Shown here piece by piece: positions 1 to 64,000 of a DNA stretch of 64,000 nt (position 1 is its first letter; every line of letters starts with the position of its first letter). This stretch comes from Antarctobacter albus (GTDB lineage Bacteria; Pseudomonadota; Alphaproteobacteria; Rhodobacterales; Rhodobacteraceae). The notes beneath the pieces were generated by a model. The model did no database searches. It saw nothing but the letters and a program-made list of their open reading frames with translations, and had not been told where the DNA came from. The stretch covers positions 310,001 to 374,000 of the forward strand of contig NZ_FMZI01000001.1 of assembly GCF_900101505.1 (NCBI RefSeq), given 5' to 3'. The position numbers and the translations under genes are program-made.

Positions 1-1
1 G

Positions 2-2029
2 CCGGTGGCCGTGGACGATAGCGCCACCACCACCGAGGGTGACGCTGTGGTGATCAACGTGCTGGCCAACGACAGCGATCCGGACGGCGATCCGCTGACC
101 GTCGTGTTCAACACCGATCCGGCCAATGGCACCGTGGTCGACAACGGCGACGGCACCTTCACCTACACCCCCGATGACGGTTTCACCGGCACCGACACCT
201 TTGAATACGACGTGTCCGATTCCTCGGGCGGGTCGGACACCGGTGTGGTATCGATCACAGTGGCGGACGATGGTGTGCCGCGTATCGACACCGACGTGTT
301 CCCGGTTGCTCCCGGCGATCAGCCGCTGGACCCGCTGGATGGCCTGGACCAGGATCCCGATCCCTCTGACGACCTCGACAACATCGTGGGCGACGGTTCT
401 GCCGAACTGATCCAGACTGGCGACGACGCCGACACGATCTCGGCGGGCGGTGGCGACGACACCGTGAATCCGGGCATCGACGACGACCTTGTCGATCTGG
501 GAGGCGGCAACGACTCGCTCTTTGACGTGCAGGGTGCGGACACGATCTATGGCCGGGCCGGTGACGATACCATCATCGCGGGCACCGACACCTTCTCGGA
601 TTACGAGGGCGACGATCCCGCCTTCTTCCCGGGGACGCCGCTGAACGACCTCGGTTTCACCTCGGACCCGAACCAGGAAGACGGTCGCGACTATGTCGAA
701 GGCAACCGGGGCAACGACTACATCGCCACTGGCGATGACCGCGACACGATCGACGGCGGCGGTGAGAACGACACGCTGGACGGCGGCATCGACGACGACC
801 TGATCATGGGCGGCCAGGGCGACGACTCGCTGATCGGTGGCCACGGGTCGGATACGCTGGACGGCGGCCAGGGCAACGACACGCTGGACGGCTCGAATAT
901 CGCGGCGCTGGAACTGACCGACGACATCGACCCCAACACCGAGAACGACCGTGACCTGCTGCAGGGTTTCCTTGGCAACGACTCGTTGATCGGCGGGGAC
1001 GACGACGACACGCTGATGGGCGGCTCCGGCATGGATACGCTGGACGGCGGCATCGACGACGACCTTCTGATGGGCGGCAACGACGATGACACCCTAATGG
1101 GCGGTCAGGGCAACGACACGCTGAACGGCGGGTCGGGCGATGACAGCATCATGGGGGGCAGTGATCGCGACGTGATCGTGGTCGACAGCGCGGCTGACGG
1201 CATCGGCGACACGGTCGATGGTGGTTCGGGCGGTTTCGTCGATCAGGTCAACCCCGAGGATCCGCCGAACCAGGACTACGACATCCTGGACATGTCGGGC
1301 GTCGGCGCGCAGGACGTCGACTGGCGGATCGTAAACACTGTGGTGGACAGCAACGGCAACGGCCTGGACGGGACGATCGAGTTCCTGAACGCCGCGGGCG
1401 ACGTGACCGGCACGATGGACTTCTTCGAGATCGAGGAAATCGTGCCCTGCTTTACCCCGGGTACGCTGATCGCCACGCCGCAGGGCGAACGCCTGGTCGA
1501 GGAACTGATGGTCGGTGACCGGGTCATCACCCGCGACAACGGCATCCAGGAGATCAAGTGGGTCGGGCGCAAGGACCTGACCGGCTTTGACCTGGCACGC
1601 AAACCGCACTTCAAGCCGATCCTGATCCAGCAGGGGGCCTTGGGCAACAATCTGCCCGAGCATGACATGCTGGTCTCGCCGAACCACCGGGTGCTGGTGG
1701 CCAATGACAAGACCGCGCTTTACTTCGAAGAGCGTGAGGTCCTTGTCGCGGCCAAGCACCTGACCGGTCTGGACGGCGTGGACGAGGTCGAGGCGAACGG
1801 CGTGGCCTACATCCACGTGATGTTCGACAGCCACGAGGTCATCCTCTCGAACGGGGCCTGGACCGAAAGCTTCCAGCCCGGCGACTACAGCCTCAAGGGC
1901 ATCGGCAACGCGCAGCGCCAGGAAATCCTGGAACTGTTCCCCGAACTGGAACATGCGGAAGGCCTCAAGGCCTATGCCTCGGCGCGCCGCTCGCTGAAAA
2001 AACACGAGGCGGCGCTGCTCACGCAGTAA
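2..2029 (+). CDS. RTX calcium-binding protein with C-terminal Hint domain (5' partial)
   Basis: The frame is open to the window edge, so the N-terminus is missing; the first GTG (position 5) lies inside a repeat domain. Visible order: a cadherin/Ig-like domain of the type VAVDDSATTTEGD (first ~90 residues after that GTG), a linker, then a long run of GGxGxD-type nonapeptides (about residues 140-395), then a Hint domain starting at Cys482 (CFTPGTLIATPQGE) and running to about residue 620. RTX repeats bind calcium and mark type I secreted proteins; bacterial Hint domains derive from the intein/hedgehog autoprocessing fold. A strong terminator follows. Likely a secreted or surface protein; the substrate or adhesive role is not readable from this part. 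Confidence 0.85.
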   Translation, partial: PVAVDDSATTTEGDAVVINVLANDSDPDGDPLTVVFNTDPANGTVVDNGDGTFTYTPDDGFTGTDTFEYDVSDSSGGSDTGVVSITVADDGVPRIDTDVFPVAPGDQPLDPLDGLDQDPDPSDDLDNIVGDGSAELIQTGDDADTISAGGGDDTVNPGIDDDLVDLGGGNDSLFDVQGADTIYGRAGDDTIIAGTDTFSDYEGDDPAFFPGTPLNDLGFTSDPNQEDGRDYVEGNRGNDYIATGDDRDTIDGGGENDTLDGGIDDDLIMGGQGDDSLIGGHGSDTLDGGQGNDTLDGSNIAALELTDDIDPNTENDRDLLQGFLGNDSLIGGDDDDTLMGGSGMDTLDGGIDDDLLMGGNDDDTLMGGQGNDTLNGGSGDDSIMGGSDRDVIVVDSAADGIGDTVDGGSGGFVDQVNPEDPPNQDYDILDMSGVGAQDVDWRIVNTVVDSNGNGLDGTIEFLNAAGDVTGTMDFFEIEEIVPCFTPGTLIATPQGERLVEELMVGDRVITRDNGIQEIKWVGRKDLTGFDLARKPHFKPILIQQGALGNNLPEHDMLVSPNHRVLVANDKTALYFEEREVLVAAKHLTGLDGVDEVEANGVAYIHVMFDSHEVILSNGAWTESFQPGDYSLKGIGNAQRQEILELFPELEHAEGLKAYASARRSLKKHEAALLTQ

Positions 2030-2101
2030 GGGTGTTGCCGGAACGGAATATGCAGCCCGTTCCGGCGCACGACGACCCTCGCGCCCGGAACGGACAACAT
2101 G

Positions 2102-2140
2102 GAAACGGGGCGGCCTTGGCCGTCCCGTTTCTGTTTTGTC
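2102..2140 (+). terminator. Rho-independent terminator after the RTX gene
   Basis: A 14-bp stem with one G-U pair (2102-2115 with 2118-2131) and a TT turn is followed by TGTTTTGTC. It lies 73 bases past the stop codon of the RTX/Hint gene. Confidence 0.85.
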
Positions 2141-2171
2141 ATAGGTCGGAAGGCACGGGTGCGATGCGCAA

Positions 2172-2204
2172 GGAAAACGGGCGCTCTGAGATGAAGAACG
2201 CCCG
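2172..2204 (-). terminator. Terminator of the nucleotidyltransferase gene
   Basis: CGGGCG (2178-2183) pairs with CGCCCG (2199-2204) across a 15-base loop. Read on the minus strand it is followed by TTTTCC, 25 bases beyond the stop codon at 2230. Confidence 0.6.
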
Positions 2205-2229
2205 ATAGAGTTTTGATTTTACGGGCGGC

Positions 2230-2847
2230 CTAGCCTGTGAGGCAGGCATCCCCCTGGGAGGCGCGCCAAGCGCGCCAAGCCTCTGGCGTGTCCAGATCAG
2301 TCAGAGCACGACGGTCTAGCAGTGGTATCTGCCGGAGCCTGTGTGCATTCGCCTTCAGGACGTCTCGTGCGCCTTGGTCGCCTGTAAGAGTCTGCAGGGC
2401 CATGAAGCAATCCTGCGGGAAAAGCACCGGATGGCCCGGCGTGCCATCGGCAGCCGTGGCCTGTTGCAGCATCGGGAAGGGGACGGATTGAAAGCTGGAG
2501 ATAAGCTTTTGAATATCCTCGGTTTCGATCTCCGGCATGTCGGCAGGCAGGATGATCATCGCCTTGATGCCGCGTGGGATCAGACCCACGCCCCGGCGGA
2601 TCGAGGCGGACATGCCAAGATCGGAATCCGGAACCTCGATCACCTGCACGGGCAGCCCCTGCAGGGCCGCGGCGCGTGGGTGGTCGGGATCGGGAAGGGT
2701 CACGGCCACATGTGCGCCCGTGTCGATCGCGCGCAGCGCCTGACGGCGCAGCAGCGGAAGACCATCTACTGTTTCGGTCAACTTGTCGCGGCCACGCATC
2801 CGTGAAGATGCGCCCGCGGCGGGGATGAGAATCGAAATATTCAGCAT
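2230..2847 (-). CDS. MobA/MocA-like nucleotidyltransferase
   Basis: 205 residues from the ATG at 2847; the open frame runs further upstream, but homology-like sequence begins at MLNISILIPAAG. The N-terminal LIPAAGASSRMRGRDKL (residues 7-23) is the nucleotide-binding signature of the MobA-like NTP transferase fold, and ILPADMP is the metal-binding loop. Family members transfer CMP or GMP to molybdopterin, making cytosine or guanine dinucleotide cofactor for molybdoenzymes; MocA/CoxL-associated types are the closest in style. No molybdoenzyme or xdhC gene lies beside it here, so the acceptor is inferred from family only. It has its own terminator and reads as a single-gene unit. Confidence 0.75.
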   Translation of the reverse strand: MLNISILIPAAGASSRMRGRDKLTETVDGLPLLRRQALRAIDTGAHVAVTLPDPDHPRAAALQGLPVQVIEVPDSDLGMSASIRRGVGLIPRGIKAMIILPADMPEIETEDIQKLISSFQSVPFPMLQQATAADGTPGHPVLFPQDCFMALQTLTGDQGARDVLKANAHRLRQIPLLDRRALTDLDTPEAWRAWRASQGDACLTG

Positions 2848-2968
2848 GGGGCAGACACTAACACAGGTTGAGCAAGAATGTGGCGCGTCTTGTGACAAGT
2901 GCGCAACTTTTTGTGTCGTGCGATCTGCTGTCCGCTATATGCTGCGTTGCGGCAATGCATGTGCCGCA

Positions 2969-5374
2969 TCATCCCCGCATATGCTGACCTTCCGGATCGA
3001 AAAGCGGCTGCGTGATCAGCCGCGCCGGGCGCATCTCGCCCAGGATCTCGATTTCCGCGGTCAAGCCGGCGCGGACTTTCTCTCGGGGGATCAAAGCCAT
3101 AGCGATCGACTTTCGCGCGAAATGCGAATAGCCGCCGGAGGTGCAGAACCCCTGTACTTCGCTGTCGATCCAGACCGGTTCGTAAGCGTTCACATCCGTA
3201 TCCAGGGCGTCGATCTCAAAGACCGCAAGGACCCGATGCGGCGGTGCGGCGCGCTCGGCTTCGGCGGCGGCGCGACCGATGAAATCCCCCTTGGACCACT
3301 GGATGAACCGATCCAGGCCGGTTTCCGCGCAAGTGTAGTCGGGTGAGAACTCGCGTCCCCAGGAGCCAAAGAACTTGTCCAGGCGCAAGCTCATCATCGC
3401 GCGCATACCAAACGGTTTCATGCCCTTCGGCGCGCCGGCGGCCCAGAGCGTGGCCCACAGTTGTCGTTGTGCCATCGGATCGCAGTAGATCTCAAAGCCC
3501 AGATCGCCTGTATAAGAGACGCGCTGCACGAGGCAGTCTGTCATGCCCACGACCATGCGTCGAACGTCCATGAAACGCATGTCGCTGATGTCGGTACGGG
3601 TGCAGGCCTGAAGGATCTCGCGTGCAAGCGGCCCGGCCACCTGGAATCCGGTGGATTTGTCGCTGATGTTCTCGATGCTTACGCCGTCTTCCTGATGTTG
3701 CAGGAACCAGCGCATGTGATAGGCCTGCGCGCCATAGGAGGCGGTCAGGCGGAACTCGGTTTCGGACAGGCAGGCGACGGTGAAATCGCCGATGATCCGG
3801 CCGGCGGGCGACAGCATGGGCGTCAGGGACATGCGGCCCGGCGCGGGGATGCGGCCCGCCATGATCCGGTCCAGCCAGGCGCGGGCATTGGGCCCGGTTA
3901 CGCGGTACTTGCCGAAGTTCTGGACCTCGTTGATGCCCGCCGCCTCGCGCACGGCAAGGACCTCGCGCGCGGTGGCCTCCCAGGCGTTTGAACGGCGGAA
4001 TGACGGCGTTTCATAGCGCGGTTCCCCCTCGGCGGCGAAGTAGTTGACCACCTCCAGCCCGTATTGCGCGCCCCAGACCGCGCCCATGCGATCGAAGATG
4101 TCATACATCGGCGTCGTGCGGTTGGGCCGCGCAGCGGGCAGTTCCTCGTTTGGATAGCTGACCGAAAAGCGTTTCTGATAGTTTTCAATAACTTTCGGCA
4201 GGGTGTAGCCGGGTGAGATCCAGTCGCCAAAGCGTGCCACGTCCATCGCGCCGGTGTCGCGTTCGCATTCGCCATGCACCATCCATTGCGCCAGCATCAG
4301 CCCCACGCCGCCGCCCTGGCTGAAGCCTGCCATCACGCCGCAGGCTGACCAATAGCCGCGCAGCCCGGGGATCGGCCCCACCAGCGGGTTGCCGTCGGGC
4401 GCAAAGGTAAAGGGCCCGTGGATCACGGATTTTACCCCGGCGCGTTCCAAAACGGGAAAGCGTTTGTACGCGAATTCAATGCTTTGCTCGATCTTGTCAA
4501 AGTCATCCGGCAAGAGTTCGTGACCGAATTCCCAGGGGGTGCCGTCCACTGCCCAGGGGCGGCAGGGCTGTTCGTAGAAACCGATGCACAGCCCGCGCCC
4601 TTCCTGCCGCAGGTAGCTTTCCCCGGCCGGGTCCATGACATGCGGGTGTTCTGCGTCGCGCTCATAGATTTCCGGCGTTTCCTCGGTCACGAGGTACTGG
4701 TGTTCCATCGGATGCAGCGGCAGGTAGACACCGGCCATTGCGCCCACCTCGCGGGCCCAGAGACCGGCGGCGTTGACGACATGTTCGGTATGAATGGTGC
4801 CTTTGTCAGTGACAACATCCCAAGTGCCATCCGCACGAGGATTGGTCTCCAACACCTTGGTATGAAGATGGATTTCGGCCCCGCCCATGCGCGCGGCCCT
4901 GGCATAGGCATGGGTCGTGCCGGAAGGATCGAGGTGCCCGTCCAACGGATCGTAGAGCGCCCCGATTACGCCGTCGAGGTTCACGATGGGGGCGAGTTTC
5001 GCGATCTCTTCCGGCCCGACGATCTCGGTTTCCAGGCCCATGTAACGATGCTTGGCGCGTTCCGCGAGCAGCATGTCAAAACGGTCGCGGTTGTCGGCCA
5101 GGGTGATGCCGCCGACGTGGTGCAGCCCGCACGACATGCCCGTCAGCTCTTCGAGTTCCTTGTAGAGGCGGATGGTGTACCCCTGCAGCGCGGCCATGTT
5201 GGTATCGCCGTTCAGCGTGTGAAAACCGCCCGCCGCATGCCATGTGCTGCCGCTGGTCAGGTCGGATCGTTCCAGCAGCATCACGTCCGACCAGCCCAGC
5301 TTGGTCAGGTGGTAGAGCACGGAACAGCCGACGACTCCGCCTCCGATCACGACGACTCGGGTTGTGGTTTTCAT
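2969..5374 (-). CDS. FAD-dependent oxidoreductase / aminomethyltransferase fusion (dimethylglycine or sarcosine dehydrogenase-like)
   Basis: 801 residues from the ATG at 5374, chosen because MKTTTRVVVIGGGVVG places the FAD-binding GxGxxG near residues 10-16, as is normal. The N-terminal half is a DAO-type FAD domain (LTSGSTWHAAGG motif next to the isoalloxazine), followed by the FAO_M linker and a C-terminal GcvT/aminomethyltransferase fold (about residues 420-795). This architecture fits dimethylglycine, sarcosine and related N-methyl amine dehydrogenases, which pass the released one-carbon unit to tetrahydrofolate. The paralog at 5541 is transcribed divergently. The exact substrate cannot be read; glycine betaine breakdown products are likely. 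Confidence 0.85.
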   Translation of the reverse strand: MKTTTRVVVIGGGVVGCSVLYHLTKLGWSDVMLLERSDLTSGSTWHAAGGFHTLNGDTNMAALQGYTIRLYKELEELTGMSCGLHHVGGITLADNRDRFDMLLAERAKHRYMGLETEIVGPEEIAKLAPIVNLDGVIGALYDPLDGHLDPSGTTHAYARAARMGGAEIHLHTKVLETNPRADGTWDVVTDKGTIHTEHVVNAAGLWAREVGAMAGVYLPLHPMEHQYLVTEETPEIYERDAEHPHVMDPAGESYLRQEGRGLCIGFYEQPCRPWAVDGTPWEFGHELLPDDFDKIEQSIEFAYKRFPVLERAGVKSVIHGPFTFAPDGNPLVGPIPGLRGYWSACGVMAGFSQGGGVGLMLAQWMVHGECERDTGAMDVARFGDWISPGYTLPKVIENYQKRFSVSYPNEELPAARPNRTTPMYDIFDRMGAVWGAQYGLEVVNYFAAEGEPRYETPSFRRSNAWEATAREVLAVREAAGINEVQNFGKYRVTGPNARAWLDRIMAGRIPAPGRMSLTPMLSPAGRIIGDFTVACLSETEFRLTASYGAQAYHMRWFLQHQEDGVSIENISDKSTGFQVAGPLAREILQACTRTDISDMRFMDVRRMVVGMTDCLVQRVSYTGDLGFEIYCDPMAQRQLWATLWAAGAPKGMKPFGMRAMMSLRLDKFFGSWGREFSPDYTCAETGLDRFIQWSKGDFIGRAAAEAERAAPPHRVLAVFEIDALDTDVNAYEPVWIDSEVQGFCTSGGYSHFARKSIAMALIPREKVRAGLTAEIEILGEMRPARLITQPLFDPEGQHMRG

Positions 5375-5540
5375 GATCTGCCTCCATTCGGTACGGGCCG
5401 CCGAAGCGGCCACCTGTCATGCGTATTTGACGAAAGAAGAAGCGCGAGGCGTTGTGAACGGGCGACGAAATCTGTCGCAAACGGGCATTTTTTGTACGTG
5501 TTTGCCGGGCAGGGTGACGGGCAGATTTGCGGAGTGACCC
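5375..5540. promoter_or_regulatory. Divergent promoter region between two FAD/GcvT paralogs
   Basis: 166 bases between two divergent start codons. It contains the inverted repeat GGCCGC-CGAA-GCGGCC (5396-5411) and a TTTTTTG run near 5488-5495. No clear -35/-10 pair could be assigned with confidence. Shared control of the two enzymes from here is an inference. Confidence 0.4.
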
Positions 5541-7961
5541 ATGCGCAGCGAAGCCCAAGCCGTCGTCATCGGAGGCGGCGTGATCGGATGTTCGATCCTT
5601 TACCACCTGACAAAACTCGGATGGCGGGATGTTGTCCTGCTTGAACGCGACGAGTTGACGTCGGGTTCCACCTGGCACGCGGCGGCCAATATCCACGGGC
5701 TGCACGACAGCACCAACATCAGCCGCCTGCAGCACTATACCATGACCCTGTACAAGGACCTGGAGGCGGAAACCGGCCAGAGCTGCGGTGTATTCCAGCC
5801 CGGCAGCCTGTACCTTGCGCAGACGGTCGAGCGGGAGCACCAGCTGCGCCTGCAGGCGGCCAAGGCCAAGCTCTACGGCATGAACTTCTACGAAATTACC
5901 CGGGACGAGGCTGAGCGCCTGCACCCGCTGGTCGATTTCACCGGCATCCGTTGCATCATGTATGAACCCGATGGCGGCAACGTGGACCCGTCCGGTGTGA
6001 CGGCGGCATACGCGGCTGGGGCACGGCAACGGGGGGCGGAAATCCATCGATTCACGCCTGTCATGGCGACGGAACAGCAGCCGGACGGGTCTTGGATCGT
6101 GCGGACGCCCAAGGGCGACATCGCAACCCCCTGGGTGGTGAACGCCGCCGGGCTCTGGGGGCGCGAGGTGGCGGCGCTGGCGGGGTTGAAGCTGCCGCTG
6201 CAACCGACCGAGCACCAGTATTTCGTGACCGAAACCATCGCCGAGATCGACGGGATGGACCGGCGCCTGCCCTCGGTCGCGGACCGGGACGGCGAGTATT
6301 ACCTGCGCCAGGAAGGCAAGGGCCTGCTGATCGGCGCCTATGAACGCGACGTGCGTCTTTGGGCCGAGGACGGCACGCCGCTGGACTTTGCGCATGATCT
6401 CTTCCCGGATGATCTGGAACGCATCGAAGACAACATGATGCGCGCCATCGACCGGGTGCCGGCGGTGGGCATGGCGGGGATCAAGAGGGTCATCAACGGG
6501 CCGATGATCTGGTCGCCGGATTCCAACGTGCTGATGGGGCCGGTGCCGGAACTGAAGGGCTATTTCTGCTGCAATGGCATCATCCCCGGTTTCTCGCAGT
6601 CCGGCGGCATGGGGCTGATGGCGGCGCAATGGATCGTCGAAGGCGAGATGCAGTACGACATGTTCGCCTGGGACATGGCACGCTTTGGCGACTGGGCGGA
6701 TGAGACATTCACCAAGGCGCGGGTCATGAACCAGTACGCGCACCGCTTTGCCATCCACTTCCCCGGAGAGGAACGCGATGCCGGGCGTCCGGTGCGTGTA
6801 CGTCCGGTCTACGAGATGCAAAAGGCGATGGGGGCCAGGTTCGGGCTCAACTACGGCTGGGAACATCCCGCATACTTCGACGCCGACCAGCCCGACACGC
6901 CCGGCTTCACCCGGCAGGGATGGTGGGAAAGCGTGGGTCGCGAGGCGCGGATGCTGCGTGACACCGGCGGCATCATCGATATCTCGAACTTTGCCAAGTA
7001 CCGCGTCAGCGGTGCGGGCGCCGAGGACTGGCTGAACGCGCTGTTTGCCAACCGGATGCCGCGCAGGGTGGGGCGCTCCTGCCTGACGCCGCTGATCGGC
7101 AAGCGCGGCGGGATTGCCGGGGATTTCACCGTCACCCGCCTGGGCGAAGAGGAATTCTGGGTGATCGGCTCGGGTATGGCCGAGCGTTATCACCAGCGTT
7201 TCTTCGCGGATGTGCCCTTGCCCGAGGGGACGACTTGCACGTCGATGACCAAGGCCATGTGCGGCTTCAACGTGGCCGGGCCGCGTTCGCGCGAGATGCT
7301 GGGGCGGTTGACCAACGCCTCGCTCGCCACCGAGGACTGGCCCTTCATGGCCTCGCAATGGATCGAGCTGGCCGGTGTGCGGGTGCTGGCGCTGCGGGTC
7401 TCCTTTACCGGTGATCTTGGCTGGGAACTCCATTGTGCCGAGGACGACCAGGCGCAGCTCTATGAGGCACTTCTGAAGGAAGGCGAAAACCTGGGGATCG
7501 GCCCGGTCGGCAGCCGTGCGCTGATGAGCCTCAGGATCGAAAAGGGCTATGGCTCGTGGGGCCGCGAGTATTCGCCCGAGTATTGGCCGCAGGAAGTGGG
7601 GCTGGCGCGGCTGTGCAAGCTGGACAAAGCGTTCCTGAACAAGCAGGCGCTGGTGGAGGTGATCGACAAGCCGGCGCGCGAGGAACTGGTGATCCTTGCG
7701 CTGGACGAGGAGGCGGTAACGGCCTCCAACGCCGATGCCACGGGCGGAGAGCCAATCTTTCGCGACGGGCAGGGCATCGGGCGCGTGACCTCGGGCGGCT
7801 ATGGCTACTCGGTGGGGCGCAGCCTGGCGCTTGGCTACGTCAAGGCGGGCACGGCGGCGCCGGGTGACAGGGTCGAGGTCATGGTGCTGGGCCGCCCGCA
7901 CGGGGCGGAAATCCTGGCAGAGCCGCCGTTCGACCCTTCCGGAGAGCGCCTGCGCGCCTGA
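5541..7961 (+). CDS. FAD-dependent oxidoreductase / aminomethyltransferase fusion (paralog)
   Basis: 806 residues. It has the same architecture as its divergent neighbour: FAD-binding VVIGGGVIGCSILYHLTKLGW near residue 8, LTSGSTWHAA near residue 38, a middle FAO_M segment and a C-terminal GcvT fold ending at about residue 800. Near-identical N-terminal motifs show that the two are paralogs, while their middle regions differ clearly, which suggests different amine substrates. Expected reaction: oxidative N-demethylation with transfer of the methylene group to tetrahydrofolate. The gene stops 2 bases before the stop codon of the convergent gene at 7964, so the two transcripts must abut or overlap. 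Confidence 0.85.
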   Translation: MRSEAQAVVIGGGVIGCSILYHLTKLGWRDVVLLERDELTSGSTWHAAANIHGLHDSTNISRLQHYTMTLYKDLEAETGQSCGVFQPGSLYLAQTVEREHQLRLQAAKAKLYGMNFYEITRDEAERLHPLVDFTGIRCIMYEPDGGNVDPSGVTAAYAAGARQRGAEIHRFTPVMATEQQPDGSWIVRTPKGDIATPWVVNAAGLWGREVAALAGLKLPLQPTEHQYFVTETIAEIDGMDRRLPSVADRDGEYYLRQEGKGLLIGAYERDVRLWAEDGTPLDFAHDLFPDDLERIEDNMMRAIDRVPAVGMAGIKRVINGPMIWSPDSNVLMGPVPELKGYFCCNGIIPGFSQSGGMGLMAAQWIVEGEMQYDMFAWDMARFGDWADETFTKARVMNQYAHRFAIHFPGEERDAGRPVRVRPVYEMQKAMGARFGLNYGWEHPAYFDADQPDTPGFTRQGWWESVGREARMLRDTGGIIDISNFAKYRVSGAGAEDWLNALFANRMPRRVGRSCLTPLIGKRGGIAGDFTVTRLGEEEFWVIGSGMAERYHQRFFADVPLPEGTTCTSMTKAMCGFNVAGPRSREMLGRLTNASLATEDWPFMASQWIELAGVRVLALRVSFTGDLGWELHCAEDDQAQLYEALLKEGENLGIGPVGSRALMSLRIEKGYGSWGREYSPEYWPQEVGLARLCKLDKAFLNKQALVEVIDKPAREELVILALDEEAVTASNADATGGEPIFRDGQGIGRVTSGGYGYSVGRSLALGYVKAGTAAPGDRVEVMVLGRPHGAEILAEPPFDPSGERLRA

Positions 7962-7963
7962 CC

Positions 7964-9349
7964 CTATTGCATCGCGGGCCAGCCGATGCTGGTCCGCAGG
8001 GCCGCGCATTTGTCGGTGCAATCCGCGCTGCACCGGCGTGCGCGCCCGTCATGGGTGAAATAATCGCATTTTCCCAAGGTGCCGTCCGGCTCGCAGAAAA
8101 CGACCATTGCGCTGCCGTCGTCGCCTTGCAGGCGGTATTTGGCGATGGCGCTGGCGGAATGATAGCCGCAGTCCGAGCCGCTCTGCCTCGGGCCGTGGAT
8201 ATCGTGGATCTGGTCGAGGTGATGTCCGCCGTCCTGTGTGAAATAGGCAGAGACCCCGCTTTCCTTGCCAGCCGCGTAGCGGACCTGTGACTTGATCGGA
8301 CCGGCGGCCTGTCCGCCGTTGGGACTGGCGAAATAGCTGCACGAGAGATAATCCCGGTCATCGCCTGGCGGGATGCGGTGGGTCAGAACCTGTCCTGTCA
8401 GGTCGGGGTTGCGGGCCGGGCAATTGGCGCCGTCCGGCTGGGGGGCGACCGTGCCCGCCGTGGCGGACAGCCGCCGGTCCAGGGCGGCGATCTGGTCATT
8501 CAGAAAATCGATCTTGGCCCCGATCCGTTGCCGCATCAGCGCCGAGCTTTGCTGAATCCTGTGCACCAAGGCCGCGATCTCGTCCCGGAACTCGGGGCTG
8601 GCGATGTCATTGGTGGTGCCGACCTCGAAGAGGATCAGCGTGATTTCCACTGTCAGATCATCCTTGGTCAGGATGCGGGGTGGCCCGCTGGGTGTCAGGG
8701 ATGGCAGGATGAAGTGCTCCGGGTTCTTGAGCATCTCGCCGTAACGGTTGCGCTCTGCCGTCAGCTTGTCCCTTTCGACGGCCAGAAGCTTGTCGCGCGC
8801 CGCCTTGTTGTCGGCCAGCTTGTCCTTTTGTGCCTTGATCCGCTCATCCAGCCGCAGGGAATTCCGGTTCAAATCGGCCTGTTCGGCGACCAGTTCTTTT
8901 TCGCGCTGAACGCGGACGTTGTACTGTTGGAACAACTGGTGAATGTCGGAACAGGGCGGGTCGCAGTCATCGACCGTGCCGTTCCGCAACCGCTCCAGCG
9001 CGGTGCGTTCCGCCAGCAGCGCTCGCATCTTGTTGTTCAGATCGCGCGAGTTCTGGTTGAAGGCGCGCATCCGCTTGAGCGCTTCGATCTCTGCCGTCAG
9101 GTTGCGAATTGCGGTGTCATTTGCTTGCCAGGGTTGAATCCATGCTTTCCAAATGCGCCATTTGAAGGCTCGGATTGCTGTCAACTCGCTTTCAACCTTG
9201 TCGCTGCGGGTAATGATCTGGCCGACCTGCTGGCGCAACTGGGCGATGGTGGCCTCGATCTGGGTGTCGGTATCCGCGCGCGGCGGGGTGGCGGCCAAAA
9301 AAGTGACCAGGGCCAGGACCATCAGGTGTATCAGGCTGTGCCGTTTCAT
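7964..9349 (-). CDS. Secreted coiled-coil protein with Cys-rich tail, unknown function
   Basis: 461 residues. The N-terminal MKRHSLIHLMVLALVTFLAA is a signal peptide with likely cleavage near PRA-D (residue 26). Residues ~27-215 are rich in Lys/Arg/Glu/Leu heptads (coiled coil), with a CDPPC pair near residue 135. The last ~150 residues hold eight further cysteines, including RCSADCTDKC near the end, giving ten Cys after the signal peptide, which fits disulfides in the periplasm. The start lies 13 bases after the stop codon of the secreted-protein gene upstream, so the two likely form an operon. I do not recognise a family. Confidence 0.6.
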   Translation of the reverse strand: MKRHSLIHLMVLALVTFLAATPPRADTDTQIEATIAQLRQQVGQIITRSDKVESELTAIRAFKWRIWKAWIQPWQANDTAIRNLTAEIEALKRMRAFNQNSRDLNNKMRALLAERTALERLRNGTVDDCDPPCSDIHQLFQQYNVRVQREKELVAEQADLNRNSLRLDERIKAQKDKLADNKAARDKLLAVERDKLTAERNRYGEMLKNPEHFILPSLTPSGPPRILTKDDLTVEITLILFEVGTTNDIASPEFRDEIAALVHRIQQSSALMRQRIGAKIDFLNDQIAALDRRLSATAGTVAPQPDGANCPARNPDLTGQVLTHRIPPGDDRDYLSCSYFASPNGGQAAGPIKSQVRYAAGKESGVSAYFTQDGGHHLDQIHDIHGPRQSGSDCGYHSASAIAKYRLQGDDGSAMVVFCEPDGTLGKCDYFTHDGRARRCSADCTDKCAALRTSIGWPAMQ

Positions 9350-9362
9350 CCGTGACGCTCCG

Positions 9363-10019
9363 TCATTGGTCCGACCGCGTGAAAGCGCAGGGCGTCACCG
9401 GTTCGACAAAGCGCAGGACCAGTCCCCCGGCATCCGGATCGTGGGCGACCAGAAGGGTCACGGGGTAATCGTCGAGCATGTCCGCGACCCGGCCAGAGGC
9501 ATCTGTTCGCGTGATCCGGGCCGCGTATTGCCGGGCGAAGGACAGGTAGGCGTCAGGCTGTCCCGGAAGGGTCTTGCCTGCGCGGGTGCGGTCTGCCCGG
9601 GCGGTCACGCGGGTGGTGAGGATGCTGCCATTGTCCGGGTCGGTCCACAGGCTTTGTCCGTCAAAGCCAGCGTCGCCTATCGTAAAGGTGATGGAAACGC
9701 CGCTGCACCCTGTTCCCTGGCCCGTCCATTTGCCTGCGAGGGCTGTATCGGGGAAGACGCTGACGGCGCGTGCGGCGGGAAGGGGCGAGGGCACCTCCAT
9801 CGCCTCGGGGCCCGGTGCGGGCGTGCCGCGCAACAGATCCGTCAGGTCTGCCGGGCGGTTGCTCTCCGGCGCGGGTGAGGCGGGGCCGTCCTTGAGAAGG
9901 GTGTTGATATCCAGCCCCTGCACAAGGTGCAGCGTCTCCGGGGGATCTGCCTCTGCCCCGCCGACCGCCACGGCCAAGGCAAACCATGCTGCCAGGTACT
10001 GCGGGCGAAGCTTTTTCAT
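9363..10019 (-). CDS. Secreted protein of unknown function
   Basis: 218 residues beginning MKKLRPQYLAAWFALAVAVGG, a typical signal peptide cut near residue 24. A Pro/Ala-rich low-complexity segment follows to about residue 85. The C-terminal ~120 residues (starting around LAGKWTGQGTGCSGVSITF) look like a small beta-rich domain with two cysteines (one near CSGV, one near the end, PCAF). It is first gene of a two-gene unit with the coiled-coil gene 13 bases downstream. Co-export and interaction in the periplasm are plausible but only inferred from position. No family recognised. Confidence 0.6.
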   Translation of the reverse strand: MKKLRPQYLAAWFALAVAVGGAEADPPETLHLVQGLDINTLLKDGPASPAPESNRPADLTDLLRGTPAPGPEAMEVPSPLPAARAVSVFPDTALAGKWTGQGTGCSGVSITFTIGDAGFDGQSLWTDPDNGSILTTRVTARADRTRAGKTLPGQPDAYLSFARQYAARITRTDASGRVADMLDDYPVTLLVAHDPDAGGLVLRFVEPVTPCAFTRSDQ

Positions 10020-10137
10020 CGCGGCGTCCTCCCGGCCCGGCGAGGGCGGGACACCCCGCGCACGCTGGCCATGAGGACAAGGTATCAGGCAGGACAGCGC
10101 GGGCCTTGAGCCAAATCAAGATCGCCTCTGCGGCTGT

Positions 10138-11460
10138 CTAGGCGGTCCCGGAGACCAGCGGACGGACCTTGAGCTTGGTGATCCGGTTGTTTTCCCGCGC
10201 CATGACCTCGAAGCGGAAGCCGTGAAAGCTGAAGACCTGGCCCACGGTGGGGATCATCTGCGCCTCGTGGATCACGAGGCCTGCGACGGTGTTGGCCTCG
10301 TCGTCGGGCAGCGACCAGTCGGTGGCGCGGTTGAAATCGCGGATCGTCATGGCCCCGTCGATCCAATAGTGGCCATCCTCGGCGCGGCGGATCGGGTGTT
10401 CGGCGTCGGGGTCGAATTCATCGGTGATCTCGCCGACGATTTCCTCGAGGATGTCCTCGAGCGTGATCAACCCCTGCAGGCTGCCGTATTCGTCGACGAC
10501 CAGCGCGAAATGCGTGCGGCGGCGCAGGAACTGGCGCATCTGGTCGTCGAGCGAGGTGGTGTCGGGGACGAAATAGGGCTTCATCGCGATGTCGGTGATA
10601 TTGAAACCCGCGATGGCGCCTGCCATCGTCTGGTCCTCGTCCACCAGTTTGTACATGGCGCGCAAGAGATCCTTGGCGTGGATGACGCCGATGATGTTCT
10701 CGGGGTCGTCGCGGAAGACCGGCAGGCGGGTGTGGCTGCTTTCCAGGCATTGTTCCAGGATTTCCTGCGGCCGCGCGTTGGCGTCGATCATCTCGATCTT
10801 TGAACGGTGCAGCATGATCTCCTCGACCGTGCGATCGCTCAGGTCCAACGCGCCCAGGATGCGGTCGCGGTCTTCCTTTTCTACCACGCCTTCGGAATGG
10901 CCCAGTTGCAGGGCACCGGCGATTTCCTCGCGCACGGCGAGGATGTGGCTGTCTGGATCGGTGCGCACGCCGACGATGCGCAGCAATGCCCGCACCAGCA
11001 CGCGAACGGCCGACACCACGGGCGCAAACAGCCGCACAACCAGCGCGATGGGGGCCGACACGCGCGAGGCGGCGGTTTCGGGGTTGGTGATGGCATAGGT
11101 CTTGGGCAGGACCTCGGCGAAGATCAGCACCAGGAGGGTCATGACCAGCGTGGCGTACACGACGCCGCCCTCGCCGAAGGCCTGGGTGAAAATGCTGGTG
11201 GCCAGCGCCGTGGCCAGGATGTTGACCAGGTTGTTGCCCAACAGGACCGAGCCGATCAGCCTTTCGTTGTCCTCGGTGATGCCGAGCGCGCGCAGGGCCC
11301 CGGAATTGCCCTTGTCGGCGGCTGCGCGCAGCTTGCCCCGCGAAGCGGCGGTGAGGGCGGTTTCGGAGCCGGAAAAGAAGGCCGACAGCATGATGAGGGC
11401 CAAAATCGCGGCAGAGGAGATCCAGAAAGCGGCGTCGAAAGAGCCGGTCGATGCGTCCAT
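10138..11460 (-). CDS. CorC/HlyC-type membrane protein (DUF21, CBS pair, transporter-associated domain)
   Basis: 440 residues. Residues ~1-190 form the DUF21 membrane domain (hydrophobic stretches such as ISSAAILALIMLSAFFSGSE, with the FFSGSETALTA motif). A CBS pair follows at about 205-335 (RLPVFRDDPENIIGVIHAKDL, then FALVVDEYGSLQGLITLEDI), and the CorC_HlyC domain ends the protein (about 345-430). Relatives (CorB/MpfA/CNNM) act in magnesium or cobalt efflux or homeostasis, with the CBS pair sensing nucleotide and Mg. Its start is preceded by the structured gene-free stretch 11461-11853. Confidence 0.85.
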   Translation of the reverse strand: MDASTGSFDAAFWISSAAILALIMLSAFFSGSETALTAASRGKLRAAADKGNSGALRALGITEDNERLIGSVLLGNNLVNILATALATSIFTQAFGEGGVVYATLVMTLLVLIFAEVLPKTYAITNPETAASRVSAPIALVVRLFAPVVSAVRVLVRALLRIVGVRTDPDSHILAVREEIAGALQLGHSEGVVEKEDRDRILGALDLSDRTVEEIMLHRSKIEMIDANARPQEILEQCLESSHTRLPVFRDDPENIIGVIHAKDLLRAMYKLVDEDQTMAGAIAGFNITDIAMKPYFVPDTTSLDDQMRQFLRRRTHFALVVDEYGSLQGLITLEDILEEIVGEITDEFDPDAEHPIRRAEDGHYWIDGAMTIRDFNRATDWSLPDDEANTVAGLVIHEAQMIPTVGQVFSFHGFRFEVMARENNRITKLKVRPLVSGTA

Positions 11461-11853
11461 GTAAGCGGTCCTTTGGGTTTGATCCGGTTATGGGGGCGCG
11501 GCAGGACGGGATCAAGGGGGCGGCGGGACGGGACTGTTTGCGGCCTTGCCGCAAAGACGCCCGCCCACCGACCCCTCTGGACAGGCTGTGCCTGTTTGTT
11601 GCTTCCGGAGACACCAGGGAACAAGCATCGCCTGTTGCCCTGCACCCTCCCTCGCTTTTTGAGGGCCTGAGCCAGCGCACGGGGCTTTGAAAGGGCAAGC
11701 CGCGCGGGGCGCGGGCCTGCGGCCCCTTGCAAAGCCCCGCGCCCCGGCCCTGATCGGCCTCAAGCGATGGAGGGCTCCTGGGAACAGGCTGCGCGCCGGT
11801 TCGCCGTGAGTGCGATCTGTCCGGCCGGCGCCCCGTTGTCGCCGGGCGCGGTA
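11461..11853. other. Gene-free GC-rich stretch with several hairpins
   Basis: 393 bases between the xerD stop and the CorC-type start, both on the minus strand. No convincing coding frame. Contains a perfect hairpin TTTGCGGC-CTT-GCCGCAAA (11537-11555) and a larger inverted repeat GGGGCTTTG (11681-11689) / CAAAGCCCC (11730-11738) with further internal pairing. No T-run follows either one. It could hold leader RNA, processing signals or a small RNA; nothing in it matches RNase P, tmRNA or 4.5S RNA that I can see. Confidence 0.4.
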
Positions 11854-12783
11854 TCAGTCGTCTTTTGCAAGCGGATGGTGATCCAGCACCAGGTCGCGCA
11901 GGCGTTCTTCGAGCACATGTGTGTAGATTTCGGTCGTGGCCACGTCGGCGTGGCCTAGCAGGGTCTGGATGGCGCGCAGGTCGGCGCCATTGGCCAGGAG
12001 ATGCGTGGCGAAGGCATGGCGCAGGGTATGGGGCGTGACTTTATCCGGCGAGACGCCGGCCTCGACCGCGAAATCCTTGATCAACATGTAGAAGGCGTGT
12101 CGGGTCAGGTGACCCGCCTTGCCCCTGGATGGAAAGAGAAAGCTTGAGGCCGGTTTGCCCCGGGCCTTCGCGCTGTCCTCCTGCGCTTCGCGGGTGGCGA
12201 GCCAGTCGGCCAGTGCCGTCCGGGCCGGGGGAGAGAGCGGAACCATGCGTTCCTTGCCGCCCTTGCCGCGGATCAGCAACATCCTCGGATCGCCCCGCGC
12301 CGCGGCCAGCGGCAAGGAGACAAGCTCGCTGACCCGCATGCCCGTCGCATAGAGTACCTGCATCAGGCAGGCGTTCCGGCTGCGGTCGGCGGCACTGCGT
12401 CCATGTGCCTGCGCGGCCTCCAGCAGGCGGTCGACCTCGTCGACCGAGAGCGTCTTGGGCAGGCGCTTGTCGCGGCCCGGGCCGGCGATCTGCAGTGCCG
12501 GGTTGTCCTGGCGCAGCCCTTCCTCGAAGGCGAAACGGTAAAGCTGTTTCACGGCGGACAGACGGCGCGCGCGGGTGCCTTTGGACAGGCCCTGAGCGTC
12601 GCAATGCACGAGGTATGCCGTGATGTCGTCCTCTGACGCGCTGGCGAAATCCTTGCCCGCGTCCGTCAGCCAGTCCTGGACATGCGCCAGGTCGCGGTCA
12701 TAGGCGGCAAGGGTATTGGCGGCCGCCCCGCGTTCGGCGGCCAGCGCCTCTAGGAACAGCGGCACCCAGCGCGCCGGCGTCAT
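11854..12783 (-). CDS. xerD: Tyrosine recombinase XerD
   Basis: 309 residues. N-terminal SAM-like DNA-binding domain (FLEALAAERGAAANTLAAYDRDL, residues ~10-32) and a C-terminal catalytic domain with the tyrosine-recombinase residues: Arg in ATGMRVSELVSL, HTLRHAFATHLL, and the LLGHADVATTEIYTHV block carrying the final His and nucleophilic Tyr. XerD acts with XerC at dif to resolve chromosome dimers. The start overlaps the stop of the upstream 490-residue gene by 4 bases (ATGA). Placement beside aroK/aroB is common in Rhodobacterales, as I recall it, which supports XerD rather than an integrase; no phage genes or att-like repeats are nearby. Confidence 0.88.
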   Translation of the reverse strand: MTPARWVPLFLEALAAERGAAANTLAAYDRDLAHVQDWLTDAGKDFASASEDDITAYLVHCDAQGLSKGTRARRLSAVKQLYRFAFEEGLRQDNPALQIAGPGRDKRLPKTLSVDEVDRLLEAAQAHGRSAADRSRNACLMQVLYATGMRVSELVSLPLAAARGDPRMLLIRGKGGKERMVPLSPPARTALADWLATREAQEDSAKARGKPASSFLFPSRGKAGHLTRHAFYMLIKDFAVEAGVSPDKVTPHTLRHAFATHLLANGADLRAIQTLLGHADVATTEIYTHVLEERLRDLVLDHHPLAKDD

Positions 12784-14252
12784 CGGCGGGCCCGTTCGGC
12801 ATCGAGGATCATCAGTTCCAGCGCCGAGCGCCGGGCGAGTTCCTCCAGCCCCAGGCTGCGGAAGGCGGCAATGGCATCGGTCAGATCCTGTCCGTTGCCC
12901 GCCGCGCCGGAGGCAAAAAGCACCATCGCGCGCAGGATGACCTCACCCAGGCGACCCTCGGCCAGCTGCGATCGGAGCGTGCGGGGCATGGCCGCGCCGG
13001 AGAATCCCGCGGCCACGGCCTGTGCATGGGGCAGGTCGGCCATTTCCGCCGGGGCCAGGCCCCGGGCAATGGCGGTCAGGAAACGGGTCTCGCGGCTGCC
13101 GTCGGTCAATTCCAGCGCCAGCGCCTCGTAGGCGGGCGACAGGAAACCCGCGCGGCGAGCAAGACCGGCGGCACGTCCGTCCATCGAGATTTCCGACAGG
13201 CGTTCGCCGTAAAGCTCTGCAAAAGGCACCAGAAGGCGGCCCGACGCCATTTGCGGCCAGACCCGTTCCAGTTCTTGCGCGATCGCGCCGGGCGTCCCCC
13301 GGTTCAGGGCCCGTTCGAAATCCTGCAAGGCATCGACCCGGTCCCAGACGCCGCCCGAGGCGGCGGGCTGGCGCAGGGTGTAGATGCCGAGCAGCCGGTT
13401 GGCGGGCAGGCTGCCGGCCCGTGCGAGCCGTTCGGCGGCCTGAATCTGGGCGCGCCAGCCATTGTCTCCGCCTAGGTCGAGGACCGCGAAGGGCAGGGGC
13501 AGGGGCGCGGTGGGCAGCGGCTCTCCCAGCGCTTCGAACAGTCGGAATTCCAAGGGGGTCGGGCGCACGGGCGGGAGGAGCGGTGCATCACTGGCCAGTT
13601 CGGGATCCAGGAACCGGGTCAGCAGCTCTGCCCGGCGTCCGCGGATGTCGCCAAGGGTCTGCGCGCTTTGCAGGACCAGCGCCGCACGGCGCCAATCGCC
13701 GTCGCGGGCGGTGCAGAAAATCCGCAGGGACAGGTCGTCACTCAGTCTTGGCTGCGCCGAGAGTGCCCGGCAGACCGGGGCGGATTCGCCCAGCAGCAAT
13801 GCCAGGTCGGACCAGATCGAGAAGAGATGCGGGTCCTGCACCCCGGTGATGTCGAGCAATGCCAGCGCCTCTTCGACAAGGCCCTGGTCTTCGAGCCAGG
13901 TGAGGCGCGCGGTCAGATGGGCCAGGTCGCGATCGTCCGCCGGCGGATCGGCTTCGGCCAGCATCATCACCCGCATGTGCGCCCGCAGCGCGGGAACCGG
14001 CAAGTCCAGCGCGCGGATCAACCCTTCGAGCGTTGCCGGATCCGACCCGCGCCACATATCCGTGGTCAGACCGGTCAGGCGCGGTGACAACAGCCCCGCG
14101 GCCCCGGGATTGGGCGCCGAAAGCGGGGCTTCGTCGACCCGGGGCGGATTGGCGCTTTGTGCGACCGGGGCATCCTGGGCCGCCACCGTTCCGGCCAGAA
14201 AGAGCGCGGCGCAAAACGCCAGCGGCAGGCTGTGGCCCGGTTCAACCGTCAT
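12780..14252 (-). CDS. Secreted helical protein of unknown function
   Basis: 490 residues from the ATG at 14252 (the open frame continues upstream to 14336). MTVEPGHSLPLAFCAALFLAGTVAAQ gives a clean signal peptide with cleavage near AAQ-D, and this start overlaps the tiny upstream gene by 11 bases, which supports it. The body is Ala/Leu/Arg-rich and looks all-helical with a repeat-like (TPR/HEAT-style) character, containing few cysteines. No catalytic motif was seen. Downstream it overlaps xerD by 4 bases, so a periplasmic protein is translated in coupling with a recombinase. I do not recognise the family. Confidence 0.65.
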   Translation of the reverse strand: MTVEPGHSLPLAFCAALFLAGTVAAQDAPVAQSANPPRVDEAPLSAPNPGAAGLLSPRLTGLTTDMWRGSDPATLEGLIRALDLPVPALRAHMRVMMLAEADPPADDRDLAHLTARLTWLEDQGLVEEALALLDITGVQDPHLFSIWSDLALLLGESAPVCRALSAQPRLSDDLSLRIFCTARDGDWRRAALVLQSAQTLGDIRGRRAELLTRFLDPELASDAPLLPPVRPTPLEFRLFEALGEPLPTAPLPLPFAVLDLGGDNGWRAQIQAAERLARAGSLPANRLLGIYTLRQPAASGGVWDRVDALQDFERALNRGTPGAIAQELERVWPQMASGRLLVPFAELYGERLSEISMDGRAAGLARRAGFLSPAYEALALELTDGSRETRFLTAIARGLAPAEMADLPHAQAVAAGFSGAAMPRTLRSQLAEGRLGEVILRAMVLFASGAAGNGQDLTDAIAAFRSLGLEELARRSALELMILDAERARR

Positions 14253-14391
14253 CGAGTTGCACCGGCAACCGGCGCTCGGACTGGGGCGGGCTGAAATCCG
14301 CTCCGAAGAAGGGTCCGACATAGGCATAGGCGACAAGCGCCAGCGCCCCCAGGACCAGCAGATAGAATAGCCATTTGATCAACCGCCCCAT
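14242..14391 (-). CDS. Small single-span membrane protein, 49 residues
   Basis: ATG at 14391, stop at 14242-14244. The product begins MGRLIKWLFYLLVLGALALV, followed by AYAYVGPFFGADFSPPQSER: a positive N-terminus, one membrane helix (residues ~7-26) and a short polar tail. The stop overlaps the start of the secreted-protein gene by 11 bases (ATGACGGTTGA), a normal translational-coupling arrangement, and the frame has the same codon preferences as its neighbours. Function unknown. It faces aroK (start 14488) across a short divergent promoter region. Confidence 0.6.
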   Translation of the reverse strand: MGRLIKWLFYLLVLGALALVAYAYVGPFFGADFSPPQSERRLPVQLDDG

Positions 14392-14487
14392 TAGGTCGCG
14401 CCCCCTGCCTCGTCTTTTTTCAACTTATACCTAGCCTTTTTGTCGCGATCACGTCATTCACGCAACAGGTTAAGCGATGGGCGAGGG

Positions 14488-15060
14488 ATGGCCGAAGGCA
14501 CGGTTCACAAGGGTTTGATCCTGCACAAGACAATTGTCTTCGTGGGCATGATGGGGGCAGGCAAGACGGCGGTGGGCCGGACGCTGGCGGCACAGCTTGG
14601 CGTCATGTTCCGCGATTCGGATCACGAGATCGAGGAAGCCGCCAACATGACCATCGCAGAGATTTTCGCCCGCGATGGCGAACCCTTTTTTCGACGCAAG
14701 GAAAGCCAGGTGATCGAGCGCCTGCTGGAAGGCAAGCCCGGCGTCCTGTCGACCGGCGGCGGGGCCTTTTTGTCCGCAGACAACCGCCAGATGATCTCGC
14801 GCATGGGGGTCTCTGTCTGGTTGGATGCGGACCTGGATCTGTTGTGGGAAAGGGTGCGCCACAAGGACACCCGACCGCTGCTGCGCACGCCAGATCCCAA
14901 GGGCACGTTGCGGCAACTCTACGAGGCAAGGGTGCCGGTCTATGCGCAGGCCGATGTGGCGGTGCCTTCGGCACCGGGCCTGTCGCTGGACCAGATGGCA
15001 AAGCGGGTCAAGGCCGCGCTGGTAGACAACCGGCCGGACGTGCTGGAGAAGGTGGAATGA
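14488..15060 (+). CDS. aroK: Shikimate kinase
   Basis: 190 residues from the ATG at 14488, chosen for a GCGAGGG stretch just upstream; the frame is open to 14440. The P-loop GMMGAGKT (residues 20-27) is followed by the shikimate-binding Asp/Arg regions (FRDSDHEIE, FFRRKESQV, STGGGAFL) and the lid Arg region (RPLLRTPDPKGTL). It phosphorylates shikimate with ATP in the aromatic amino-acid pathway, in the cytoplasm. The stop overlaps the aroB start by 4 bases (ATGA), so the two steps are co-translated. Confidence 0.93.
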   Translation: MAEGTVHKGLILHKTIVFVGMMGAGKTAVGRTLAAQLGVMFRDSDHEIEEAANMTIAEIFARDGEPFFRRKESQVIERLLEGKPGVLSTGGGAFLSADNRQMISRMGVSVWLDADLDLLWERVRHKDTRPLLRTPDPKGTLRQLYEARVPVYAQADVAVPSAPGLSLDQMAKRVKAALVDNRPDVLEKVE

Positions 15061-16169
15061 TCGAGACGGTGAATGTCCCGTTGCCGGGACGCGAATACGA
15101 GGTGCGCATCGGCGCCGGTCTGCTGTCGCGGGCCGGGGCAGAGATCGCGCCGCTGCTGAAACGCCCGCGCGTGGCCATTGTCAGCGACGAAAATGTCGCC
15201 GCGTCGCATCTGGCCACGCTGGAGGCGGCGCTGGCCGCCGAAGGTATAGAAAGCGTGGCCCTGACCCTGCCGCCGGGCGAGTCGACGAAAGGCTGGCCGC
15301 AGTTCACCCGTACCGTCGAATGGCTGCTGGAACAGAAGGTCGAACGGCGCGACATCGTGGTGGCCCTGGGCGGTGGCGTGATCGGTGACCTCGTGGGTTT
15401 TGCCGCCGCGGTCCTGCGCCGGGGGGTCCGTTTCGTGCAGATCCCGACCAGCCTTCTGGCGCAGGTCGACAGTTCGGTGGGCGGCAAGACCGGCATCAAC
15501 GCGCCCCAGGGCAAGAACCTGATCGGGGCCTTTCACCAGCCCGTGCTGGTTCTGGCGGACATCGGCGTCCTCGAGACCCTGACACCGCGCGATTTCCTGG
15601 CCGGCTATGGCGAGGTGGTGAAATACGGGCTGCTGGGCGATGCGGCGTTCTTTGACTGGCTGGAGACCAACGGCGCCAAGGTCGCCGGGGGTGATCGTGA
15701 CGCGCGGGCCTATGCGGTGCAACGCTCGGTCGAGATGAAGGCCGAGATCGTCTTGCGCGACGAGACGGAACAGGGCGACCGGGCGCTGTTGAACCTTGGC
15801 CATACCTTCTGTCACGCGCTGGAGGCGGCAACGGGCTATTCCGACCGCCTGTTGCACGGCGAGGGTGTGGCGATTGGCTGTGCGCTGGCTTTTGAGCTGT
15901 CGGCGCGGCTTGGCCTCTGTTCGCAGGAAGATCCCAGCCGGGTCCGCGCGCTGCTGAAGGACAGCGGGATGCGCTGCGACCTGGCCGATATTCCCGGTGA
16001 CCTGCCGGATGCGGAGGCGCTGCTGGAACTGATGGGGCAGGACAAGAAGGTGGTGGATGGCCAGCTGCGGTTCATCCTGGCACGCGGCATCGGCGAGGCC
16101 TTCGTGACCTCCGATGTGCCGCGCGACATGGTTCGCACCTTGCTGGCAGAGCAGCTTTCCGACCGCTGA
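15057..16169 (+). CDS. aroB: 3-dehydroquinate synthase
   Basis: 370 residues starting MIETVNVPLPGREYEVRIG; the open frame reaches further upstream inside aroK, but this start matches family length and overlaps the aroK stop as ATGA. Visible motifs: NAD-binding VALGGGVIGDLVGFAAAVLRRG, the QIPTSLLAQVDSSVGGKTGIN block, and metal-binding Glu/His residues in LAGYGEVVKYG, NLGHTFCHALE and LLHGEGVAIG. It converts DAHP to 3-dehydroquinate with NAD and a divalent metal. It ends 6 bases before the convergent M50 protease gene. Confidence 0.95.
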   Translation: MIETVNVPLPGREYEVRIGAGLLSRAGAEIAPLLKRPRVAIVSDENVAASHLATLEAALAAEGIESVALTLPPGESTKGWPQFTRTVEWLLEQKVERRDIVVALGGGVIGDLVGFAAAVLRRGVRFVQIPTSLLAQVDSSVGGKTGINAPQGKNLIGAFHQPVLVLADIGVLETLTPRDFLAGYGEVVKYGLLGDAAFFDWLETNGAKVAGGDRDARAYAVQRSVEMKAEIVLRDETEQGDRALLNLGHTFCHALEAATGYSDRLLHGEGVAIGCALAFELSARLGLCSQEDPSRVRALLKDSGMRCDLADIPGDLPDAEALLELMGQDKKVVDGQLRFILARGIGEAFVTSDVPRDMVRTLLAEQLSDR

Positions 16170-16175
16170 TCCCGG

Positions 16176-17237
16176 TCACTTTCGGCTGCGCAGCACCATC
16201 AGTTCGCCCAGGTTCTCCGAGGTGACATAGCCCACGACGTGCCCGCCGGCGTCTGTTGCCGCGACGGCGGGTGCCTGTTGCAGCGCGTCCATAGCCTTGG
16301 CCAGCGGGGCCGACAGGGGCAGGGCCGGGACCTCTTCCATTTCTTCGCCGACGGGATGGGTGTTGTGTCCCTCGGCCATCGCGCGAAACAGGGCCTGCCG
16401 GGTCAGGAACCCGGCCAGCCGCCCATCGGCATGCAGGACGGGAAACTCATGCTGCGTGGTGCGGATCAGGGTCTGGGCGGCGACATGCATCGGGTCCGAG
16501 GGCGACAGGCTTTCGAAGCTGGTGATGACCGCGTCGCGCAGGTGCAGGCCCTCGGCCAGGTCGCGGCTTTCGACGTCCCGCGCCTCGGCCTGGGCGGCGA
16601 CAAAGACGAAGAGCGCGATCAACAGCAGGATCAGGTTGCCCGAGGTCAGCCCGACGAAGCCGAAGAGAAAGGCCGCGATCTGTCCGGCTGTCGCGGCGAC
16701 GCGGGTGGCGCGCACCCGGTCCATGCTCATCGACAGGGCCGCCCGCAGCACGCGCCCGCCATCCATCGGGAAGGCCGGGATCAGGTTGAAGACCGCCAGG
16801 AAGAGGTTCACCGCCGCCAGCCGGCCCAGTAAATCCTGCGGGTTCGTCGGATCGGCCAGGGCTTCCATCTCTGTCGAGGCGCCAAAGACGATCAATAGGC
16901 CCCAGATGACCACGTTCACCGCCGGACCGGCCAGGGCCACCGCGATCTCATGTGCCGGGTTCTCGGGCATCCTTTCCATCCGGGCCATGCCGCCGATGGG
17001 CAACAGCGTGATGTCCGGTGTCTTGATGCCATAACGCCGTGCCATCAGCGCGTGGCCGTATTCATGCGCCACGACACAGCCGAACAGCGCCAGGATGAAC
17101 AGCGTGTTGTCCAGCGCCGCCGCTGGGCCGCTTTCCGCCCAGGCGGCGGCAGCCACCCAGGCCAGCAGCAGGAAAAAGGTCGCGTGCACGCGCAGTTCGG
17201 ACCCGAGAAGGTGGCCAAGGCGGAAGGTCCAGGTCAT
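16176..17237 (-). CDS. Site-2-type M50 metalloprotease with C-terminal CBS domains
   Basis: 353 residues, about six membrane segments. Zinc motif HEYGH at residues 58-62 and the second-helix motif IPAFPMDGGRVL near residue 155 are intact. The C-terminal ~120 residues form a CBS pair (FPVLHADGRLAGFLTRQALF; then VVGYVTSENLGELM). This is the rhomboid-like SREBP cleaving/SpoIVFB-like subgroup with CBS domains, distinct from RseP (also present here at 34147). Such enzymes cleave substrates inside the membrane and the CBS pair may sense nucleotides. The substrate is unknown; ssb lies upstream on the same strand behind a terminator. Confidence 0.85.
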   Translation of the reverse strand: MTWTFRLGHLLGSELRVHATFFLLLAWVAAAAWAESGPAAALDNTLFILALFGCVVAHEYGHALMARRYGIKTPDITLLPIGGMARMERMPENPAHEIAVALAGPAVNVVIWGLLIVFGASTEMEALADPTNPQDLLGRLAAVNLFLAVFNLIPAFPMDGGRVLRAALSMSMDRVRATRVAATAGQIAAFLFGFVGLTSGNLILLLIALFVFVAAQAEARDVESRDLAEGLHLRDAVITSFESLSPSDPMHVAAQTLIRTTQHEFPVLHADGRLAGFLTRQALFRAMAEGHNTHPVGEEMEEVPALPLSAPLAKAMDALQQAPAVAATDAGGHVVGYVTSENLGELMVLRSRK

Positions 17238-17324
17238 GTCGTCTCCTGTCGGACAGTTTGTTGCGCCAGAGATAAGACCTGATCCGGTGGGGCGCTACCG
17301 TGCGCAACGTCACGCCCAAAACGA

Positions 17325-17355
17325 AACGGCGCCTGCCGCTGGGGCAGGCGCCGTT
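17325..17355 (-). terminator. Terminator of ssb
   Basis: A 13-bp perfect stem (17325-17337 with 17343-17355) with a 5-base loop; read on the minus strand it is followed by TCGTTTTGGG. It sits 51 bases past the ssb stop codon. Confidence 0.75.
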
Positions 17356-17406
17356 CGAATGTCCGGCCAGGTCTGGCAAGGCCGACCGACCGGCCGACCA
17401 TGCACA

Positions 17407-17946
17407 TCAGAACGGGATTTCGTCGTCGATGTCGCGCGCGGGCGCCCGGGACGGACCCGAACCGCCGCCAGAGCCGCCACCCGATCCACCGCCGTAACCC
17501 GGATCGTCGTAGCCGCCGCGGTCGTCGTAGCCACCGCCACCACCACCGTAGCCGCCACCCGATCCGCCGCCAAAGCCACCGCCGCCGCCTTCGCTGCGGC
17601 TGTCGAGAAGGGTCAGTTCACCGCGGTAGGGGCGCAGCACGACCTCTGTCGAATAGCGGTCCTGACCGTTCTGGTCCTGCCATTTACGGGTTTCCAGCTG
17701 GCCCTCGATATAGACCTTGGACCCTTTGCGCAGGTATTGCTCGGCGATGCGGGCGAGAGGTTCCGAAAAGATGGCAACCGAGTGCCATTCGGTCCGCTCG
17801 CGGCGCTCGCCGGTGTTGCGATCCTTCCAGTTTTCCGAGGTGGCGATGCGCAGGTTGCAGACCTTGCCGCCGTTCTGGAAGGTGCGCGTCTCGGGATCTC
17901 TCCCGAGGTTGCCCACCAGGATCACCTTGTTCACGGAACCGGCCAT
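17407..17946 (-). CDS. ssb: Single-stranded DNA-binding protein
   Basis: 179 residues. N-terminal OB fold ([40 protein letters not shown]) to about residue 110, then a Gly/Tyr/Asp-rich disordered linker (several GGGGY-like runs) and the conserved acidic tip DDEIPF that docks partner proteins. A Shine-Dalgarno GAAGGGGAG precedes the ATG. It coats single-stranded DNA in replication, repair and recombination. It is transcribed divergently from the lytic transglycosylase gene and ends at a strong terminator. Confidence 0.96.
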
Positions 17947-18095
17947 GTATCTCCCCTTCGAATCTCATCGGCGCTGATCCGCCGAGACTACACCCATCAT
18001 GGAACCACGCGAAAGGTGCGCCCCGGCGGCACTGGCGAAATCGCCGAAAATGCGTATAGTCGCAACCGTAAGTTTTGATTTAGGGGGATAGTGGC

Positions 18096-18707
18096 ATGTT
18101 GCGCGCGGGTTTTCGCACGGCCGGATTGGGGCTGGCCCTGGGGGTCATGGCAGGAGGCGCATGGGCCGACGTCCTGTCAACCAAGAACCGATCTCACATC
18201 TTTTCCAGTCAGACCAAGGTGCTCGATAACCGCGCGGCGCAGCAGTACAAAAGCTCTATCCGGCTGCAGCCGCCAAAGGTGGTCACGCCCACCAAGTGGG
18301 GTCCGGATACCGATGGCGATTTGCCCGTCTACCGCGGGCGCTACAACGGGGAATATGCTCAGATGGCGCGCGTGGCCGCGCGCAAGCACGGCATCCCCGA
18401 AGACCTGTTCCTGCGGCTTGTGAACCAGGAATCCCGGTTCAATCCCAAGGCAAAGTCGCACAAGGGCGCAATCGGGCTGGCCCAGCTGATGCCGGATACC
18501 GCGCGGCGCCTGGGGGTCGATCCGCATGACCCGGCGCAGAACCTCGAAGGCGGAGCGCGCTACCTCAAGCAGCAGTTCCAGAAGTTCGGCAGCTGGCGCC
18601 TGGCGCTTGCGGCCTACAATGCCGGTCCCGGTGCCGTGACCAAGCACAAGGGTGTGCCGCCGTATCGAGAGACCCGCAACTACGTCAAAATCATTCTCGG
18701 GGGCTGA
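18096..18707 (+). CDS. Lytic transglycosylase, SLT family
   Basis: 203 residues. Signal peptide (residues 1-24, [12 protein letters not shown]). SLT domain from about residue 85: catalytic Glu112 in [10 protein letters not shown], then [40 protein letters not shown], and the closing [13 protein letters not shown]. It cleaves peptidoglycan between MurNAc and GlcNAc with formation of 1,6-anhydroMurNAc. The RBS AGGGGGAT lies before the ATG. It is short (single SLT domain with no other module), like the MltE/VirB1-type periplasmic enzymes. No secretion-system genes are near, so wall turnover is the likely role. Confidence 0.88.
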
Positions 18708-18808
18708 CGCGGGCTCAAACCGGGCCGAAGCCGGCGCGGCTTAAACCTTGGTTATGCCTTTGCTGCCAGACTGCATTCCGTCGTCGCTCTGATCGCGGGA
18801 ACGGTGGA

Positions 18809-19774
18809 ATGGGGAATCATCACTTGTGGTGGATCTTGAACGCGGGGCGCCGGGGCGCTGCGCTGATATGTCTTGTCCTGTCTTTGCTGGCCAGTGCCTC
18901 TGCGGTCGTGGCCCAGGGGTGCCAGGTGCCCGGAGAGTTGATGGGCGTCGCCCGCACGCTTGCGGTTCTGCCGGCGGATCGCTCCGATCTGCCGCCGGCC
19001 ATGACGGCCCGGTTGGGGGCACAGCTGGACAGCCTGTCAGAGGCGCGAATCCTCGACGCCCTGACCGACAGCGGGATGGACAGTGTCGCCCCCGTTGCCA
19101 TCAACGTCCTGGCCGAGGCCGAGCGGTTGGCAAATGGGGGCCAATACAATCCGGCCCGCCTGTCGGCCCTGTTGCGCGACCTTGACCAGCAGACCACGCT
19201 GGCCTGTGTGACATCCGGGACGTCGATCTTTCAGCGCATGCAAAGCGGGCGCGACGGCGGTGTCTTTTCCAAGGCCAGCGGCGCCTGGTCTGAGATCGAG
19301 CGTCGCGCGCAGGAAGAAAAGCTGTTTGCCGCCGGTGCGGTCGTCGTTCTGATGGTCGGGTTCATTTCCTTGCTGGTGCTGATCGACACCGGGTATCGCT
19401 GGATCATGGCGTTGCTTTACAACCGCAAGGCCTGTCGCATCGCCGCCGACCTCGAGGTGGGGGGCAAACTGGTCGAGGGGCTGGTGATCACCCTGGGCAA
19501 GGGCGGGTGCCGCTTTCATCCGCTCAGCGCCAAGGCCTTTGACGCCGTCCTGCCCCAGTTGCGCGGTTCGGGGCCGGTCAGGCTCCGGATCGAGGGCGAG
19601 GAATTGCAGGTGCAGGGCAGTGGCATACACGAGCTCTATACCGATTTTCTGTTCCTGCGCCCGATCACGCTGAAACAGCAGCGCGATCTGCTCGAACACT
19701 CGTCGATCTCTCCCTACCATATCCGCAAGGCGCGCGATGGCGGAGAACGCGAGGCGAGACGCCTGGTCGGCTAG
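18809..19774 (+). CDS. Membrane protein with PilZ-like C-terminal domain
   Basis: 321 residues. Signal peptide or anchor (residues ~13-36, ALICLVLSLLASASAVVAQ), a periplasmic helical region to about residue 165, one strong membrane helix (about 172-193, AAGAVVVLMVGFISLLVL), then a cytoplasmic domain. In the latter, NRKACRIAADLEVGGKLVEG followed by LVITLGKGGCRFHPL (about 207-240) resembles the PilZ pattern with an early Arg and a D/N-x-S-x-x-G turn, but the Asp/Ser are replaced (TLGKGG). So the fold looks PilZ-like while c-di-GMP binding is doubtful. Function unknown. Confidence 0.6.
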   Translation: MGNHHLWWILNAGRRGAALICLVLSLLASASAVVAQGCQVPGELMGVARTLAVLPADRSDLPPAMTARLGAQLDSLSEARILDALTDSGMDSVAPVAINVLAEAERLANGGQYNPARLSALLRDLDQQTTLACVTSGTSIFQRMQSGRDGGVFSKASGAWSEIERRAQEEKLFAAGAVVVLMVGFISLLVLIDTGYRWIMALLYNRKACRIAADLEVGGKLVEGLVITLGKGGCRFHPLSAKAFDAVLPQLRGSGPVRLRIEGEELQVQGSGIHELYTDFLFLRPITLKQQRDLLEHSSISPYHIRKARDGGEREARRLVG

Positions 19775-19813
19775 GGTACTCTGACTACCCTGGTCGCGCG
19801 GCCTGGCAAGGAG

Positions 19814-19843
19814 CCTGCGCCGGGCCACCTGGCCCGGCGCAGG
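19814..19843. terminator. Terminator-like hairpin between convergent genes
   Basis: A 14-bp perfect inverted repeat (19814-19827 with 19830-19843) lies between the stop codons at 19774 (+) and 19850 (-). There is no clear T-run on either side, so it may act as a bidirectional barrier or RNA-end stabiliser. Confidence 0.5.
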
Positions 19844-19849
19844 GCAGGA

Positions 19850-21937
19850 TCATTCCGCCGCGATCTTGATGACCGGTTCCATCGCGTCAAACTCGCTGTC
19901 CGCGAGGTGGCACTTGATCTGGTGACCATCGGCCATCACGCGCACCGGCGGCACTTCCTTGTCGCACAGCCCGCCGGGAACCTTGTCCTTCCAGCGGCAG
20001 CGCGTCTGGAACGGACAGCCAGGGGGCGGATTCATCGCCGAGGGAATGTCGCCTTCCAGCACGATATGGGTCTTTTCCACATGCGTGTCGGCGATCGGCA
20101 CCGCCGACAGCAGCGCCTCGGTGTAGGGGTGATAAGGCGGCGAGAAGACCTGATCGGTCGTGCCCAGCTCGACCACATGACCAAGGTACATCACCATGAC
20201 CCGGTCGCTGAGATAGCGCACGATCGACAGGTCGTGGCTGATGAACAGAAGCGTCGTCTTCTGCTCGCGCTGGATCTCCATCAGCAGGTCCGTGACCGCC
20301 GCCTGAACCGACACGTCCAGCGCCGAGACGGGCTCGTCCGCCACGACGATCCGCGCACCGCCGGCAAAGGCCCGCGCGATCCCGACCCGCTGTTTCTGAC
20401 CGCCCGACAGCTGGCGCGGCATCCGTTCGGCAAAGGCGCGCGGCAGCTTCACCAGGTCCAGCAGACGCAGCATCTCCTGCCGGCGGTCCTCGTCGGAATT
20501 ACCGTGTTCGAAGATCTCCAGCGCCCGCATGATCTGCCGCCCCACCGTCATCGAGGGGTTGAGCGTATCGAAGGGGTTCTGGAACACCATCTGCACGTCC
20601 GCCACGGTCTGCGTGTCGCGCCGTTCGATGGGCGTGCTTTCGATGTTGCGGTTGTCCAGAAGGATCTGTCCGTCCGTGGCCGTTTCCAGCCCCATCAGCA
20701 CCTTGGCAAAGGTCGACTTGCCGCAGCCGGATTCGCCGACGATGGCCAGCGTCTCGGATTCGCGCGCCTCGAAACTCAGGGTCTCGTTGGCCTTGACCAC
20801 CTTCTTTTCGCCGGAACTGCCGAACAGCGCGTTGGCGGCCACCTCGTAGTATTTCTTGAGGTTGTCCATCTTGAGCACGACCTTGCCCGGTTCCGCCTTC
20901 TCGTTGGTCGATGTGCTGACCAGCGGTGCGTTCCAGTCGATTTCCTGGAACTTCAGGCAGCGTGAGCGGTGCCGGTCGTCCCCGGGGACGTCCTCCATCG
21001 GAATCCGGTCCATCGCGTCGCAGCGCCCGGCCTCGAAATAATCGCAGCGGGGACCAAAGTTGCAGCCCGGCGGGCGTTCATGCGGCAGGGGAAAGTTGCC
21101 CGGGATCGCCACCAGCGGGCGCGCGTTCTTGTCCGCGCCGGGCAGGGGGATTGAGCGGAACAGCGCCTGCGTGTAGGGGTGCTGCATCTTGTCGAAGACG
21201 TCCTCGATGCTTCCGGTCTCGACCGCTTCGCCGGAATACATCACGCAGATCCGGTCGCAGGTCTCCAGCACCAGGCCCAGGTTGTGCGAGATGAACAGCA
21301 TCGAAGTACCGTATTTCTCGCCCAGTTCCTTGACCAGCTGCACAACCGCGGCCTCGACGGTCACGTCCAGCGCCGTGGTCGGCTCGTCCAGGATCAGGAG
21401 TGCCGGTTCCGCCATCAGGGCCAGCGCGATCACGATCCGCTGCTGCTGTCCGCCCGACAACTGGTGCGGATAGCTGTCGAGGATGCGCTTGGGGTCGGGC
21501 AGCTTGACGTCCGTGACCACCTGCAGGGCGCGCTCGTAGGCCTCTTCCTTGCTGACGCCCTTGTGGATCATGGGCACTTCCATGAGCTGCTTGGCGATTT
21601 TCATCGCCGGGTTCAGGCTGGCCATCGGCTCCTGGTAGATCATCGCGATCTCCGAGCCGCGGATGTGGCGCAGCTCTTCCTGGCTCATCTCGTTCAGGTT
21701 GCGGCCCTTGAACTTGATCGAACCGCCGACGATGCGGCCGTTCTTGCCAAGGTCCTGCATCACCCCCAGCGCCACGGTAGACTTGCCGCAGCCGGACTCG
21801 CCCACGAGGCCTACCGCCTCACCCGGCCTGACCCGGACCGAGAAATCCATCACCGCCGGAATCTCGCGCAGCCGGGTGAAGAAGGAAATCGAAAGGTCGT
21901 CGATCTCTAGGATCGGCCCGTCGTAATCGTCTGTCAT
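19850..21937 (-). CDS. Peptide-type ABC transporter, fused double ATPase subunit
   Basis: 695 residues with two complete nucleotide-binding domains. First: Walker A GESGCGKST (residues 46-54), signature LSGGQQQR, then ILDEPTTALDV. Second: Walker A GESGCGKST near residue 402, signature LSGGQKQR, then VADEPVSALDV. Each is followed by the oligopeptide/dipeptide C-terminal Cys cluster (PPGCNFGPRCDYFEAGRC; PPGCPFQTRC), which in DppD/DppF-type proteins can hold an Fe-S cluster. The fusion replaces separate OppD and OppF. It is the last gene of the importer operon, 100 bases after the second permease, with hairpins in between. Confidence 0.93.
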   Translation of the reverse strand: MTDDYDGPILEIDDLSISFFTRLREIPAVMDFSVRVRPGEAVGLVGESGCGKSTVALGVMQDLGKNGRIVGGSIKFKGRNLNEMSQEELRHIRGSEIAMIYQEPMASLNPAMKIAKQLMEVPMIHKGVSKEEAYERALQVVTDVKLPDPKRILDSYPHQLSGGQQQRIVIALALMAEPALLILDEPTTALDVTVEAAVVQLVKELGEKYGTSMLFISHNLGLVLETCDRICVMYSGEAVETGSIEDVFDKMQHPYTQALFRSIPLPGADKNARPLVAIPGNFPLPHERPPGCNFGPRCDYFEAGRCDAMDRIPMEDVPGDDRHRSRCLKFQEIDWNAPLVSTSTNEKAEPGKVVLKMDNLKKYYEVAANALFGSSGEKKVVKANETLSFEARESETLAIVGESGCGKSTFAKVLMGLETATDGQILLDNRNIESTPIERRDTQTVADVQMVFQNPFDTLNPSMTVGRQIMRALEIFEHGNSDEDRRQEMLRLLDLVKLPRAFAERMPRQLSGGQKQRVGIARAFAGGARIVVADEPVSALDVSVQAAVTDLLMEIQREQKTTLLFISHDLSIVRYLSDRVMVMYLGHVVELGTTDQVFSPPYHPYTEALLSAVPIADTHVEKTHIVLEGDIPSAMNPPPGCPFQTRCRWKDKVPGGLCDKEVPPVRVMADGHQIKCHLADSEFDAMEPVIKIAAE

Positions 21938-21963
21938 GTCACTCTCCCTGTCGGAGGGACCGA

Positions 21964-22025
21964 GAAACCTCCTTGGTTTCTTCTTGGTCCAAATACACCC
22001 GGGGGTCTGGGGGCGGAGCCCCCAG
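21964..22025. repeat. Palindromic intergenic element inside the ABC operon
   Basis: Two hairpins, GAAACC-TCCTT-GGTTTC (21964-21980) and CTGGGGGC-GGA-GCCCCCAG (22007-22025), flank TTCTTGGTCCAAATAC. The second hairpin and the linking sequence look like a REP-like intergenic element that I recall as common in Rhodobacteraceae. It lies between the second permease and the ATPase genes and could set their relative expression. Confidence 0.5.
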
Positions 22026-22037
22026 CCTTTCCTTCCA

Positions 22038-23489
22038 TTAATCCCGCAGGGATTCCTCGCGCAGCCCGTCTGCCAGCAGGTTCAATCCCAGAACCAGGCT
22101 CAGCAGCGCCAGCGCCGGCGGCAGGGCCGGGTGCAGGTAGATCGAGAGCAGCTTGCGCCCCTCGTTGATCGTCGAGCCCCAGTCCGGGCTTTCCGGCGGC
22201 AGGCCAAGCCCGAAGAAACCCAGCGTTCCCAGCAGGATCGTCGTGTAGCCGATGCGCAGGCAGAAATCGACGATCAGCGGCCCGCGCGCGTTGGGCAGGA
22301 TCTCCCACAGCATGATGTACCAGGGACGCTCGCCCCGGGTCTGCGCCGCGGCGACATAGTCGCGCGTCTTGATGTCCATCGTCAGGCCCCGCACGATGCG
22401 GAACACCGTGGGCGAGTTCACGAAGACCACCGAGACGAAGACCACCAGCACACCGCCGGGCACGTCGAAGAAATCGAACGGCCAGAAGGTGATCCGCGAG
22501 GCGGTCGGGTCCGGGTTGTTGATCACGGACATGTAGACCAGGAACATCGGGACCAGGATGACTGCCAGCCAGATGTAATCCTTTTGCGGCTGGGTGCGGT
22601 AGCGCGAGTGGATCAGCACGCCCGCAAAGATCAGCGGAAAGAGGAACAGCACCACCGCCATGAACTGCGGCAGGCCCGTCGCCACGATTTCCGGTGTCAC
22701 CAGCAGGTAGAACAGCAGGATGACCGGGAAGGCGAGGATCAGGTTGGCGAAAAAGCTCAGCGCCGTGTCCAGGCGACCGCCGTAGTAACCGGCGGGCAGG
22801 CCCAGCGTGATCCCAACCATGAAGGCAAAGAGCGTGGCCAGCGGTGCAATGGCGATCACGATGGTCGACCCCGCCACGACGCGACTGAAGATGTCGCGCG
22901 CAAGGTTGTCGCCGCCAAAGAGATACCACTGAAAGTCGCCGTCCTCGGCGCCGCGCAGGGGGGTGCCGGGCACCTTGTTCTTCATGCCGGAGACCTGGCT
23001 CAGCGGGTCATGCGTGGCGATCATGTCGAAGGCGCCGTAGAAGAATGCCGTGTAGACCCAGAACATCACCAGGCCAAAGCCGATCATCCCGATCATCGAG
23101 TCGAAGAGCTTGCCATAGAGACCGAGGCTGCGCTTGAACTGGATCGAGACGACGAAGGTCAGGACCAGGGCGATCCAGACGGGAACGAACTGTCGGCTGA
23201 TGCCGCCGATGATCCCGGCGCCTGTGCCCATCGCGGCGCCTGCCACGATATAGGCCAGCACCACCAGCAAGAGCGCCAGCCCCAGCCAGGTCACCAGCTT
23301 CGCGGACAGGCCCCAGATACCGCCGGTGGCGATGATCGTGCCGTCCGGGTTGGTCTGGATGCCGGTGTCCGGCTCGAAGAAGGACAGGATGATCTTGGCC
23401 ACGAGGGCGACCGCGAAAACGGGCACCAGGATGGTCAAGATTGGGTTAAGGACGGGCCCGAGGCCGCCGGTCCATGTCAAGGGATCCAT
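22038..23489 (-). CDS. Peptide-type ABC transporter permease, DppC/OppC-like, enlarged
   Basis: 483 residues against the usual ~300 for this subunit. The core BPD_transp_1 domain occupies roughly residues 215-470, with the coupling-helix EAA loop in DYVAAAQTRGERPWYIMLWE, then LPNARGPLIVD and LGLPPESPDWGSTI. The extra ~190 N-terminal residues add about three to four hydrophobic spans (e.g. ILVPVFAVALVAKIILSFF; LVTWLGLALLLVVLAYIVAG; IGMIGFGLVMFWVYTAFFYG), and another hydrophobic insert sits inside the core near residue 300. It is next to the partner permease (10-base gap). The substrate is probably a peptide or similar solute. Confidence 0.88.
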   Translation of the reverse strand: MDPLTWTGGLGPVLNPILTILVPVFAVALVAKIILSFFEPDTGIQTNPDGTIIATGGIWGLSAKLVTWLGLALLLVVLAYIVAGAAMGTGAGIIGGISRQFVPVWIALVLTFVVSIQFKRSLGLYGKLFDSMIGMIGFGLVMFWVYTAFFYGAFDMIATHDPLSQVSGMKNKVPGTPLRGAEDGDFQWYLFGGDNLARDIFSRVVAGSTIVIAIAPLATLFAFMVGITLGLPAGYYGGRLDTALSFFANLILAFPVILLFYLLVTPEIVATGLPQFMAVVLFLFPLIFAGVLIHSRYRTQPQKDYIWLAVILVPMFLVYMSVINNPDPTASRITFWPFDFFDVPGGVLVVFVSVVFVNSPTVFRIVRGLTMDIKTRDYVAAAQTRGERPWYIMLWEILPNARGPLIVDFCLRIGYTTILLGTLGFFGLGLPPESPDWGSTINEGRKLLSIYLHPALPPALALLSLVLGLNLLADGLREESLRD

Positions 23490-23499
23490 TCTTGCCTCC

Positions 23500-24636
23500 T
23501 CAGGTCACGCTGATCCGCGGGTTCAGGTAGACATAGCCGATGTCGGAGATCAGCTGCGTCACCAGGACCACGAAGACCGAAACCACCGAGATCGCCAGCA
23601 GCATCTCGATGTCGTTGTTGCCCGCCGCGCGGACCAGCTCCCAGCCGACGCCCTTGTACTGGAACAGGGTCTCGACGATCACGACGCCGTTCAACAGCCA
23701 GGGGAACTGCAGCATGATCACGGTAAAGGGCGCGATCAGCGCGTTGCGCAGGGCGTGTTTCATCACGATGTTGCCGAAACTCACGCCCTTGAGGCGCGCG
23801 GTGCGGATGTATTGCGCGGTCATGACCTCGGCCATCGAGGCGCGCGTCATCCGTGCGATGTAGCCCATGCCGTAAAGCGCGATGGTCAGCACCGGCAGAA
23901 AGAAGTTCTCGAAGTTCGGGTTTTCCATCGCGCTGGTGGCCGTGCCCTTGAACCACTTCAGGCCCACTGCTGACGAGGTGAAGATCGCGATGAAGAGGAC
24001 GCCCGAGACGTATTCCGGCGTCGCCGTGGTGGTGATCGAAAAGGTAGACAGCGTACGGTCCAGGGCCGATCCCTCGCGCATCCCGGCCAGCACGCCGACG
24101 ATCAGGGCCGACGGGATCATCAGCAGCATCACGCAGAGCATCAGGAACCCGGTGTTCCCCATCCGCGTGCCCAGCGCCTCGGTCACGGGGGCCTTGGACA
24201 CCGTGGACCATCCCCAATGCCCCTGCAGGACGCCGCAGAAGGTCGGAGCCTCTGCCGGATCGCTGCCGGGCAGGATGCAGCGGCCACGCTGGTTCCCGTC
24301 CCGGTCGACCCGCGTCCACCCCGGGTAAACACCTAGCCATTCCGCGTAGTTGCGGAAGATGCGGGGATCAAAGCCGGTGTTGACCTGTTCCGAGGCTTCC
24401 GCCTGGGTGATGCGGCCCGCGTTCAGATCGGCCAGTAACTGGTCGTCCAGCGGCGACCGATAGCCATTGTTGGACAGCCAGGTGGCGACCTCGATGTCGG
24501 TCATCCGGAAGTTGCCTTCGGATTTCGCGAGTTTTTCCAGATTTGGATAGAGGTTCGTCATCACGAAGACGATGAACGTCAGGCAAAAAGCGGTCATTAG
24601 CATGACCCCCACGCGCCTGAGGATGAAAAGACCCAT
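23500..24636 (-). CDS. Peptide-type ABC transporter permease, DppB/OppB-like
   Basis: 378 residues. The N-terminal membrane span (FILRRVGVMLMTAFCLTFIVFVM) is followed by a ~100-residue periplasmic segment, longer than usual for DppB, and then the BPD_transp_1 core with the EAA loop YIRTARLKGVSFGNIVMKHALRN (starting near residue 275) and the closing GYVYLNPRI. It pairs with the enlarged permease downstream to form the channel. Position: second gene of the operon, after the binding protein and a strong hairpin. Confidence 0.92.
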   Translation of the reverse strand: MGLFILRRVGVMLMTAFCLTFIVFVMTNLYPNLEKLAKSEGNFRMTDIEVATWLSNNGYRSPLDDQLLADLNAGRITQAEASEQVNTGFDPRIFRNYAEWLGVYPGWTRVDRDGNQRGRCILPGSDPAEAPTFCGVLQGHWGWSTVSKAPVTEALGTRMGNTGFLMLCVMLLMIPSALIVGVLAGMREGSALDRTLSTFSITTTATPEYVSGVLFIAIFTSSAVGLKWFKGTATSAMENPNFENFFLPVLTIALYGMGYIARMTRASMAEVMTAQYIRTARLKGVSFGNIVMKHALRNALIAPFTVIMLQFPWLLNGVVIVETLFQYKGVGWELVRAAGNNDIEMLLAISVVSVFVVLVTQLISDIGYVYLNPRISVT

Positions 24637-24726
24637 TGGTGCCCCCGTTGGTGGCTTTGGACCGGTAGTTCTCCGGCCTCTTTTGGCTGCTGGATCCGCT
24701 GGTGTCGCGCGGACCGGGACGAAAAT

Positions 24727-24753
24727 GGGCCGCGCGATCCTCTCGCGCGGCCC
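24727..24753 (-). terminator. Attenuator/terminator hairpin after the substrate-binding protein gene
   Basis: An 11-bp perfect stem (24727-24737 with 24743-24753) with a 5-base loop; on the minus strand it is followed by ATTTTC. It lies 17 bases past the binding-protein stop. A partial terminator here would give excess binding protein over permeases, as often seen in importer operons. Confidence 0.7.
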
Positions 24754-24769
24754 GCCTGGGCGTCAGCCG

Positions 24770-26440
24770 TCAGGCCGTAATGCCGAACTTGTAAAGCTGC
24801 GGCAGGTCGGCGATGTGCTTGTCCACACCCACCAGGTTGTCCCGGTGGTGGCGCATCGCGGTCCGCCAGTACGGCTGGATGGTCACGCCTTCTTCGATCA
24901 TGATCGCCTGCAGCTTGCTCATCACCTCGCGGCGCTTGTCGGCATCGGCGATCGAGTTCGCCTCGGCCAACAGGGCGTCGAATTCGGCGTTGGCAAAGCC
25001 GCTCTCGTTCCAGGCCGCGCCCGAGGTATAGGCCAGGGCCAGAACCTGCGTGCCCAGCGGGCGGTGGTTCCAGTTGGTCGACGAGAACGGGTATTTCGTC
25101 CAGTCGTTCCAGAAGGTCGACCCGGGCAGGACCGTATGGCGGGCCTTGATGCCGGCATCGTTGAGCTGGGCAACCACGGCGGCCGTGGTGTTGCGGCGCC
25201 AGTCGTCGTCGATGGACTGCACTTCGTGCTCGAAGTCCTCCATGCCCGCTTCCTTGATGAGCTCCAGCGCGCGCGCCGGATCATGCGGAATGCGGGTGAC
25301 GGAGGCATCGTGCTCGGGGTGCATCGGTCCGACGTGGCAGTTGTCGGCGTGGATGCCATACCCTGCCATGCCCAGTTCCAGGCAGACGTTGTTGTCGACC
25401 GCCATCGCCAGGGCCTGGCGCACGCGCTTGTCGCCGTAGATCTTGTTGCCGTCTGCATCCTCGGCCAGCTGGTTCGGACGGATGCAGATGGTAAAGCCCG
25501 AGGGGATTTCCGAGCGGGTCAGGCCGATGCTGTCGAAGATGTCGACGAATTCGCCGACAGACTCCCAGTTCATGTCGATCTCTTCGGCCTCGAAGGCGGC
25601 GATGAAGGCCGCCGGGTCCTGACCGTAGTCGATGAACTCGATCCGGTCGATATAGCCGCCCTTGCCGGCGGCGTAACCCCACCAGTCGTGATCCTCGTTG
25701 CGCACCAGCACGCCCTTGACGCCGACCTCATGGCTTTCCGGCAGCATGAAGCCGGTGCCGATCGGGTTGGCCAGCATGTTGTTGGCATCATGGCTCGAAT
25801 GCACGATCGCCGCCGGGTAGTCGGCAAAGCCGGGGATGATGGTGATGTCGGGCGCCGAGCAGCGCAGCTTGACTGTGTGGCTGTCGACCACCTCGATGGC
25901 GCCATCGGCGGCCTTCTTGGTCTCGGGGTCGATCAGCGAGCCCATACGTGCGGCCATCGAGTTGCCTTCGACCTCGCTTTCGCACCACATCGCGATGTTG
26001 CGGGCCACGTCCTCGGCGGTGAAATCGTCGCCGTTGTTCCACTTCACGCCCTGGCGGACGTTCAGGGTGTATTCGGTCGCGTCCTCGTTGGCTTCCCAGC
26101 TTGCCAGCAGCATGGGTTCGAACGAACCGTCATTGTTGTACTCGACGAGATACTCCAGCCAGCCCGAGGTGAAAGTCGCGATCTGGGTCCAGTCGTAGGT
26201 GCGCGGATCCTTGAGCGCGCGAACCTCCATCTGGTAGCGGATCGTGCCACCCTGCTGCGCATGGGCCGCTGCCTGCGCAGGCTGCTGCAGCCCGCCCAAT
26301 GCGTAGGCGGCCGCAGAGGTCAGGCCCAGCGCGGTGGTGCGCGCCATGAACTCGCGGCGGTCCAGAAGGCCCTGCTTGAACTCCTTGGCGTACATCTTCG
26401 CAGCCGGGTGTACCCGCTGCAGGTTGTCCATCGATGTCAT
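24770..26440 (-). CDS. ABC transporter substrate-binding protein, SBP_bac_5 family, Tat-exported
   Basis: 556 residues. The N-terminus contains the twin-arginine motif DRREFM (residues 27-32) followed by a hydrophobic stretch ([16 protein letters not shown]) and an AQA-type cleavage site. The mature part fits the peptide/nickel-binding family: [21 protein letters not shown], the [17 protein letters not shown] block, [13 protein letters not shown], and the end [12 protein letters not shown]. It captures the solute in the periplasm for the permeases encoded downstream. RBS GGGAGAAAAAT lies before the ATG. Substrate not readable from sequence; peptides or opine-like compounds are possible. Confidence 0.92.
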
Positions 26441-26689
26441 ATTTTTCTCCCTGTGACTTTTCTATGTTCAGCCGGGGGGTCCGGTTGGTCGGCCTTTGTC
26501 GTTGGGGGAAGTCCCGTGTTCCCCGGCGTCCTGGCCCCACGCTGCACGTCATTGCGCACGAGAAGGCTTGCCTAGTCAACGCCCGCTATCGTCCTTTTGG
26601 AGTCGAAAACCGACATGAGGCTTATTCAAAAGCGACACGGCCCTCAGTGCAAGTCACGACCCCGGGACCCCGAGTCGAAAGCCGCGCGC

Positions 26690-27544
26690 TCAGGCCCGGA
26701 CCGCGGGACGCCGGGTTGCGGCCCGCAGGGCCGAGGGCGTTTGGCCCGTATGGCTCTGGATGAAGCGGGTGAAATAGGCCGGCGAGGCAAAGCCAAGGGA
26801 CCGCGCCACCTCCTTGACCGCGGGAGTCGGGCTTTCCAGGGCCAGGCGCGCGGCGTGCAGCTTGCGCTCGGTCAGGATGTCGGCGGCGGTCTTGCCGCAG
26901 CACCCCCGGCAGACCCGGCTGAGATGGGTCGGCGTGACGTCCAGTGCCTCTGCGTACTGGCCCATGACCTTGGGGTCGCGGAACTCGCGTGTCACGGACT
27001 GGGCATAGCGCCGGACCAGCCGCTGCGCGGCGCTTTCGGGTGGTATGTCCGTGGCGCCGGCCTGCACCTGTCGATGCAGCCAGACGGCGATCAGCCCGAC
27101 ATGCGCGGCCAGCGCCTCTTGCAGCATCGGACGCTTCTGGCTGTTTTCCCGGTTCATCGCGTCGATGGTGCCGGTCAGTTCCGCCTGTGAGAGGCTGTCG
27201 CGTACCCGCAGCAGCAGGGGGGCATGCGGCATGTAGGGGCTGAGCCCCGCAGGGCTCTGGACGAACAGTGCCTGAGTCCCTTGCTGCATCTCTATGGAAA
27301 ACAGCGTGCCAGCGGGCAGGAACAACGCGTTGTTGGTCGAGATGCCGCGCAGAATACCGTTGACGATGACCCGTCCCTGTCCGCGTGTCACCCAGAGCAG
27401 CATATCCTCTGGCCGGTCGTGCAGGAGCGTGAATTTCCAGGGCGCGCCCTGCACCTCCAGCGCGTAGGACCCGCTGCGCACTTCGCCCTTGGAACGCGGC
27501 GGCGCGGGTGGCATGGGCTTGTTCAGGAAGCCGGGCCGCGACAT
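26690..27544 (-). CDS. AraC-family transcriptional regulator
   Basis: 284 residues from the ATG at 27544; the open frame extends upstream but only through miaA. The N-terminal ~160 residues form a cupin-like sensor (FTLLHDRPEDMLLWVTRGQG). The C-terminal ~100 carry two helix-turn-helix motifs (YAEALDVTPTHLSRVCRGCCGKT and ARSLGFASPAYFTRFIQSHTGQTP). An unusual Cys pair (CRGCC) lies in the first helix pair. The start overlaps the miaA stop by one base (TGATG), so its translation is likely coupled to miaA. Target unknown; the peptide importer begins 250 bases downstream on the same strand and is the obvious candidate. Confidence 0.85.
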   Translation of the reverse strand: MSRPGFLNKPMPPAPPRSKGEVRSGSYALEVQGAPWKFTLLHDRPEDMLLWVTRGQGRVIVNGILRGISTNNALFLPAGTLFSIEMQQGTQALFVQSPAGLSPYMPHAPLLLRVRDSLSQAELTGTIDAMNRENSQKRPMLQEALAAHVGLIAVWLHRQVQAGATDIPPESAAQRLVRRYAQSVTREFRDPKVMGQYAEALDVTPTHLSRVCRGCCGKTAADILTERKLHAARLALESPTPAVKEVARSLGFASPAYFTRFIQSHTGQTPSALRAATRRPAVRA

Positions 27545-28449
27545 CAGGCCAGGTCCCTTGCCGACAGGCTGTGCCAGTGTCCCATGCGAGCGCGAAACCA
27601 TGTTCTTTGGCGCTTGGCGAATTGCCGGGTGAGGATGGTGGCGCGTTCCTTGGCCGCTGCCAGCGTCATGTCCCCGTCGAGATACGCCATGAGTTCCGCC
27701 GCGCCGATGGCCTTGGCCGAGGGGCGGTCGGGGCTCCACCCGGGGCGGTTGGCGCGCGCCTCGTCCAGCGCTCCTGCGTCGATCATCTGGTCAAATCGGC
27801 GCGCGATGCGCGGTGTCAGCCAATCCTTCGGGGCCTCCACGACGAAGGCATTGGCCTGGTCGAGCGGCAGCAGGGGCGGCGGCGTTTCTGCCTGCCAGTC
27901 GGCCAACCCGCGTCCGGTGGCGCGCAGCACCTCCCAGGCGCGGGCCACGCGCGCGGGATTGTCGAGGTCGATCCGCGCGGCGGTTCGCTCGTCCAGATCC
28001 GCGATCATGGCCTGCAGGCCCCGGTCCGCCAGCATGGCCTCGCCTTCGGCCCTGACTTGCGGCGGGGTCGGCGGGATTTCTGCCAGCCCTTCGGTGAGCG
28101 CGGTCAGGTACAGCCCAGTGCCGCCGGTGAAAATCGGCCGTTCGGGAGCGTTCAGAAAAGTAGCCGCCTCTCGCAGCCATTCGCCCACGCTATAGGCATG
28201 ATCGCCGGGGACGTGGCCATATAGTGCGTGCGGCGCGCGGGCCTCGTCCTCGGCCGAGGGGCGTGCGGTCAGTACCCGCCAGTCCGAAAACACCTGGATC
28301 GCGTCGGCATTGACGATGATTCCGCCCTGACGTTCGGCAATGGCCAGGGCCAGCGCTGACTTTCCGCTGGCGGTCGGACCGGCGATCAGCACAGGGCGAT
28401 CCGGCACGCAGGCCGCGAGGCATGCCTCGATTGCCGATTTGTCACGCAT
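27544..28449 (-). CDS. miaA: tRNA dimethylallyltransferase
   Basis: 301 residues from the ATG at 28449 ([20 protein letters not shown]). P-loop GPTASGKS at residues 24-31, then [20 protein letters not shown] (the substrate-contacting D-A-x-Q-V-Y-like motif, here with Phe), [14 protein letters not shown], and the C-terminal [14 protein letters not shown]. It adds a dimethylallyl group to A37 of tRNAs reading UNN codons. The gene ends with TGATG overlapping the AraC regulator. It is divergent from pyrH, with 109 bases between the start codons. Confidence 0.93.
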
Positions 28450-28558
28450 TGGGTTGCCTGTCCCGGTCCTGCCCGGCAGTGCCGCTGGGCCATTGCAGCC
28501 CGAGCGGTTTTCCGCCACATATGCGCGCGATCATATCCCCGCCACGACGGAGCGCAAC

Positions 28559-29335
28559 ATGACCGAAGCCGGCACCCCGCAAACCACTTTCAAACGCGTG
28601 ATGCTCAAGATTTCGGGGGAGGCGCTCATGGGGGACCAGGGCTTTGGCCTGCACCCGCCGACCGTTCAGCGCATCGCCAAGGAAGTGCAGGCGGTCCAGG
28701 AACTGGGCGTCGAGATCTGCATGGTGATCGGGGGTGGCAACATCTTTCGCGGGCTGGCAGGCAGCGCGCAGGGGATGGAGCGCACCACCGCCGATTACAT
28801 GGGCATGCTGGCCACGGTGATGAACGCGCTGGCGATGCAGTCGGCGCTGGAGGGCCTGGGCGTCTTCACACGGGTCATCAGCGCCATCCGCATGGACGAG
28901 GTGGCGGAACCTTACATCCGTCGCCGCGCAGTGCGCCACCTGGAGAAGAAGCGGGTCTGCATCTTTGCCGCCGGCACGGGCAACCCCTATTTCACCACCG
29001 ATACCGCCGCTGCGCTGCGGGCCAATGAAATGGCCTGCGAGGCGATCATCATGGGCAAGAACGGCACCGACGGTGTCTATGACATGGACCCGCGCCAGCA
29101 CCCCGAGGCCAAGCGCTATGACGAGGTGACCTTTGACGAGGTCCTGTCGAAGAACCTCAAGGTCATGGACGCCTCGGCCATCGCGCTGGCACGGGACAAC
29201 AACATGCCGATCATCGTCTTTTCGCTGGATGAGCCGGGCGGCTTTCGCGGCATCCTGGCCGGGCAGGGGACCTGCACCCGGGTGGTCGAGAAACCCTCGG
29301 CCCGCCCGGACATCCCGGGTCCGTCTCCGGCCTGA
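28559..29335 (+). CDS. pyrH: Uridylate kinase
   Basis: 258 residues from ATG 28559 ([25 protein letters not shown]); the open frame upstream overlaps the miaA 5' end and is ignored. Amino-acid kinase fold motifs: [44 protein letters not shown], and [19 protein letters not shown]. It phosphorylates UMP to UDP and is usually allosterically controlled by GTP and UTP. In many bacteria pyrH directly precedes frr; here a regulator gene on the opposite strand separates them. Confidence 0.95.
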
Positions 29336-29350
29336 AGGCGCAACAGGGTC

Positions 29351-30313
29351 TCAACGGCGCGTCGCGGCATGTTCGCTTTCGGTGCGCGCCACGCCGCTGT
29401 GTCGGGGCCTGCGAGGCGGTGCGCCAAATCTTGCGTGGTAGCTGCGGGTGAAGGCCGACGGAGAGGCGAAACCGGCGGCCCTGGCGATTTCCGAGACGGG
29501 TAGCGTGGTTTCCGAGACAAGCTGTTCCGCCCGCGCCAGCCGCAGGTCCAGGTAGATCTGCGCCGGCGTCCGGTTCAGACCCTTGCGACAGCGCAGGCGC
29601 AATTGCTTGGGGCTGAGCCCCAGTTCCGTGGCGACCTTCTCGACGGCGATCGGCGCCTCGATCCGGGCGGCCATGATGGATTGCATCCGTTCCAGCAATG
29701 GATCGGCGGTGATCGCCATGCGCTGACAGCGGCCCGCGTCGCGCATACGCCCATGAGCCAGCGCCTCTGCCGTGTCGGCTGCGAGCGCAGGTCCCTGCGC
29801 CCGCGCGATCCAGGCCGTCAACGCATCCGCCACCGCCAATCCGCCCGCCGTCGTCAGGCGCTGTCGGTCAAGGGCAAAAGGTGCCCGGCTGAGCGCGATA
29901 CGTTTGACGTTCTCTGGCAATTCGGCCGGGGCGCTGTCGGGCAGGACGGCCTCTCGACCATCGAGGAACCCCAGGCGGGCAAGGATCGTGCCGCCCGTGT
30001 CCAATCCGCCCAGGGTCGCCCCGGCGGCATCCGCCCTTAAAAGAAAGGCACGCAATCCCATCGGCAGTGCGGTCAGGGGCGCCTCACCTGCGCAGAGCAG
30101 CACAAGGTCGAACCCCTGCGCCCCGTGCCAGTGGGGCAGCGCGCCGGCCACCTGTGTCCCGTCACGATCGGTCACCGCCGCGCCGTTGACCGTCCGGACC
30201 GTCAGAGTGAACAGGCGCTGTTCGGCCTGCGCATTGGCAAGGCGCAGCACTTCGCGCACCAGCGACAGGGCCAGCATCGGGAAACCGGGAAAAAGGATGA
30301 GACAAACGTGCAT
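29351..30313 (-). CDS. GlxA-like transcriptional regulator (DJ-1/PfpI domain plus AraC HTH)
   Basis: 320 residues from the ATG at 30313 ([19 protein letters not shown]); an ATG at 30352 is possible. The N-terminal ~190 residues match the class I glutamine amidotransferase-like domain of GlxA-type regulators ([19 protein letters not shown] is typical); the usual nucleophile Cys region reads [10 protein letters not shown]. The C-terminus has an AraC double helix-turn-helix ([40 protein letters not shown]). In Rhodobacterales, relatives such as GbdR/CdhR control glycine betaine, carnitine and dimethylglycine catabolism, which would suit the two FAD/GcvT enzymes elsewhere in the window. That link is an inference. 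Confidence 0.82.
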
Positions 30314-30573
30314 GTCGCGTGTTCCGTGGGGCTGTGCCCCGGTTTCTGCCATGTGCCGGGTTAAGGAAGGGTTTGCCGGACCGCATCCCGCGGGGCATTT
30401 CCTGCACGAAAACGGACCGCGCGTGTATGATGGGGGCCTTGCCGTGGCCATCGGTGCCGGACCGTGGGCAGGGCAACGGTTGCACGTTCTCTGGTCAAGG
30501 CCGATTGATCTGCGCTAAAGGTCAGGCTAACCAGTGTTTCCCGAGCACAGCTGCATCAACGAGGGGCCTCCGA

Positions 30574-31137
30574 ATGTCCGAAGACTTCGAACTCGATACC
30601 GACGATCTCACGCGCCGCATGGACGGCAGCATGTCCAACCTGCGCACCGAATTCGCCTCGTTGCGGACCGGGCGCGCATCGGCGTCGATGCTGGAGCCGG
30701 TGCAGGTTGAGGCCTATGGCCAGATGACGCCGATCAACCAGGTCGGCACCGTCAACGTTCCCGAACCGCGGATGGTGACGATCAACGTCTGGGACAAGGG
30801 GCTTGTGGGCAAGGTGGAAAAGGCGATCCGCGAGTCGGGCCTTGGCATCAACCCGCAGCTGAACGGCACCATCATCATGCTGCCGATCCCCGAGCTGAAC
30901 GAGGAACGCCGCAAGGAACTGACCAAGGTGGCCGCGCAATATGCAGAACATGCCCGTGTCGCGATCCGCAACGTGCGCCGCGACGGCATGGACAAGATCA
31001 AGAAGGCCAAGGCCGACGGCATGTCCGAGGATGACCAGAAGCTCTGGGAGGCCGAGGTGCAGGATCTGACCGATACCTACATCAAGAAGGTCGACGAGGC
31101 GCTGGAGACCAAGCAAGAAGAAATCATGCAGGTTTGA
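30574..31137 (+). CDS. frr: Ribosome recycling factor
   Basis: 187 residues from ATG 30574 ([19 protein letters not shown]). Family motifs: [67 protein letters not shown], and [16 protein letters not shown]. It splits post-termination ribosomes with EF-G. It opens the long envelope-biogenesis run. Its stop codon lies inside the first arm of a branched inverted-repeat structure (31133-31193). Confidence 0.96.
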
Positions 31138-31227
31138 CCGCCGCACCTCGCGCAGCGAGGCGAAACCTCCAGTGGAGGTTTCGGGCGGTCAAAGGGCGGA
31201 GCCCCGGAAAGACCGCCGCACCTCGCG
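31133..31227 (+). repeat. Branched inverted-repeat element at the 3' end of frr
   Basis: Outer stem TTTGACCGCC (31133-31142) / GGCGGTCAAA (31184-31193) includes the frr stop codon. Inside it lie two hairpins: CCTCGC-GCA-GCGAGG (31146-31160) and an 11-bp palindrome (31161-31183). The 17-base start GACCGCCGCACCTCGCG (31136-31152) recurs at 31211-31227. No T-run follows, so this looks REP-like or a processing/stabilising structure rather than a standard terminator. Confidence 0.7.
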
Positions 31228-31428
31228 GGGGCGGGCGCCCGGGTTGACGCGTCCGCGCGCACTACCGAATTTCGGCGGCATCGTCTTGCCTGTGGCCCGC
31301 TGTTGCCACAGTGGTGCCTTTTCCATCGCGCAGAACTGGATTAGTCAGCCGCCGATATCTTTGCTTTGGATCGGCCGCCGGGATGATCTATGAGTAGGAC
31401 CGCGCATTTCGCCTTGGAAGGGAATTTG

Positions 31429-32154
31429 ATGGCCAGACCGATGCTCGAGACCCTGGGACCCAGGCATGTGGCCATCATCATGGATGGCAACGGCCGCTGG
31501 GCGACCATGCGGGGCCGTCCGCGCCTGTTCGGCCACCATGCCGGCGCCCGCCGCGTGCGCGAGGTGGTCGAGGCCTGCCCGGATTACGGTGTGAAATACC
31601 TGACCATCTTTGCCTTCTCGACCGAGAACTGGAAACGCACCCAGGTCGAGGTCGCGGGCCTGATGAGCCTTTTCCGCCGCTACATCATGAAAGAGATGCA
31701 GGCCTTCGTGAAGGAAAACGTCCGCGTGCGCTTTATCGGTGACCGTCCCCGGCTGGACGCCAAGCTGCGTGCCCTGATGGACGAGGCCGAGGATTTCACC
31801 AAGCATTGCACCGGCGTGAACCTGACCATCGCGCTGAACTATGGCGGCCGGGACGAGGTCGCGCGCGCCGCGCAGCGCCTGGCAATGGACGTCAAGGAAG
31901 GCAAGCTGGACCCGGCCGAGATCGACGTGGAAACCCTGCCGCGTTACCTCGACACCCATGTTCTGCCCGACCCCGACCTTGTGATCCGAACCAGCGGCGA
32001 GGCGCGTATTTCCAACTTCCTTCTCTGGCAGTCGGCCTATGCCGAGTACGAATTCATCGACACACTCTGGCCGGATTTCACGCCCGAGGAACTGGGCCGC
32101 CTCTGCGCCGCCTTCGGCGGGCGCGACCGGCGATACGGTGCCGTGAAGGCATGA
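31429..32154 (+). CDS. uppS: Undecaprenyl diphosphate synthase
   Basis: 241 residues from the ATG at 31429, chosen for the RBS GGAAGGGAA eight bases upstream (an ATG at 31390 is in frame). Catalytic Asp19 in IIMDGNGRWA, then GHHAGARRVREVV, YLTIFAFSTENWKR, NLTIALNYGGRDEV, and the C-terminal RTSGEARISNFLLWQSAYAE with the second substrate Arg and Glu. It makes the C55 lipid carrier for peptidoglycan and O-antigen by cis-condensation of isopentenyl-PP. The stop overlaps cdsA by 4 bases (ATGA). Confidence 0.95.
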   Translation: MARPMLETLGPRHVAIIMDGNGRWATMRGRPRLFGHHAGARRVREVVEACPDYGVKYLTIFAFSTENWKRTQVEVAGLMSLFRRYIMKEMQAFVKENVRVRFIGDRPRLDAKLRALMDEAEDFTKHCTGVNLTIALNYGGRDEVARAAQRLAMDVKEGKLDPAEIDVETLPRYLDTHVLPDPDLVIRTSGEARISNFLLWQSAYAEYEFIDTLWPDFTPEELGRLCAAFGGRDRRYGAVKA

Positions 32155-32936
32155 GCAAGCCGCGTTGGGACGACCTGGCGCCGCGGCTGATCTCTGCCGC
32201 GGCCATGATTGCCATCGGCGCCACCGCGGTCTGGCTGGGCGGCATCTGGTTCCACCTGCTGATCGCGGTGATCTGCGGCGGCATGGTCTGGGAACTGGTG
32301 CATCTCTGTGATCGCGGGCGGGTGCGCAGCCGGAACATCCTGGCCGCCGCCGCGTTTGTAGTTGCCCTTGTGGCCATCGAACTGCCGCCTGCCTTCGCGT
32401 TGCCTCTGCTGATGCTGCCCTCGATGCTGGGCTTTTCGCGGATGGAGCAGGGCGGCGTCACCTACGCGGTCTTTACCGCGCTGATCCTGCTGGCGGGCTA
32501 TGCCATGATGGATCTACGTGACGCATTCGGCCTGGTCTGGATGCTCTGGCTGATGGTCGTCGTTGTGGTGACGGATGTTGCGGGCTATTTCGCGGGCCGC
32601 ACCTTTGGCGGGCCCAAGTTCTGGCCGCGCGTCAGCCCGTCCAAGACATGGTCCGGCACGGTTGCGGGCTGGATCGGCGCGGCGGTGGTCGGTCTGGTCT
32701 TTGCCGGGCTGACACAGGCGGGCATGGGGCTGATCGGCGTGTCCATAGCGGTCAGCATGGCGTCGCAGATCGGGGACATCGCCGAAAGCGCAATCAAGCG
32801 GCGTGCGGGCGTCAAGGACAGCTCGAACCTGCTGCCCGGACACGGCGGATTGCTGGACCGTTTCGACGGCATGCTGGGTGCGGCGGTCTTCATCGTGATC
32901 GCGGGGCAGGTCACAGGGTTTCCGGGGGCACTATGA
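32151..32936 (+). CDS. cdsA: Phosphatidate cytidylyltransferase
   Basis: 261 residues, about seven membrane helices. The signature block at the C-terminus reads VSPSKTWSGTVAG ... IGDIAESAIKRRAGVKDSSNLLPGHGGLLDRFDG (in pieces), with the metal-binding Asp residues. It forms CDP-diacylglycerol, the branch point for all phospholipids. ATGA overlaps at both ends (with uppS and dxr) show tight translational coupling. Confidence 0.94.
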   Translation: MSKPRWDDLAPRLISAAAMIAIGATAVWLGGIWFHLLIAVICGGMVWELVHLCDRGRVRSRNILAAAAFVVALVAIELPPAFALPLLMLPSMLGFSRMEQGGVTYAVFTALILLAGYAMMDLRDAFGLVWMLWLMVVVVVTDVAGYFAGRTFGGPKFWPRVSPSKTWSGTVAGWIGAAVVGLVFAGLTQAGMGLIGVSIAVSMASQIGDIAESAIKRRAGVKDSSNLLPGHGGLLDRFDGMLGAAVFIVIAGQVTGFPGAL

Positions 32937-34126
32937 CCGTGGGCGACAGGCGCAGGGTTTCGATCTTTGGCGCGACCGGGTCGATCGGGCAGAACACCAT
33001 CGACCTGATCGCACGCGACCGGGACGCGTATGAGGTCGTCGCGCTGACCGGCGGGGCCAATGTCGCCCAACTGGCGCGCGATGCGCGGATGCTGGGGGCG
33101 CAGGTCGCCGTGACTGCCCATGAGGACCGGCTGGAGGACCTGCGCGCGGCGCTTGCGGGGTCCGAAGTCCAAGCGGCGGCGGGACGGTCCGCCCTGATCG
33201 AGGCGGCCACGCGGCCCGCCGACTGGGTCATGTCCGCCATCGTCGGCGCTGCCGGGCTGGAACCGGGGCTGCGGGCGCTGGAACAGGGGGCGACGCTGGC
33301 GCTGGCCAACAAGGAAAGCATGGTCTGCGCCGGGCCGTTGATGCTGCGCACGGCGCAGGAAAACGGGGCGCAGCTGCTGCCGGTGGACAGCGAACATTCC
33401 GCCGTCTTCCAGGCCCTGATCGGCGAGGACCTGAGCGCTGTCGAACGGGTCATCATAACCGCCTCGGGCGGTGCGTTTCGCGACTGGCCGCTCGAAGACT
33501 TGGACAAGGCCACGCCGCAGCAGGCGGCCACGCATCCCAACTGGGCGATGGGGCAACGGATCACCATCGACAGCGCCTCGATGTTCAACAAGGCGTTGGA
33601 GCTGATTGAAACGCGGGAATTTTTCGGCCTCGATCCCGAGAAGATCGAAACCGTCGTGCACCCGGAATCCATGATCCACGCACTTGTCGGGTTCAACGAC
33701 GGGGCGCTGATGGCCCATGTCGGACCGCCGGACATGCGTCATGCCATCGGCTTTGCGCTCAACCATCCGGCGCGTAAGACGCTGCCCGTGGAGCGGCTGG
33801 ACCTGGTCAAGCTGGGGCAACTGACCTTCTGTGCGCCTTGCGAGACGCGCTGGCCCGCGCTGCGGCTGGCGCGCGAGGTGATGCAGGCCGGGGGGCTCAT
33901 GGGCGCGGTCTTTAACGCGGCCAAGGAAACCGCGCTGGATGGTTTCATCGAGGGGCGCATTCCTTTCACCCGCATGGCGGGCGTTGTCGAAGAGGTCCTC
34001 ACCCGGCTTTCGTCCCAGGCGGGTCACAATGCTGCCGGTATTACTCTTGATAAGGTCAGCGAGGCAGACCATCTCGCACGGGCAGAGGCCCTTGCGGTCA
34101 TGCAAGACGAAACTTGGCAAGACTAG
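32933..34126 (+). CDS. dxr: 1-deoxy-D-xylulose 5-phosphate reductoisomerase
   Basis: 397 residues from the ATG at 32933 overlapping cdsA. NADPH-binding SIFGATGSIGQNT (residues ~10-22), LANKESMVCAG, metal-binding PVDSEHSAVFQAL, TASGGAFRDWPLE, and NWAMGQRITIDSASMFNKALELIE. It commits carbon to the MEP isoprenoid pathway, supplying the isopentenyl-PP used by UppS encoded two genes upstream. The short gap to rseP (20 bases to the preferred TTG start) keeps it in the same operon. Confidence 0.95.
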   Translation: MTVGDRRRVSIFGATGSIGQNTIDLIARDRDAYEVVALTGGANVAQLARDARMLGAQVAVTAHEDRLEDLRAALAGSEVQAAAGRSALIEAATRPADWVMSAIVGAAGLEPGLRALEQGATLALANKESMVCAGPLMLRTAQENGAQLLPVDSEHSAVFQALIGEDLSAVERVIITASGGAFRDWPLEDLDKATPQQAATHPNWAMGQRITIDSASMFNKALELIETREFFGLDPEKIETVVHPESMIHALVGFNDGALMAHVGPPDMRHAIGFALNHPARKTLPVERLDLVKLGQLTFCAPCETRWPALRLAREVMQAGGLMGAVFNAAKETALDGFIEGRIPFTRMAGVVEEVLTRLSSQAGHNAAGITLDKVSEADHLARAEALAVMQDETWQD

Positions 34127-34146
34127 ACATTGAGTGGAGTGGCAGT

Positions 34147-35487
34147 TTGGACCTGACGACCCTGATCCCGCAATTTGGCGGCGCGTTGTGGACCGTGATC
34201 TTTTTCGTGGTCGCGCTGTCGGTGATCATCGCGGTACATGAATACGGCCATTTCATCGTCGGCAAGAAGACGGGCATCTTTCCGGAGGTCTTCAGCCTGG
34301 GCTTCGGCCCGGTGCTCTGGTCGCGGGTCGACCGGGATGGCACCAAGTGGCAACTGGCGGCGATTCCCTTTGGTGGCTACGTCAAGTTCCGGGGCGATGC
34401 CAACGCCTCGGGCGGGGTCGATGCCGAGGCGATCGAGGGGCTGGACGAGGCCGAGATGCGTAGCACCATGTCCGGCGCACCGCTCTGGGCGCGGGCAGCC
34501 ACGGTGGCTGCCGGTCCGGTTTTCAACTTTGTCCTCTCCATCGCGATTTTCGCCGGGGTCCTGATGTTCCGGGGCGAGGTCATGGAACCGCTGACCGTGG
34601 GCGAGCTGCGGCCGCTGCCCGCCCAGCAGGAACTGCAGCCCGGCGACACGATCCTTGCTATCGCGGGGGCACCTCTGCCCGATGCCGCCGATGGCACGAT
34701 GAGCGCCTATTTCGACGCGCTGCCGCAGGAAGAACAGCTGGAATACACCGTGCGCCGCGACGGGCGCGAGATGATCGTCAGCGGCCCCTATACCTATCCG
34801 CCGCTGGCCACCCAGATCGCGCCGCGGTCTGCCGCCAGCGATGCGGGCCTTCGGGCAGGGGACGTGATCACCGAGGTCGATGGCACGCCGATCTACGCTT
34901 TTGCCGAGCTGAAAGAACGGGTCGAAGGCTCTGACGGGGCGACGCTGCAGCTGACGGTCTGGCGCGATGGCGAGTTCCTGGACAAGGAGATGACCCCGCG
35001 CCGGGTGGACGAACCGCAGCCTGACGGCGGATTCCAGACCTTTTACCGTATCGGGATCGTGGGCGGCGTCGCCTTTGAACCGGCGACTGAATCGGCAGGT
35101 TTCGGCAGCGCGCTGACGGGTGGCGTGGCACAGGTCGGCCGGATCATCGAAGGGTCGCTCTCGGGGTTGTGGCACATGGCCACTGGCGCGATCAGCACCT
35201 GCAACCTGTCGGGCCCCATCGGCATCGCCGAGACCAGCGGCGACATGGCAAGCCAGGGCACAACGAACTTTATCTGGTTCATCGCCGTGCTCAGCACCGC
35301 CGTGGGCCTGCTGAACCTCTTCCCGGTGCCGGTGCTGGACGGCGGTCACCTGGTGTTCTTCGCCTACGAGGCCGTCACGGGGCGTCCGCCCAGCGACCGC
35401 GCGCTCAAGGTGCTGATGTCGATCGGCCTGACGCTGGTGCTGGGCCTGATGGTCTTTGCCCTGTCGAACGACCTGTTCTGCCCCTGA
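34147..35487 (+). CDS. rseP: RIP metalloprotease RseP
   Basis: 446 residues from a TTG at 34147, preferred because GTGGAGTGG lies just upstream; a TTG at 34114 inside dxr is also in frame. Active-site HEYGH at residues 31-35, two PDZ domains (about 125-290), and the C-terminal NLFPVPVLDGGHL with the third zinc ligand. It performs intramembrane cleavage of anti-sigma factors in envelope stress and clears signal peptide remnants. Its place before bamA is the classic gene order. Confidence 0.93.
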   Translation: MDLTTLIPQFGGALWTVIFFVVALSVIIAVHEYGHFIVGKKTGIFPEVFSLGFGPVLWSRVDRDGTKWQLAAIPFGGYVKFRGDANASGGVDAEAIEGLDEAEMRSTMSGAPLWARAATVAAGPVFNFVLSIAIFAGVLMFRGEVMEPLTVGELRPLPAQQELQPGDTILAIAGAPLPDAADGTMSAYFDALPQEEQLEYTVRRDGREMIVSGPYTYPPLATQIAPRSAASDAGLRAGDVITEVDGTPIYAFAELKERVEGSDGATLQLTVWRDGEFLDKEMTPRRVDEPQPDGGFQTFYRIGIVGGVAFEPATESAGFGSALTGGVAQVGRIIEGSLSGLWHMATGAISTCNLSGPIGIAETSGDMASQGTTNFIWFIAVLSTAVGLLNLFPVPVLDGGHLVFFAYEAVTGRPPSDRALKVLMSIGLTLVLGLMVFALSNDLFCP

Positions 35488-35585
35488 CGGCGCGGGCCTG
35501 ACACGATCTTGGCAGGCATCTGCCCAACTCCTGCCTGAATCACCCGGTAGTGCTGTGCCTGCACACGCAACCGAGGACCGATTCC

Positions 35586-35717
35586 ATGACCGCGATCCAA
35601 GCCGGATACAGAAGCATGAGCCTGCTGGTCACCATAAACTGGGACCGCTTGCTGTATATCTGCACCATCGTCTTCGCCTTGTTTTTCGGGGGCTGGCTGG
35701 GGGCCGTCCTGCACTAG
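35586..35717 (+). CDS. Small single-span membrane protein, 43 residues
   Basis: ATG 35586, TAG at 35715-35717. The product begins MTAIQAGYRSMSLLVTINWD; after an RLLY link comes a hydrophobic helix, ICTIVFALFFGGWLGAVLH (residues ~24-43). An in-frame ATG at residue 11 could be the start instead. It occupies most of the 312 bases between rseP and bamA, which otherwise hold no gene. Codon use is ordinary for the region. It is a candidate on length, helix and position only, and function is unknown. Confidence 0.45.
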   Translation: MTAIQAGYRSMSLLVTINWDRLLYICTIVFALFFGGWLGAVLH

Positions 35718-35799
35718 TCGCTGACAGGCGACAGTTCCTCAAATTCGCGACCCCGAGCTTTTGACAAGTACGGGCATTCCCGATACTCACGACTCCGGG

Positions 35800-38196
35800 A
35801 TGTCAAAGTGGATTGCGAAAATGGCAAAGGTCATTTCCGCGCGTAAAGCGCCGGGTCTTGCAAGGGGTTATCAGGTTGCCAACGCGACTCGGGCTGTGTG
35901 CCTGAGTTTCGCCGTGGCAATGGGGGCCGGGGTCGCCACGATCCCCCAGGTCGTCTACGCCCAGAGCTATGTTTTCAACTCGGTCAACATCGAGGGCAAC
36001 CGCCGGGTCGAACCCGGCACGATCCTCTCCTACGCCGGAATCGCACGCGGCCAGCGGGTTTCCGCCGCCGAACTCAACGACGCCTACCAGCGCATCCTCG
36101 GCTCCGGTCTGTTCGAGACCGTCGAGATCGTCCCTCAGGGATCGCGCCTGACCATCCGCGTTGTCGAATATCCCACGATCAACCGCATCACGTTCGAGGG
36201 CAACCGCCGCATCAAGGACGAGGACCTGGCACAGGCGATCCAGTCGCAGTCGCGCCGCGTCTTCAGCCCCCGCGTGGCAGAGGCCGACGCCCTTGCGGTC
36301 AGCCGCGCCTACGAGGTGCAGGGCCGCCTTGCCGCCCGTGTCACGCCCAAGGTCATCCGCCGCAGCGACAACCGTGTCGACCTGGTATTCGAGGTCTTCG
36401 AGGGCGGTGTCGCCGAGGTTGAGCGCATCGGGTTCGTGGGCAACGGAAAGTACTCCGACCGTCGCCTGCGCCGCGTGCTCGAGACCAAGCAAGCCGGCCT
36501 GCTGCGAGCCGTGATCCGCAAGGACACCTTCATCGAGGACCGCCTGGAATTCGACCAGCAACTGCTGCGAGACTTCTACGCGTCGCGCGGCTACGTCGAT
36601 TTCCGTATCACCGGCGTGAACGCCGAGCTGAGCCAGGAACGCGATGCCTATTTCGTGACGATCAACGTCGAGGAAGGCCAGCAGTTCAAGTTCGGCGAAG
36701 TGACTGTCACATCGGACCTGTCCGACGTCGATGCCGAGCTGTTCAGCAGCAAGGTGCGCCTGCGCAAGGGCAAGGTCTATTCGCCGTCCCTGGTCGAGAA
36801 CGAGATCGCGCGGCTTGAAAAGCTGGCGGTGAACCTGGGTCTCAACTTCGTCCGGGTCGAGCCGCGGGTCACCCGCAACGATCGCGACCTGTCGCTGGAT
36901 GTCGATTTCCGCCTGGTGCGCGGCGAACGCATCTTCATCGAACGCATCGACATCGAGGGCAACACGACGACGCTGGATCGTGTGATCCGCCGCCAGTTCG
37001 AGGTGGTCGAGGGCGATCCGTTCAACCCGCGTGCAATCCGCGAAAGCGCGGAACGCATCCGTGCGCTCGGTTTCTTCAACAAGGCCGATGTCGAGGCCCG
37101 CGAAGGCTCCAGCCCGCAGCAGGTGGTCGTCGATGTCGATGTCGAGGAAAAACCCACCGGCTCGATCAGTTTCGGCGGGTCCTATTCCACCCAGAATGGT
37201 TTTGGCGCGGCCTTCAGCTTCTCCGAGCGGAACTTCCTTGGCCGCGGCCAGTCGTTCAGCTTCCGGATCAACACCGCTGCGGACACACAGCAATACGGCC
37301 TGCGGTTCGTCGAGCCGGGGCTCTTTGGCCGCGATCTCTCGCTGGGCTTCACCTTTGCCTACACCGAGACCGACAACGACAACGCGGTGTTCGACACGAC
37401 AACCGGCGTGTTCCAGCCGTTCCTGGAGTTCCCCGTGGCGGAACAGGCGCGCCTGCAGCTGCGCTATTCGCTGGACTATGGCGAAATCACCAGCGTGGAC
37501 ACCGGTGTCGGCGGCATCGTGACCGCCGAAGCCGCAGAGGGTGAACGCTACGACAGCTCGCTGGGCTACACCTACATCTTCGACACCCAGCGCAAGGGGC
37601 TTGATCCGAATACCCGCTACCGGTTCGAGTTCGGACAGGATTTTGCCGGGCTGGGCGGCGACACGACCTTCGTCAAGACCAGCGCCAAGGCGATCGCACA
37701 GACGATGGTCTGGAACGAGGAAGTCACCCTGCGGGCGACGCTGGAAGGCGGGGCGCTGAACTATACCAAGGGCGACAGCCGTGTGACCGACCGTTTCCTG
37801 CTGGGACCGGACATCATGCGCGGGTTCAGCTCGGGCGGGATCGGGCCGCGTGAAATCGGTCCGGGCGGGGTCGACGACTCCCTCGGCGGCAACTTCTACG
37901 CCGTGGCCCGTTTCGAGGCGGAATTCCCGCTGGGTCTGCCCGAGGAATACGGCATCACCGGTGGTCTCTTCTACGACATCGGCTCGGTCTGGGGGCTTAG
38001 TGATGCGACCAAGAACAAGGTCGGCGCAGGCAATACCGTCGTCTCCACAGGTTTTGACGCGCGGCACGTGGTCGGCTTCTCGATCTTCTGGAAGAGCGCC
38101 ATCGGCCCGCTGCGCCTGAACTTCACCGAGGCGCTGCAGAAGTCCAAGTGGGACGAGCCGCAGAACTTCAACCTGACGATCTCGACTCAGTTCTGA
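35800..38196 (+). CDS. bamA: Outer membrane protein assembly factor BamA
   Basis: 798 residues from the ATG at 35800 (an in-frame ATG at 35821 is possible). Long positively charged leader then a signal peptide cut at VVYAQ-S. Five POTRA domains follow (first SYVFNSVNIEGNRRVEPGT; later starts at INRITFEGNRRIKDEDL, VERIGFVGNGKYSDRRL, FKFGEVTVTSDLSDV and IFIERIDIEGNTTTLD), then the 16-strand barrel from about residue 450, ending in the aromatic FNLTISTQF. It is the core insertase for outer-membrane beta-barrels. Confidence 0.96.
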   Translation: MSKWIAKMAKVISARKAPGLARGYQVANATRAVCLSFAVAMGAGVATIPQVVYAQSYVFNSVNIEGNRRVEPGTILSYAGIARGQRVSAAELNDAYQRILGSGLFETVEIVPQGSRLTIRVVEYPTINRITFEGNRRIKDEDLAQAIQSQSRRVFSPRVAEADALAVSRAYEVQGRLAARVTPKVIRRSDNRVDLVFEVFEGGVAEVERIGFVGNGKYSDRRLRRVLETKQAGLLRAVIRKDTFIEDRLEFDQQLLRDFYASRGYVDFRITGVNAELSQERDAYFVTINVEEGQQFKFGEVTVTSDLSDVDAELFSSKVRLRKGKVYSPSLVENEIARLEKLAVNLGLNFVRVEPRVTRNDRDLSLDVDFRLVRGERIFIERIDIEGNTTTLDRVIRRQFEVVEGDPFNPRAIRESAERIRALGFFNKADVEAREGSSPQQVVVDVDVEEKPTGSISFGGSYSTQNGFGAAFSFSERNFLGRGQSFSFRINTAADTQQYGLRFVEPGLFGRDLSLGFTFAYTETDNDNAVFDTTTGVFQPFLEFPVAEQARLQLRYSLDYGEITSVDTGVGGIVTAEAAEGERYDSSLGYTYIFDTQRKGLDPNTRYRFEFGQDFAGLGGDTTFVKTSAKAIAQTMVWNEEVTLRATLEGGALNYTKGDSRVTDRFLLGPDIMRGFSSGGIGPREIGPGGVDDSLGGNFYAVARFEAEFPLGLPEEYGITGGLFYDIGSVWGLSDATKNKVGAGNTVVSTGFDARHVVGFSIFWKSAIGPLRLNFTEALQKSKWDEPQNFNLTISTQF

Positions 38197-38203
38197 GGCA
38201 GGC

Positions 38204-38845
38204 GTGCGTCCGGCCGTCCGTCTTGTCGTCTTGCTGCTGGCGCTCTGGGGTGTCGCGGCAGGCGCTCAGGGGCAGGGCAGTCCCTTCGTGTCCGGGATGC
38301 CCCAGACCCCGATCCTGGTGATCGACTTTGAACGGGTCTTTGCCGAAAGCGCCTTTGGCCGCCGGGTAAATGAAGAGATCGAACAGCAGGGCCGGACGAT
38401 TGCCGCGGAAAACCGCAAGATCGAAGCCGAGTTGATCGAAGAAGAGCGCGAGCTGACCGACCTTCGTCCCACTCTAGCGCCGGATGAATTTCGCGCTCTG
38501 GCTGATGCCTTCGACGAAAAAGTCCAGCGCCTGCGGGACGAGCAGGATGCCAAGGCGCGGGCGCTTGGCACCCGCACCGAGGAGGCGCGGCGCCGGTTCC
38601 TGACCGTCGCCCAGCCGGTGCTCGAAGGGTTGCTGCGCGAGGCCGGGGCGATGCTGATCCTTGAACGCCGCACGGTTTTTGTCGCCGCCGATGCCATCGA
38701 CGTGACCGATCGGGCCATTGCCCTGATCGACGTTCAGATCGGGGATGGCACACCCGCGGTTCCCGACCCCGTGCCTGTCCCTGATCCCGCCCCGGATTCC
38801 GCGCCGGACCCGGAAACGCCAGAGCCGCCCTCGGGGCAGGATTGA
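38204..38845 (+). CDS. skp: Skp/OmpH-family periplasmic chaperone
   Basis: 213 residues from a GTG at 38204, 7 bases after bamA. Signal peptide (residues 1-21, [18 protein letters not shown]). Then the OmpH start [20 protein letters not shown], a long charged helical hairpin (about 55-155) forming the jellyfish-like tentacles, and [21 protein letters not shown]. The last ~30 residues are a Pro/Asp repeat tail ([17 protein letters not shown]) that the E. coli protein lacks. It holds unfolded outer-membrane proteins for BamA. Confidence 0.88.
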
Positions 38846-38910
38846 CGGCGTGCTTGCCCCCGACCGCTGCCGTTGCTAGGGGTGCGCCAAAACAAGAAAG
38901 GCCGCCAGTC

Positions 38911-39372
38911 ATGACCGACACGCTTCTGAGCGCGGATATCCAGCTGATCCAGCGTATCCTGCCGCACCGTTACCCCTTTCTTCTGGTTGACCGGGTCGAG
39001 GAGATCGACGGCACGCAGTCGGCCCTGGGGATCAAGAACGTCACCATGAATGAGCCGCATTTCCAGGGCCATTTCCCCGGTCTGCCGATCATGCCGGGCG
39101 TCACCATCGTCGAGGCGATGGCCCAGACCGCCGCCGTCATGGTGGGCACTGCGCTGGACATGGCCGACAAGGAGATGAAGGTTTATTTCATGTCCATCGA
39201 CAAGTGCAAGTTCCGCCGCAAGGTGGTGCCGGGCGACCAGCTCAAGATGCGCCTGACCACCCTGCGCGGCAAGCCCGGCGGCAAGGTCTGGAAATTCGGC
39301 GGCGTGGCCGAGGTCGAGGGGGAGATGGCCGCCGAGGCAGAATTCACCGCGATGATGGACCTGCCGTCTTGA
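38911..39372 (+). CDS. fabZ: 3-hydroxyacyl-ACP dehydratase FabZ
   Basis: 153 residues from ATG 38911 ([23 protein letters not shown]), preceded by GAAAGGCCGCC. Hot-dog fold with the catalytic His in [14 protein letters not shown] and the Glu in [13 protein letters not shown]. It dehydrates 3-hydroxyacyl-ACP in fatty-acid elongation and competes with LpxA for 3-hydroxyacyl-ACP, which explains the genomic pairing with the next gene. Note that lpxD, often found between skp and fabZ in other proteobacteria, is absent. Confidence 0.95.
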
Positions 39373-39380
39373 CCGAAACC

Positions 39381-40157
39381 ATGATCCATCCCTCCGCCGT
39401 GGTCGAAGAGGGCGCGGTGATCGGGCAGGGGTGCCGGATCGGACCGTTCTGTCATGTCGGCCCCGAGGTGATCCTGCATGACCGGGTCGAACTGAAAAGC
39501 CACGTGGTTGCGACCGGCGCGACCGAGATCGGCGAAGAGACCCTGGTCTTTCCCTTTTCCGTCATTGGCGAGATCCCGCAGGATCTCAAGTTCCGGGGCG
39601 AGAAGACCCGGCTGGTGATCGGCGCCCGCAACCGCATTCGCGAACATGTCACCATGAACACCGGCACCGAGGGTGGTGGCGGTGTGACCCGGGTGGGCGA
39701 TGACGGGCTGTTCATGGCCGGCTGTCACGTGGCCCATGACGCGCAGGTGGGTGACCGGGTGATCCTGGTCAACAACGCCGCGCTGGCCGGGCATTGCGTG
39801 ATCGAGGACGATGTGATCATCGGTGGCTTGTCCGGCGTGCATCAATGGGTGCGCATCGGGCGTGGCGCCATCATCGGCGCCGTGACGATGGTGACCAACG
39901 ACGTGATCCCCTATGGCCTCGTGCAGGGGCCGCGTGGCAAGCTGGACGGTCTGAACCTGGTCGGGCTGAAACGGCGCGGGGTCAAGCGTTCGGACATCAC
40001 CGCGTTGCGGGCGGCGTTTCAAATGCTGGCGCAGGGCGAGGGCGCCTTTCAGGATCGCGCCCGCCGCCTGGGGGACGAGACCCAGAGCGAATATGTCCGC
40101 GAGATCGTCGCCTTCGTTCTCGGCGACAGCGATCGCAGCTTCCTGACACCGGGCTGA
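39381..40157 (+). CDS. lpxA: UDP-N-acetylglucosamine acyltransferase
   Basis: 258 residues from ATG 39381 (MIHPSAVVEEGAVIGQGCRI); a TTG at 39369 overlapping the fabZ stop would add four residues. Left-handed beta-helix hexapeptide repeats throughout; catalytic His in MAGCHVAHDAQVGD; conserved RIREHVTMNTGTEGG and GLSGVHQWVRIGRGA. It puts the first 3-hydroxyacyl chain on UDP-GlcNAc for lipid A. It sits between fabZ and lpxI in one run. Confidence 0.94.
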   Translation: MIHPSAVVEEGAVIGQGCRIGPFCHVGPEVILHDRVELKSHVVATGATEIGEETLVFPFSVIGEIPQDLKFRGEKTRLVIGARNRIREHVTMNTGTEGGGGVTRVGDDGLFMAGCHVAHDAQVGDRVILVNNAALAGHCVIEDDVIIGGLSGVHQWVRIGRGAIIGAVTMVTNDVIPYGLVQGPRGKLDGLNLVGLKRRGVKRSDITALRAAFQMLAQGEGAFQDRARRLGDETQSEYVREIVAFVLGDSDRSFLTPG

Positions 40158-40164
40158 GCGGGCC

Positions 40165-40953
40165 ATGCTGGCGCTGATTGCCGGGCGCGGGGCCTTGCCC
40201 GCCGCCGTGGCCGGCGCCGCCGGCGAACAGGTCGTGATCTGCGGCCTGGCGCATTGTCCGCCGGACCAGGTAGCGGCGGAACATCTCTTTGCCATCGAAC
40301 GGTTGGGGGATTTTCTGGCCTGGCTCAAGCGGCGCGGCGTGTCTCGGGTCTGCATGTGCGGTTCCGTGGACCGGCCAGATGTGGCTGTGTCACGGATCGG
40401 GCTGCGGACTCTGCCTCTGTTGCCGAGGGTCCTGCGGGCCTTGCGGCGGGGTGATGACGGGGCGCTGCGCATTGCCATCGACATCCTTGAAAGTGCCGGA
40501 TTCAGGGTACTGGCCGCGCATGAACTGGCGCCGTCCCTGTTGCCGCCGTCCGGTGTTCCCACAACCGTTCAACCGGGTGACGCGGCCGATGTGGCGGCGC
40601 GACTGGGGGACCGGATCTCGGTGGATCAGGCGCGGCGCGACCTTGGGCAGGCTTGCGTCGTCAAGGAGGGCGCCGTCATCGCCCGTGAGGATGATAGCGG
40701 CACCGATGCCATGTTGCAGGGGCTTGGCCCCGAGGCGCGGGGGGGCGTTCTCTACAAGGCGCAGAAACCGGGGCAGGAGCGGCGCGCCGATTTGCCCGTG
40801 ATCGGCCTGCAGACGGCCGATGGCGCCGTGGCGGCAGGGCTGTCCGGGATCGTGATCGAAGCCGATGGTGTCATGGTGCTGGACCTGCCGCAGGTGCTGG
40901 AACGGCTGGAGGCCGCTGGCCTGTTCCTCTGGGTGCGTGAAAGGGAAACATGA
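40165..40953 (+). CDS. lpxI: UDP-2,3-diacylglucosamine diphosphatase, LpxI type
   Basis: 262 residues, DUF1009/LpxI family: MLALIAGRGALPAAVAGAA at the start, GDFLAWLKRRGVSRVCMCGSVDRP, then GRAC-like QACVVKEGAVIAREDDSGTD and KAQKPGQERRADLPVIG. LpxI hydrolyses UDP-2,3-diacylglucosamine to lipid X by attack on the alpha phosphate, unlike LpxH, and is the usual alphaproteobacterial enzyme. It overlaps lpxB by 4 bases, matching the order of the pathway. Confidence 0.93.
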   Translation: MLALIAGRGALPAAVAGAAGEQVVICGLAHCPPDQVAAEHLFAIERLGDFLAWLKRRGVSRVCMCGSVDRPDVAVSRIGLRTLPLLPRVLRALRRGDDGALRIAIDILESAGFRVLAAHELAPSLLPPSGVPTTVQPGDAADVAARLGDRISVDQARRDLGQACVVKEGAVIAREDDSGTDAMLQGLGPEARGGVLYKAQKPGQERRADLPVIGLQTADGAVAAGLSGIVIEADGVMVLDLPQVLERLEAAGLFLWVRERET

Positions 40954-42113
40954 TGCGGGTGTTCATCACAGCAGGAGAGCCGTCCGGCGACCGGTTGGGC
41001 GCCGCGCTCATGGCGGGGCTCAAGGAACTGGTGCCGGATGTGAGCTTTCGCGGGATCGGGGGGCCGTTGATGCAGGCGCAGGGCCTCGACAGCCTGTTCC
41101 CGATGGATGAGATCAGCATCATGGGCATCACCGAGATCCTGCGCGAATACCGCGCGCTCAAGGGGCGTATCCGCCAGACCGCCGATGCGGTCGTGGCGGA
41201 ACAGCCTGACGTTTTGATCACGGTGGACCTGCCGGAGTTTTCCCTGCGCGTGGCGCGGCTGGTCAAGGCTGTGTCCGATGTGCGGGTCGTGCATTACGTG
41301 GCTCCGACAGTCTGGGCCTGGCGGCCCAAGCGCGCGCAGAAGATGGCCGCGCATGTGGACCAGGTGCTAGCGCTTTTGCCGTTTGAGCCGCCCTACATGG
41401 AGGCCGCCGGGATCGCCTGCGATTTCGTTGGCCATCCGGTGGTGATGGAACCACAGGCCAGCGAGGCGGAGGCGGCGGCCTTTCGTGAGCGCCACGGTAT
41501 CAAGGGCGAGATGGCCCTGGTTCTGCCTGGTTCGCGCCGGTCCGAGGTGGGCCGGCTCATGCCGGTCTTTGCCCAGGCGGCACGCGCGCTGTTGGCGGCG
41601 CGTCCGGGTCTGCGGCTGGTGATCCCGGCGGCGGGTCCGGTGGCCGGGGCCGTGCGCGAGGCGGTTTCCGACTGGCCTGGCGATCCGCTGGTGATCGACC
41701 CGTCTGACGACCCCGGCGGTGACGAAAAACGCGCGGCCTTTCGCGCTGCGGACGTGGCGCTGGCGGCCTCGGGGACTGTCTCGCTGGAACTGGCGGCGGC
41801 GGGCACACCGATGGTCATCGCCTACGACATGAGTTGGCTCAGCCGCCAGATCATCGGGCGGATGCTGCGCGTCGACAGCGTGACGCTGGTCAATCTGGTG
41901 GCGGAAAGCCGGACCGTGCCGGAATTCATCGGTGCGAAATGCCAGCCTGGCCCGATTGCCGAGGCGGTCGGGAAGGTCCTGGAGGCCCCCGGGGCGCAGA
42001 TCGAGGCGATGGATCTGACAATGGAGCGCCTTGGCCGGGGTGGGGAACGGCCCGGCCTGCGGGCCGCGCGCGCGGTTCTGGACCGCCTACATGACGGCAA
42101 GACGTTGAACTGA
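40950..42113 (+). CDS. lpxB: Lipid A disaccharide synthase
   Basis: 387 residues (MMRVFITAGEPSGDRLGAALM; the second Met could be the start). GT-B glycosyltransferase of family GT19: FRGIGGPLMQAQGL, DVLITVDLPEFSLRVAR, VRVVHYVAPTVWAWRPKRAQKM, LLPFEPPYM, LPGSRRSEVGRLMPVF and LAASGTVSLELAAAGTPMV. It joins lipid X with UDP-diacylglucosamine into the beta-1,6 disaccharide of lipid A at the inner membrane. It is the last gene of the run, followed by a bidirectional terminator shared with tkt. Confidence 0.96.
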   Translation: MMRVFITAGEPSGDRLGAALMAGLKELVPDVSFRGIGGPLMQAQGLDSLFPMDEISIMGITEILREYRALKGRIRQTADAVVAEQPDVLITVDLPEFSLRVARLVKAVSDVRVVHYVAPTVWAWRPKRAQKMAAHVDQVLALLPFEPPYMEAAGIACDFVGHPVVMEPQASEAEAAAFRERHGIKGEMALVLPGSRRSEVGRLMPVFAQAARALLAARPGLRLVIPAAGPVAGAVREAVSDWPGDPLVIDPSDDPGGDEKRAAFRAADVALAASGTVSLELAAAGTPMVIAYDMSWLSRQIIGRMLRVDSVTLVNLVAESRTVPEFIGAKCQPGPIAEAVGKVLEAPGAQIEAMDLTMERLGRGGERPGLRAARAVLDRLHDGKTLN

Positions 42114-42133
42114 GTCCCGAGGCTTTGACATAA

Positions 42134-42165
42134 AAAGGGCCGGAAACCTGCGTTTCCGGCCCTTT
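42134..42165. terminator. Bidirectional terminator between lpxB and tkt
   Basis: A 14-bp perfect stem (42134-42147 with 42152-42165) with a CTGC loop; A-run on the left and TTTCTCTTGTTG on the right serve both converging transcripts. Confidence 0.9.
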
Positions 42166-42186
42166 CTCTTGTTGTCGATGACGCGC

Positions 42187-44205
42187 TCAGAGCAGCGATT
42201 TGACCTTCTCGGCCACGGCCTCGGCGGTGATGCCAAAGTGGTCGTAGAGCACCTCTGCCGGGGCCGAGGCGCCAAAGCTCTCCATGCCGACGAAACCGCT
42301 TTTCTTGGCGCTGCCGCGCTCGCCGCACAGCCAACGGTCCCAGCCCATGCGCACACCGGCCTCGACCGCGACGCGCACCGGACCCGCGGGCGGCAGCACC
42401 CGGCGGCGATAGCTTTCGTCCTGCGCCTCGAACAGTTCCCAGCAGGGCATGGACACGACGCGCGTGCCGATGCCCTCGGCCTGCAGCAGGTCGCGCGCGG
42501 CCAGCGCAATGGCCACTTCCGACCCGGTTGCCATCAGGATCGCCTGGCGCTTGCCCTCGGCCTCGGCCAGCACATAGGCGCCTTTCTCGACCAGGTTGGC
42601 GTTCTTGTGTTCCAGCCGCACTGTCGGCAGGCCCTGGCGGGTCAGCGACAGGACCGACGGCGTGGCCGTCTGGCGCAGCGCGATTTCCCAGGCCTCGGCG
42701 GTTTCCACCGCGTCGGCGGGACGGAACACCAGCGTGTTCGGCGTGGCGCGGCTGATCGCGACATGTTCGACCGGCTGGTGGGTCGGGCCGTCTTCGCCCA
42801 GGCCGATGGAGTCATGGGTCATGACAAAGACGGTGGGCGTCTTCATCAGCGCGGCCAGGCGCATGGCCGGGCGGGCATAGTCGGTGAAGGCCATAAAGGT
42901 GCCGCCGTAGGGGCGTACCCCGCCATGCAGGCCCATGCCGTTCATCGCCGAGGCCATGCCGTGTTCACGGATGCCGAAGTAGATGTAACGGCCCTTGCGA
43001 TTGTCGGTGTCGAAGACGCCCAGATCGCCGGTCAGCGTGTTGTTCGATCCGGTCAGGTCGGCGGAACCGCCGATGGTTTCCGGCATGATCGGGTTGATGA
43101 CCTCAAGCGCCATCTCGCTGGCCTTGCGGGTCGCGACCTTGGGCGCGGTTTCCGAGACCTGCTTTTTCAGCGCCTTGACCACGGCGGAGAGCTTTTTCGG
43201 CGCCTCGCCGTCCATGACCCGGGTGAATTCCTTTTGCCGTGCCGCGCTGGTCTCGGCGAACCGGGTTTCCCAGGCCTCGCGCTCGGCGGCACCGCGCGCG
43301 CCGACCTCTTCCCACCAGGTCTTGATCTCGGCGGGAATGTCGAAGGCACCGGAGGTCCAGCCCCAGGCGGCCTTGGCCGCGTCGTTCTGATCGGCGTTGG
43401 TCAGCGCGCCGTGACCCTTGGACGTGTCCTGCGCCGCGTGGCCCAGGGCGATATGGGTCTTGCAGGCGATCATCGAGGGCTGCGAGGTCTTCTTGGCCTC
43501 GACGATGGCGGCGTCGATGGCCTCGGGGTCGTGGCCGTCGATTTCCTGCACGTGCCAGCCCGACGCCTTGAAACGCGCAACCTGGTCGGTGCGATCCGAC
43601 AGCGAGACCTTGCCGTCGATGGTGATGTCGTTGTTGTCCCAGAAGACGATCAGGTGACCAAGCTCATAGCGACCGGCAAGGCCCAGGGCCTCCTGGCTGA
43701 CACCTTCCATCATGCAGCCGTCACCGGCGATGACATAGGTGTTGTGATCGATCAGCTTCTTGCCGAAGCGGGCGCGCAGGGACTCTTCGGCGATGGCGAA
43801 ACCGACGGAGTTGGCGATGCCCTGGCCCAGCGGGCCGGTCGTGGTCTCGATCGCCTTGGCCAGGAAATTCTCCGGGTGGCCGGCGGTCTTGGCGCCCAGC
43901 TGGCGGAAATTCTTGACCTCGTCGAGGGTGATTTCCGGGTCGCCGCAAAGGTAGAGCAGCGCGTAGAGCAGCATCGAGCCGTGGCCCGCCGACAGGATGA
44001 ACCGGTCGCGGTCGGCCCAATCCGGGCGGGACGCGTCGAATTTCAGGTGCTTGGAGTAGAGCACGGTGGCCACGTCCGCCATGCCGATGGGCATGCCCGA
44101 ATGGCCGGAATTGGCCGCGGCGACGGCGTCGAGCGCAAGCGCACGGATCGCCGTGGCGCGCATCCAATGATCAGGGTTGCGGGTGCGAAGCTCTTGGATA
44201 TCCAC
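42187..44205 (-). CDS. tkt: Transketolase
   Basis: 672 residues from a GTG at 44205 ([21 protein letters not shown]), giving normal family length; the open frame upstream has no family features. TPP-binding [18 protein letters not shown] and NNDITIDG, substrate-binding [14 protein letters not shown] and [19 protein letters not shown], and the pyrimidine-domain [18 protein letters not shown] with the catalytic Glu, then [17 protein letters not shown]. It moves two-carbon units in the pentose phosphate pathway. Divergent from the coiled-coil/zapA pair. Confidence 0.95.
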
Positions 44206-44446
44206 CGGGTTTCGATCCTCTGGCTGGGGGTTTGCGGCGTGAATAGCAGCCCCGCGCCGAAGTGCAAGCCAAGCGCGGGGCAGTGCATGAAGGGCGCCGT
44301 CTAAGGCCTTGGAAGATAAGGGGGCGCATTTTCCTTTTCCGCTTGTTAAACTTTCATTGACCGGATGCGGGACGATTCGTTCCGTATCGCGATGGGCCGC
44401 GCGGGATTGAGGCCGCCAGGCCGGGCAAGAGGACGAAGCAGGGCAG

Positions 44447-45340
44447 ATGAGCCAGATCGAGGACTTGCAGGCGCGCATCACGCGCGCGCTGGATCGTATC
44501 GGACAGGGGATCGACGGGCTGGACCGCAGCGCCGCCGAACCCGCGGATTACGAAGCATTGCGCAGCCGCGCGGAAGCGGCGGAACAGGCATTGGCAGAGG
44601 CGCAGGAAGCGCTGGCCGCCACGCGTGAGCAGGCCGAGGTGGACCGTGATACCGCGCTTGCGACAGCGCGTGACGCCGCCGAGGCAGAGCGTGACATGGC
44701 TGTCGCCAACGCCCTGGCGCAGGCCGAAGAAGCCCGCGAGGCCGCCGTGGCGGCGGCCCGCGAACAGGCAGAGGCCGATCGGGACGCGGCGATTTCCGCC
44801 GTCAAGGCAGAGGCCGCAGCCCAGCTGGAACGCGCCCTGGCCGAGGCCAGGGCAGAGTCCGGCCCGGTGCCGGAGCCGGAAGAAGCCGCCGAAGACGAGG
44901 CCGCGCCGCAGGCCGAGGTGGCCGGGGCCCCGGATGTCACGGAGCTGGAAGAGGCACTGGAAGACGAGAAGATGGCCAATGCCCAGCTTGAGGAGCGGCT
45001 GCGCGTCTTGCGTGCCCGGCTGGCAGAGCTCGAGGCGCAGGCCACCGAGGCCCCGGAGGCCGAGGCCCCCGCCGCACCTTCGCCCGGGGCCCTGGCCGCG
45101 CTGGATGACCAACTGCAGGACCTGCGTGCTTCCAATGAAGAGTTGATTGCCACCAATACCGCGCTGCGCGAGGCGAATGCGCAAGGCGTGGGCGATCCGG
45201 AGCTGATCAACCGCGGTCTGCAGGCCGAACTTGATGCGATGCGCACCATGCGGGCGGCGGATGCGGCAGAGACGGGCGCCGTGATCGAGGCCCTCGGCCC
45301 GCTCCTGGCCGAGGCCGCAGACGGGGAGGCACAGGGATGA
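44447..45340 (+). CDS. Acidic coiled-coil protein upstream of zapA, unknown function
   Basis: 297 residues, very rich in Ala and Glu. Starts [20 protein letters not shown]; almost the whole chain to about residue 155 is heptad-patterned helix ([20 protein letters not shown] and similar [12 protein letters not shown] repeats). A Pro/Ala/Glu hinge (about 205-218) and a further helical region follow. No signal peptide or membrane span. The stop overlaps zapA as ATGA, so it is translated together with a division protein; a role near the divisome is an inference from that coupling. Confidence 0.65.
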
Positions 45341-45738
45341 GCCAGATGGAAGTCGAGATCAAGATCGGTGGCCGCAGCTTTGAAGTGGCCTGCCAGCAGG
45401 GCGAGGAACAATACCTGCTGTCCGCTGCACAGCTTCTGGACACCGAGGCGCAGGTCCTGGTGACGCAGATCGGGCGGATGCCCGAAGCGCGGATGCTGCT
45501 GATGGCGGGGTTGATGCTGGCTGACAAGACCGCGGGCCTCGAAGAGCGCCTGCGTGAGGCGCAGGACAAGCTGAAGTCGGTCGAGGCCGACCTGGCGGAC
45601 CTGAAGAACAAGCCCGGACCTTCGCCGGAAAAGGTCGAGGTGCCGGTGATCCCGGAGGACGTGACGGACGCCCTGGCAGAGATCGCCGCCCGCGCCGAGG
45701 CGCTTGCCAACAGTTTCGACGAGGCAAAGGCAGAGTAA
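45337..45738 (+). CDS. zapA: Cell division protein ZapA
   Basis: 133 residues. N-terminal globular domain MEVEIKIGGRSFEVACQQGEEQYLLSA (in pieces, residues 4-30), then a long C-terminal coiled coil (LEERLREAQDKLKSVEADLADLK). The family forms tetramers that cross-link FtsZ filaments at the division site. It is coupled to the coiled-coil gene upstream by a 4-base overlap. Alphaproteobacterial ZapA proteins have an extended tail as seen here. Confidence 0.88.
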   Translation: MSQMEVEIKIGGRSFEVACQQGEEQYLLSAAQLLDTEAQVLVTQIGRMPEARMLLMAGLMLADKTAGLEERLREAQDKLKSVEADLADLKNKPGPSPEKVEVPVIPEDVTDALAEIAARAEALANSFDEAKAE

Positions 45739-45759
45739 CGGCCTTTCGTCCCGGGTGCG

Positions 45760-46446
45760 TCACCCGTCGAGCCGCCGCGTCACAGCACGGCCCAGATCGA
45801 CAAAACCGTCGATGTCCTCGGGGCGGCGCAGGATGTGGCGCAGCCTCAGCCGCAAGCCGTGACGGCTCAGCGCGACGATGGGCTGTTGCGCCTCGTTCCG
45901 CCCGCTGCGGGCCTCGAGCAGTTCCGGGGCCTCGCGGACGGCGTCCAGGGCCGTTTCGCGCCCCGGGGTCGCGAAAAGTGTGCCGGACCCGTCACCTGGC
46001 ACCGACCGCAGGTCCGCCGCTTCGGCGGCGAGTCCGCCGGTCATCTTGTTCAGCACCATCTGGCCAAAGCCGCCCCCGCCCATCTTGTCCAGCATCATGT
46101 CGGCCATCGCGGCGGTCTTTTCGGGAATGTCGGGTCCAAGCAGCGCCATGCCGTCCGGCAAGGCCAGCCGCGGCTGGGTGAATTCCGTCCAATGGCTGCT
46201 CGTGCCGCCGGTAGAGGAATTGGACCGGTAATAGAGCACAAGCTCCCAGCCCTCGGACGGATCGGAAATCACCGTTCGGCTGCCACGCCCGCCGCTTTGC
46301 GGCTGATAGTCAAAGGTCCATCCCCGTTCCGCGGACATGGCCTTCAGCGCCTCGCGGCGCTTTTGGCCGTGGCGCATGGCATAGGCGATCAGGCCGGTTC
46401 CGGCGAATGAGGCCAGGATCAGGACGGCAGCAACGAAAATCTCCAC
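45760..46446 (-). CDS. Membrane-anchored protein of unknown function
   Basis: 228 residues. N-terminal membrane helix (FVAAVLILASFAGTGLIAYAM, residues ~3-23) with positive residues after it, then a soluble domain facing the cytoplasm by the positive-inside rule. It includes a Trp/Arg-rich segment (RGWTFDYQPQSGGRGSRTVI) and a basic C-terminus. No catalytic motif or known family seen. It converges with zapA (22 bases apart). Confidence 0.55.
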   Translation of the reverse strand: MEIFVAAVLILASFAGTGLIAYAMRHGQKRREALKAMSAERGWTFDYQPQSGGRGSRTVISDPSEGWELVLYYRSNSSTGGTSSHWTEFTQPRLALPDGMALLGPDIPEKTAAMADMMLDKMGGGGFGQMVLNKMTGGLAAEAADLRSVPGDGSGTLFATPGRETALDAVREAPELLEARSGRNEAQQPIVALSRHGLRLRLRHILRRPEDIDGFVDLGRAVTRRLDG

Positions 46447-46480
46447 GGTGAAACTCCTTTTCTGAAATGCAAGGGATCAA

Positions 46481-46511
46481 AGAAAAACGGGCAGGGAAAT
46501 CCCCGCCCGTT
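46481..46511 (-). terminator. Terminator of the bolA-grxD operon
   Basis: AACGGGC (46486-46492) pairs with GCCCGTT (46505-46511), extended by a GGG/CCC inner pairing; on the minus strand the stem runs into GTTTTTCTTT. It lies 26 bases past the grxD stop. Confidence 0.8.
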
Positions 46512-46536
46512 CGTTGTCTCTTGCCAGGCGCATGGC

Positions 46537-46899
46537 TCAGGCGTTGGCTTCGCGGATCTTGTCTGCGGCTTCCTTGTTGTAGGTCACGCCCTTGTCGTCG
46601 AACAGCTGGTCCAGCTCGCCCGAGAGGGTCATCTCGGTGATGATGTCGCAGCCTCCGACGAACTCACCCTTGACGTAAAGTTGCGGGATGGTCGGCCAGT
46701 CGGAGAAATCCTTGATCCCCTGGCGCAGCCCGTCATCCTCGAGCACGTTCACGTCCTGGTAGTCGACGCCCATGTAGTTGAGCACGCCGGCCACGCGGCT
46801 GGAGAAACCGCATTGCGGCATGGTCTTGTTGCCCTTCATGAAGAGCACGACGTCATTGGATTTGACGGTGTCGTCGATACGGGTCTTTACGTCGGTCAT
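46537..46899 (-). CDS. grxD: Monothiol glutaredoxin, Grx4/GrxD type
   Basis: 120 residues. Active site CGFS within [17 protein letters not shown], glutathione-binding [24 protein letters not shown] glutaredoxins carry a [2Fe-2S] cluster with glutathione and deliver it to targets or to BolA. Its start overlaps the stop of the 95-residue membrane gene (ATGA), itself 6 bases after bolA, so the partner BolA is made from the same mRNA. Confidence 0.95.
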
Positions 46900-47183
46900 T
46901 TGCGGTTGTCCTGTTCGTTGTGGTTTGTGTCCGTGTCATCGGCCGGGGTGCCGTCCTGTCCCGCGTCCGATCCGGAATTCTCGGGGTCGTAGTCCTCTGG
47001 GTCGTAGCTGTCCCCGCTGTCCGGGATCGTTCCCACGAAGGTGGTGTTCGATTCCGGGTCATACGTCAAACCGTAGGTCGACCTGCCTTCTTTCCTGAAA
47101 CGTCGGTATTCATGCCATGCCGCGTAGACGAAAATGGCAAGAAAGGGCAGGAGCAGCAGGGGGACGATGACGCCTAGGGGCAT
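46896..47183 (-). CDS. Small membrane protein between bolA and grxD
   Basis: 95 residues. N-terminal membrane helix ([19 protein letters not shown], residues ~5-23) then a basic patch ([10 protein letters not shown]) and a long acidic disordered tail ([19 protein letters not shown] and on to the end). No family recognised. Placed tightly between bolA (6-base gap) and grxD (4-base overlap), it may act with the Fe-S/BolA pair, or simply ride in the operon. Confidence 0.65.
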
Positions 47184-47189
47184 ATCGGA

Positions 47190-47426
47190 TCAGTCTGGGG
47201 CCTTTGTTGTGAGAGCGAGGGCGTGAAGTGCGCCGCTGGGACCGTCCATCTTGCCTTTGAGCGCCGCATAGACGGCGCGTTGTTGCTGAACCCGGTTCTT
47301 GCCGCGAAAGCTTTCGTCGATGACCATCGCCGACATGTGCACGCCGTCTTCTCCATCGACGGTGATCTTGGCGTCTGGAAAGGACTGGCGCAACAGGTCC
47401 TCGATTTCCTGGGCATACATCGGCAT
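47190..47426 (-). CDS. bolA: BolA-family protein
   Basis: 78 residues from the ATG at 47426 (MPMYAQEIEDLLRQSFPDAK); a GAG lies 9 bases upstream and no better start exists, though an ATG at 47420 is two codons further in. BolA core: ITVDGEDGVHMSAMVIDESFRGKNRVQQQRA (in pieces) with the conserved His that can ligate a cluster in BolA-Grx complexes. The short form resembles IbaG-type BolA. First gene of the bolA-membrane protein-grxD operon. Confidence 0.9.
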   Translation of the reverse strand: MPMYAQEIEDLLRQSFPDAKITVDGEDGVHMSAMVIDESFRGKNRVQQQRAVYAALKGKMDGPSGALHALALTTKAPD

Positions 47427-47524
47427 ATAAGGCGTCTCCACGCGTCTGGTGTCTGTTACAAAATTAGTGCGGTGGCGGGCGGCGTGCAAGGCACGCGCGT
47501 CAAGCAGGGCAGGGGCGGCGGTGG

Positions 47525-48307
47525 TCAGGCGGCGAGGTCGATCCACACCGGAACATGGTCAGAGGGCTTTTCGCGACCGCGAATGGCAGAGTCGATCTGG
47601 CAGTCGGTCATCAGGTCCGCGGCGGCGGGTGTCAGCAGCAGGTGGTCGATGCGGATGCCGTTGTTCCGCTGCCAGGCGCCGGCCTGGTAATCCCAGAAAC
47701 TGTAGTGCCCGGGCGCCTGGGTCCGTGCGCGAAACGCCTCGGTGTAGCCGAGGTTCAGGATTCGGCGAAAGGCCGCGCGGGTCTGCGGCAGGTACAGGGC
47801 GTCCTCTGTCCAGGTCTCGGGGCGCGCGGCATCCTCGGCCTGGGGGATCACGTTGTAGTCGCCGGCCATCAGCGCCGGCATCTCCTCGGCCAGCAACTCG
47901 CGCGCGCGGGCTCCGAGGCGTTCCATCCAGGCCAGCTTGTAGTCGTATTTCGGACCGGGTGCCGGGTTGCCGTTGGGCAGGTACAGCCCGCAGACACGCA
48001 CGGCCTGGTCGTCTCCCATGACGGTCGCCTCGATCCAGCGTGCCTGTTCGTCCTCGTCGTCGCCGGGCAGGCCGCGCCGGACATCCTCGAGCGGGCGCTT
48101 GGACAGGATCGCCACGCCGTTGAAGCTTTTCTGCCCGTGTGTCTCGACGTTGTAGCCGCGGTCCTCGAAGGGCTCGCGCGGGAAATTCTCGTCGACCGAC
48201 TTGATCTCCTGGCAGAGCACGACGTCCGGCTGCGCCTCGTCCAGCCAATCGAGAACGGCGGGCAGGCGGGCCTTGATGCCGTTGATGTTGAAGGTGGCGA
48301 TCTTCAT
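47525..48307 (-). CDS. xth: Exodeoxyribonuclease III
   Basis: 260 residues. Endonuclease/exonuclease/phosphatase fold: MKIATFNINGIKARL, the catalytic Glu in VVLCQEIKSVDENFP, LYLPNGNPAPGPKYDYKL, ALMAGDYNVIPQ, and the C-terminal IRIDHLLLTPAAADL and KPSDHVPVWIDL carrying Asp and His. It acts on abasic sites and 3' ends in base excision repair. It stands at the left edge of the repeat-protein module with 414 gene-free bases upstream of its start. Confidence 0.94.
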   Translation of the reverse strand: MKIATFNINGIKARLPAVLDWLDEAQPDVVLCQEIKSVDENFPREPFEDRGYNVETHGQKSFNGVAILSKRPLEDVRRGLPGDDEDEQARWIEATVMGDDQAVRVCGLYLPNGNPAPGPKYDYKLAWMERLGARARELLAEEMPALMAGDYNVIPQAEDAARPETWTEDALYLPQTRAAFRRILNLGYTEAFRARTQAPGHYSFWDYQAGAWQRNNGIRIDHLLLTPAAADLMTDCQIDSAIRGREKPSDHVPVWIDLAA

Positions 48308-48721
48308 GGCGCGTTTCTCCTGCCGGTTCGGGGCTCATGGATCGCAGGCGCGGGGCTGACGGTCAAGCGCGTCAGGAAAAGCCTTGTTTTGTATCAGTTT
48401 GGTTGTGCTTTGTGACCGTCCTGCAACCTATCAGCGTAACGCCTGGCACAAAGCACCCACTGGAACTCGCTTGATTCGGGGATGATTCGGAGGTTTGCCG
48501 GTTTGCAAAGTGCCGTTGCACTGCAAAGTCCGAAATTATCCACAGGAAATTTGTTCCTGGGGATAACTCGTATTGTCTCGCGATCCGAAACGCCTGCGCG
48601 AATCGCATCTGTGGATAAACTTTTCTTTAAACAACCTTAACAAGAATTAACTTTTTTGCAAACTATTTTTGCGTGCAGATTTCAAGGGCATAGCTGCTCA
48701 ACCTGAAAAAGGAGCGATCCC
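48308..48721. other. Gene-free AT-rich stretch with DnaA boxes, GANTC sites and phased TTAA motifs (origin-like or cell-cycle control region)
   Basis: 414 bases between divergent xth and the repeat-protein gene. Two consensus DnaA boxes TTATCCACA face each other (48536-48544 on +, 48610-48618 on -), with a one-mismatch box TTATCCCCA on - (48558-48566). GANTC sites (CcrM methylation) lie at 48473, 48484 and 48600. An AT-rich tract (48616-48672) carries TTAA at 48627, 48637 and 48647, exactly 10 bases apart. TGCAAAGT repeats at 48504 and 48522. The 3' end holds the repeat gene's RBS AAAAAGGAG. The combination matches alphaproteobacterial origins or cell-cycle promoters; which one is undecided. 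Confidence 0.5.
48536..48618. promoter_or_regulatory. Cluster of three DnaA-box-like sites
   Basis: TTATCCACA at 48536-48544 (+), TTATCCCCA at 48558-48566 (-, one mismatch) and TTATCCACA at 48610-48618 (-). The first and third equal the strong consensus box. Confidence 0.65.
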
Positions 48722-49321
48722 ATGACTGCCCTCATCAAGCTGCACACCCCTAAAGAAACCGTTTCCAAATCGGAAACGAGCGCCTTTGCCGGCGACGCTG
48801 TCGAGGCGTTCACCTCGTGGTCGGGCCCGGCCGATGGCGACCTGTTCGCGGGTGCCTCTGTCGAAGCCTACACATCCTGGTCCGGTCCGGCGACCGGTAC
48901 GCGCGAATCCGGCGATGCAGTCGAAGCTTTTACCTCCTGGTCCGGTCCGGCCGCGGGTGACATGGACAACGGCGGCCATGTCGAGGCCTTCACCAGCTGG
49001 TCCGGCCCGGCGCGTGGCAGCCGCGACGCAGGCGACAACGTCGAAGCCTTCACCTCCTGGTCCAGTCCGGCGGCGGGCGACATCGAAAGCGGCGACAACG
49101 TGCAGGCCTTCACCAGCTGGTCCGGTCCCGCAGCCGGCGACCGCGACGCAGGCGATAACGTCGAAGCCTTCACCTCCTGGTCCGGTCCGGCGGCGGGCGA
49201 CATCGAAAGCGGCGACAACGTTCAGGCCTTCACCAGCTGGTCCGGTCCCGCAGCCGGCGACCGCGAGGCAGGCGACAGCGTCGAGGCCTTCACCTCCTGG
49301 TCCGGTCCGGCCCGCGCCTGA
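48722..49321 (+). CDS. Nine-copy 20-residue repeat protein (VEAFTSWSGPAAGD repeats)
   Basis: 199 residues. A short leader (residues 1-26, MTALIKLHTPKETVSKSETS then AFAGDA) precedes nine copies of a strict 20-residue unit beginning V27, V47 and so on to V187, each with a central Trp (33, 53 ... 193). Consensus: V-E/Q-A-F/Y-T-S-W-S-G-P-A-x-G-D-x-x-x-G-D-x. The last five copies alternate E/Q and RDA/IES, giving a 40-residue higher-order repeat. No Cys, no signal peptide, no membrane span. Strong RBS AAAAAGGAGCG. It resembles either a multi-core modified-peptide precursor or a regular solenoid; no function can be assigned. The helical-protein gene starts 62 bases later on the same strand. Confidence 0.85.
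   Translation: MTALIKLHTPKETVSKSETSAFAGDAVEAFTSWSGPADGDLFAGASVEAYTSWSGPATGTRESGDAVEAFTSWSGPAAGDMDNGGHVEAFTSWSGPARGSRDAGDNVEAFTSWSSPAAGDIESGDNVQAFTSWSGPAAGDRDAGDNVEAFTSWSGPAAGDIESGDNVQAFTSWSGPAAGDREAGDSVEAFTSWSGPARA
48800..49318 (+). repeat. Tandem 60-bp coding repeat
   Basis: Nine in-frame 60-bp units (the last cut to 39 bases). The last units are nearly identical at DNA level in a 120-bp pattern, which suggests recent duplication; earlier units differ mostly in the x positions. Confidence 0.9.
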
Positions 49322-49383
49322 TCGATGTCACTGATACCCGGGCGGGGCGCGAACGCTCTGCCAAGACAGAGGAGAGCCAAGCG

Positions 49384-50442
49384 ATGAATAATGTCGTCCA
49401 ACTGACCGTCCCGACCCGGATAGCCCCCCTGGAAGCGCGGATCACCGCGCTTCTGGGAGCCTTCGCCGATCACCGCCGCCACGGCGACGACGTGTTCTGG
49501 CTGAAGGAAAACGCGGAACTGCTGAACATCCTCGAATGCACCGGCCAGGCCGTCGCCCCAGAGGCACTGGCGCGCCATGCCGGGTTCTATGCCCAGGCCG
49601 TGCACCGGCTGGAATTCTTTCCGCAGTATTACCGTTTCATCCTTTCGCTGGCGCTGGATCTCGAAGATCTCGGGATGCCAGGGCACGAAGCGCAGAAGAT
49701 GGTGGATTTCGCCGCCCGAGAAGGGCTGGCAGAGGCCGAGCTTTCGGACCTGCAGCGCGCCGAGGCGCGGCGCCTGATGACACGGCGCGGCGTCGATCCG
49801 ATCCGCGATCCCGGCTTGAACGACCGGCTGCGCGCCTTCTGTTCGCGTACAAAGACCTTTGCGCTGCCCAACAAGAAGGCCGCCTACGAACTGACGCACA
49901 TCGTTTACTACCTTTCCGAATATGGCCGGCGTGATCCCGACCTGCCCGAAGAGGCCATCCAGAGCCTGCATTTCGCCGGTCTGACCGCCTTTTTGGACCA
50001 GAACGCCGACCTGCTGGCGGAAATCTGCATTGCCCTGCGTCATGCGGGTCAGATGCCGCCCGCTGTCTGGACCGCCTGGCTGGAACAAGAGACGGGGGCC
50101 TATGGTGTCGTCGCGGATGCCCATGCCTCGATCAATGACGACTATCACGAATACCTCGTGTGCAACTGGCACCAGGCCGTCACCGGCGCGCCAGTGTTCC
50201 GCAAGCCGGTCCGCGACGAACGCCTGCGGTTCGAACGTGGCGCCCGCGCCCAGACCGTGCTGCGTGAGCTGAGCCAGGCGATCTACGGGCTGGACCACCG
50301 GTCGGGTGACTGGGACAGGATGCGCCCACGGATGGAGCCGTCCTTGTCGCCCCAGGCGCGTGATCTGCTCAGTGTCGCCTCGCAGTCCAGCGAGTTGTTC
50401 GATGCCTATTTCGAGGGCTTTGCCCGGGCGGGCCGCGCATGA
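49384..50442 (+). CDS. All-helical protein of unknown function, partner of the repeat protein
   Basis: 352 residues, predicted almost entirely helical, no signal peptide or membrane span. Notable segments: FPQYYRFILSLALDLEDLG (79-97), KKAAYELTHIVYYLSEYGRR (164-183), and NDDYHEYLVCNWHQA (251-265). The ELTHxVYYLSEYGRR block loosely recalls helical-toroid proteins of unknown function in bacterial biosynthetic clusters, but this is memory of a pattern, not a match. RBS GAGGAGAG lies before the ATG. It follows the repeat gene by 62 bases and overlaps the DMT transporter by 4 bases (ATGA). Enzyme, scaffold or peptide-binding role are all open. Confidence 0.65.
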   Translation: MNNVVQLTVPTRIAPLEARITALLGAFADHRRHGDDVFWLKENAELLNILECTGQAVAPEALARHAGFYAQAVHRLEFFPQYYRFILSLALDLEDLGMPGHEAQKMVDFAAREGLAEAELSDLQRAEARRLMTRRGVDPIRDPGLNDRLRAFCSRTKTFALPNKKAAYELTHIVYYLSEYGRRDPDLPEEAIQSLHFAGLTAFLDQNADLLAEICIALRHAGQMPPAVWTAWLEQETGAYGVVADAHASINDDYHEYLVCNWHQAVTGAPVFRKPVRDERLRFERGARAQTVLRELSQAIYGLDHRSGDWDRMRPRMEPSLSPQARDLLSVASQSSELFDAYFEGFARAGRA

Positions 50443-51332
50443 CCCGGCTGGCGCTTTCCGGGGCGACGCTGGGTGCCGCGCTCATCCTTGTCTACACCGG
50501 CGTGATGGCCGCCGCGGACGGGATCACCAAGTTCATCGCGGGGGGATATGCCGCACCGCAGTTGTTCGTCCTGTCCTCGGCTCTGGTCCTGCTGTTCTCC
50601 CTGGCGGGGGCGCGGGCCGACGCAAAGGGCCCCGGCCTGCGGGTCCGGTCGAAAAAGGCTATGACGATCCGCGCCGTGCTGACAGTGATCGCATCGCTGG
50701 CCTTCTTCCAGGCCTTTCGCCTGCTGCCGTTCGCGGATGTGTTCCTGTTCATCGGGTTGATCCCGCTGATCGCCGCCGCCCTGTCCGGCCCGGTACTGGG
50801 CGAGACGCCGCGTCCCGCGGCCTGGGCGGCGCTGGCGCTGGGTGTCGGCGGCATCCTCTTCCTGATGCCGGGCGGCCTGTCCGGTGCGCAGGCCGGACAT
50901 GCCTGGGCCTTGTTGGCCGCAGTTTCCGGCTGTGGCTCGATGTTGGCCGCCCGGGCCATTGCCAAGGTGGAACGCGCGCCTCTGGCACAGGTCTTTTGGC
51001 CCAACGCGGCACTGATGGTCGTCATGGCACTGGCGCTGCCCTTCGTCTGGAAACCGATGAGCCTGACGGACCTGGGGTGGGTCGGTGCCTATGCCGCCGC
51101 CCTGTTTGCCGCCCGCTACATTGTTGCCGAGGCGCTGCGCCTGCTGCCGGCCTATGTCGCAACGCCGCTGATGAACCTGCAATTCGTCTGGATGGTCGTG
51201 ATCGGGTTCCTGGTCTTTGGCGAGGTGCCGACGCTGGGCACCTGGGCGGGCGTGATGCTGGTGGTCGGATCGGGTTTCTGGCTGGTGCTTGAGGAACACC
51301 TGTCGCGGCCCCGCGTCATCCCGGCCGAATGA
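50439..51332 (+). CDS. DMT-superfamily transporter (two EamA domains)
   Basis: 297 residues, ten membrane helices in two EamA repeats (first LGAALILVYTGVMAAADGI onward; second from about AGHAWALLAAVSGCGSMLA). The ending LVVGSGFWLVLEEHL and the FRLLPFADVFLFIGLIPLIAA block are typical. Family members export or exchange small metabolites (amino acids, SAM-like compounds, nucleotide sugars). Translation is coupled to the helical-protein gene, which hints that it moves a product or substrate of that system; no direct evidence for the cargo. Confidence 0.87.
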   Translation: MTRLALSGATLGAALILVYTGVMAAADGITKFIAGGYAAPQLFVLSSALVLLFSLAGARADAKGPGLRVRSKKAMTIRAVLTVIASLAFFQAFRLLPFADVFLFIGLIPLIAAALSGPVLGETPRPAAWAALALGVGGILFLMPGGLSGAQAGHAWALLAAVSGCGSMLAARAIAKVERAPLAQVFWPNAALMVVMALALPFVWKPMSLTDLGWVGAYAAALFAARYIVAEALRLLPAYVATPLMNLQFVWMVVIGFLVFGEVPTLGTWAGVMLVVGSGFWLVLEEHLSRPRVIPAE

Positions 51333-51354
51333 CCCTGCGGTTTGCCTGAAACAG

Positions 51355-51382
51355 AAAGGGCGCCCGGAGAGGCGCCCTTTTT
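51355..51382. terminator. Bidirectional terminator between the DMT transporter and erpA
   Basis: A 10-bp stem AAAGGGCGCC (51355-51364) / GGCGCCCTTT (51371-51380) with a CGGAGA loop and extra T residues; it closes the repeat-protein module on its right side and erpA on the other strand. Confidence 0.88.
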
Positions 51383-51404
51383 CATGTACGCAAACCGGCC
51401 CGGA

Positions 51405-51728
51405 CTACATCGAGAAAGACGTGCCGCAGCCACAGGAACTGGTCGCGTTGGGGTTCTCGATGGTGAACCGCGCGCCGATCAACTCGTCCGTGAAGTCAAT
51501 GACCGCACCGGACAGGAAGGGCAGGGAGACGGGATCTACGATCACGCGCTCTTCGCCCTCGGCGATGATCATGTCGTCGGCGGCGGGGTCGTCCAGCTTG
51601 ATGTCATACTGAAACCCCGAACAGCCGCCACCCTCGACGGCCACGCGCAGGGCCTTGCCATCGGCACCCGCGCCGATCTCGGCGAGGCGGGCAAAGGCAC
51701 GGTCGGTCACTTTGGGCGGCAGTTGCAT
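51405..51728 (-). CDS. erpA: Iron-sulfur cluster insertion protein, ErpA/HesB type
   Basis: 107 residues. A-type carrier motifs: LRVAVEGGGCSGFQYDIKL with the first Cys, and the paired C-terminal Cys in SSCGCGTSFSM. It accepts Fe-S clusters from the assembly scaffold and hands them to apo-enzymes. In Rhodobacterales it commonly sits beside dgt, as I recall; here the pseudo-protease gene lies between the two. Confidence 0.92.
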   Translation of the reverse strand: MQLPPKVTDRAFARLAEIGAGADGKALRVAVEGGGCSGFQYDIKLDDPAADDMIIAEGEERVIVDPVSLPFLSGAVIDFTDELIGARFTIENPNATSSCGCGTSFSM

Positions 51729-51844
51729 GGTGTCCTCTCAACCTGTTCGGCCTCAATATATGCATCACATGGCCCCCTTCAAGCAAGCCGCCCCTCCCGG
51801 TTCCGGATGGGGCGGTGCAGGGAGCATCCGATGGGCGCGGGCGC

Positions 51845-52972
51845 CTATTGCTGATCGCCGATCCAGTTCGCCAGGTCGATCATGTGCTGCGCAAAGCGGC
51901 GGCCGGTCGACAGCTCGTGGCTCAGGTGCAACCCGACGACTGCGCCGGTCCCGGCATCGAAGATCGGGGCGCCCAGATCGCCGTAGTCGCTCAGGCAGTT
52001 GTGCTCAAATGCCTTGGCGGGCAGGTAGGCGGGATCGGTCGGCAGAGCGCTGCAATGCTGCATCTGCATGGATCCGCCACGCGGAAAGCCGAGCATATAG
52101 AGCGGCGCGCGTGGATCGGGGGTGGCCTGGCCCACGCGCTGGATGCGGTCGGCGGCGAAATTGGTGTCGGGATCGGCGATGTGCAGGATCGCCAGCCCGG
52201 TTTCCCGGCTCGACAATTCGCTGTCCAGGGTCAGGACATAGCCTTGCGCGGTCCACAGCCGCTGGTCGGGAAAGACATGATCAAAGACGATGCGGATTTC
52301 CTCGATCTTGGTGGCGCCGACCCGGGGGTCTTCCAGGATGCCGGGCACGCAGGCATAGGAGGTCGCCACCACCGAGGGGCCGAAAACGAAACCCGAGCAG
52401 TAGACCGGGCCGTAATCCGTGGTCACGCGGATGCGGCCCGTGCCGCGCATGTTGTTGATGACCGAGACCTCGTAGCCGTCGCTGTAGGCGGGCGCCGCGA
52501 AGGAGATGTAGGGCATTTCCTCAAGCGGTTTGACGTCGACGGTGGGGGTCGGGTCGATTGGCGCACCGGCATTTCGTGGCGGCGGACTGCCTGCGGGCGG
52601 CACGGGCTTGGGCAGCGGGCTGCGTGCCTGTTGCGGCTCGACCGGGCTGGGTCCCGGCGGCGGAGTGGCGCCGGGGTTCCGGATCGGCAAGGTCACGTCC
52701 TGGCTATCCGGCGGCGTTGCCCGCGGCGGCCGCGTCGAGGGGTTGGGGGCCTTCGCGGGCGGTGCGCCCGGGTTGATCGCTGTGGGGTTCTTGGACCGGA
52801 TAGTGATCGTGCCGTCGTCCTTGTCCGGTTTGGCCGTCGGGTCCAAGACAAGGGTTTCGTTGATCCGCTTCTTGGGGTCACTGTCCTTGTCGAGGACAAG
52901 ATCGGCCAGCGCGGGCGCCGGCAGGGCGAGGGTGATGCAGCAGAACGCGACGCTGCGCAGGGGGCTGAACAT
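51845..52972 (-). CDS. Secreted trypsin-fold pseudo-protease with Pro-rich linker
   Basis: 375 residues from the ATG at 52972; the much longer open frame upstream is the antisense of dgt. Signal peptide (1-23, LALPAPALA-D), then a Pro/Ala-rich linker (about 65-145) and a C-terminal trypsin-like domain (about 160-370). The three catalytic sites are all changed: the TAAHC block reads TSYAC (Ala207 for His), the D-L-A-L block reads GLAIL (Gly259 for Asp), and GDSGSP reads GDLGAP (Leu333 for Ser). Cys192/Cys208 and Cys307/Cys326 look like disulfides. So it is probably a binding protein in the periplasm, not an enzyme. Confidence 0.7.
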   Translation of the reverse strand: MFSPLRSVAFCCITLALPAPALADLVLDKDSDPKKRINETLVLDPTAKPDKDDGTITIRSKNPTAINPGAPPAKAPNPSTRPPRATPPDSQDVTLPIRNPGATPPPGPSPVEPQQARSPLPKPVPPAGSPPPRNAGAPIDPTPTVDVKPLEEMPYISFAAPAYSDGYEVSVINNMRGTGRIRVTTDYGPVYCSGFVFGPSVVATSYACVPGILEDPRVGATKIEEIRIVFDHVFPDQRLWTAQGYVLTLDSELSSRETGLAILHIADPDTNFAADRIQRVGQATPDPRAPLYMLGFPRGGSMQMQHCSALPTDPAYLPAKAFEHNCLSDYGDLGAPIFDAGTGAVVGLHLSHELSTGRRFAQHMIDLANWIGDQQ

Positions 52973-53323
52973 GGCTTTCTCCAAGGGTTGAACGCTTAAA
53001 ATACTTGGCCCCAGTCTATCTTTTCGCCGGAACCCGGCAAAGTAAGGAACCCCGGACGTTTTGGAGAAGGTGTAAATCGCCAAGTGCCTGAAAAGGCTCA
53101 ATCGGCCATTTCGGCTGACTTTCAAGGCCCCGGTTGCGAATCCCGGCCAGCGGCGCATGACAGGGGACAAAAACCGCCACGCAACATCTGGTGTTTGCCC
53201 GCGACGGGGCGCCGATATTGGCGGCAACGCGGGCGCCATCCGGGCGGAATGTCGCAAGTCGTTGTTTTTGAAGGACCAGCCGGATAAGAGAGCCTCGGGA
53301 CAAGCAAATTGGGACTGTATCAC
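52973..53323. other. Gene-free divergent region between the pseudo-protease and dgt
   Basis: 351 bases with no convincing coding frame. Contains a short hairpin GCCGG-AAC-CCGGC (53026-53038) and lies between divergent start codons, so it should hold both promoters; no clean -35/-10 pair was found. Confidence 0.4.
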
Positions 53324-54529
53324 ATGCGCGCCAGCTTTGCCTCGACACATGACAGTGCGCGGGGGCGCCGCTTCCCGGAAGAGGAAAGCGCCCACAGGTC
53401 CTGTTTCCAGCGCGACCGCGACCGGATCATCCACTGTTCCGCCTTCCGTCGGCTGAAACACAAGACGCAGGTCTTCGTCGAACATGAGGGCGATTTCTAT
53501 CGCACCCGGCTGACCCATTCGATCGAGGTGGCGCAGGTGGCACGCACCATCGCCAACGCGCTGGACCTGAACACCGACCTGACAGAGGCGGTGGCACTGG
53601 CGCATGACCTTGGCCACACGCCCTTTGGCCACACCGGCGAAGATGCCCTGCACGCGCTGATGGCGCCCTATGGCGGGTTCGACCATAACGCCCAGACCCT
53701 GCGCATCGTTACCCGGCTGGAACGTCACTACGCCGAGTTCGACGGGTTGAACCTGACCTGGGACACGCTGGAAGGCATCGCCAAGCACAACGGCCCGGTG
53801 GCCCCCCTTGGCCCGGACGGCACGCTGGTCGGAGAGATCCCGCATGCTCTGGCCGAATATAACGCCGAGGACGACCTGGAACTGTACACCCATGCCAGCG
53901 CCGAGGCGCAGGTGGCCGCGCTGTCGGACGACGTGGCCTACAACAACCATGACCTGCACGACGGATTGCGGGCCGGGTTGTTCACGGAAGAAGAGATCGC
54001 GGAACTGCCCATCGTGGGTGACGCCTATGCCGAGGTCGACCGCAAGTATCCCACCACGGACGCCTATCGCCGCCGGCACGAGGCGCTGCGGCGGGTCTTT
54101 GGCGCGATGGTTTCGGACCTGATCGACACCTCGCGGGAGAAGCTGATCGGCTCGGGCGCGCAATCCGCGCAAGAGATCCGGGATCTCGGCCGCCCGGTGA
54201 TCGCCTTTTCCGACGCGATGTGGACCGACCTCAAGCAGATCCGCGCCTTTCTGTTCGCCAACATGTACCGCGCACCGAAGGTCATGGAACAGCGCGCCCG
54301 GGTGACGCTGGCGGTCAACGAGCTGTTCCCGATCTACATGGGTGACCCGACGCTGCTGCCGCAGCGCTGGCAGGGTGACGTGGCCGGCGCCGAGGGAGAG
54401 ACCCCCCTGGCGCGACTGGTGGCGGATTACATCGCCGGGATGACCGACCGTTTCGCGCTGCAGCAACACGCGCGGCTGACCGGGCGCGACGTTCTCAAGG
54501 GCATGTGGCCCGGCGACGGGGTCAACTGA
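53324..54529 (+). CDS. dgt: Deoxyguanosinetriphosphate triphosphohydrolase-like protein
   Basis: 401 residues from ATG 53324 (MRASFASTHDSARGRRFPEE); a TTG at 53309 would add five. HD-domain residues: RDRDRIIHCSAFRRLKHKTQVF, FYRTRLTHSIEVAQVA (first His), ALAHDLGHTPFGHTGED (His-Asp), GFDHNAQTLRIVTRLE and the later SDDVAYNNHDLHDGL (Asp). The family hydrolyses dNTPs to deoxynucleosides and triphosphate, shaping the dNTP pool; type-1-like Dgt proteins vary in dNTP preference. Confidence 0.9.
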   Translation: MRASFASTHDSARGRRFPEEESAHRSCFQRDRDRIIHCSAFRRLKHKTQVFVEHEGDFYRTRLTHSIEVAQVARTIANALDLNTDLTEAVALAHDLGHTPFGHTGEDALHALMAPYGGFDHNAQTLRIVTRLERHYAEFDGLNLTWDTLEGIAKHNGPVAPLGPDGTLVGEIPHALAEYNAEDDLELYTHASAEAQVAALSDDVAYNNHDLHDGLRAGLFTEEEIAELPIVGDAYAEVDRKYPTTDAYRRRHEALRRVFGAMVSDLIDTSREKLIGSGAQSAQEIRDLGRPVIAFSDAMWTDLKQIRAFLFANMYRAPKVMEQRARVTLAVNELFPIYMGDPTLLPQRWQGDVAGAEGETPLARLVADYIAGMTDRFALQQHARLTGRDVLKGMWPGDGVN

Positions 54530-54623
54530 CGTCGCGCATCCCTTGATGCCGTGGCAAGCGCGGTTGCGGCGGCGCGGGCGCCTGCTAGGTTGCCCCGGGT
54601 ATCAGCCGGGCAGGGAGCGTTTC

Positions 54624-56462
54624 ATGGCAGTTGCGGAAACGGGCGGGTTGGATCCCGTCCTGGCCTTCGGGCTGGTTGGGGCGCTTGGGGTCGGCAGCCA
54701 GTGGCTCGCCTGGCGATTGCGGTTGCCCGCCATCGTTCTGATGCTGGTCGCCGGGCTGATCATCGGTCCGGTGACGGGCGTTCTGGACCCGGCGGCGCAG
54801 TTCGGTGACATGCTGCAACCGATGATCGCGGTGGCCGTGGCGATCATCCTGTTCGAGGGCGGTCTGACGTTGGACCTGCACCGGCTTTCGGACGCGGCCA
54901 AGGGCGTGCGGCGGCTGGTACTGATCGGCGCGCCGCTGGGCTGGATTGCCTCGGCCTCGGCGCTGCATTTCGTGGCCGGGCTCAGCTGGGAATCCTCGGC
55001 CGTCTTTGGCGGCATCATGATCGTTACCGGGCCCACCGTGATCGCGCCGCTGCTGCGGCAGGCGCGTCTGCAACGCAGGCCCGCTGCGCTGATGCAGTGG
55101 GAGGCCATCGTCAACGATCCCGTCGGTGCGCTGGCCGCCGTGCTGGCCTTCGAGGTTGTGATGGTACTGCGCACCGCGACCAGCGCGGGTCACGCGGTGG
55201 TGGAGATCGGCATGGGCGTTGCCGCCGCCACGGCGCTGGGGCTGGCTGCAGGCTGGGGCGTGGTTAAGGCCTTTCGGCAGGCCTGGGTGCCCGAATACAT
55301 GAAGGTGCCGGTGCTTTTCGTGGTGCTGCTGGGGGTCTTTGCGCTGGCCGATCATGTCCTGCATGAATCCGGCCTGCTGGCGGTGACGATCATGGGTCTC
55401 TGGATCGCCAATGCGAAACTGCCGAGTTTCACCGAGATCTACCGGTTCAAAGAACATGCCACCGTCCTGCTGGTGTCGGGGGTCTTTATCCTGCTGGCGG
55501 CGGGCATGAGCTTTGATCGCCTCGCCGTGCTCGACTGGCGGGCAGGAGCATTCGTTCTGGCGGTCATCCTGCTGGCGCGCCCCCTGCCGGTGCTGGCGGC
55601 GCTGGCCTTTACCAATGTGCCCTGGCGCGAACGCTTGCTTGTCGCCTTCACCGGGCCGCGCGGCGTGGTGCTGGTGGCGGTGGCCGGGCTGTTCGGCGAG
55701 AGGCTGGCGCAACTGGGCCTGCCGGATGCGGACCGGATCGCGCCGCTGGCCTTTGCGCTGGTGGCCGCGACGGTGGTCCTGCACGGCTTCACGCTGGCGC
55801 CGATGGCGCGTCTGCTGGGACTGACGGCATCGCGGCTGCCGGGGGTGTTGATCATGGGAGGCTCGAAATGGGCGGTCGAGCTGGGCGCCGCGCTGAAAAA
55901 GATGGACCTGCCCGTGATCATTGCCGACCCCAACAACGCCCATCTGCGCAGCGCGCGTGAGGCCGGGCTGGATACCTTCTATGGCGACATCCTGTCAGAG
56001 GCGGCGGAAGAGCGGGTTGACCTGGTGGCCTATGAGAAACTGATCTGCGCCAGTGACAATGACGCCTATAACACGCTGGTTGCGACCGACCTGGCGCCGG
56101 AGTTCGGGCGTGAGAATGTCTTTCAGGTCAAACGCGTGCGCGAGACCTCCAGCCGCCATTCCCTGCCGGCCACGCTGGGTGGACAGGCGTTCGGCGCCAA
56201 CGAAACCTATTTCGAGGCCAATGCCGCCATCGCGGGCGGGTGCGAGTTCCGCGTCACCAAGCTGACCGAGGAGTTCACCGCGGAAGATTGGCGCGCGGCC
56301 CAGACCGAGGCGGTTCCCATCGCAGAGCTGGGGCCGGGGGGCTCACTGCGCCTCCTGGGCCCCGAGGACGAGTTGCGCGGGACGCCCGGCACGCAGCTCC
56401 TGGCGCGCCTGCCGAAACGCACGGAACGCAAGGCGCCCGAGGCCGCCGGCGAGGACATTTGA
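54624..56462 (+). CDS. Cation:proton antiporter of the CPA family with RCK-like domain
   Basis: 612 residues from ATG 54624, chosen for CAGGGAGCG upstream and the short N-terminus before the first helix. About twelve membrane helices (Na_H_Exchanger fold), with the ion-site segments GPTVIAPLLRQARL and EAIVNDPVGALAAVLAFE, where the conserved Asp-Pro lies. After residue ~410 comes a TrkA-N/RCK-like domain (VLIMGGSKWAVELGAALKK, then VIIADPNNAHLRSAREAG). The dinucleotide glycine motif is degenerate (GGSKWAVELG). It probably exchanges Na or K for protons at the inner membrane. It is separate from dgt (94 bases) and argS. Confidence 0.87.
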   Translation: MAVAETGGLDPVLAFGLVGALGVGSQWLAWRLRLPAIVLMLVAGLIIGPVTGVLDPAAQFGDMLQPMIAVAVAIILFEGGLTLDLHRLSDAAKGVRRLVLIGAPLGWIASASALHFVAGLSWESSAVFGGIMIVTGPTVIAPLLRQARLQRRPAALMQWEAIVNDPVGALAAVLAFEVVMVLRTATSAGHAVVEIGMGVAAATALGLAAGWGVVKAFRQAWVPEYMKVPVLFVVLLGVFALADHVLHESGLLAVTIMGLWIANAKLPSFTEIYRFKEHATVLLVSGVFILLAAGMSFDRLAVLDWRAGAFVLAVILLARPLPVLAALAFTNVPWRERLLVAFTGPRGVVLVAVAGLFGERLAQLGLPDADRIAPLAFALVAATVVLHGFTLAPMARLLGLTASRLPGVLIMGGSKWAVELGAALKKMDLPVIIADPNNAHLRSAREAGLDTFYGDILSEAAEERVDLVAYEKLICASDNDAYNTLVATDLAPEFGRENVFQVKRVRETSSRHSLPATLGGQAFGANETYFEANAAIAGGCEFRVTKLTEEFTAEDWRAAQTEAVPIAELGPGGSLRLLGPEDELRGTPGTQLLARLPKRTERKAPEAAGEDI

Positions 56463-56510
56463 CGCCACCCTCCAAAGTGATAGAGACCGGCCAACACTGG
56501 AGCCGCTGAC

Positions 56511-58253
56511 ATGAACCTGTTTTCCGATATTCGCAGCCTCGTGCTGGATGCCATCGCTGCCTGCCAGGCCGAAGGCGCGCTGCCCGAGGGCCTGAACACC
56601 GATCCCGTGACCACCGAACCGCCGCGCGATCCGCTGCACGGTGACATGGCGACCAATGCCGCGATGGTCCTGGCCAAGCCCGCCAAGGCCAAGCCGCGCG
56701 ACATCGCCGAAGCGCTGGCCGCGAAACTGCGCATCGACGACCGGATCGCCAGCGCCGAGGTGGCCGGGCCGGGGTTCCTGAACCTGCGGCTAGCGCCCTC
56801 TGTCTGGCAGGCGCTGCCGGGCCGCATCCTGAAAGACGGCATCGCCTATGGCCGGTCCGATTTCGGGCAGGGCAAGAAGGTGAACGTGGAATATGTCTCG
56901 GCCAACCCCACCGGTCCGATGCACGTCGGTCACGCGCGCGGCGCCATCGTGGGTGATGCGCTGGCCTCTCTGCTGGCCTATGCGGGCTATGACGTGACGC
57001 GGGAATACTACATCAACGACGGCGGCGCGCAGGTCGACGTGCTGGCGCGGTCCGTCTACCTGCGCTACCTTGAGGCGCATGGCCACGAGGTCGAATTTCC
57101 CGATGGCACCTATCCCGGCGACTACCTTGTCGAAGTGGGAGAGGCACTGAAATCCAAGGTGGGCGATGCCTATATCGACCAACCCGAAGAGGTCTGGCTG
57201 GCCGAGGTGCGCGAGTTCGCTACCGATGCCATGATGCAAGTGATCCGGGCCGATCTGGGCATGCTTGGCGTCCAGATGGACCACTTCTTTTCCGAGAAGT
57301 CGCTCTATGGCACGGGCAAGATCGAGGCGGCCATCGACAGTTTGCGGGACAAGGGGCTGATCTATCGCGGCGTTCTGGAGCCGCCCAAGGGCAAGAAACC
57401 CGAGGATTGGGAACCGCGCGAACAGACCCTGTTCAAGTCCACGGACCACGGCGACGACGTGGACCGGCCAATCATGAAATCGGACGGCAGCTGGACCTAT
57501 TTCGCGCCCGACATCGCCTATCACTATGACAAGGTCAGCCGGGGCTTCGACCTGCTGATCGACATCTTCGGCGCCGATCACGGTGGCTACGTCAAGCGGA
57601 TGAAAGCCGCCGTTTCGGCGCTGTCGGATGGCAAGGTGCCGCTGGAAATCAAGCTGATCCAGCTGGTCAAGCTGTTCAAGAACGGCGAGCCCTTCAAGAT
57701 GTCCAAGCGGGCAGGGACTTTCATCACCCTACGCGACCTCGTGGAAATGGTGGGTCCCGACGTGGCGCGGTTCCACATGCTGACCCGCAAGAGCGACCAG
57801 GCGCTGGATTTCGATTTCGACAAGGTGGTCGAACAGTCCAAGGAAAACCCGGTCTTCTACGTCCAGTATGCCCATGCACGGATCTGTTCGGTGCTGCGCA
57901 AGGCGACGGAGGACGGCGTGGATGTCAGTGATGCGGCCCTGGCGGGGGCCGACCTGTCGGGCATGACCCATGCGTCGGAACTGGGGCTGTCGACCAAGCT
58001 GGCGGAATGGCCGCGGCTGGTCGAGATCGCGGCACGGACGCAGGAACCGCACCGGATCGCCACCTACCTTGGCGAACTGGCCGCCGACCTGCACGGCCTT
58101 TGGAACCGGGGCAACGACGCGCCCGAACTGCGGTTCCTCCAGGATGACCCGGCTGCAACACAGTCGAAAATCGCGCTGGCACGGGCGACCGCGGTTGTGA
58201 TTTCCGCCGGTCTTGGTATCTTGGGCGTGACCCCGGTAGAAGAAATGCGCTGA
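56511..58253 (+). CDS. argS: Arginyl-tRNA synthetase
   Basis: 580 residues. N-terminal Arg-tRNA D-loop-recognition domain, then class I signatures: [20 protein letters not shown] (HIGH variant HVGH), the [22 protein letters not shown] block, and the [18 protein letters not shown]-type region (here [17 protein letters not shown]), [14 protein letters not shown] and [10 protein letters not shown] (KMSKS-like). C-terminal DALR anticodon-binding helices. It charges tRNA-Arg. The SPOR gene follows after 80 bases. Confidence 0.96.
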
Positions 58254-58333
58254 CAAAATGCGCCTCTGCCGGGGCTGTTCGAGCAGTCAAGGCATTCGGG
58301 CGGCGCTGCACCGCCCGGGGACAAGAGGCAGAG

Positions 58334-59326
58334 ATGGCGGATTTCACATATGATGGGGCCCCCGCGGCCCCGGCTACGGTAAAGATGGCCTCGGTCGCGA
58401 ATTGGGCCGGGGCGGCTGTGTCGCTTGCGCTGATCGCCGGGATCGCGGTCTGGGGCTATCGGGTGGTTGCGCGCGATGTGTCGGGCGTGCCCATCGTTCA
58501 GGCCCTGTCCGGTCCGATGCGCGAAGCTCCGAAGGATCCGGGCGGTCTGCTGGCCGATCACCAGGGGCTGGCGGTCAACGCCGTTGCGGGCAGCGGTGCC
58601 GCAGCCGACCCGGCGGATCGGCTGACACTGGCGCCGCGTCCCGCGGGACTGCAGGCCGACGACGTGGCCCTTGGCGTGTTGACACCGGACAAGCCCGTCG
58701 CGCCGAAACCGGCGATGGCGCGCAACGCCGAGGTGATCGCGCTGAAGCCCGAGGGCGCGCCGATACCCGAAAGCGCGGATCCCAAGGACACCGGTCCCTT
58801 TGCCGCCCTTGCGGATGAGATCGCAGCAAAGTCGAAGCCGCTCAGCCCGCTGCCCGAGGGCACCGAAGCCGAAGTCGTGACGGCCCTTGCAAGCGCATTG
58901 CCGGATCAGGCCAAGCCGGAACTGTATACCGGGCCTGGCCTTGCCCGGTCCCTGCGTCCGCGTCTGCGGCCTGCGGGGCTGTCCGCAACGGCGCGGGCGC
59001 CTGCGGCCCCCGGCGCCGCCATCGAATGGGATAGCTCCAAGCCGGTCAACGAAGTCGACCCTGACACGCTCTCTGCCGGGACGCGGCTGGTGCAGATCGG
59101 TGCATTTGACAGCCCCGAGGCCGCGCGTGGCGAATGGGAGCGGCTGGACGGTCGTTTTGGCGACTATCTGGCCGGCAAGGATCGCGTGATCCAGAAAGCC
59201 TCGTCCGGCGGGCGCACCTTCTACCGGTTGCGCGCGCACGGGTTCGAGGACCTCTCGGATGCCCGCCGTTTCTGCGCCGCCTTCGTCGCGCAGAAGGTGG
59301 ACTGCATCCCGGTGGTCACGAGATGA
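58334..59326 (+). CDS. SPOR-domain membrane protein
   Basis: 330 residues. One N-terminal membrane helix (AAVSLALIAGIAVWGYRVVA, about residues 27-46), a long Pro/Ala-rich periplasmic linker, and a C-terminal SPOR domain (about 255-330: RLVQIGAFDSPEAARGEWERL ... RTFYRLRAHGFEDLSDARRFCAAF in pieces). SPOR domains bind denuded peptidoglycan at the septum, so this is likely a cell-division or wall-remodelling protein. The stop overlaps nagZ by 4 bases, which links it to wall recycling. Confidence 0.88.
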   Translation: MADFTYDGAPAAPATVKMASVANWAGAAVSLALIAGIAVWGYRVVARDVSGVPIVQALSGPMREAPKDPGGLLADHQGLAVNAVAGSGAAADPADRLTLAPRPAGLQADDVALGVLTPDKPVAPKPAMARNAEVIALKPEGAPIPESADPKDTGPFAALADEIAAKSKPLSPLPEGTEAEVVTALASALPDQAKPELYTGPGLARSLRPRLRPAGLSATARAPAAPGAAIEWDSSKPVNEVDPDTLSAGTRLVQIGAFDSPEAARGEWERLDGRFGDYLAGKDRVIQKASSGGRTFYRLRAHGFEDLSDARRFCAAFVAQKVDCIPVVTR

Positions 59327-60333
59327 GCGGCTTCGGCGCGGTCATCCTGGGCTGCGCCGGTTCGGTTCTCTCGGATGAGGAAATCTCTCTCTTCTCGGAG
59401 ACACGACCCTTCGGCTTTATCCTCTTTGACCGCAATCTGCGGGACGCCCAGCAGATCCGGGCGCTGTGTGACGAATTGCGCGCGGCCGCAGGACATGACG
59501 CACCGATCTTCATCGACCAGGAGGGCGGGCGTGTGCAACGCCTGCGCCCGCCGCTGGCACGCTCATGGGCGCCGCCGCTGGAGGATGCCGGTTCCGAGGA
59601 TGCAGAGCGCCGGTTCTATGTTCGGGGGCGCCTGATCGCCCAAGAATTGCGGGCGCTCGGGATCGACGGGAATTGTGTTCCGACACTGGATATTGCCCGC
59701 CCCGATACGCATCCCGTCTTGCAGAACCGCTGCTATGGAGCCGACCGTGACAGCGTGATCCGAAACGGGCGCGCATTTGTGACAGGCTGTCGCGACGGTG
59801 GTGTGCTCCCGGTGATGAAACACATGCCGGGCCACGGGCGTGGGACGCTGGACAGCCATCTGGACCTGCCGCGTGTCTCCACGCCGAAATCCGTCCTGTC
59901 GAACGAGGACTTTGCCACGTTCGCAGCCTTCGCCGACCTGCCGCTGGGCATGTCGGCGCATCTGGTCTTCGAGGACATCGACCCGCGCCCGGCCACGCTC
60001 TCGCCGGTCATGATCCGGCTGATCCGGGACGAAATCGGCTTTGACGGTTTGCTGATGACCGATGACATTTCCATGCAGGCCCTGTCTGGCAGTGTGGCCG
60101 AGCGGGGTCGCGCCGCACGGGACGCGGGCTGTGACGTGATCCTGCATTGCAATGGCGATCTGTCAGAGATGCGTGAATTGTGCGAGACCGTGTGTGTGAT
60201 GGATAGTGCGGCGCAAAGGCGCGCAGAACGGGCTCTGGCGGCGCGCACGGCTCCCCGGCCGGTTGACATCGACGGGCTGCGCGCAGAGGCTGACGCCTTC
60301 TTTGTCCAGGACCTGCGCCCCGATCCCGCATGA
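59323..60333 (+). CDS. nagZ: Beta-N-acetylhexosaminidase NagZ
   Basis: 336 residues from ATG 59323 overlapping the SPOR gene. GH3 fold: GFILFDRNLRDAQQIRALCDEL, PIFIDQEGGRVQRLRPP, LPVMKHMPGHGRGTLDSHLDLP (with the catalytic-loop His), HLVFEDIDP, and the nucleophile Asp in DGLLMTDDISMQAL. It removes GlcNAc from anhydro-muropeptides in the cytoplasm during wall recycling. The next gene, scpA, overlaps by 4 bases. Confidence 0.94.
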   Translation: MSGFGAVILGCAGSVLSDEEISLFSETRPFGFILFDRNLRDAQQIRALCDELRAAAGHDAPIFIDQEGGRVQRLRPPLARSWAPPLEDAGSEDAERRFYVRGRLIAQELRALGIDGNCVPTLDIARPDTHPVLQNRCYGADRDSVIRNGRAFVTGCRDGGVLPVMKHMPGHGRGTLDSHLDLPRVSTPKSVLSNEDFATFAAFADLPLGMSAHLVFEDIDPRPATLSPVMIRLIRDEIGFDGLLMTDDISMQALSGSVAERGRAARDAGCDVILHCNGDLSEMRELCETVCVMDSAAQRRAERALAARTAPRPVDIDGLRAEADAFFVQDLRPDPA

Positions 60334-61127
60334 GCGATCCCGACACGCCCGATCTCATCCAGCTTTCCGTCTCGGAACGTCTTGCCGCCGAGGCGCTGGT
60401 TGTCGACGTCGACGGGTTCGAGGGGCCGCTTGACCTGCTTTTGAACATGGCGCGGACGCAGAAGGTGGACCTGCGCAGGATCTCGATCCTGCAACTGGCG
60501 CAGCAGTACCTGTCCTTTGTCGAAAAGGCCAAGGCGCTCCGGATCGAACTGGCGGCAGACTACCTTGTCATGGCCGCCTGGCTGGCCTTTCTGAAATCAC
60601 GCCTGCTGCTGCCGCCGGACCCGACGGAAGAGGGCCCCTCGGGCGAGGACCTGGCCGCGCACCTTGCCTTTCAGCTGGAACGCCTGCAGGCGATGCGGGA
60701 TTCCGCCGCGCGGCTGATGGCGCGTGATCAGCTTGGACGGGATTTCTTTGCCCGGGGATTTCCCGAGAAGATGGAACAGGTGCGGCAGGTGAAATACACC
60801 GCCACGCTTCTGGACCTGATGCAGGGCTATGCACGCATCCGCACGCGCGACGAGTTCCGCCCCTTCGTCATGGACCGCGACAAGGTCTTTACGATGGAAC
60901 AGGCGCTGGACCGGATGCGCGGGATGATCGGCTTTGCCGGGCAATGGACCGACATTCAAAGCTACCTGCCGGACGGCTGGGCCGAGGACCCGGTGCGCTG
61001 GCGGTCGGCCACGGCGGCGACCTTTGCTGCCTCACTGGAGCTTGTCAAAGAAGGCAAGGCAGAGTTGAAACAGTCCGGAACATTCGAGCCCATCCTGTTG
61101 CGCCGCAAGGAGTCGCGTGATGAGTGA
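60330..61127 (+). CDS. scpA: Segregation and condensation protein A (kleisin)
   Basis: 265 residues. VDVDGFEGPLDLLLNMARTQKVDLRRISILQLAQQYLSF (in pieces; about residues 25-65) is the N-terminal Smc-neck-binding kleisin region, followed by ADYLVMAAWLAFLKSRLLLPP and a C-terminal winged helix. With ScpB and Smc it forms the condensin complex that organises and segregates chromosomes. It is coupled by overlaps to nagZ and scpB. Confidence 0.93.
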   Translation: MSDPDTPDLIQLSVSERLAAEALVVDVDGFEGPLDLLLNMARTQKVDLRRISILQLAQQYLSFVEKAKALRIELAADYLVMAAWLAFLKSRLLLPPDPTEEGPSGEDLAAHLAFQLERLQAMRDSAARLMARDQLGRDFFARGFPEKMEQVRQVKYTATLLDLMQGYARIRTRDEFRPFVMDRDKVFTMEQALDRMRGMIGFAGQWTDIQSYLPDGWAEDPVRWRSATAATFAASLELVKEGKAELKQSGTFEPILLRRKESRDE

Positions 61128-61803
61128 CACGACAGAGATCACGCCCGAGGAAGAGGGCGCCCCGCCCGAAAGCCTGTTCGAGGCCCCGGTCATGGGCGAA
61201 CAGGAACGCATGGTCGAGGCGATCCTCTTTGCCAGCGCCGAACCCGTCACCGTCAAGGAACTGAACGACCGGATGCCGCACGGCTGCGACGCCGCCGAGG
61301 CCTTGGCCCATCTGCGCAAACGCTACGAGGGGCGCGGGGTACACGTGGTGCGCGTGGGCGATGCCTGGGCGATCCGGACCGCGCCCGACCTGGGTTTTCT
61401 GATGCAGCGCGAGACGGTCGAGACCCGCAAGCTCAGCCGTGCCGCGATCGAGACGCTGGCCATCATCGCCTATCACCAACCCGTCACGCGGGCCGAGATC
61501 GAGGAAATCCGCGGTGTTTCCGTCAGCCGGGGCACAGTGGACCAGTTGCTTGAGATGGAGTGGATCAGGTTCGGCCGCAGGCGAATGACTCCGGGGCGCC
61601 CGGTGACGTTTGTGGTGACGCAGGAGTTCCTGGATCATTTCGGGCTGGAATCCGCCCGTGATCTGCCGGGACTGGCCGATCTACGCGCCGCCGGCCTGCT
61701 GGAAAGCCGCCCCTCGCCCTTGGGTGCGCCGCAGGCGGGTGAAGGCGATGTCGATGCCGATGAAGGTATGGACGAAGGTCAGAGCGAGTTGTTCGAGGAC
61801 TGA
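61120..61803 (+). CDS. scpB: Segregation and condensation protein B
   Basis: 227 residues from the ATG at 61120; RBS AAGGAG (61108-61113) supports this over the in-frame GTG at 61117. Two winged-helix domains: MVEAILFASAEPVTVKELNDRM and ETRKLSRAAIETLAIIAYHQPVTRAEIEEIRGVSV (in pieces), with GRPVTFVVTQEFLDHFGL at the end of the core. An acidic tail follows. Dimeric ScpB caps the kleisin ScpA. Confidence 0.93.
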   Translation: MSDTTEITPEEEGAPPESLFEAPVMGEQERMVEAILFASAEPVTVKELNDRMPHGCDAAEALAHLRKRYEGRGVHVVRVGDAWAIRTAPDLGFLMQRETVETRKLSRAAIETLAIIAYHQPVTRAEIEEIRGVSVSRGTVDQLLEMEWIRFGRRRMTPGRPVTFVVTQEFLDHFGLESARDLPGLADLRAAGLLESRPSPLGAPQAGEGDVDADEGMDEGQSELFED

Positions 61804-61864
61804 ACCGCCCGAAAATCGGCACATTTCCGGGCTATGGCTGGGAAAATTCCGACAGGAGCAGGAC

Positions 61865-62038
61865 ATGAACGCGCACCAACTGATCAACATGATCTTTCGC
61901 ACCGTGTTGCGGAAGCTGGTGAACAAGGGGATCGACGCGGGGATCGACCGCGCCGCGGGGGGTGGCCGTCAGGGGCAACAGGCGAAACGTGCCACGCGCC
62001 AGGCCCGCCGCGCGGCACGCATGGCCCGGCGGTTCTAG
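61865..62038 (+). CDS. Small basic protein downstream of scpB
   Basis: 57 residues from ATG 61865, with CAGGAGCAGG just upstream. Begins MNAHQLINMIFRTVLRKLVN, an amphipathic helix, then KGIDAGIDRAAGGG, and ends in a run of Arg/Lys/Ala (KRATRQARRAARMARRF). The design (short amphipathic helix and very basic tail) suggests membrane-surface or nucleic-acid binding. Similar short proteins downstream of scpB are, as I recall, common in Rhodobacteraceae. Function unknown. Confidence 0.65.
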   Translation: MNAHQLINMIFRTVLRKLVNKGIDAGIDRAAGGGRQGQQAKRATRQARRAARMARRF

Positions 62039-62048
62039 GCGGCCTTCG

Positions 62049-63125
62049 TCACGCCCGGAAATGCTTGCTGAGTTTCAGCCCCTGGCCCTGGTAATTGGAG
62101 GCGATGCCCGCGCCGTAAAGCTGTCCGGGCACCTCTGACATGCGCTCATAGACCAGCCGTCCAACGATCTGCCCGTGTTCGAGGACAAAAGGCGCCTCGT
62201 GACAACGTACCTCCAGAACGCCGCGTGCGCCTGCGCCGCCGGCGGCCGCGTGGCCGAACCCGGGATCGAAGAACCCCGCGTAGTGCACGCGAAACTCGCC
62301 CACCATTGCCAGGTAAGGCGCCATTTCAGCGGCATAGCCGGGAGGGATATGCACGGCCTCGCGGCTGACCAGGATGTAGAAGGCCCCTGGATCGAGGATC
62401 AGTTGCTCACGGTCGCTGTGCAACTCGTCCCAGAACTCCATCGGGTCGTAGGCACCGATCCGGTCCAGATCGATCACCCCGGTATGGGGGCGCGCGCGAT
62501 AGCCCACCAGCCCAGTTTCGCCCGGTTGAAGGTCCACCGAAAAGCCAAGACCCTCGGAAATCACTGCCGGGCCGCCGCCGACGAGGGTCTGTTCGGCGTG
62601 CAACTCCTGTAGTTCCGCATCTGTCAAGACGGAGCGCCCGCGCCGGAACCGGATCTGGTTCAGCCGCATTCCGGGCCGCACGAGAACGGAAAAGGAGCGC
62701 GGGCAGATCTCGGCGTAGAGCGGACCGTCATAGCCCGTGGCGATGCGGTCGAACTCGACTCCGCCGTCGGTGATGACGCGGGTCAGCAGGTCCAGCCGCC
62801 CGGTCGAGCTCTTGGCGTTGGCGATGGCCTGGACACCTTTCGGCAGGGTCACGCTTTCCATCAGCGGAACCAGGTAGACACAGCCCTTTTCCAGGACCGC
62901 GCCCTGTGCAAGGTCGATGCTGTGCATCTCGAACTCGTCAATGCGGGCGGCGACGCTGCGCCCTTCGCCGGCCAGAAAGGACGCACGAACCCTGTAGGCG
63001 ACGTTGCCCAGCCGCAGGTCAAGACTGGCGGGCTGGACCTGGCCATCGACAAAGGGGGTCTCTGCCCGGATCGCACCGTTTGCGATCAGCTCTTCGATCT
63101 GCTGGCTTGCCAGGACGCCGGTCAT
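62049..63125 (-). CDS. 2'-deoxycytidine 5'-triphosphate deaminase-like protein, double length
   Basis: 358 residues, about twice the usual ~190 of dCTP deaminase. N-terminal half: QVQPASLDLRLGNVAYRVRASF, IANAKSSTGRLDLLTRVITDGG with the Ser-Thr-Gly-Arg trimer-site signature, and YAEICPRSFSVLVRPGMRLNQIRF. A second dUTPase-like half follows (residues ~180-355: VDLQPGETGLVGYRARPHTGVIDL). The family makes dUTP (or dUMP) from dCTP. The tandem arrangement is known for alphaproteobacterial members of this family, as I recall it. It converges with scpB and the small basic gene. Confidence 0.82.
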   Translation of the reverse strand: MTGVLASQQIEELIANGAIRAETPFVDGQVQPASLDLRLGNVAYRVRASFLAGEGRSVAARIDEFEMHSIDLAQGAVLEKGCVYLVPLMESVTLPKGVQAIANAKSSTGRLDLLTRVITDGGVEFDRIATGYDGPLYAEICPRSFSVLVRPGMRLNQIRFRRGRSVLTDAELQELHAEQTLVGGGPAVISEGLGFSVDLQPGETGLVGYRARPHTGVIDLDRIGAYDPMEFWDELHSDREQLILDPGAFYILVSREAVHIPPGYAAEMAPYLAMVGEFRVHYAGFFDPGFGHAAAGGAGARGVLEVRCHEAPFVLEHGQIVGRLVYERMSEVPGQLYGAGIASNYQGQGLKLSKHFRA

Positions 63126-63197
63126 CGCTTCCCCCTCGTTTCGGCTGTCTTATCAAGCAGGTTGACGAAGGGGGAGAGCAAATTGCCGCGTGGCTGC

Positions 63198-64000
63198 TCA
63201 ATATGCCAGATCAAAGACGAAGCTGTCGACCGACAACGGTTCGGGTTCCGGTTCGGGCGGGACAAAGCTTTGCGCGACGAGGTAGGGCGTACCGCCGCCG
63301 GGCGAGGGAGGCAGGTCGGGATCGATCAATCCGGGCTCAAGGCTGTCCCGGTCCCGCGGGATCGGCTCTTGCGGGGGCGTAGTGCTCGTCTGGTCGGGCA
63401 AGGGGCGGCGATAGTCCCATTCGACCTGAAGCGAGGCTTCTTGCGCGATGTCCATATAGCGAATCTCGACCATATGCGTGCCAGGGCTCAGGTTGACCTC
63501 GGCAATGATGGGGTCGTTGCGTTCGGCATCGGCGCTGTCCAGAACCAGCGCCCCGTCTACATAGACACGGGCGGCGTCATCGGCGGTCAAACGCAGGCCA
63601 TAGACACCGCCCTCGGGGCTTTCGACGGTACGTGTATAACGCGCGGCCATGTGATCCTCTGGCCCCTCGGGCCAGATCGCGCCTGCCTCGGCAAGGAAGT
63701 CGATCATGACCCGTGTTGCCAGGGCATCTGGGGTGTTGAACGGCACCTCGTCGAGGTCGGCGATACCCTCGTCCAGTACGAAGTATTCGGCGTCGTAGAA
63801 CCCGGGCGAGTCCGGGGCGGGGGCAAGGATGGTGAAGCCTGCCGCCTCCAGCGCTGTTTCGATCTCTAGGTTGATGGTGTCGAAATTGGCCAGGACATCG
63901 GGGTGAATCGCGGCGGGCAGCGACGCAGGCAACTGCGGCAGTTGGCCATAGCTGGCCTGATATGTGATCATGGCCGCAAGGAAATAGGTGGTTTCCGTCC
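63198..64000 (-). CDS. PA14-like domain protein (5' partial)
   Basis: The frame stays open to the window edge upstream of the Met at 63971, so the N-terminus is missing. The visible part has a PA14-style beta-sandwich (about RYTRTVESPEGGVYGLRLTAD, then DDAARVYVDGALVLDSAD, then LSPGTHMVEIRYMDIAQEASLQVEW), which usually binds carbohydrates. A Pro-rich acidic tail follows, ending PEPEPEPLSVDSFVFDLAY. It is likely an exported protein with an unseen catalytic or adhesive part upstream. Confidence 0.65.
   Translation of the reverse strand, partial: TETTYFLAAMITYQASYGQLPQLPASLPAAIHPDVLANFDTINLEIETALEAAGFTILAPAPDSPGFYDAEYFVLDEGIADLDEVPFNTPDALATRVMIDFLAEAGAIWPEGPEDHMAARYTRTVESPEGGVYGLRLTADDAARVYVDGALVLDSADAERNDPIIAEVNLSPGTHMVEIRYMDIAQEASLQVEWDYRRPLPDQTSTTPPQEPIPRDRDSLEPGLIDPDLPPSPGGGTPYLVAQSFVPPEPEPEPLSVDSFVFDLAY

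Follow-up and report, generated by a model that had tools for sequence, protein, structure and literature searches.

A multi-core precursor gene paired with a DUF6902 gene: an apparent, previously undescribed type of peptide factory in the Roseobacter group

The stretch of DNA analysed here (64,000 nucleotides, referred to as the window) carries a gene for a leader followed by nine repeated cores, beside a gene for a protein of the DUF6902 family. Across the sampled genomes of the bacterial family there is good support for a multi-core precursor and a DUF6902 protein forming a pair. A leader-plus-core precursor gene beside the gene of a modifying enzyme, the role that we infer for DUF6902, is the arrangement expected of a RiPP pathway. 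The locus appears to work like a multi-core RiPP locus and is not a lasso cluster, and the cassette, which usually includes a permease gene, looks like a kind of peptide factory that has not been described before.

The precursor gene (48722–49321, forward strand) follows a Shine-Dalgarno-like AAAAAGGAG, read in the sequence at 48706–48714 on the same strand. Its translation (199 residues) confirms the 26-residue leader and nine Trp-centred units of the original prediction: the leader, MTALIKLHTPKETVSKSETSAFAGDA, is encoded at 48722–48799 (forward strand) and is followed at 48800–49318 by nine 60-bp units with the core AFTSWSGP, eight of which encode the full 20 residues while the ninth is 39 bp long and encodes 13. 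Tryptophan recurs every 20 residues as claimed (positions 33, 53, 73, 93, 113, 133, 153, 173 and 193), there is no cysteine, and inspection by eye agrees with the prediction in showing neither a signal peptide nor a membrane span. The core reads YTSWS in unit 2 and SWSSP in place of SWSGP in unit 5, and the conserved glycine of the unit lies 6 residues N-terminal to the phenylalanine. The repeat is not due to chance, because TSWS occurs nine times whereas no 4-mer exceeded three copies in 200 shuffles. Both of the DNA periods that had been proposed were recovered by Tandem Repeats Finder, namely 60 bp (score 417 over 7.5 copies) and 120 bp (score 595 over 3.6 copies), and the higher-order pattern is therefore real; the longer period is the stronger one and spans most of the array. 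The gene is present as a single copy in the window's own genome.

Upstream of the gene, 85 bp 5' of its start, lies the element TTAACAAGAATTAA (48637–48650, forward strand), which has exact matches in 15 of the 63 upstream regions of homologues, one record being counted twice among the 15. All of these precede Trp-type cores, and a regulator acting through the element was considered and set aside because only a subset of the Trp-core homologues has it. In other homologues a different shared stretch, resembling GTGCAAGCGT, was seen by eye closer to the precursor start. At 731–1131 the window also contains 27-bp tandem repeats of nine residues each, which resemble RTX-type calcium-binding repeats.

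Homologues with variable copy number, which the original prediction had led us to expect, do exist. Scanning genome contigs for the repeat protein gave 15 loci, among them representatives of Mameliella, Maliponia, Pelagimonas, Cognatishimia, Tropicibacter, Thetidibacter and Antarctobacter, the complete and unmasked copies of the gene having 5 to 17 units (in L005 and L007 the contig ends ahead of the following gene, L014 begins within the repeat and L015 is partly masked); DUF6902 is present in all 13 in which the following gene is visible. Across all DUF6902 loci the number of core copies per precursor ranges from 2 to 20, the two-unit forms being L120, L125 and L127, and unit spacing is 19–22 residues in nearly all cases. 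The unit consensus over 53 precursors is G-[DE]-[AG]-[VT]-x-[MAL]-F-x-[ST]-[GW]-[SA]-x-P. Judged by the commonest residue per protein, glycine is found in 53/53, phenylalanine in 50/53 and proline in 47/53, and no core residue is strictly invariant, the phenylalanine at core position 0 being replaced by tyrosine in 2/53 and methionine in 1/53. An N-terminus of the M-x-A-x-x-K type is found in 36 of the 51 precursor ORFs that have an ATG, and in 28 of 52 precursors the fifth core residue is the last residue of the protein. One 4-mer is commoner than in any of 200 shuffles in 48 of the 53 upstream ORFs, of which 47 are sound and one (L096) is an artefact of a masked run; the ORFs that do not rise above their shuffles have 2 to 4 repeat copies.

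The core is nearly uniform within one protein, with exceptions at positions +1 to +4 in L102, L107, L114, L115 and L116, and it differs between genera. The cores found are FTSWS, FVSWS, FISWS, FPSWS, FTNWC, FTSGS, FSSGS, FASGS, FPSGS, FTSGA, FSSGA, FTSGL, FSSGL, FTCGL, FTCGA, FCSAS, FLSAS, FSSAS, FITSC, FSTSC, FTTSC, FTTSM, FTSCA, FTSSS, FSSGM, YIAGL and MMCCS. Two core types are mixed in one chain in L107 (FSSGS and FSTSC), L114, L115 and L116, which could give two products. Some units of the L084 precursor carry two cores 8 residues apart (MFTSGLVQMFTSGLAP).

Comparison of codons between the units of each gene shows that selection acts on the core while the spacers drift freely. When units were chosen for their likeness to the core in 52 precursors (at most one mismatch, which biases the count towards core conservation; L115 left out), core codons were identical in 4287 cases and differed silently in 2691 and by replacement in 117, as against 2291 identical, 1303 silent and 4848 replacement in the spacers. 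When units were chosen blind to positions +1 to +4 (53 precursors, 363 units), the core gave 2931 identical, 2171 silent and 438 replacement, the last figure being inflated by one-residue shifts in a dozen proteins and by the wrong chain in L125, and the spacers gave 2262, 1261 and 4757. Unit pairs within a gene are not independent in either count. The excess of silent over replacement changes in the cores indicates that the copies are old enough for silent divergence and that the core has nevertheless been held. Cores repeated within one precursor and conserved more strongly than the spacers are what a multi-core precursor should display, and together with the variation in copy number they lend strong support to the multi-core precursor that had been proposed from the window alone.

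The partner that the original prediction had placed at 49384 is a real gene (49384–50442, forward strand) encoding a presumed peptide-modifying enzyme of 352 residues. It matches PF21843 (DUF6902) with an E-value of 2e-160 (533.9 bits, cut-off 27) and also matches DUF6895 (1.8e-21, 77.2 bits, cut-off 23.8), so that by the curated Pfam cut-offs it is assigned to the DUF6895/DUF6902 superfamily. Its conserved residues are Y168, T171, H172, D209, E213, Y254 and H255, and we define the elements common to both Pfam families as Y-x-x-T-H, D-L-x-x-E and Y-H. The two histidines and two acids, together with Y254, are kept in 12/12 DUF6895 sequences and in 18 of 19 DUF6902 rows, the only exception being L128. 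The predicted model is mostly helical with only two short strands (pLDDT 74). No PDB chain matching DUF6902 by sequence was found, and a Foldseek search of the model against the PDB gave no match at E ≤ 0.001, which rules out no fold. There was no clear match to a known defence or phage protein family in PADLOC (DUF6902 reached E = 0.01, and the repeat protein and the permease had no match) or in PHROGs (the repeat protein reached E = 0.0056 at best, and DUF6902 had no match), and plasmid searches found neither DUF6902 nor the repeat protein.

DUF6902 is present in 55 of 198 family genomes, the window's included. The repeat protein is matched in 35 of the 198, all 35 of which are among the 55, and this strict co-occurrence bears out the proposal that the neighbour is the partner. 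Inspection of upstream ORFs raises the pairing to 53 of the 55 loci, again including the window (in L092, L102 and L119 the start of the repeat ORF is cut off by the contig end). The two loci that have no upstream repeat ORF are L129, which lies at a contig end, and L128 (5922–6996). The latter's DUF6902 occupies the usual chromosomal site but has diverged and lacks the conserved His/Asp/Glu residues; with the repeat ORF missing too, the locus is a natural loss-of-function pair. The contrary case, in which homologues have no such neighbour and their repeats drift at random, was sought in the 198 family genomes and not found.

A third gene, encoding an EamA/DMT-type permease and presumed exporter (50439–51332, forward strand; PF00892, 6.2e-14), overlaps the DUF6902 gene by 4 bp (ATGA). 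EamA follows DUF6902 in 39 of 53 loci (L076–L128), with the ATGA overlap in 25 of the 39; it is missing from the other 14, one of which (L124) is cut by the contig end. The cassette is flanked by xth in 50/55 loci, a HesB-like protein in 47/55 and dgt in 47/55. At the corresponding place in 20 genomes that have no DUF6902, hand-chosen from 143 such genomes, EamA was absent from all 20 (about 12 kb around the HesB gene), and a unit-pattern scan, which recovers 51 of 54 loci with DUF6902, found no repeat gene at any of the 20 sites. Two unit-pattern matches at one such site (L173) were discarded, as they fall in an alanyl-tRNA-synthetase-like ORF. Both xth and HesB are kept in 18 of these 20 sites, no more than 1.3 kb apart in 15. 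The precursor and DUF6902 have thus come or gone together, usually with EamA, at one chromosomal place. No dedicated protease or leader-binding domain was evident by eye among the conserved neighbour genes, which are housekeeping-like. A lasso pathway was considered and rejected: the lasso B-type protease (PF13471) was found in one of the 40 cassette genomes searched (of 55), on another contig, and was absent from the other 39, the window's genome among them.

Closely related DUF6902 enzymes can apparently have different cores. In the tree of DUF6902 sequences the close relatives L083 and L088 are paired with FSSGS and FSSGL, respectively, and L079, L080 and L082 are a further example of close enzymes with different cores. 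In this quick tree of 46 rows, in which 19 of 43 forks are open and four rows with no neighbouring xth were left out, core type changes 5 times if scored as Trp or not and 32 times if scored as the 4-mer.

The multi-core idea is also backed by distant homologues of the enzyme that sit behind leader-core ORFs. A DUF6895 profile search of 398 genomes of the phylum gave 13 matches, 11 of them over the cut-off and 8 in the window's family, and a class-level search with DUF6902 gave one more; two matches below the cut-off (G274 and G285) resemble chance frames and were dismissed. At all four of the loci L146, L147, L148 and L152, which are outside the family, inspection by eye shows small upstream ORFs that carry one or two aromatic cores, GPWFVL and DWTFVSPNYVYKG among them. 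Seven plasmid records match the DUF6895 protein of L146. Four of these (from Kitasatospora, two Streptomyces and Pseudalkalibacillus) have, by eye, a small ORF directly 5' of DUF6895 whose leader follows the pattern L-x-x-S-G-[LI]-[IVL]-[DN] and precedes a short C-terminal part, and at the other three (L156, L157 and L158) no leader-core ORF was recognisable by eye. Of these 11 loci beyond the family, 8 thus show leader-core ORFs upstream of DUF6895. The four plasmid leaders were trimmed manually and made into a profile, and a search with it of 5241 ORFs from 30 other loci ranked the Pseudomonadota precursors of L148, L152 and L146 first to third, with only L148 significant (6.3e-7; the next two 1.3 and 3.2) and L147 not matched. 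The leader of the DUF6902 precursors has no visible likeness to the DUF6895 leaders.

Some of these distant loci have features of their own. On the Kitasatospora and Streptomyces plasmids L153 and L155, DUF6895 and its leader-core ORFs have type I polyketide synthases and a protein with an IPT/TIG domain as neighbours. At L146 two tandem precursor-like ORFs (7197–7448 and 7653–7850) stand ahead of one DUF6895 gene, and the neighbourhood includes a gene for a papain-like C70/C39-type protease as well as genes that by eye are methyltransferase-like and MFS-like.

Taking these observations together, we consider it somewhat probable that the three genes form a RiPP-like multi-core cassette in which DUF6902 modifies each core. 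The precursor gene would supply a leader and nine AFTSWSGP cores parted by acidic, variable spacers; DUF6902 would recognise this precursor and modify each core. Family membership and the conserved residues make epimerisation the likeliest chemistry, presumably an L-to-D inversion at, or beside, the conserved phenylalanine. The modified protein may then be cut by a host protease into short peptides and exported through the overlapping EamA permease, as suggested by the proteins that end at the core and by the presence of the EamA gene; alternatively, the modified protein may act uncut. MIO-type cyclisation, a chemistry considered for ASG-like cores, was dropped because many cores contain no glycine (SWS, TSC, SAS).

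An uncut function of the repeat protein, in the form of a beta-solenoid or multivalent scaffold that DUF6902 modifies or binds, strikes us as rather unlikely. The original prediction had itself offered a very regular solenoid as an alternative, and some observations favour it: an AF2 model gives one beta strand per 20-residue unit, the period of 19–22 residues is kept in nearly all unit spacings, and no protease is evident by eye at the locus. The confidence of the model is low, however (pLDDT 59), and the solenoid is weakened because homologues with merely two units exist (L120, L125 and L127). The free drift of the spacers but not of the cores, and the 28 of 52 proteins that stop at the core, also argue against it.

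Two further possibilities concern DUF6902 itself. Since prenyltransferases, terpene cyclases and lanthipeptide cyclases may belong to its fold class, it might modify the cores by other chemistry (for example lipidation, dehydration or a side-chain reaction), which we think unlikely. Rap/Phr is a peptide signalling system with a peptide receptor, and a helical protein model, a short genus-specific peptide and adjacent genes would all suit a comparable receptor function for DUF6902, with no enzymatic role. We regard this as very improbable: even far DUF6895 relatives retain the two histidines and two acids, a pattern more in keeping with catalysis than with binding a variety of peptides, inspection by eye showed no signal peptide on the precursor, and an enzyme has been reported in the homologous DUF6895 family.

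Returning to modification of the cores by DUF6902 as the preferred reading, the near uniformity of the cores within a strain and their differences between genera imply that the peptide made would be specific to each lineage, in keeping with a role as a signal, an antimicrobial or another bioactive compound of that sort. It is a tentative possibility, and no stronger, that the cassette is a system of peptide communication or competition at one chromosomal place in Rhodobacteraceae, with DUF6902 inverting one residue per core copy and no lasso, radical-SAM or lanthipeptide machinery at the locus. If so, it would be a new multi-core RiPP class yielding many D-residue peptides from one chain, and the DUF6895/6902 proteins would be widespread stand-alone peptide epimerases reaching Actinomycetota and Bacillota.

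Our literature search, with most subscription journals lying outside it, found no published description of the cassette; neither DUF6902 nor any of four core strings occurred in the papers it covered, and DUF6895 appeared solely within the reference list of PMC13352647. If the preferred reading is right, a peptide pathway has gone unnoticed in more than a quarter of the sampled family genomes (55/198), whose hosts, as the named relatives suggest, are mostly marine bacteria. A single chain would present the enzyme with many sites of action, and the core varies at several positions between lineages; DUF6902 would gain a function, and DUF6895-type enzymes would not be tied to lasso peptides. With no more than two or three genes, the system lends itself to direct testing in E. 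coli.

Among known systems, the nearest comparison is with the lasso-peptide epimerase reported in DUF6895 (Shi et al., ACS Catal. 2026, doi 10.1021/acscatal.5c08590), which we take as it is cited in PMC13352647. DUF6902 falls in the same Pfam superfamily, and in several relatives a small precursor lies beside the enzyme gene; the DUF6902 loci differ in their 2 to 20 repeated cores, in a leader unlike that of the DUF6895 loci seen here, and in having no lasso machinery, the B-type protease being found in one of the 40 cassette genomes searched and on another contig. MslH, the C-terminal Trp epimerase of the lasso peptide MS-271, is described in PMC10406935 as acting on the precursor and as having a calcineurin-like fold with Ca(II) and two His/Asp pairs. 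The pairs are comparable in number to the two histidines and two acids of DUF6902, but the calcineurin-like fold is alpha/beta whereas the DUF6902 model is mostly helical and has no sequence match in the PDB. To judge from this model, DUF6902 is not a relative of MslH. The model may have a helical toroid arrangement like that of the alpha/alpha-toroids (protein prenyltransferase beta subunit, class II terpene cyclases and nisin cyclase), although no sequence relation between these and DUF6902 was found and the chemistry need not be shared. Microviridins are made by graspetide chemistry, which is the work of ATP-grasp ligases, and DUF6902 belongs to another family than these. In the organisation of their precursors, multi-core microviridins, which according to PMC5934393 combine several core peptides per precursor with one processing enzyme, resemble the window gene in placing several cores in one precursor.
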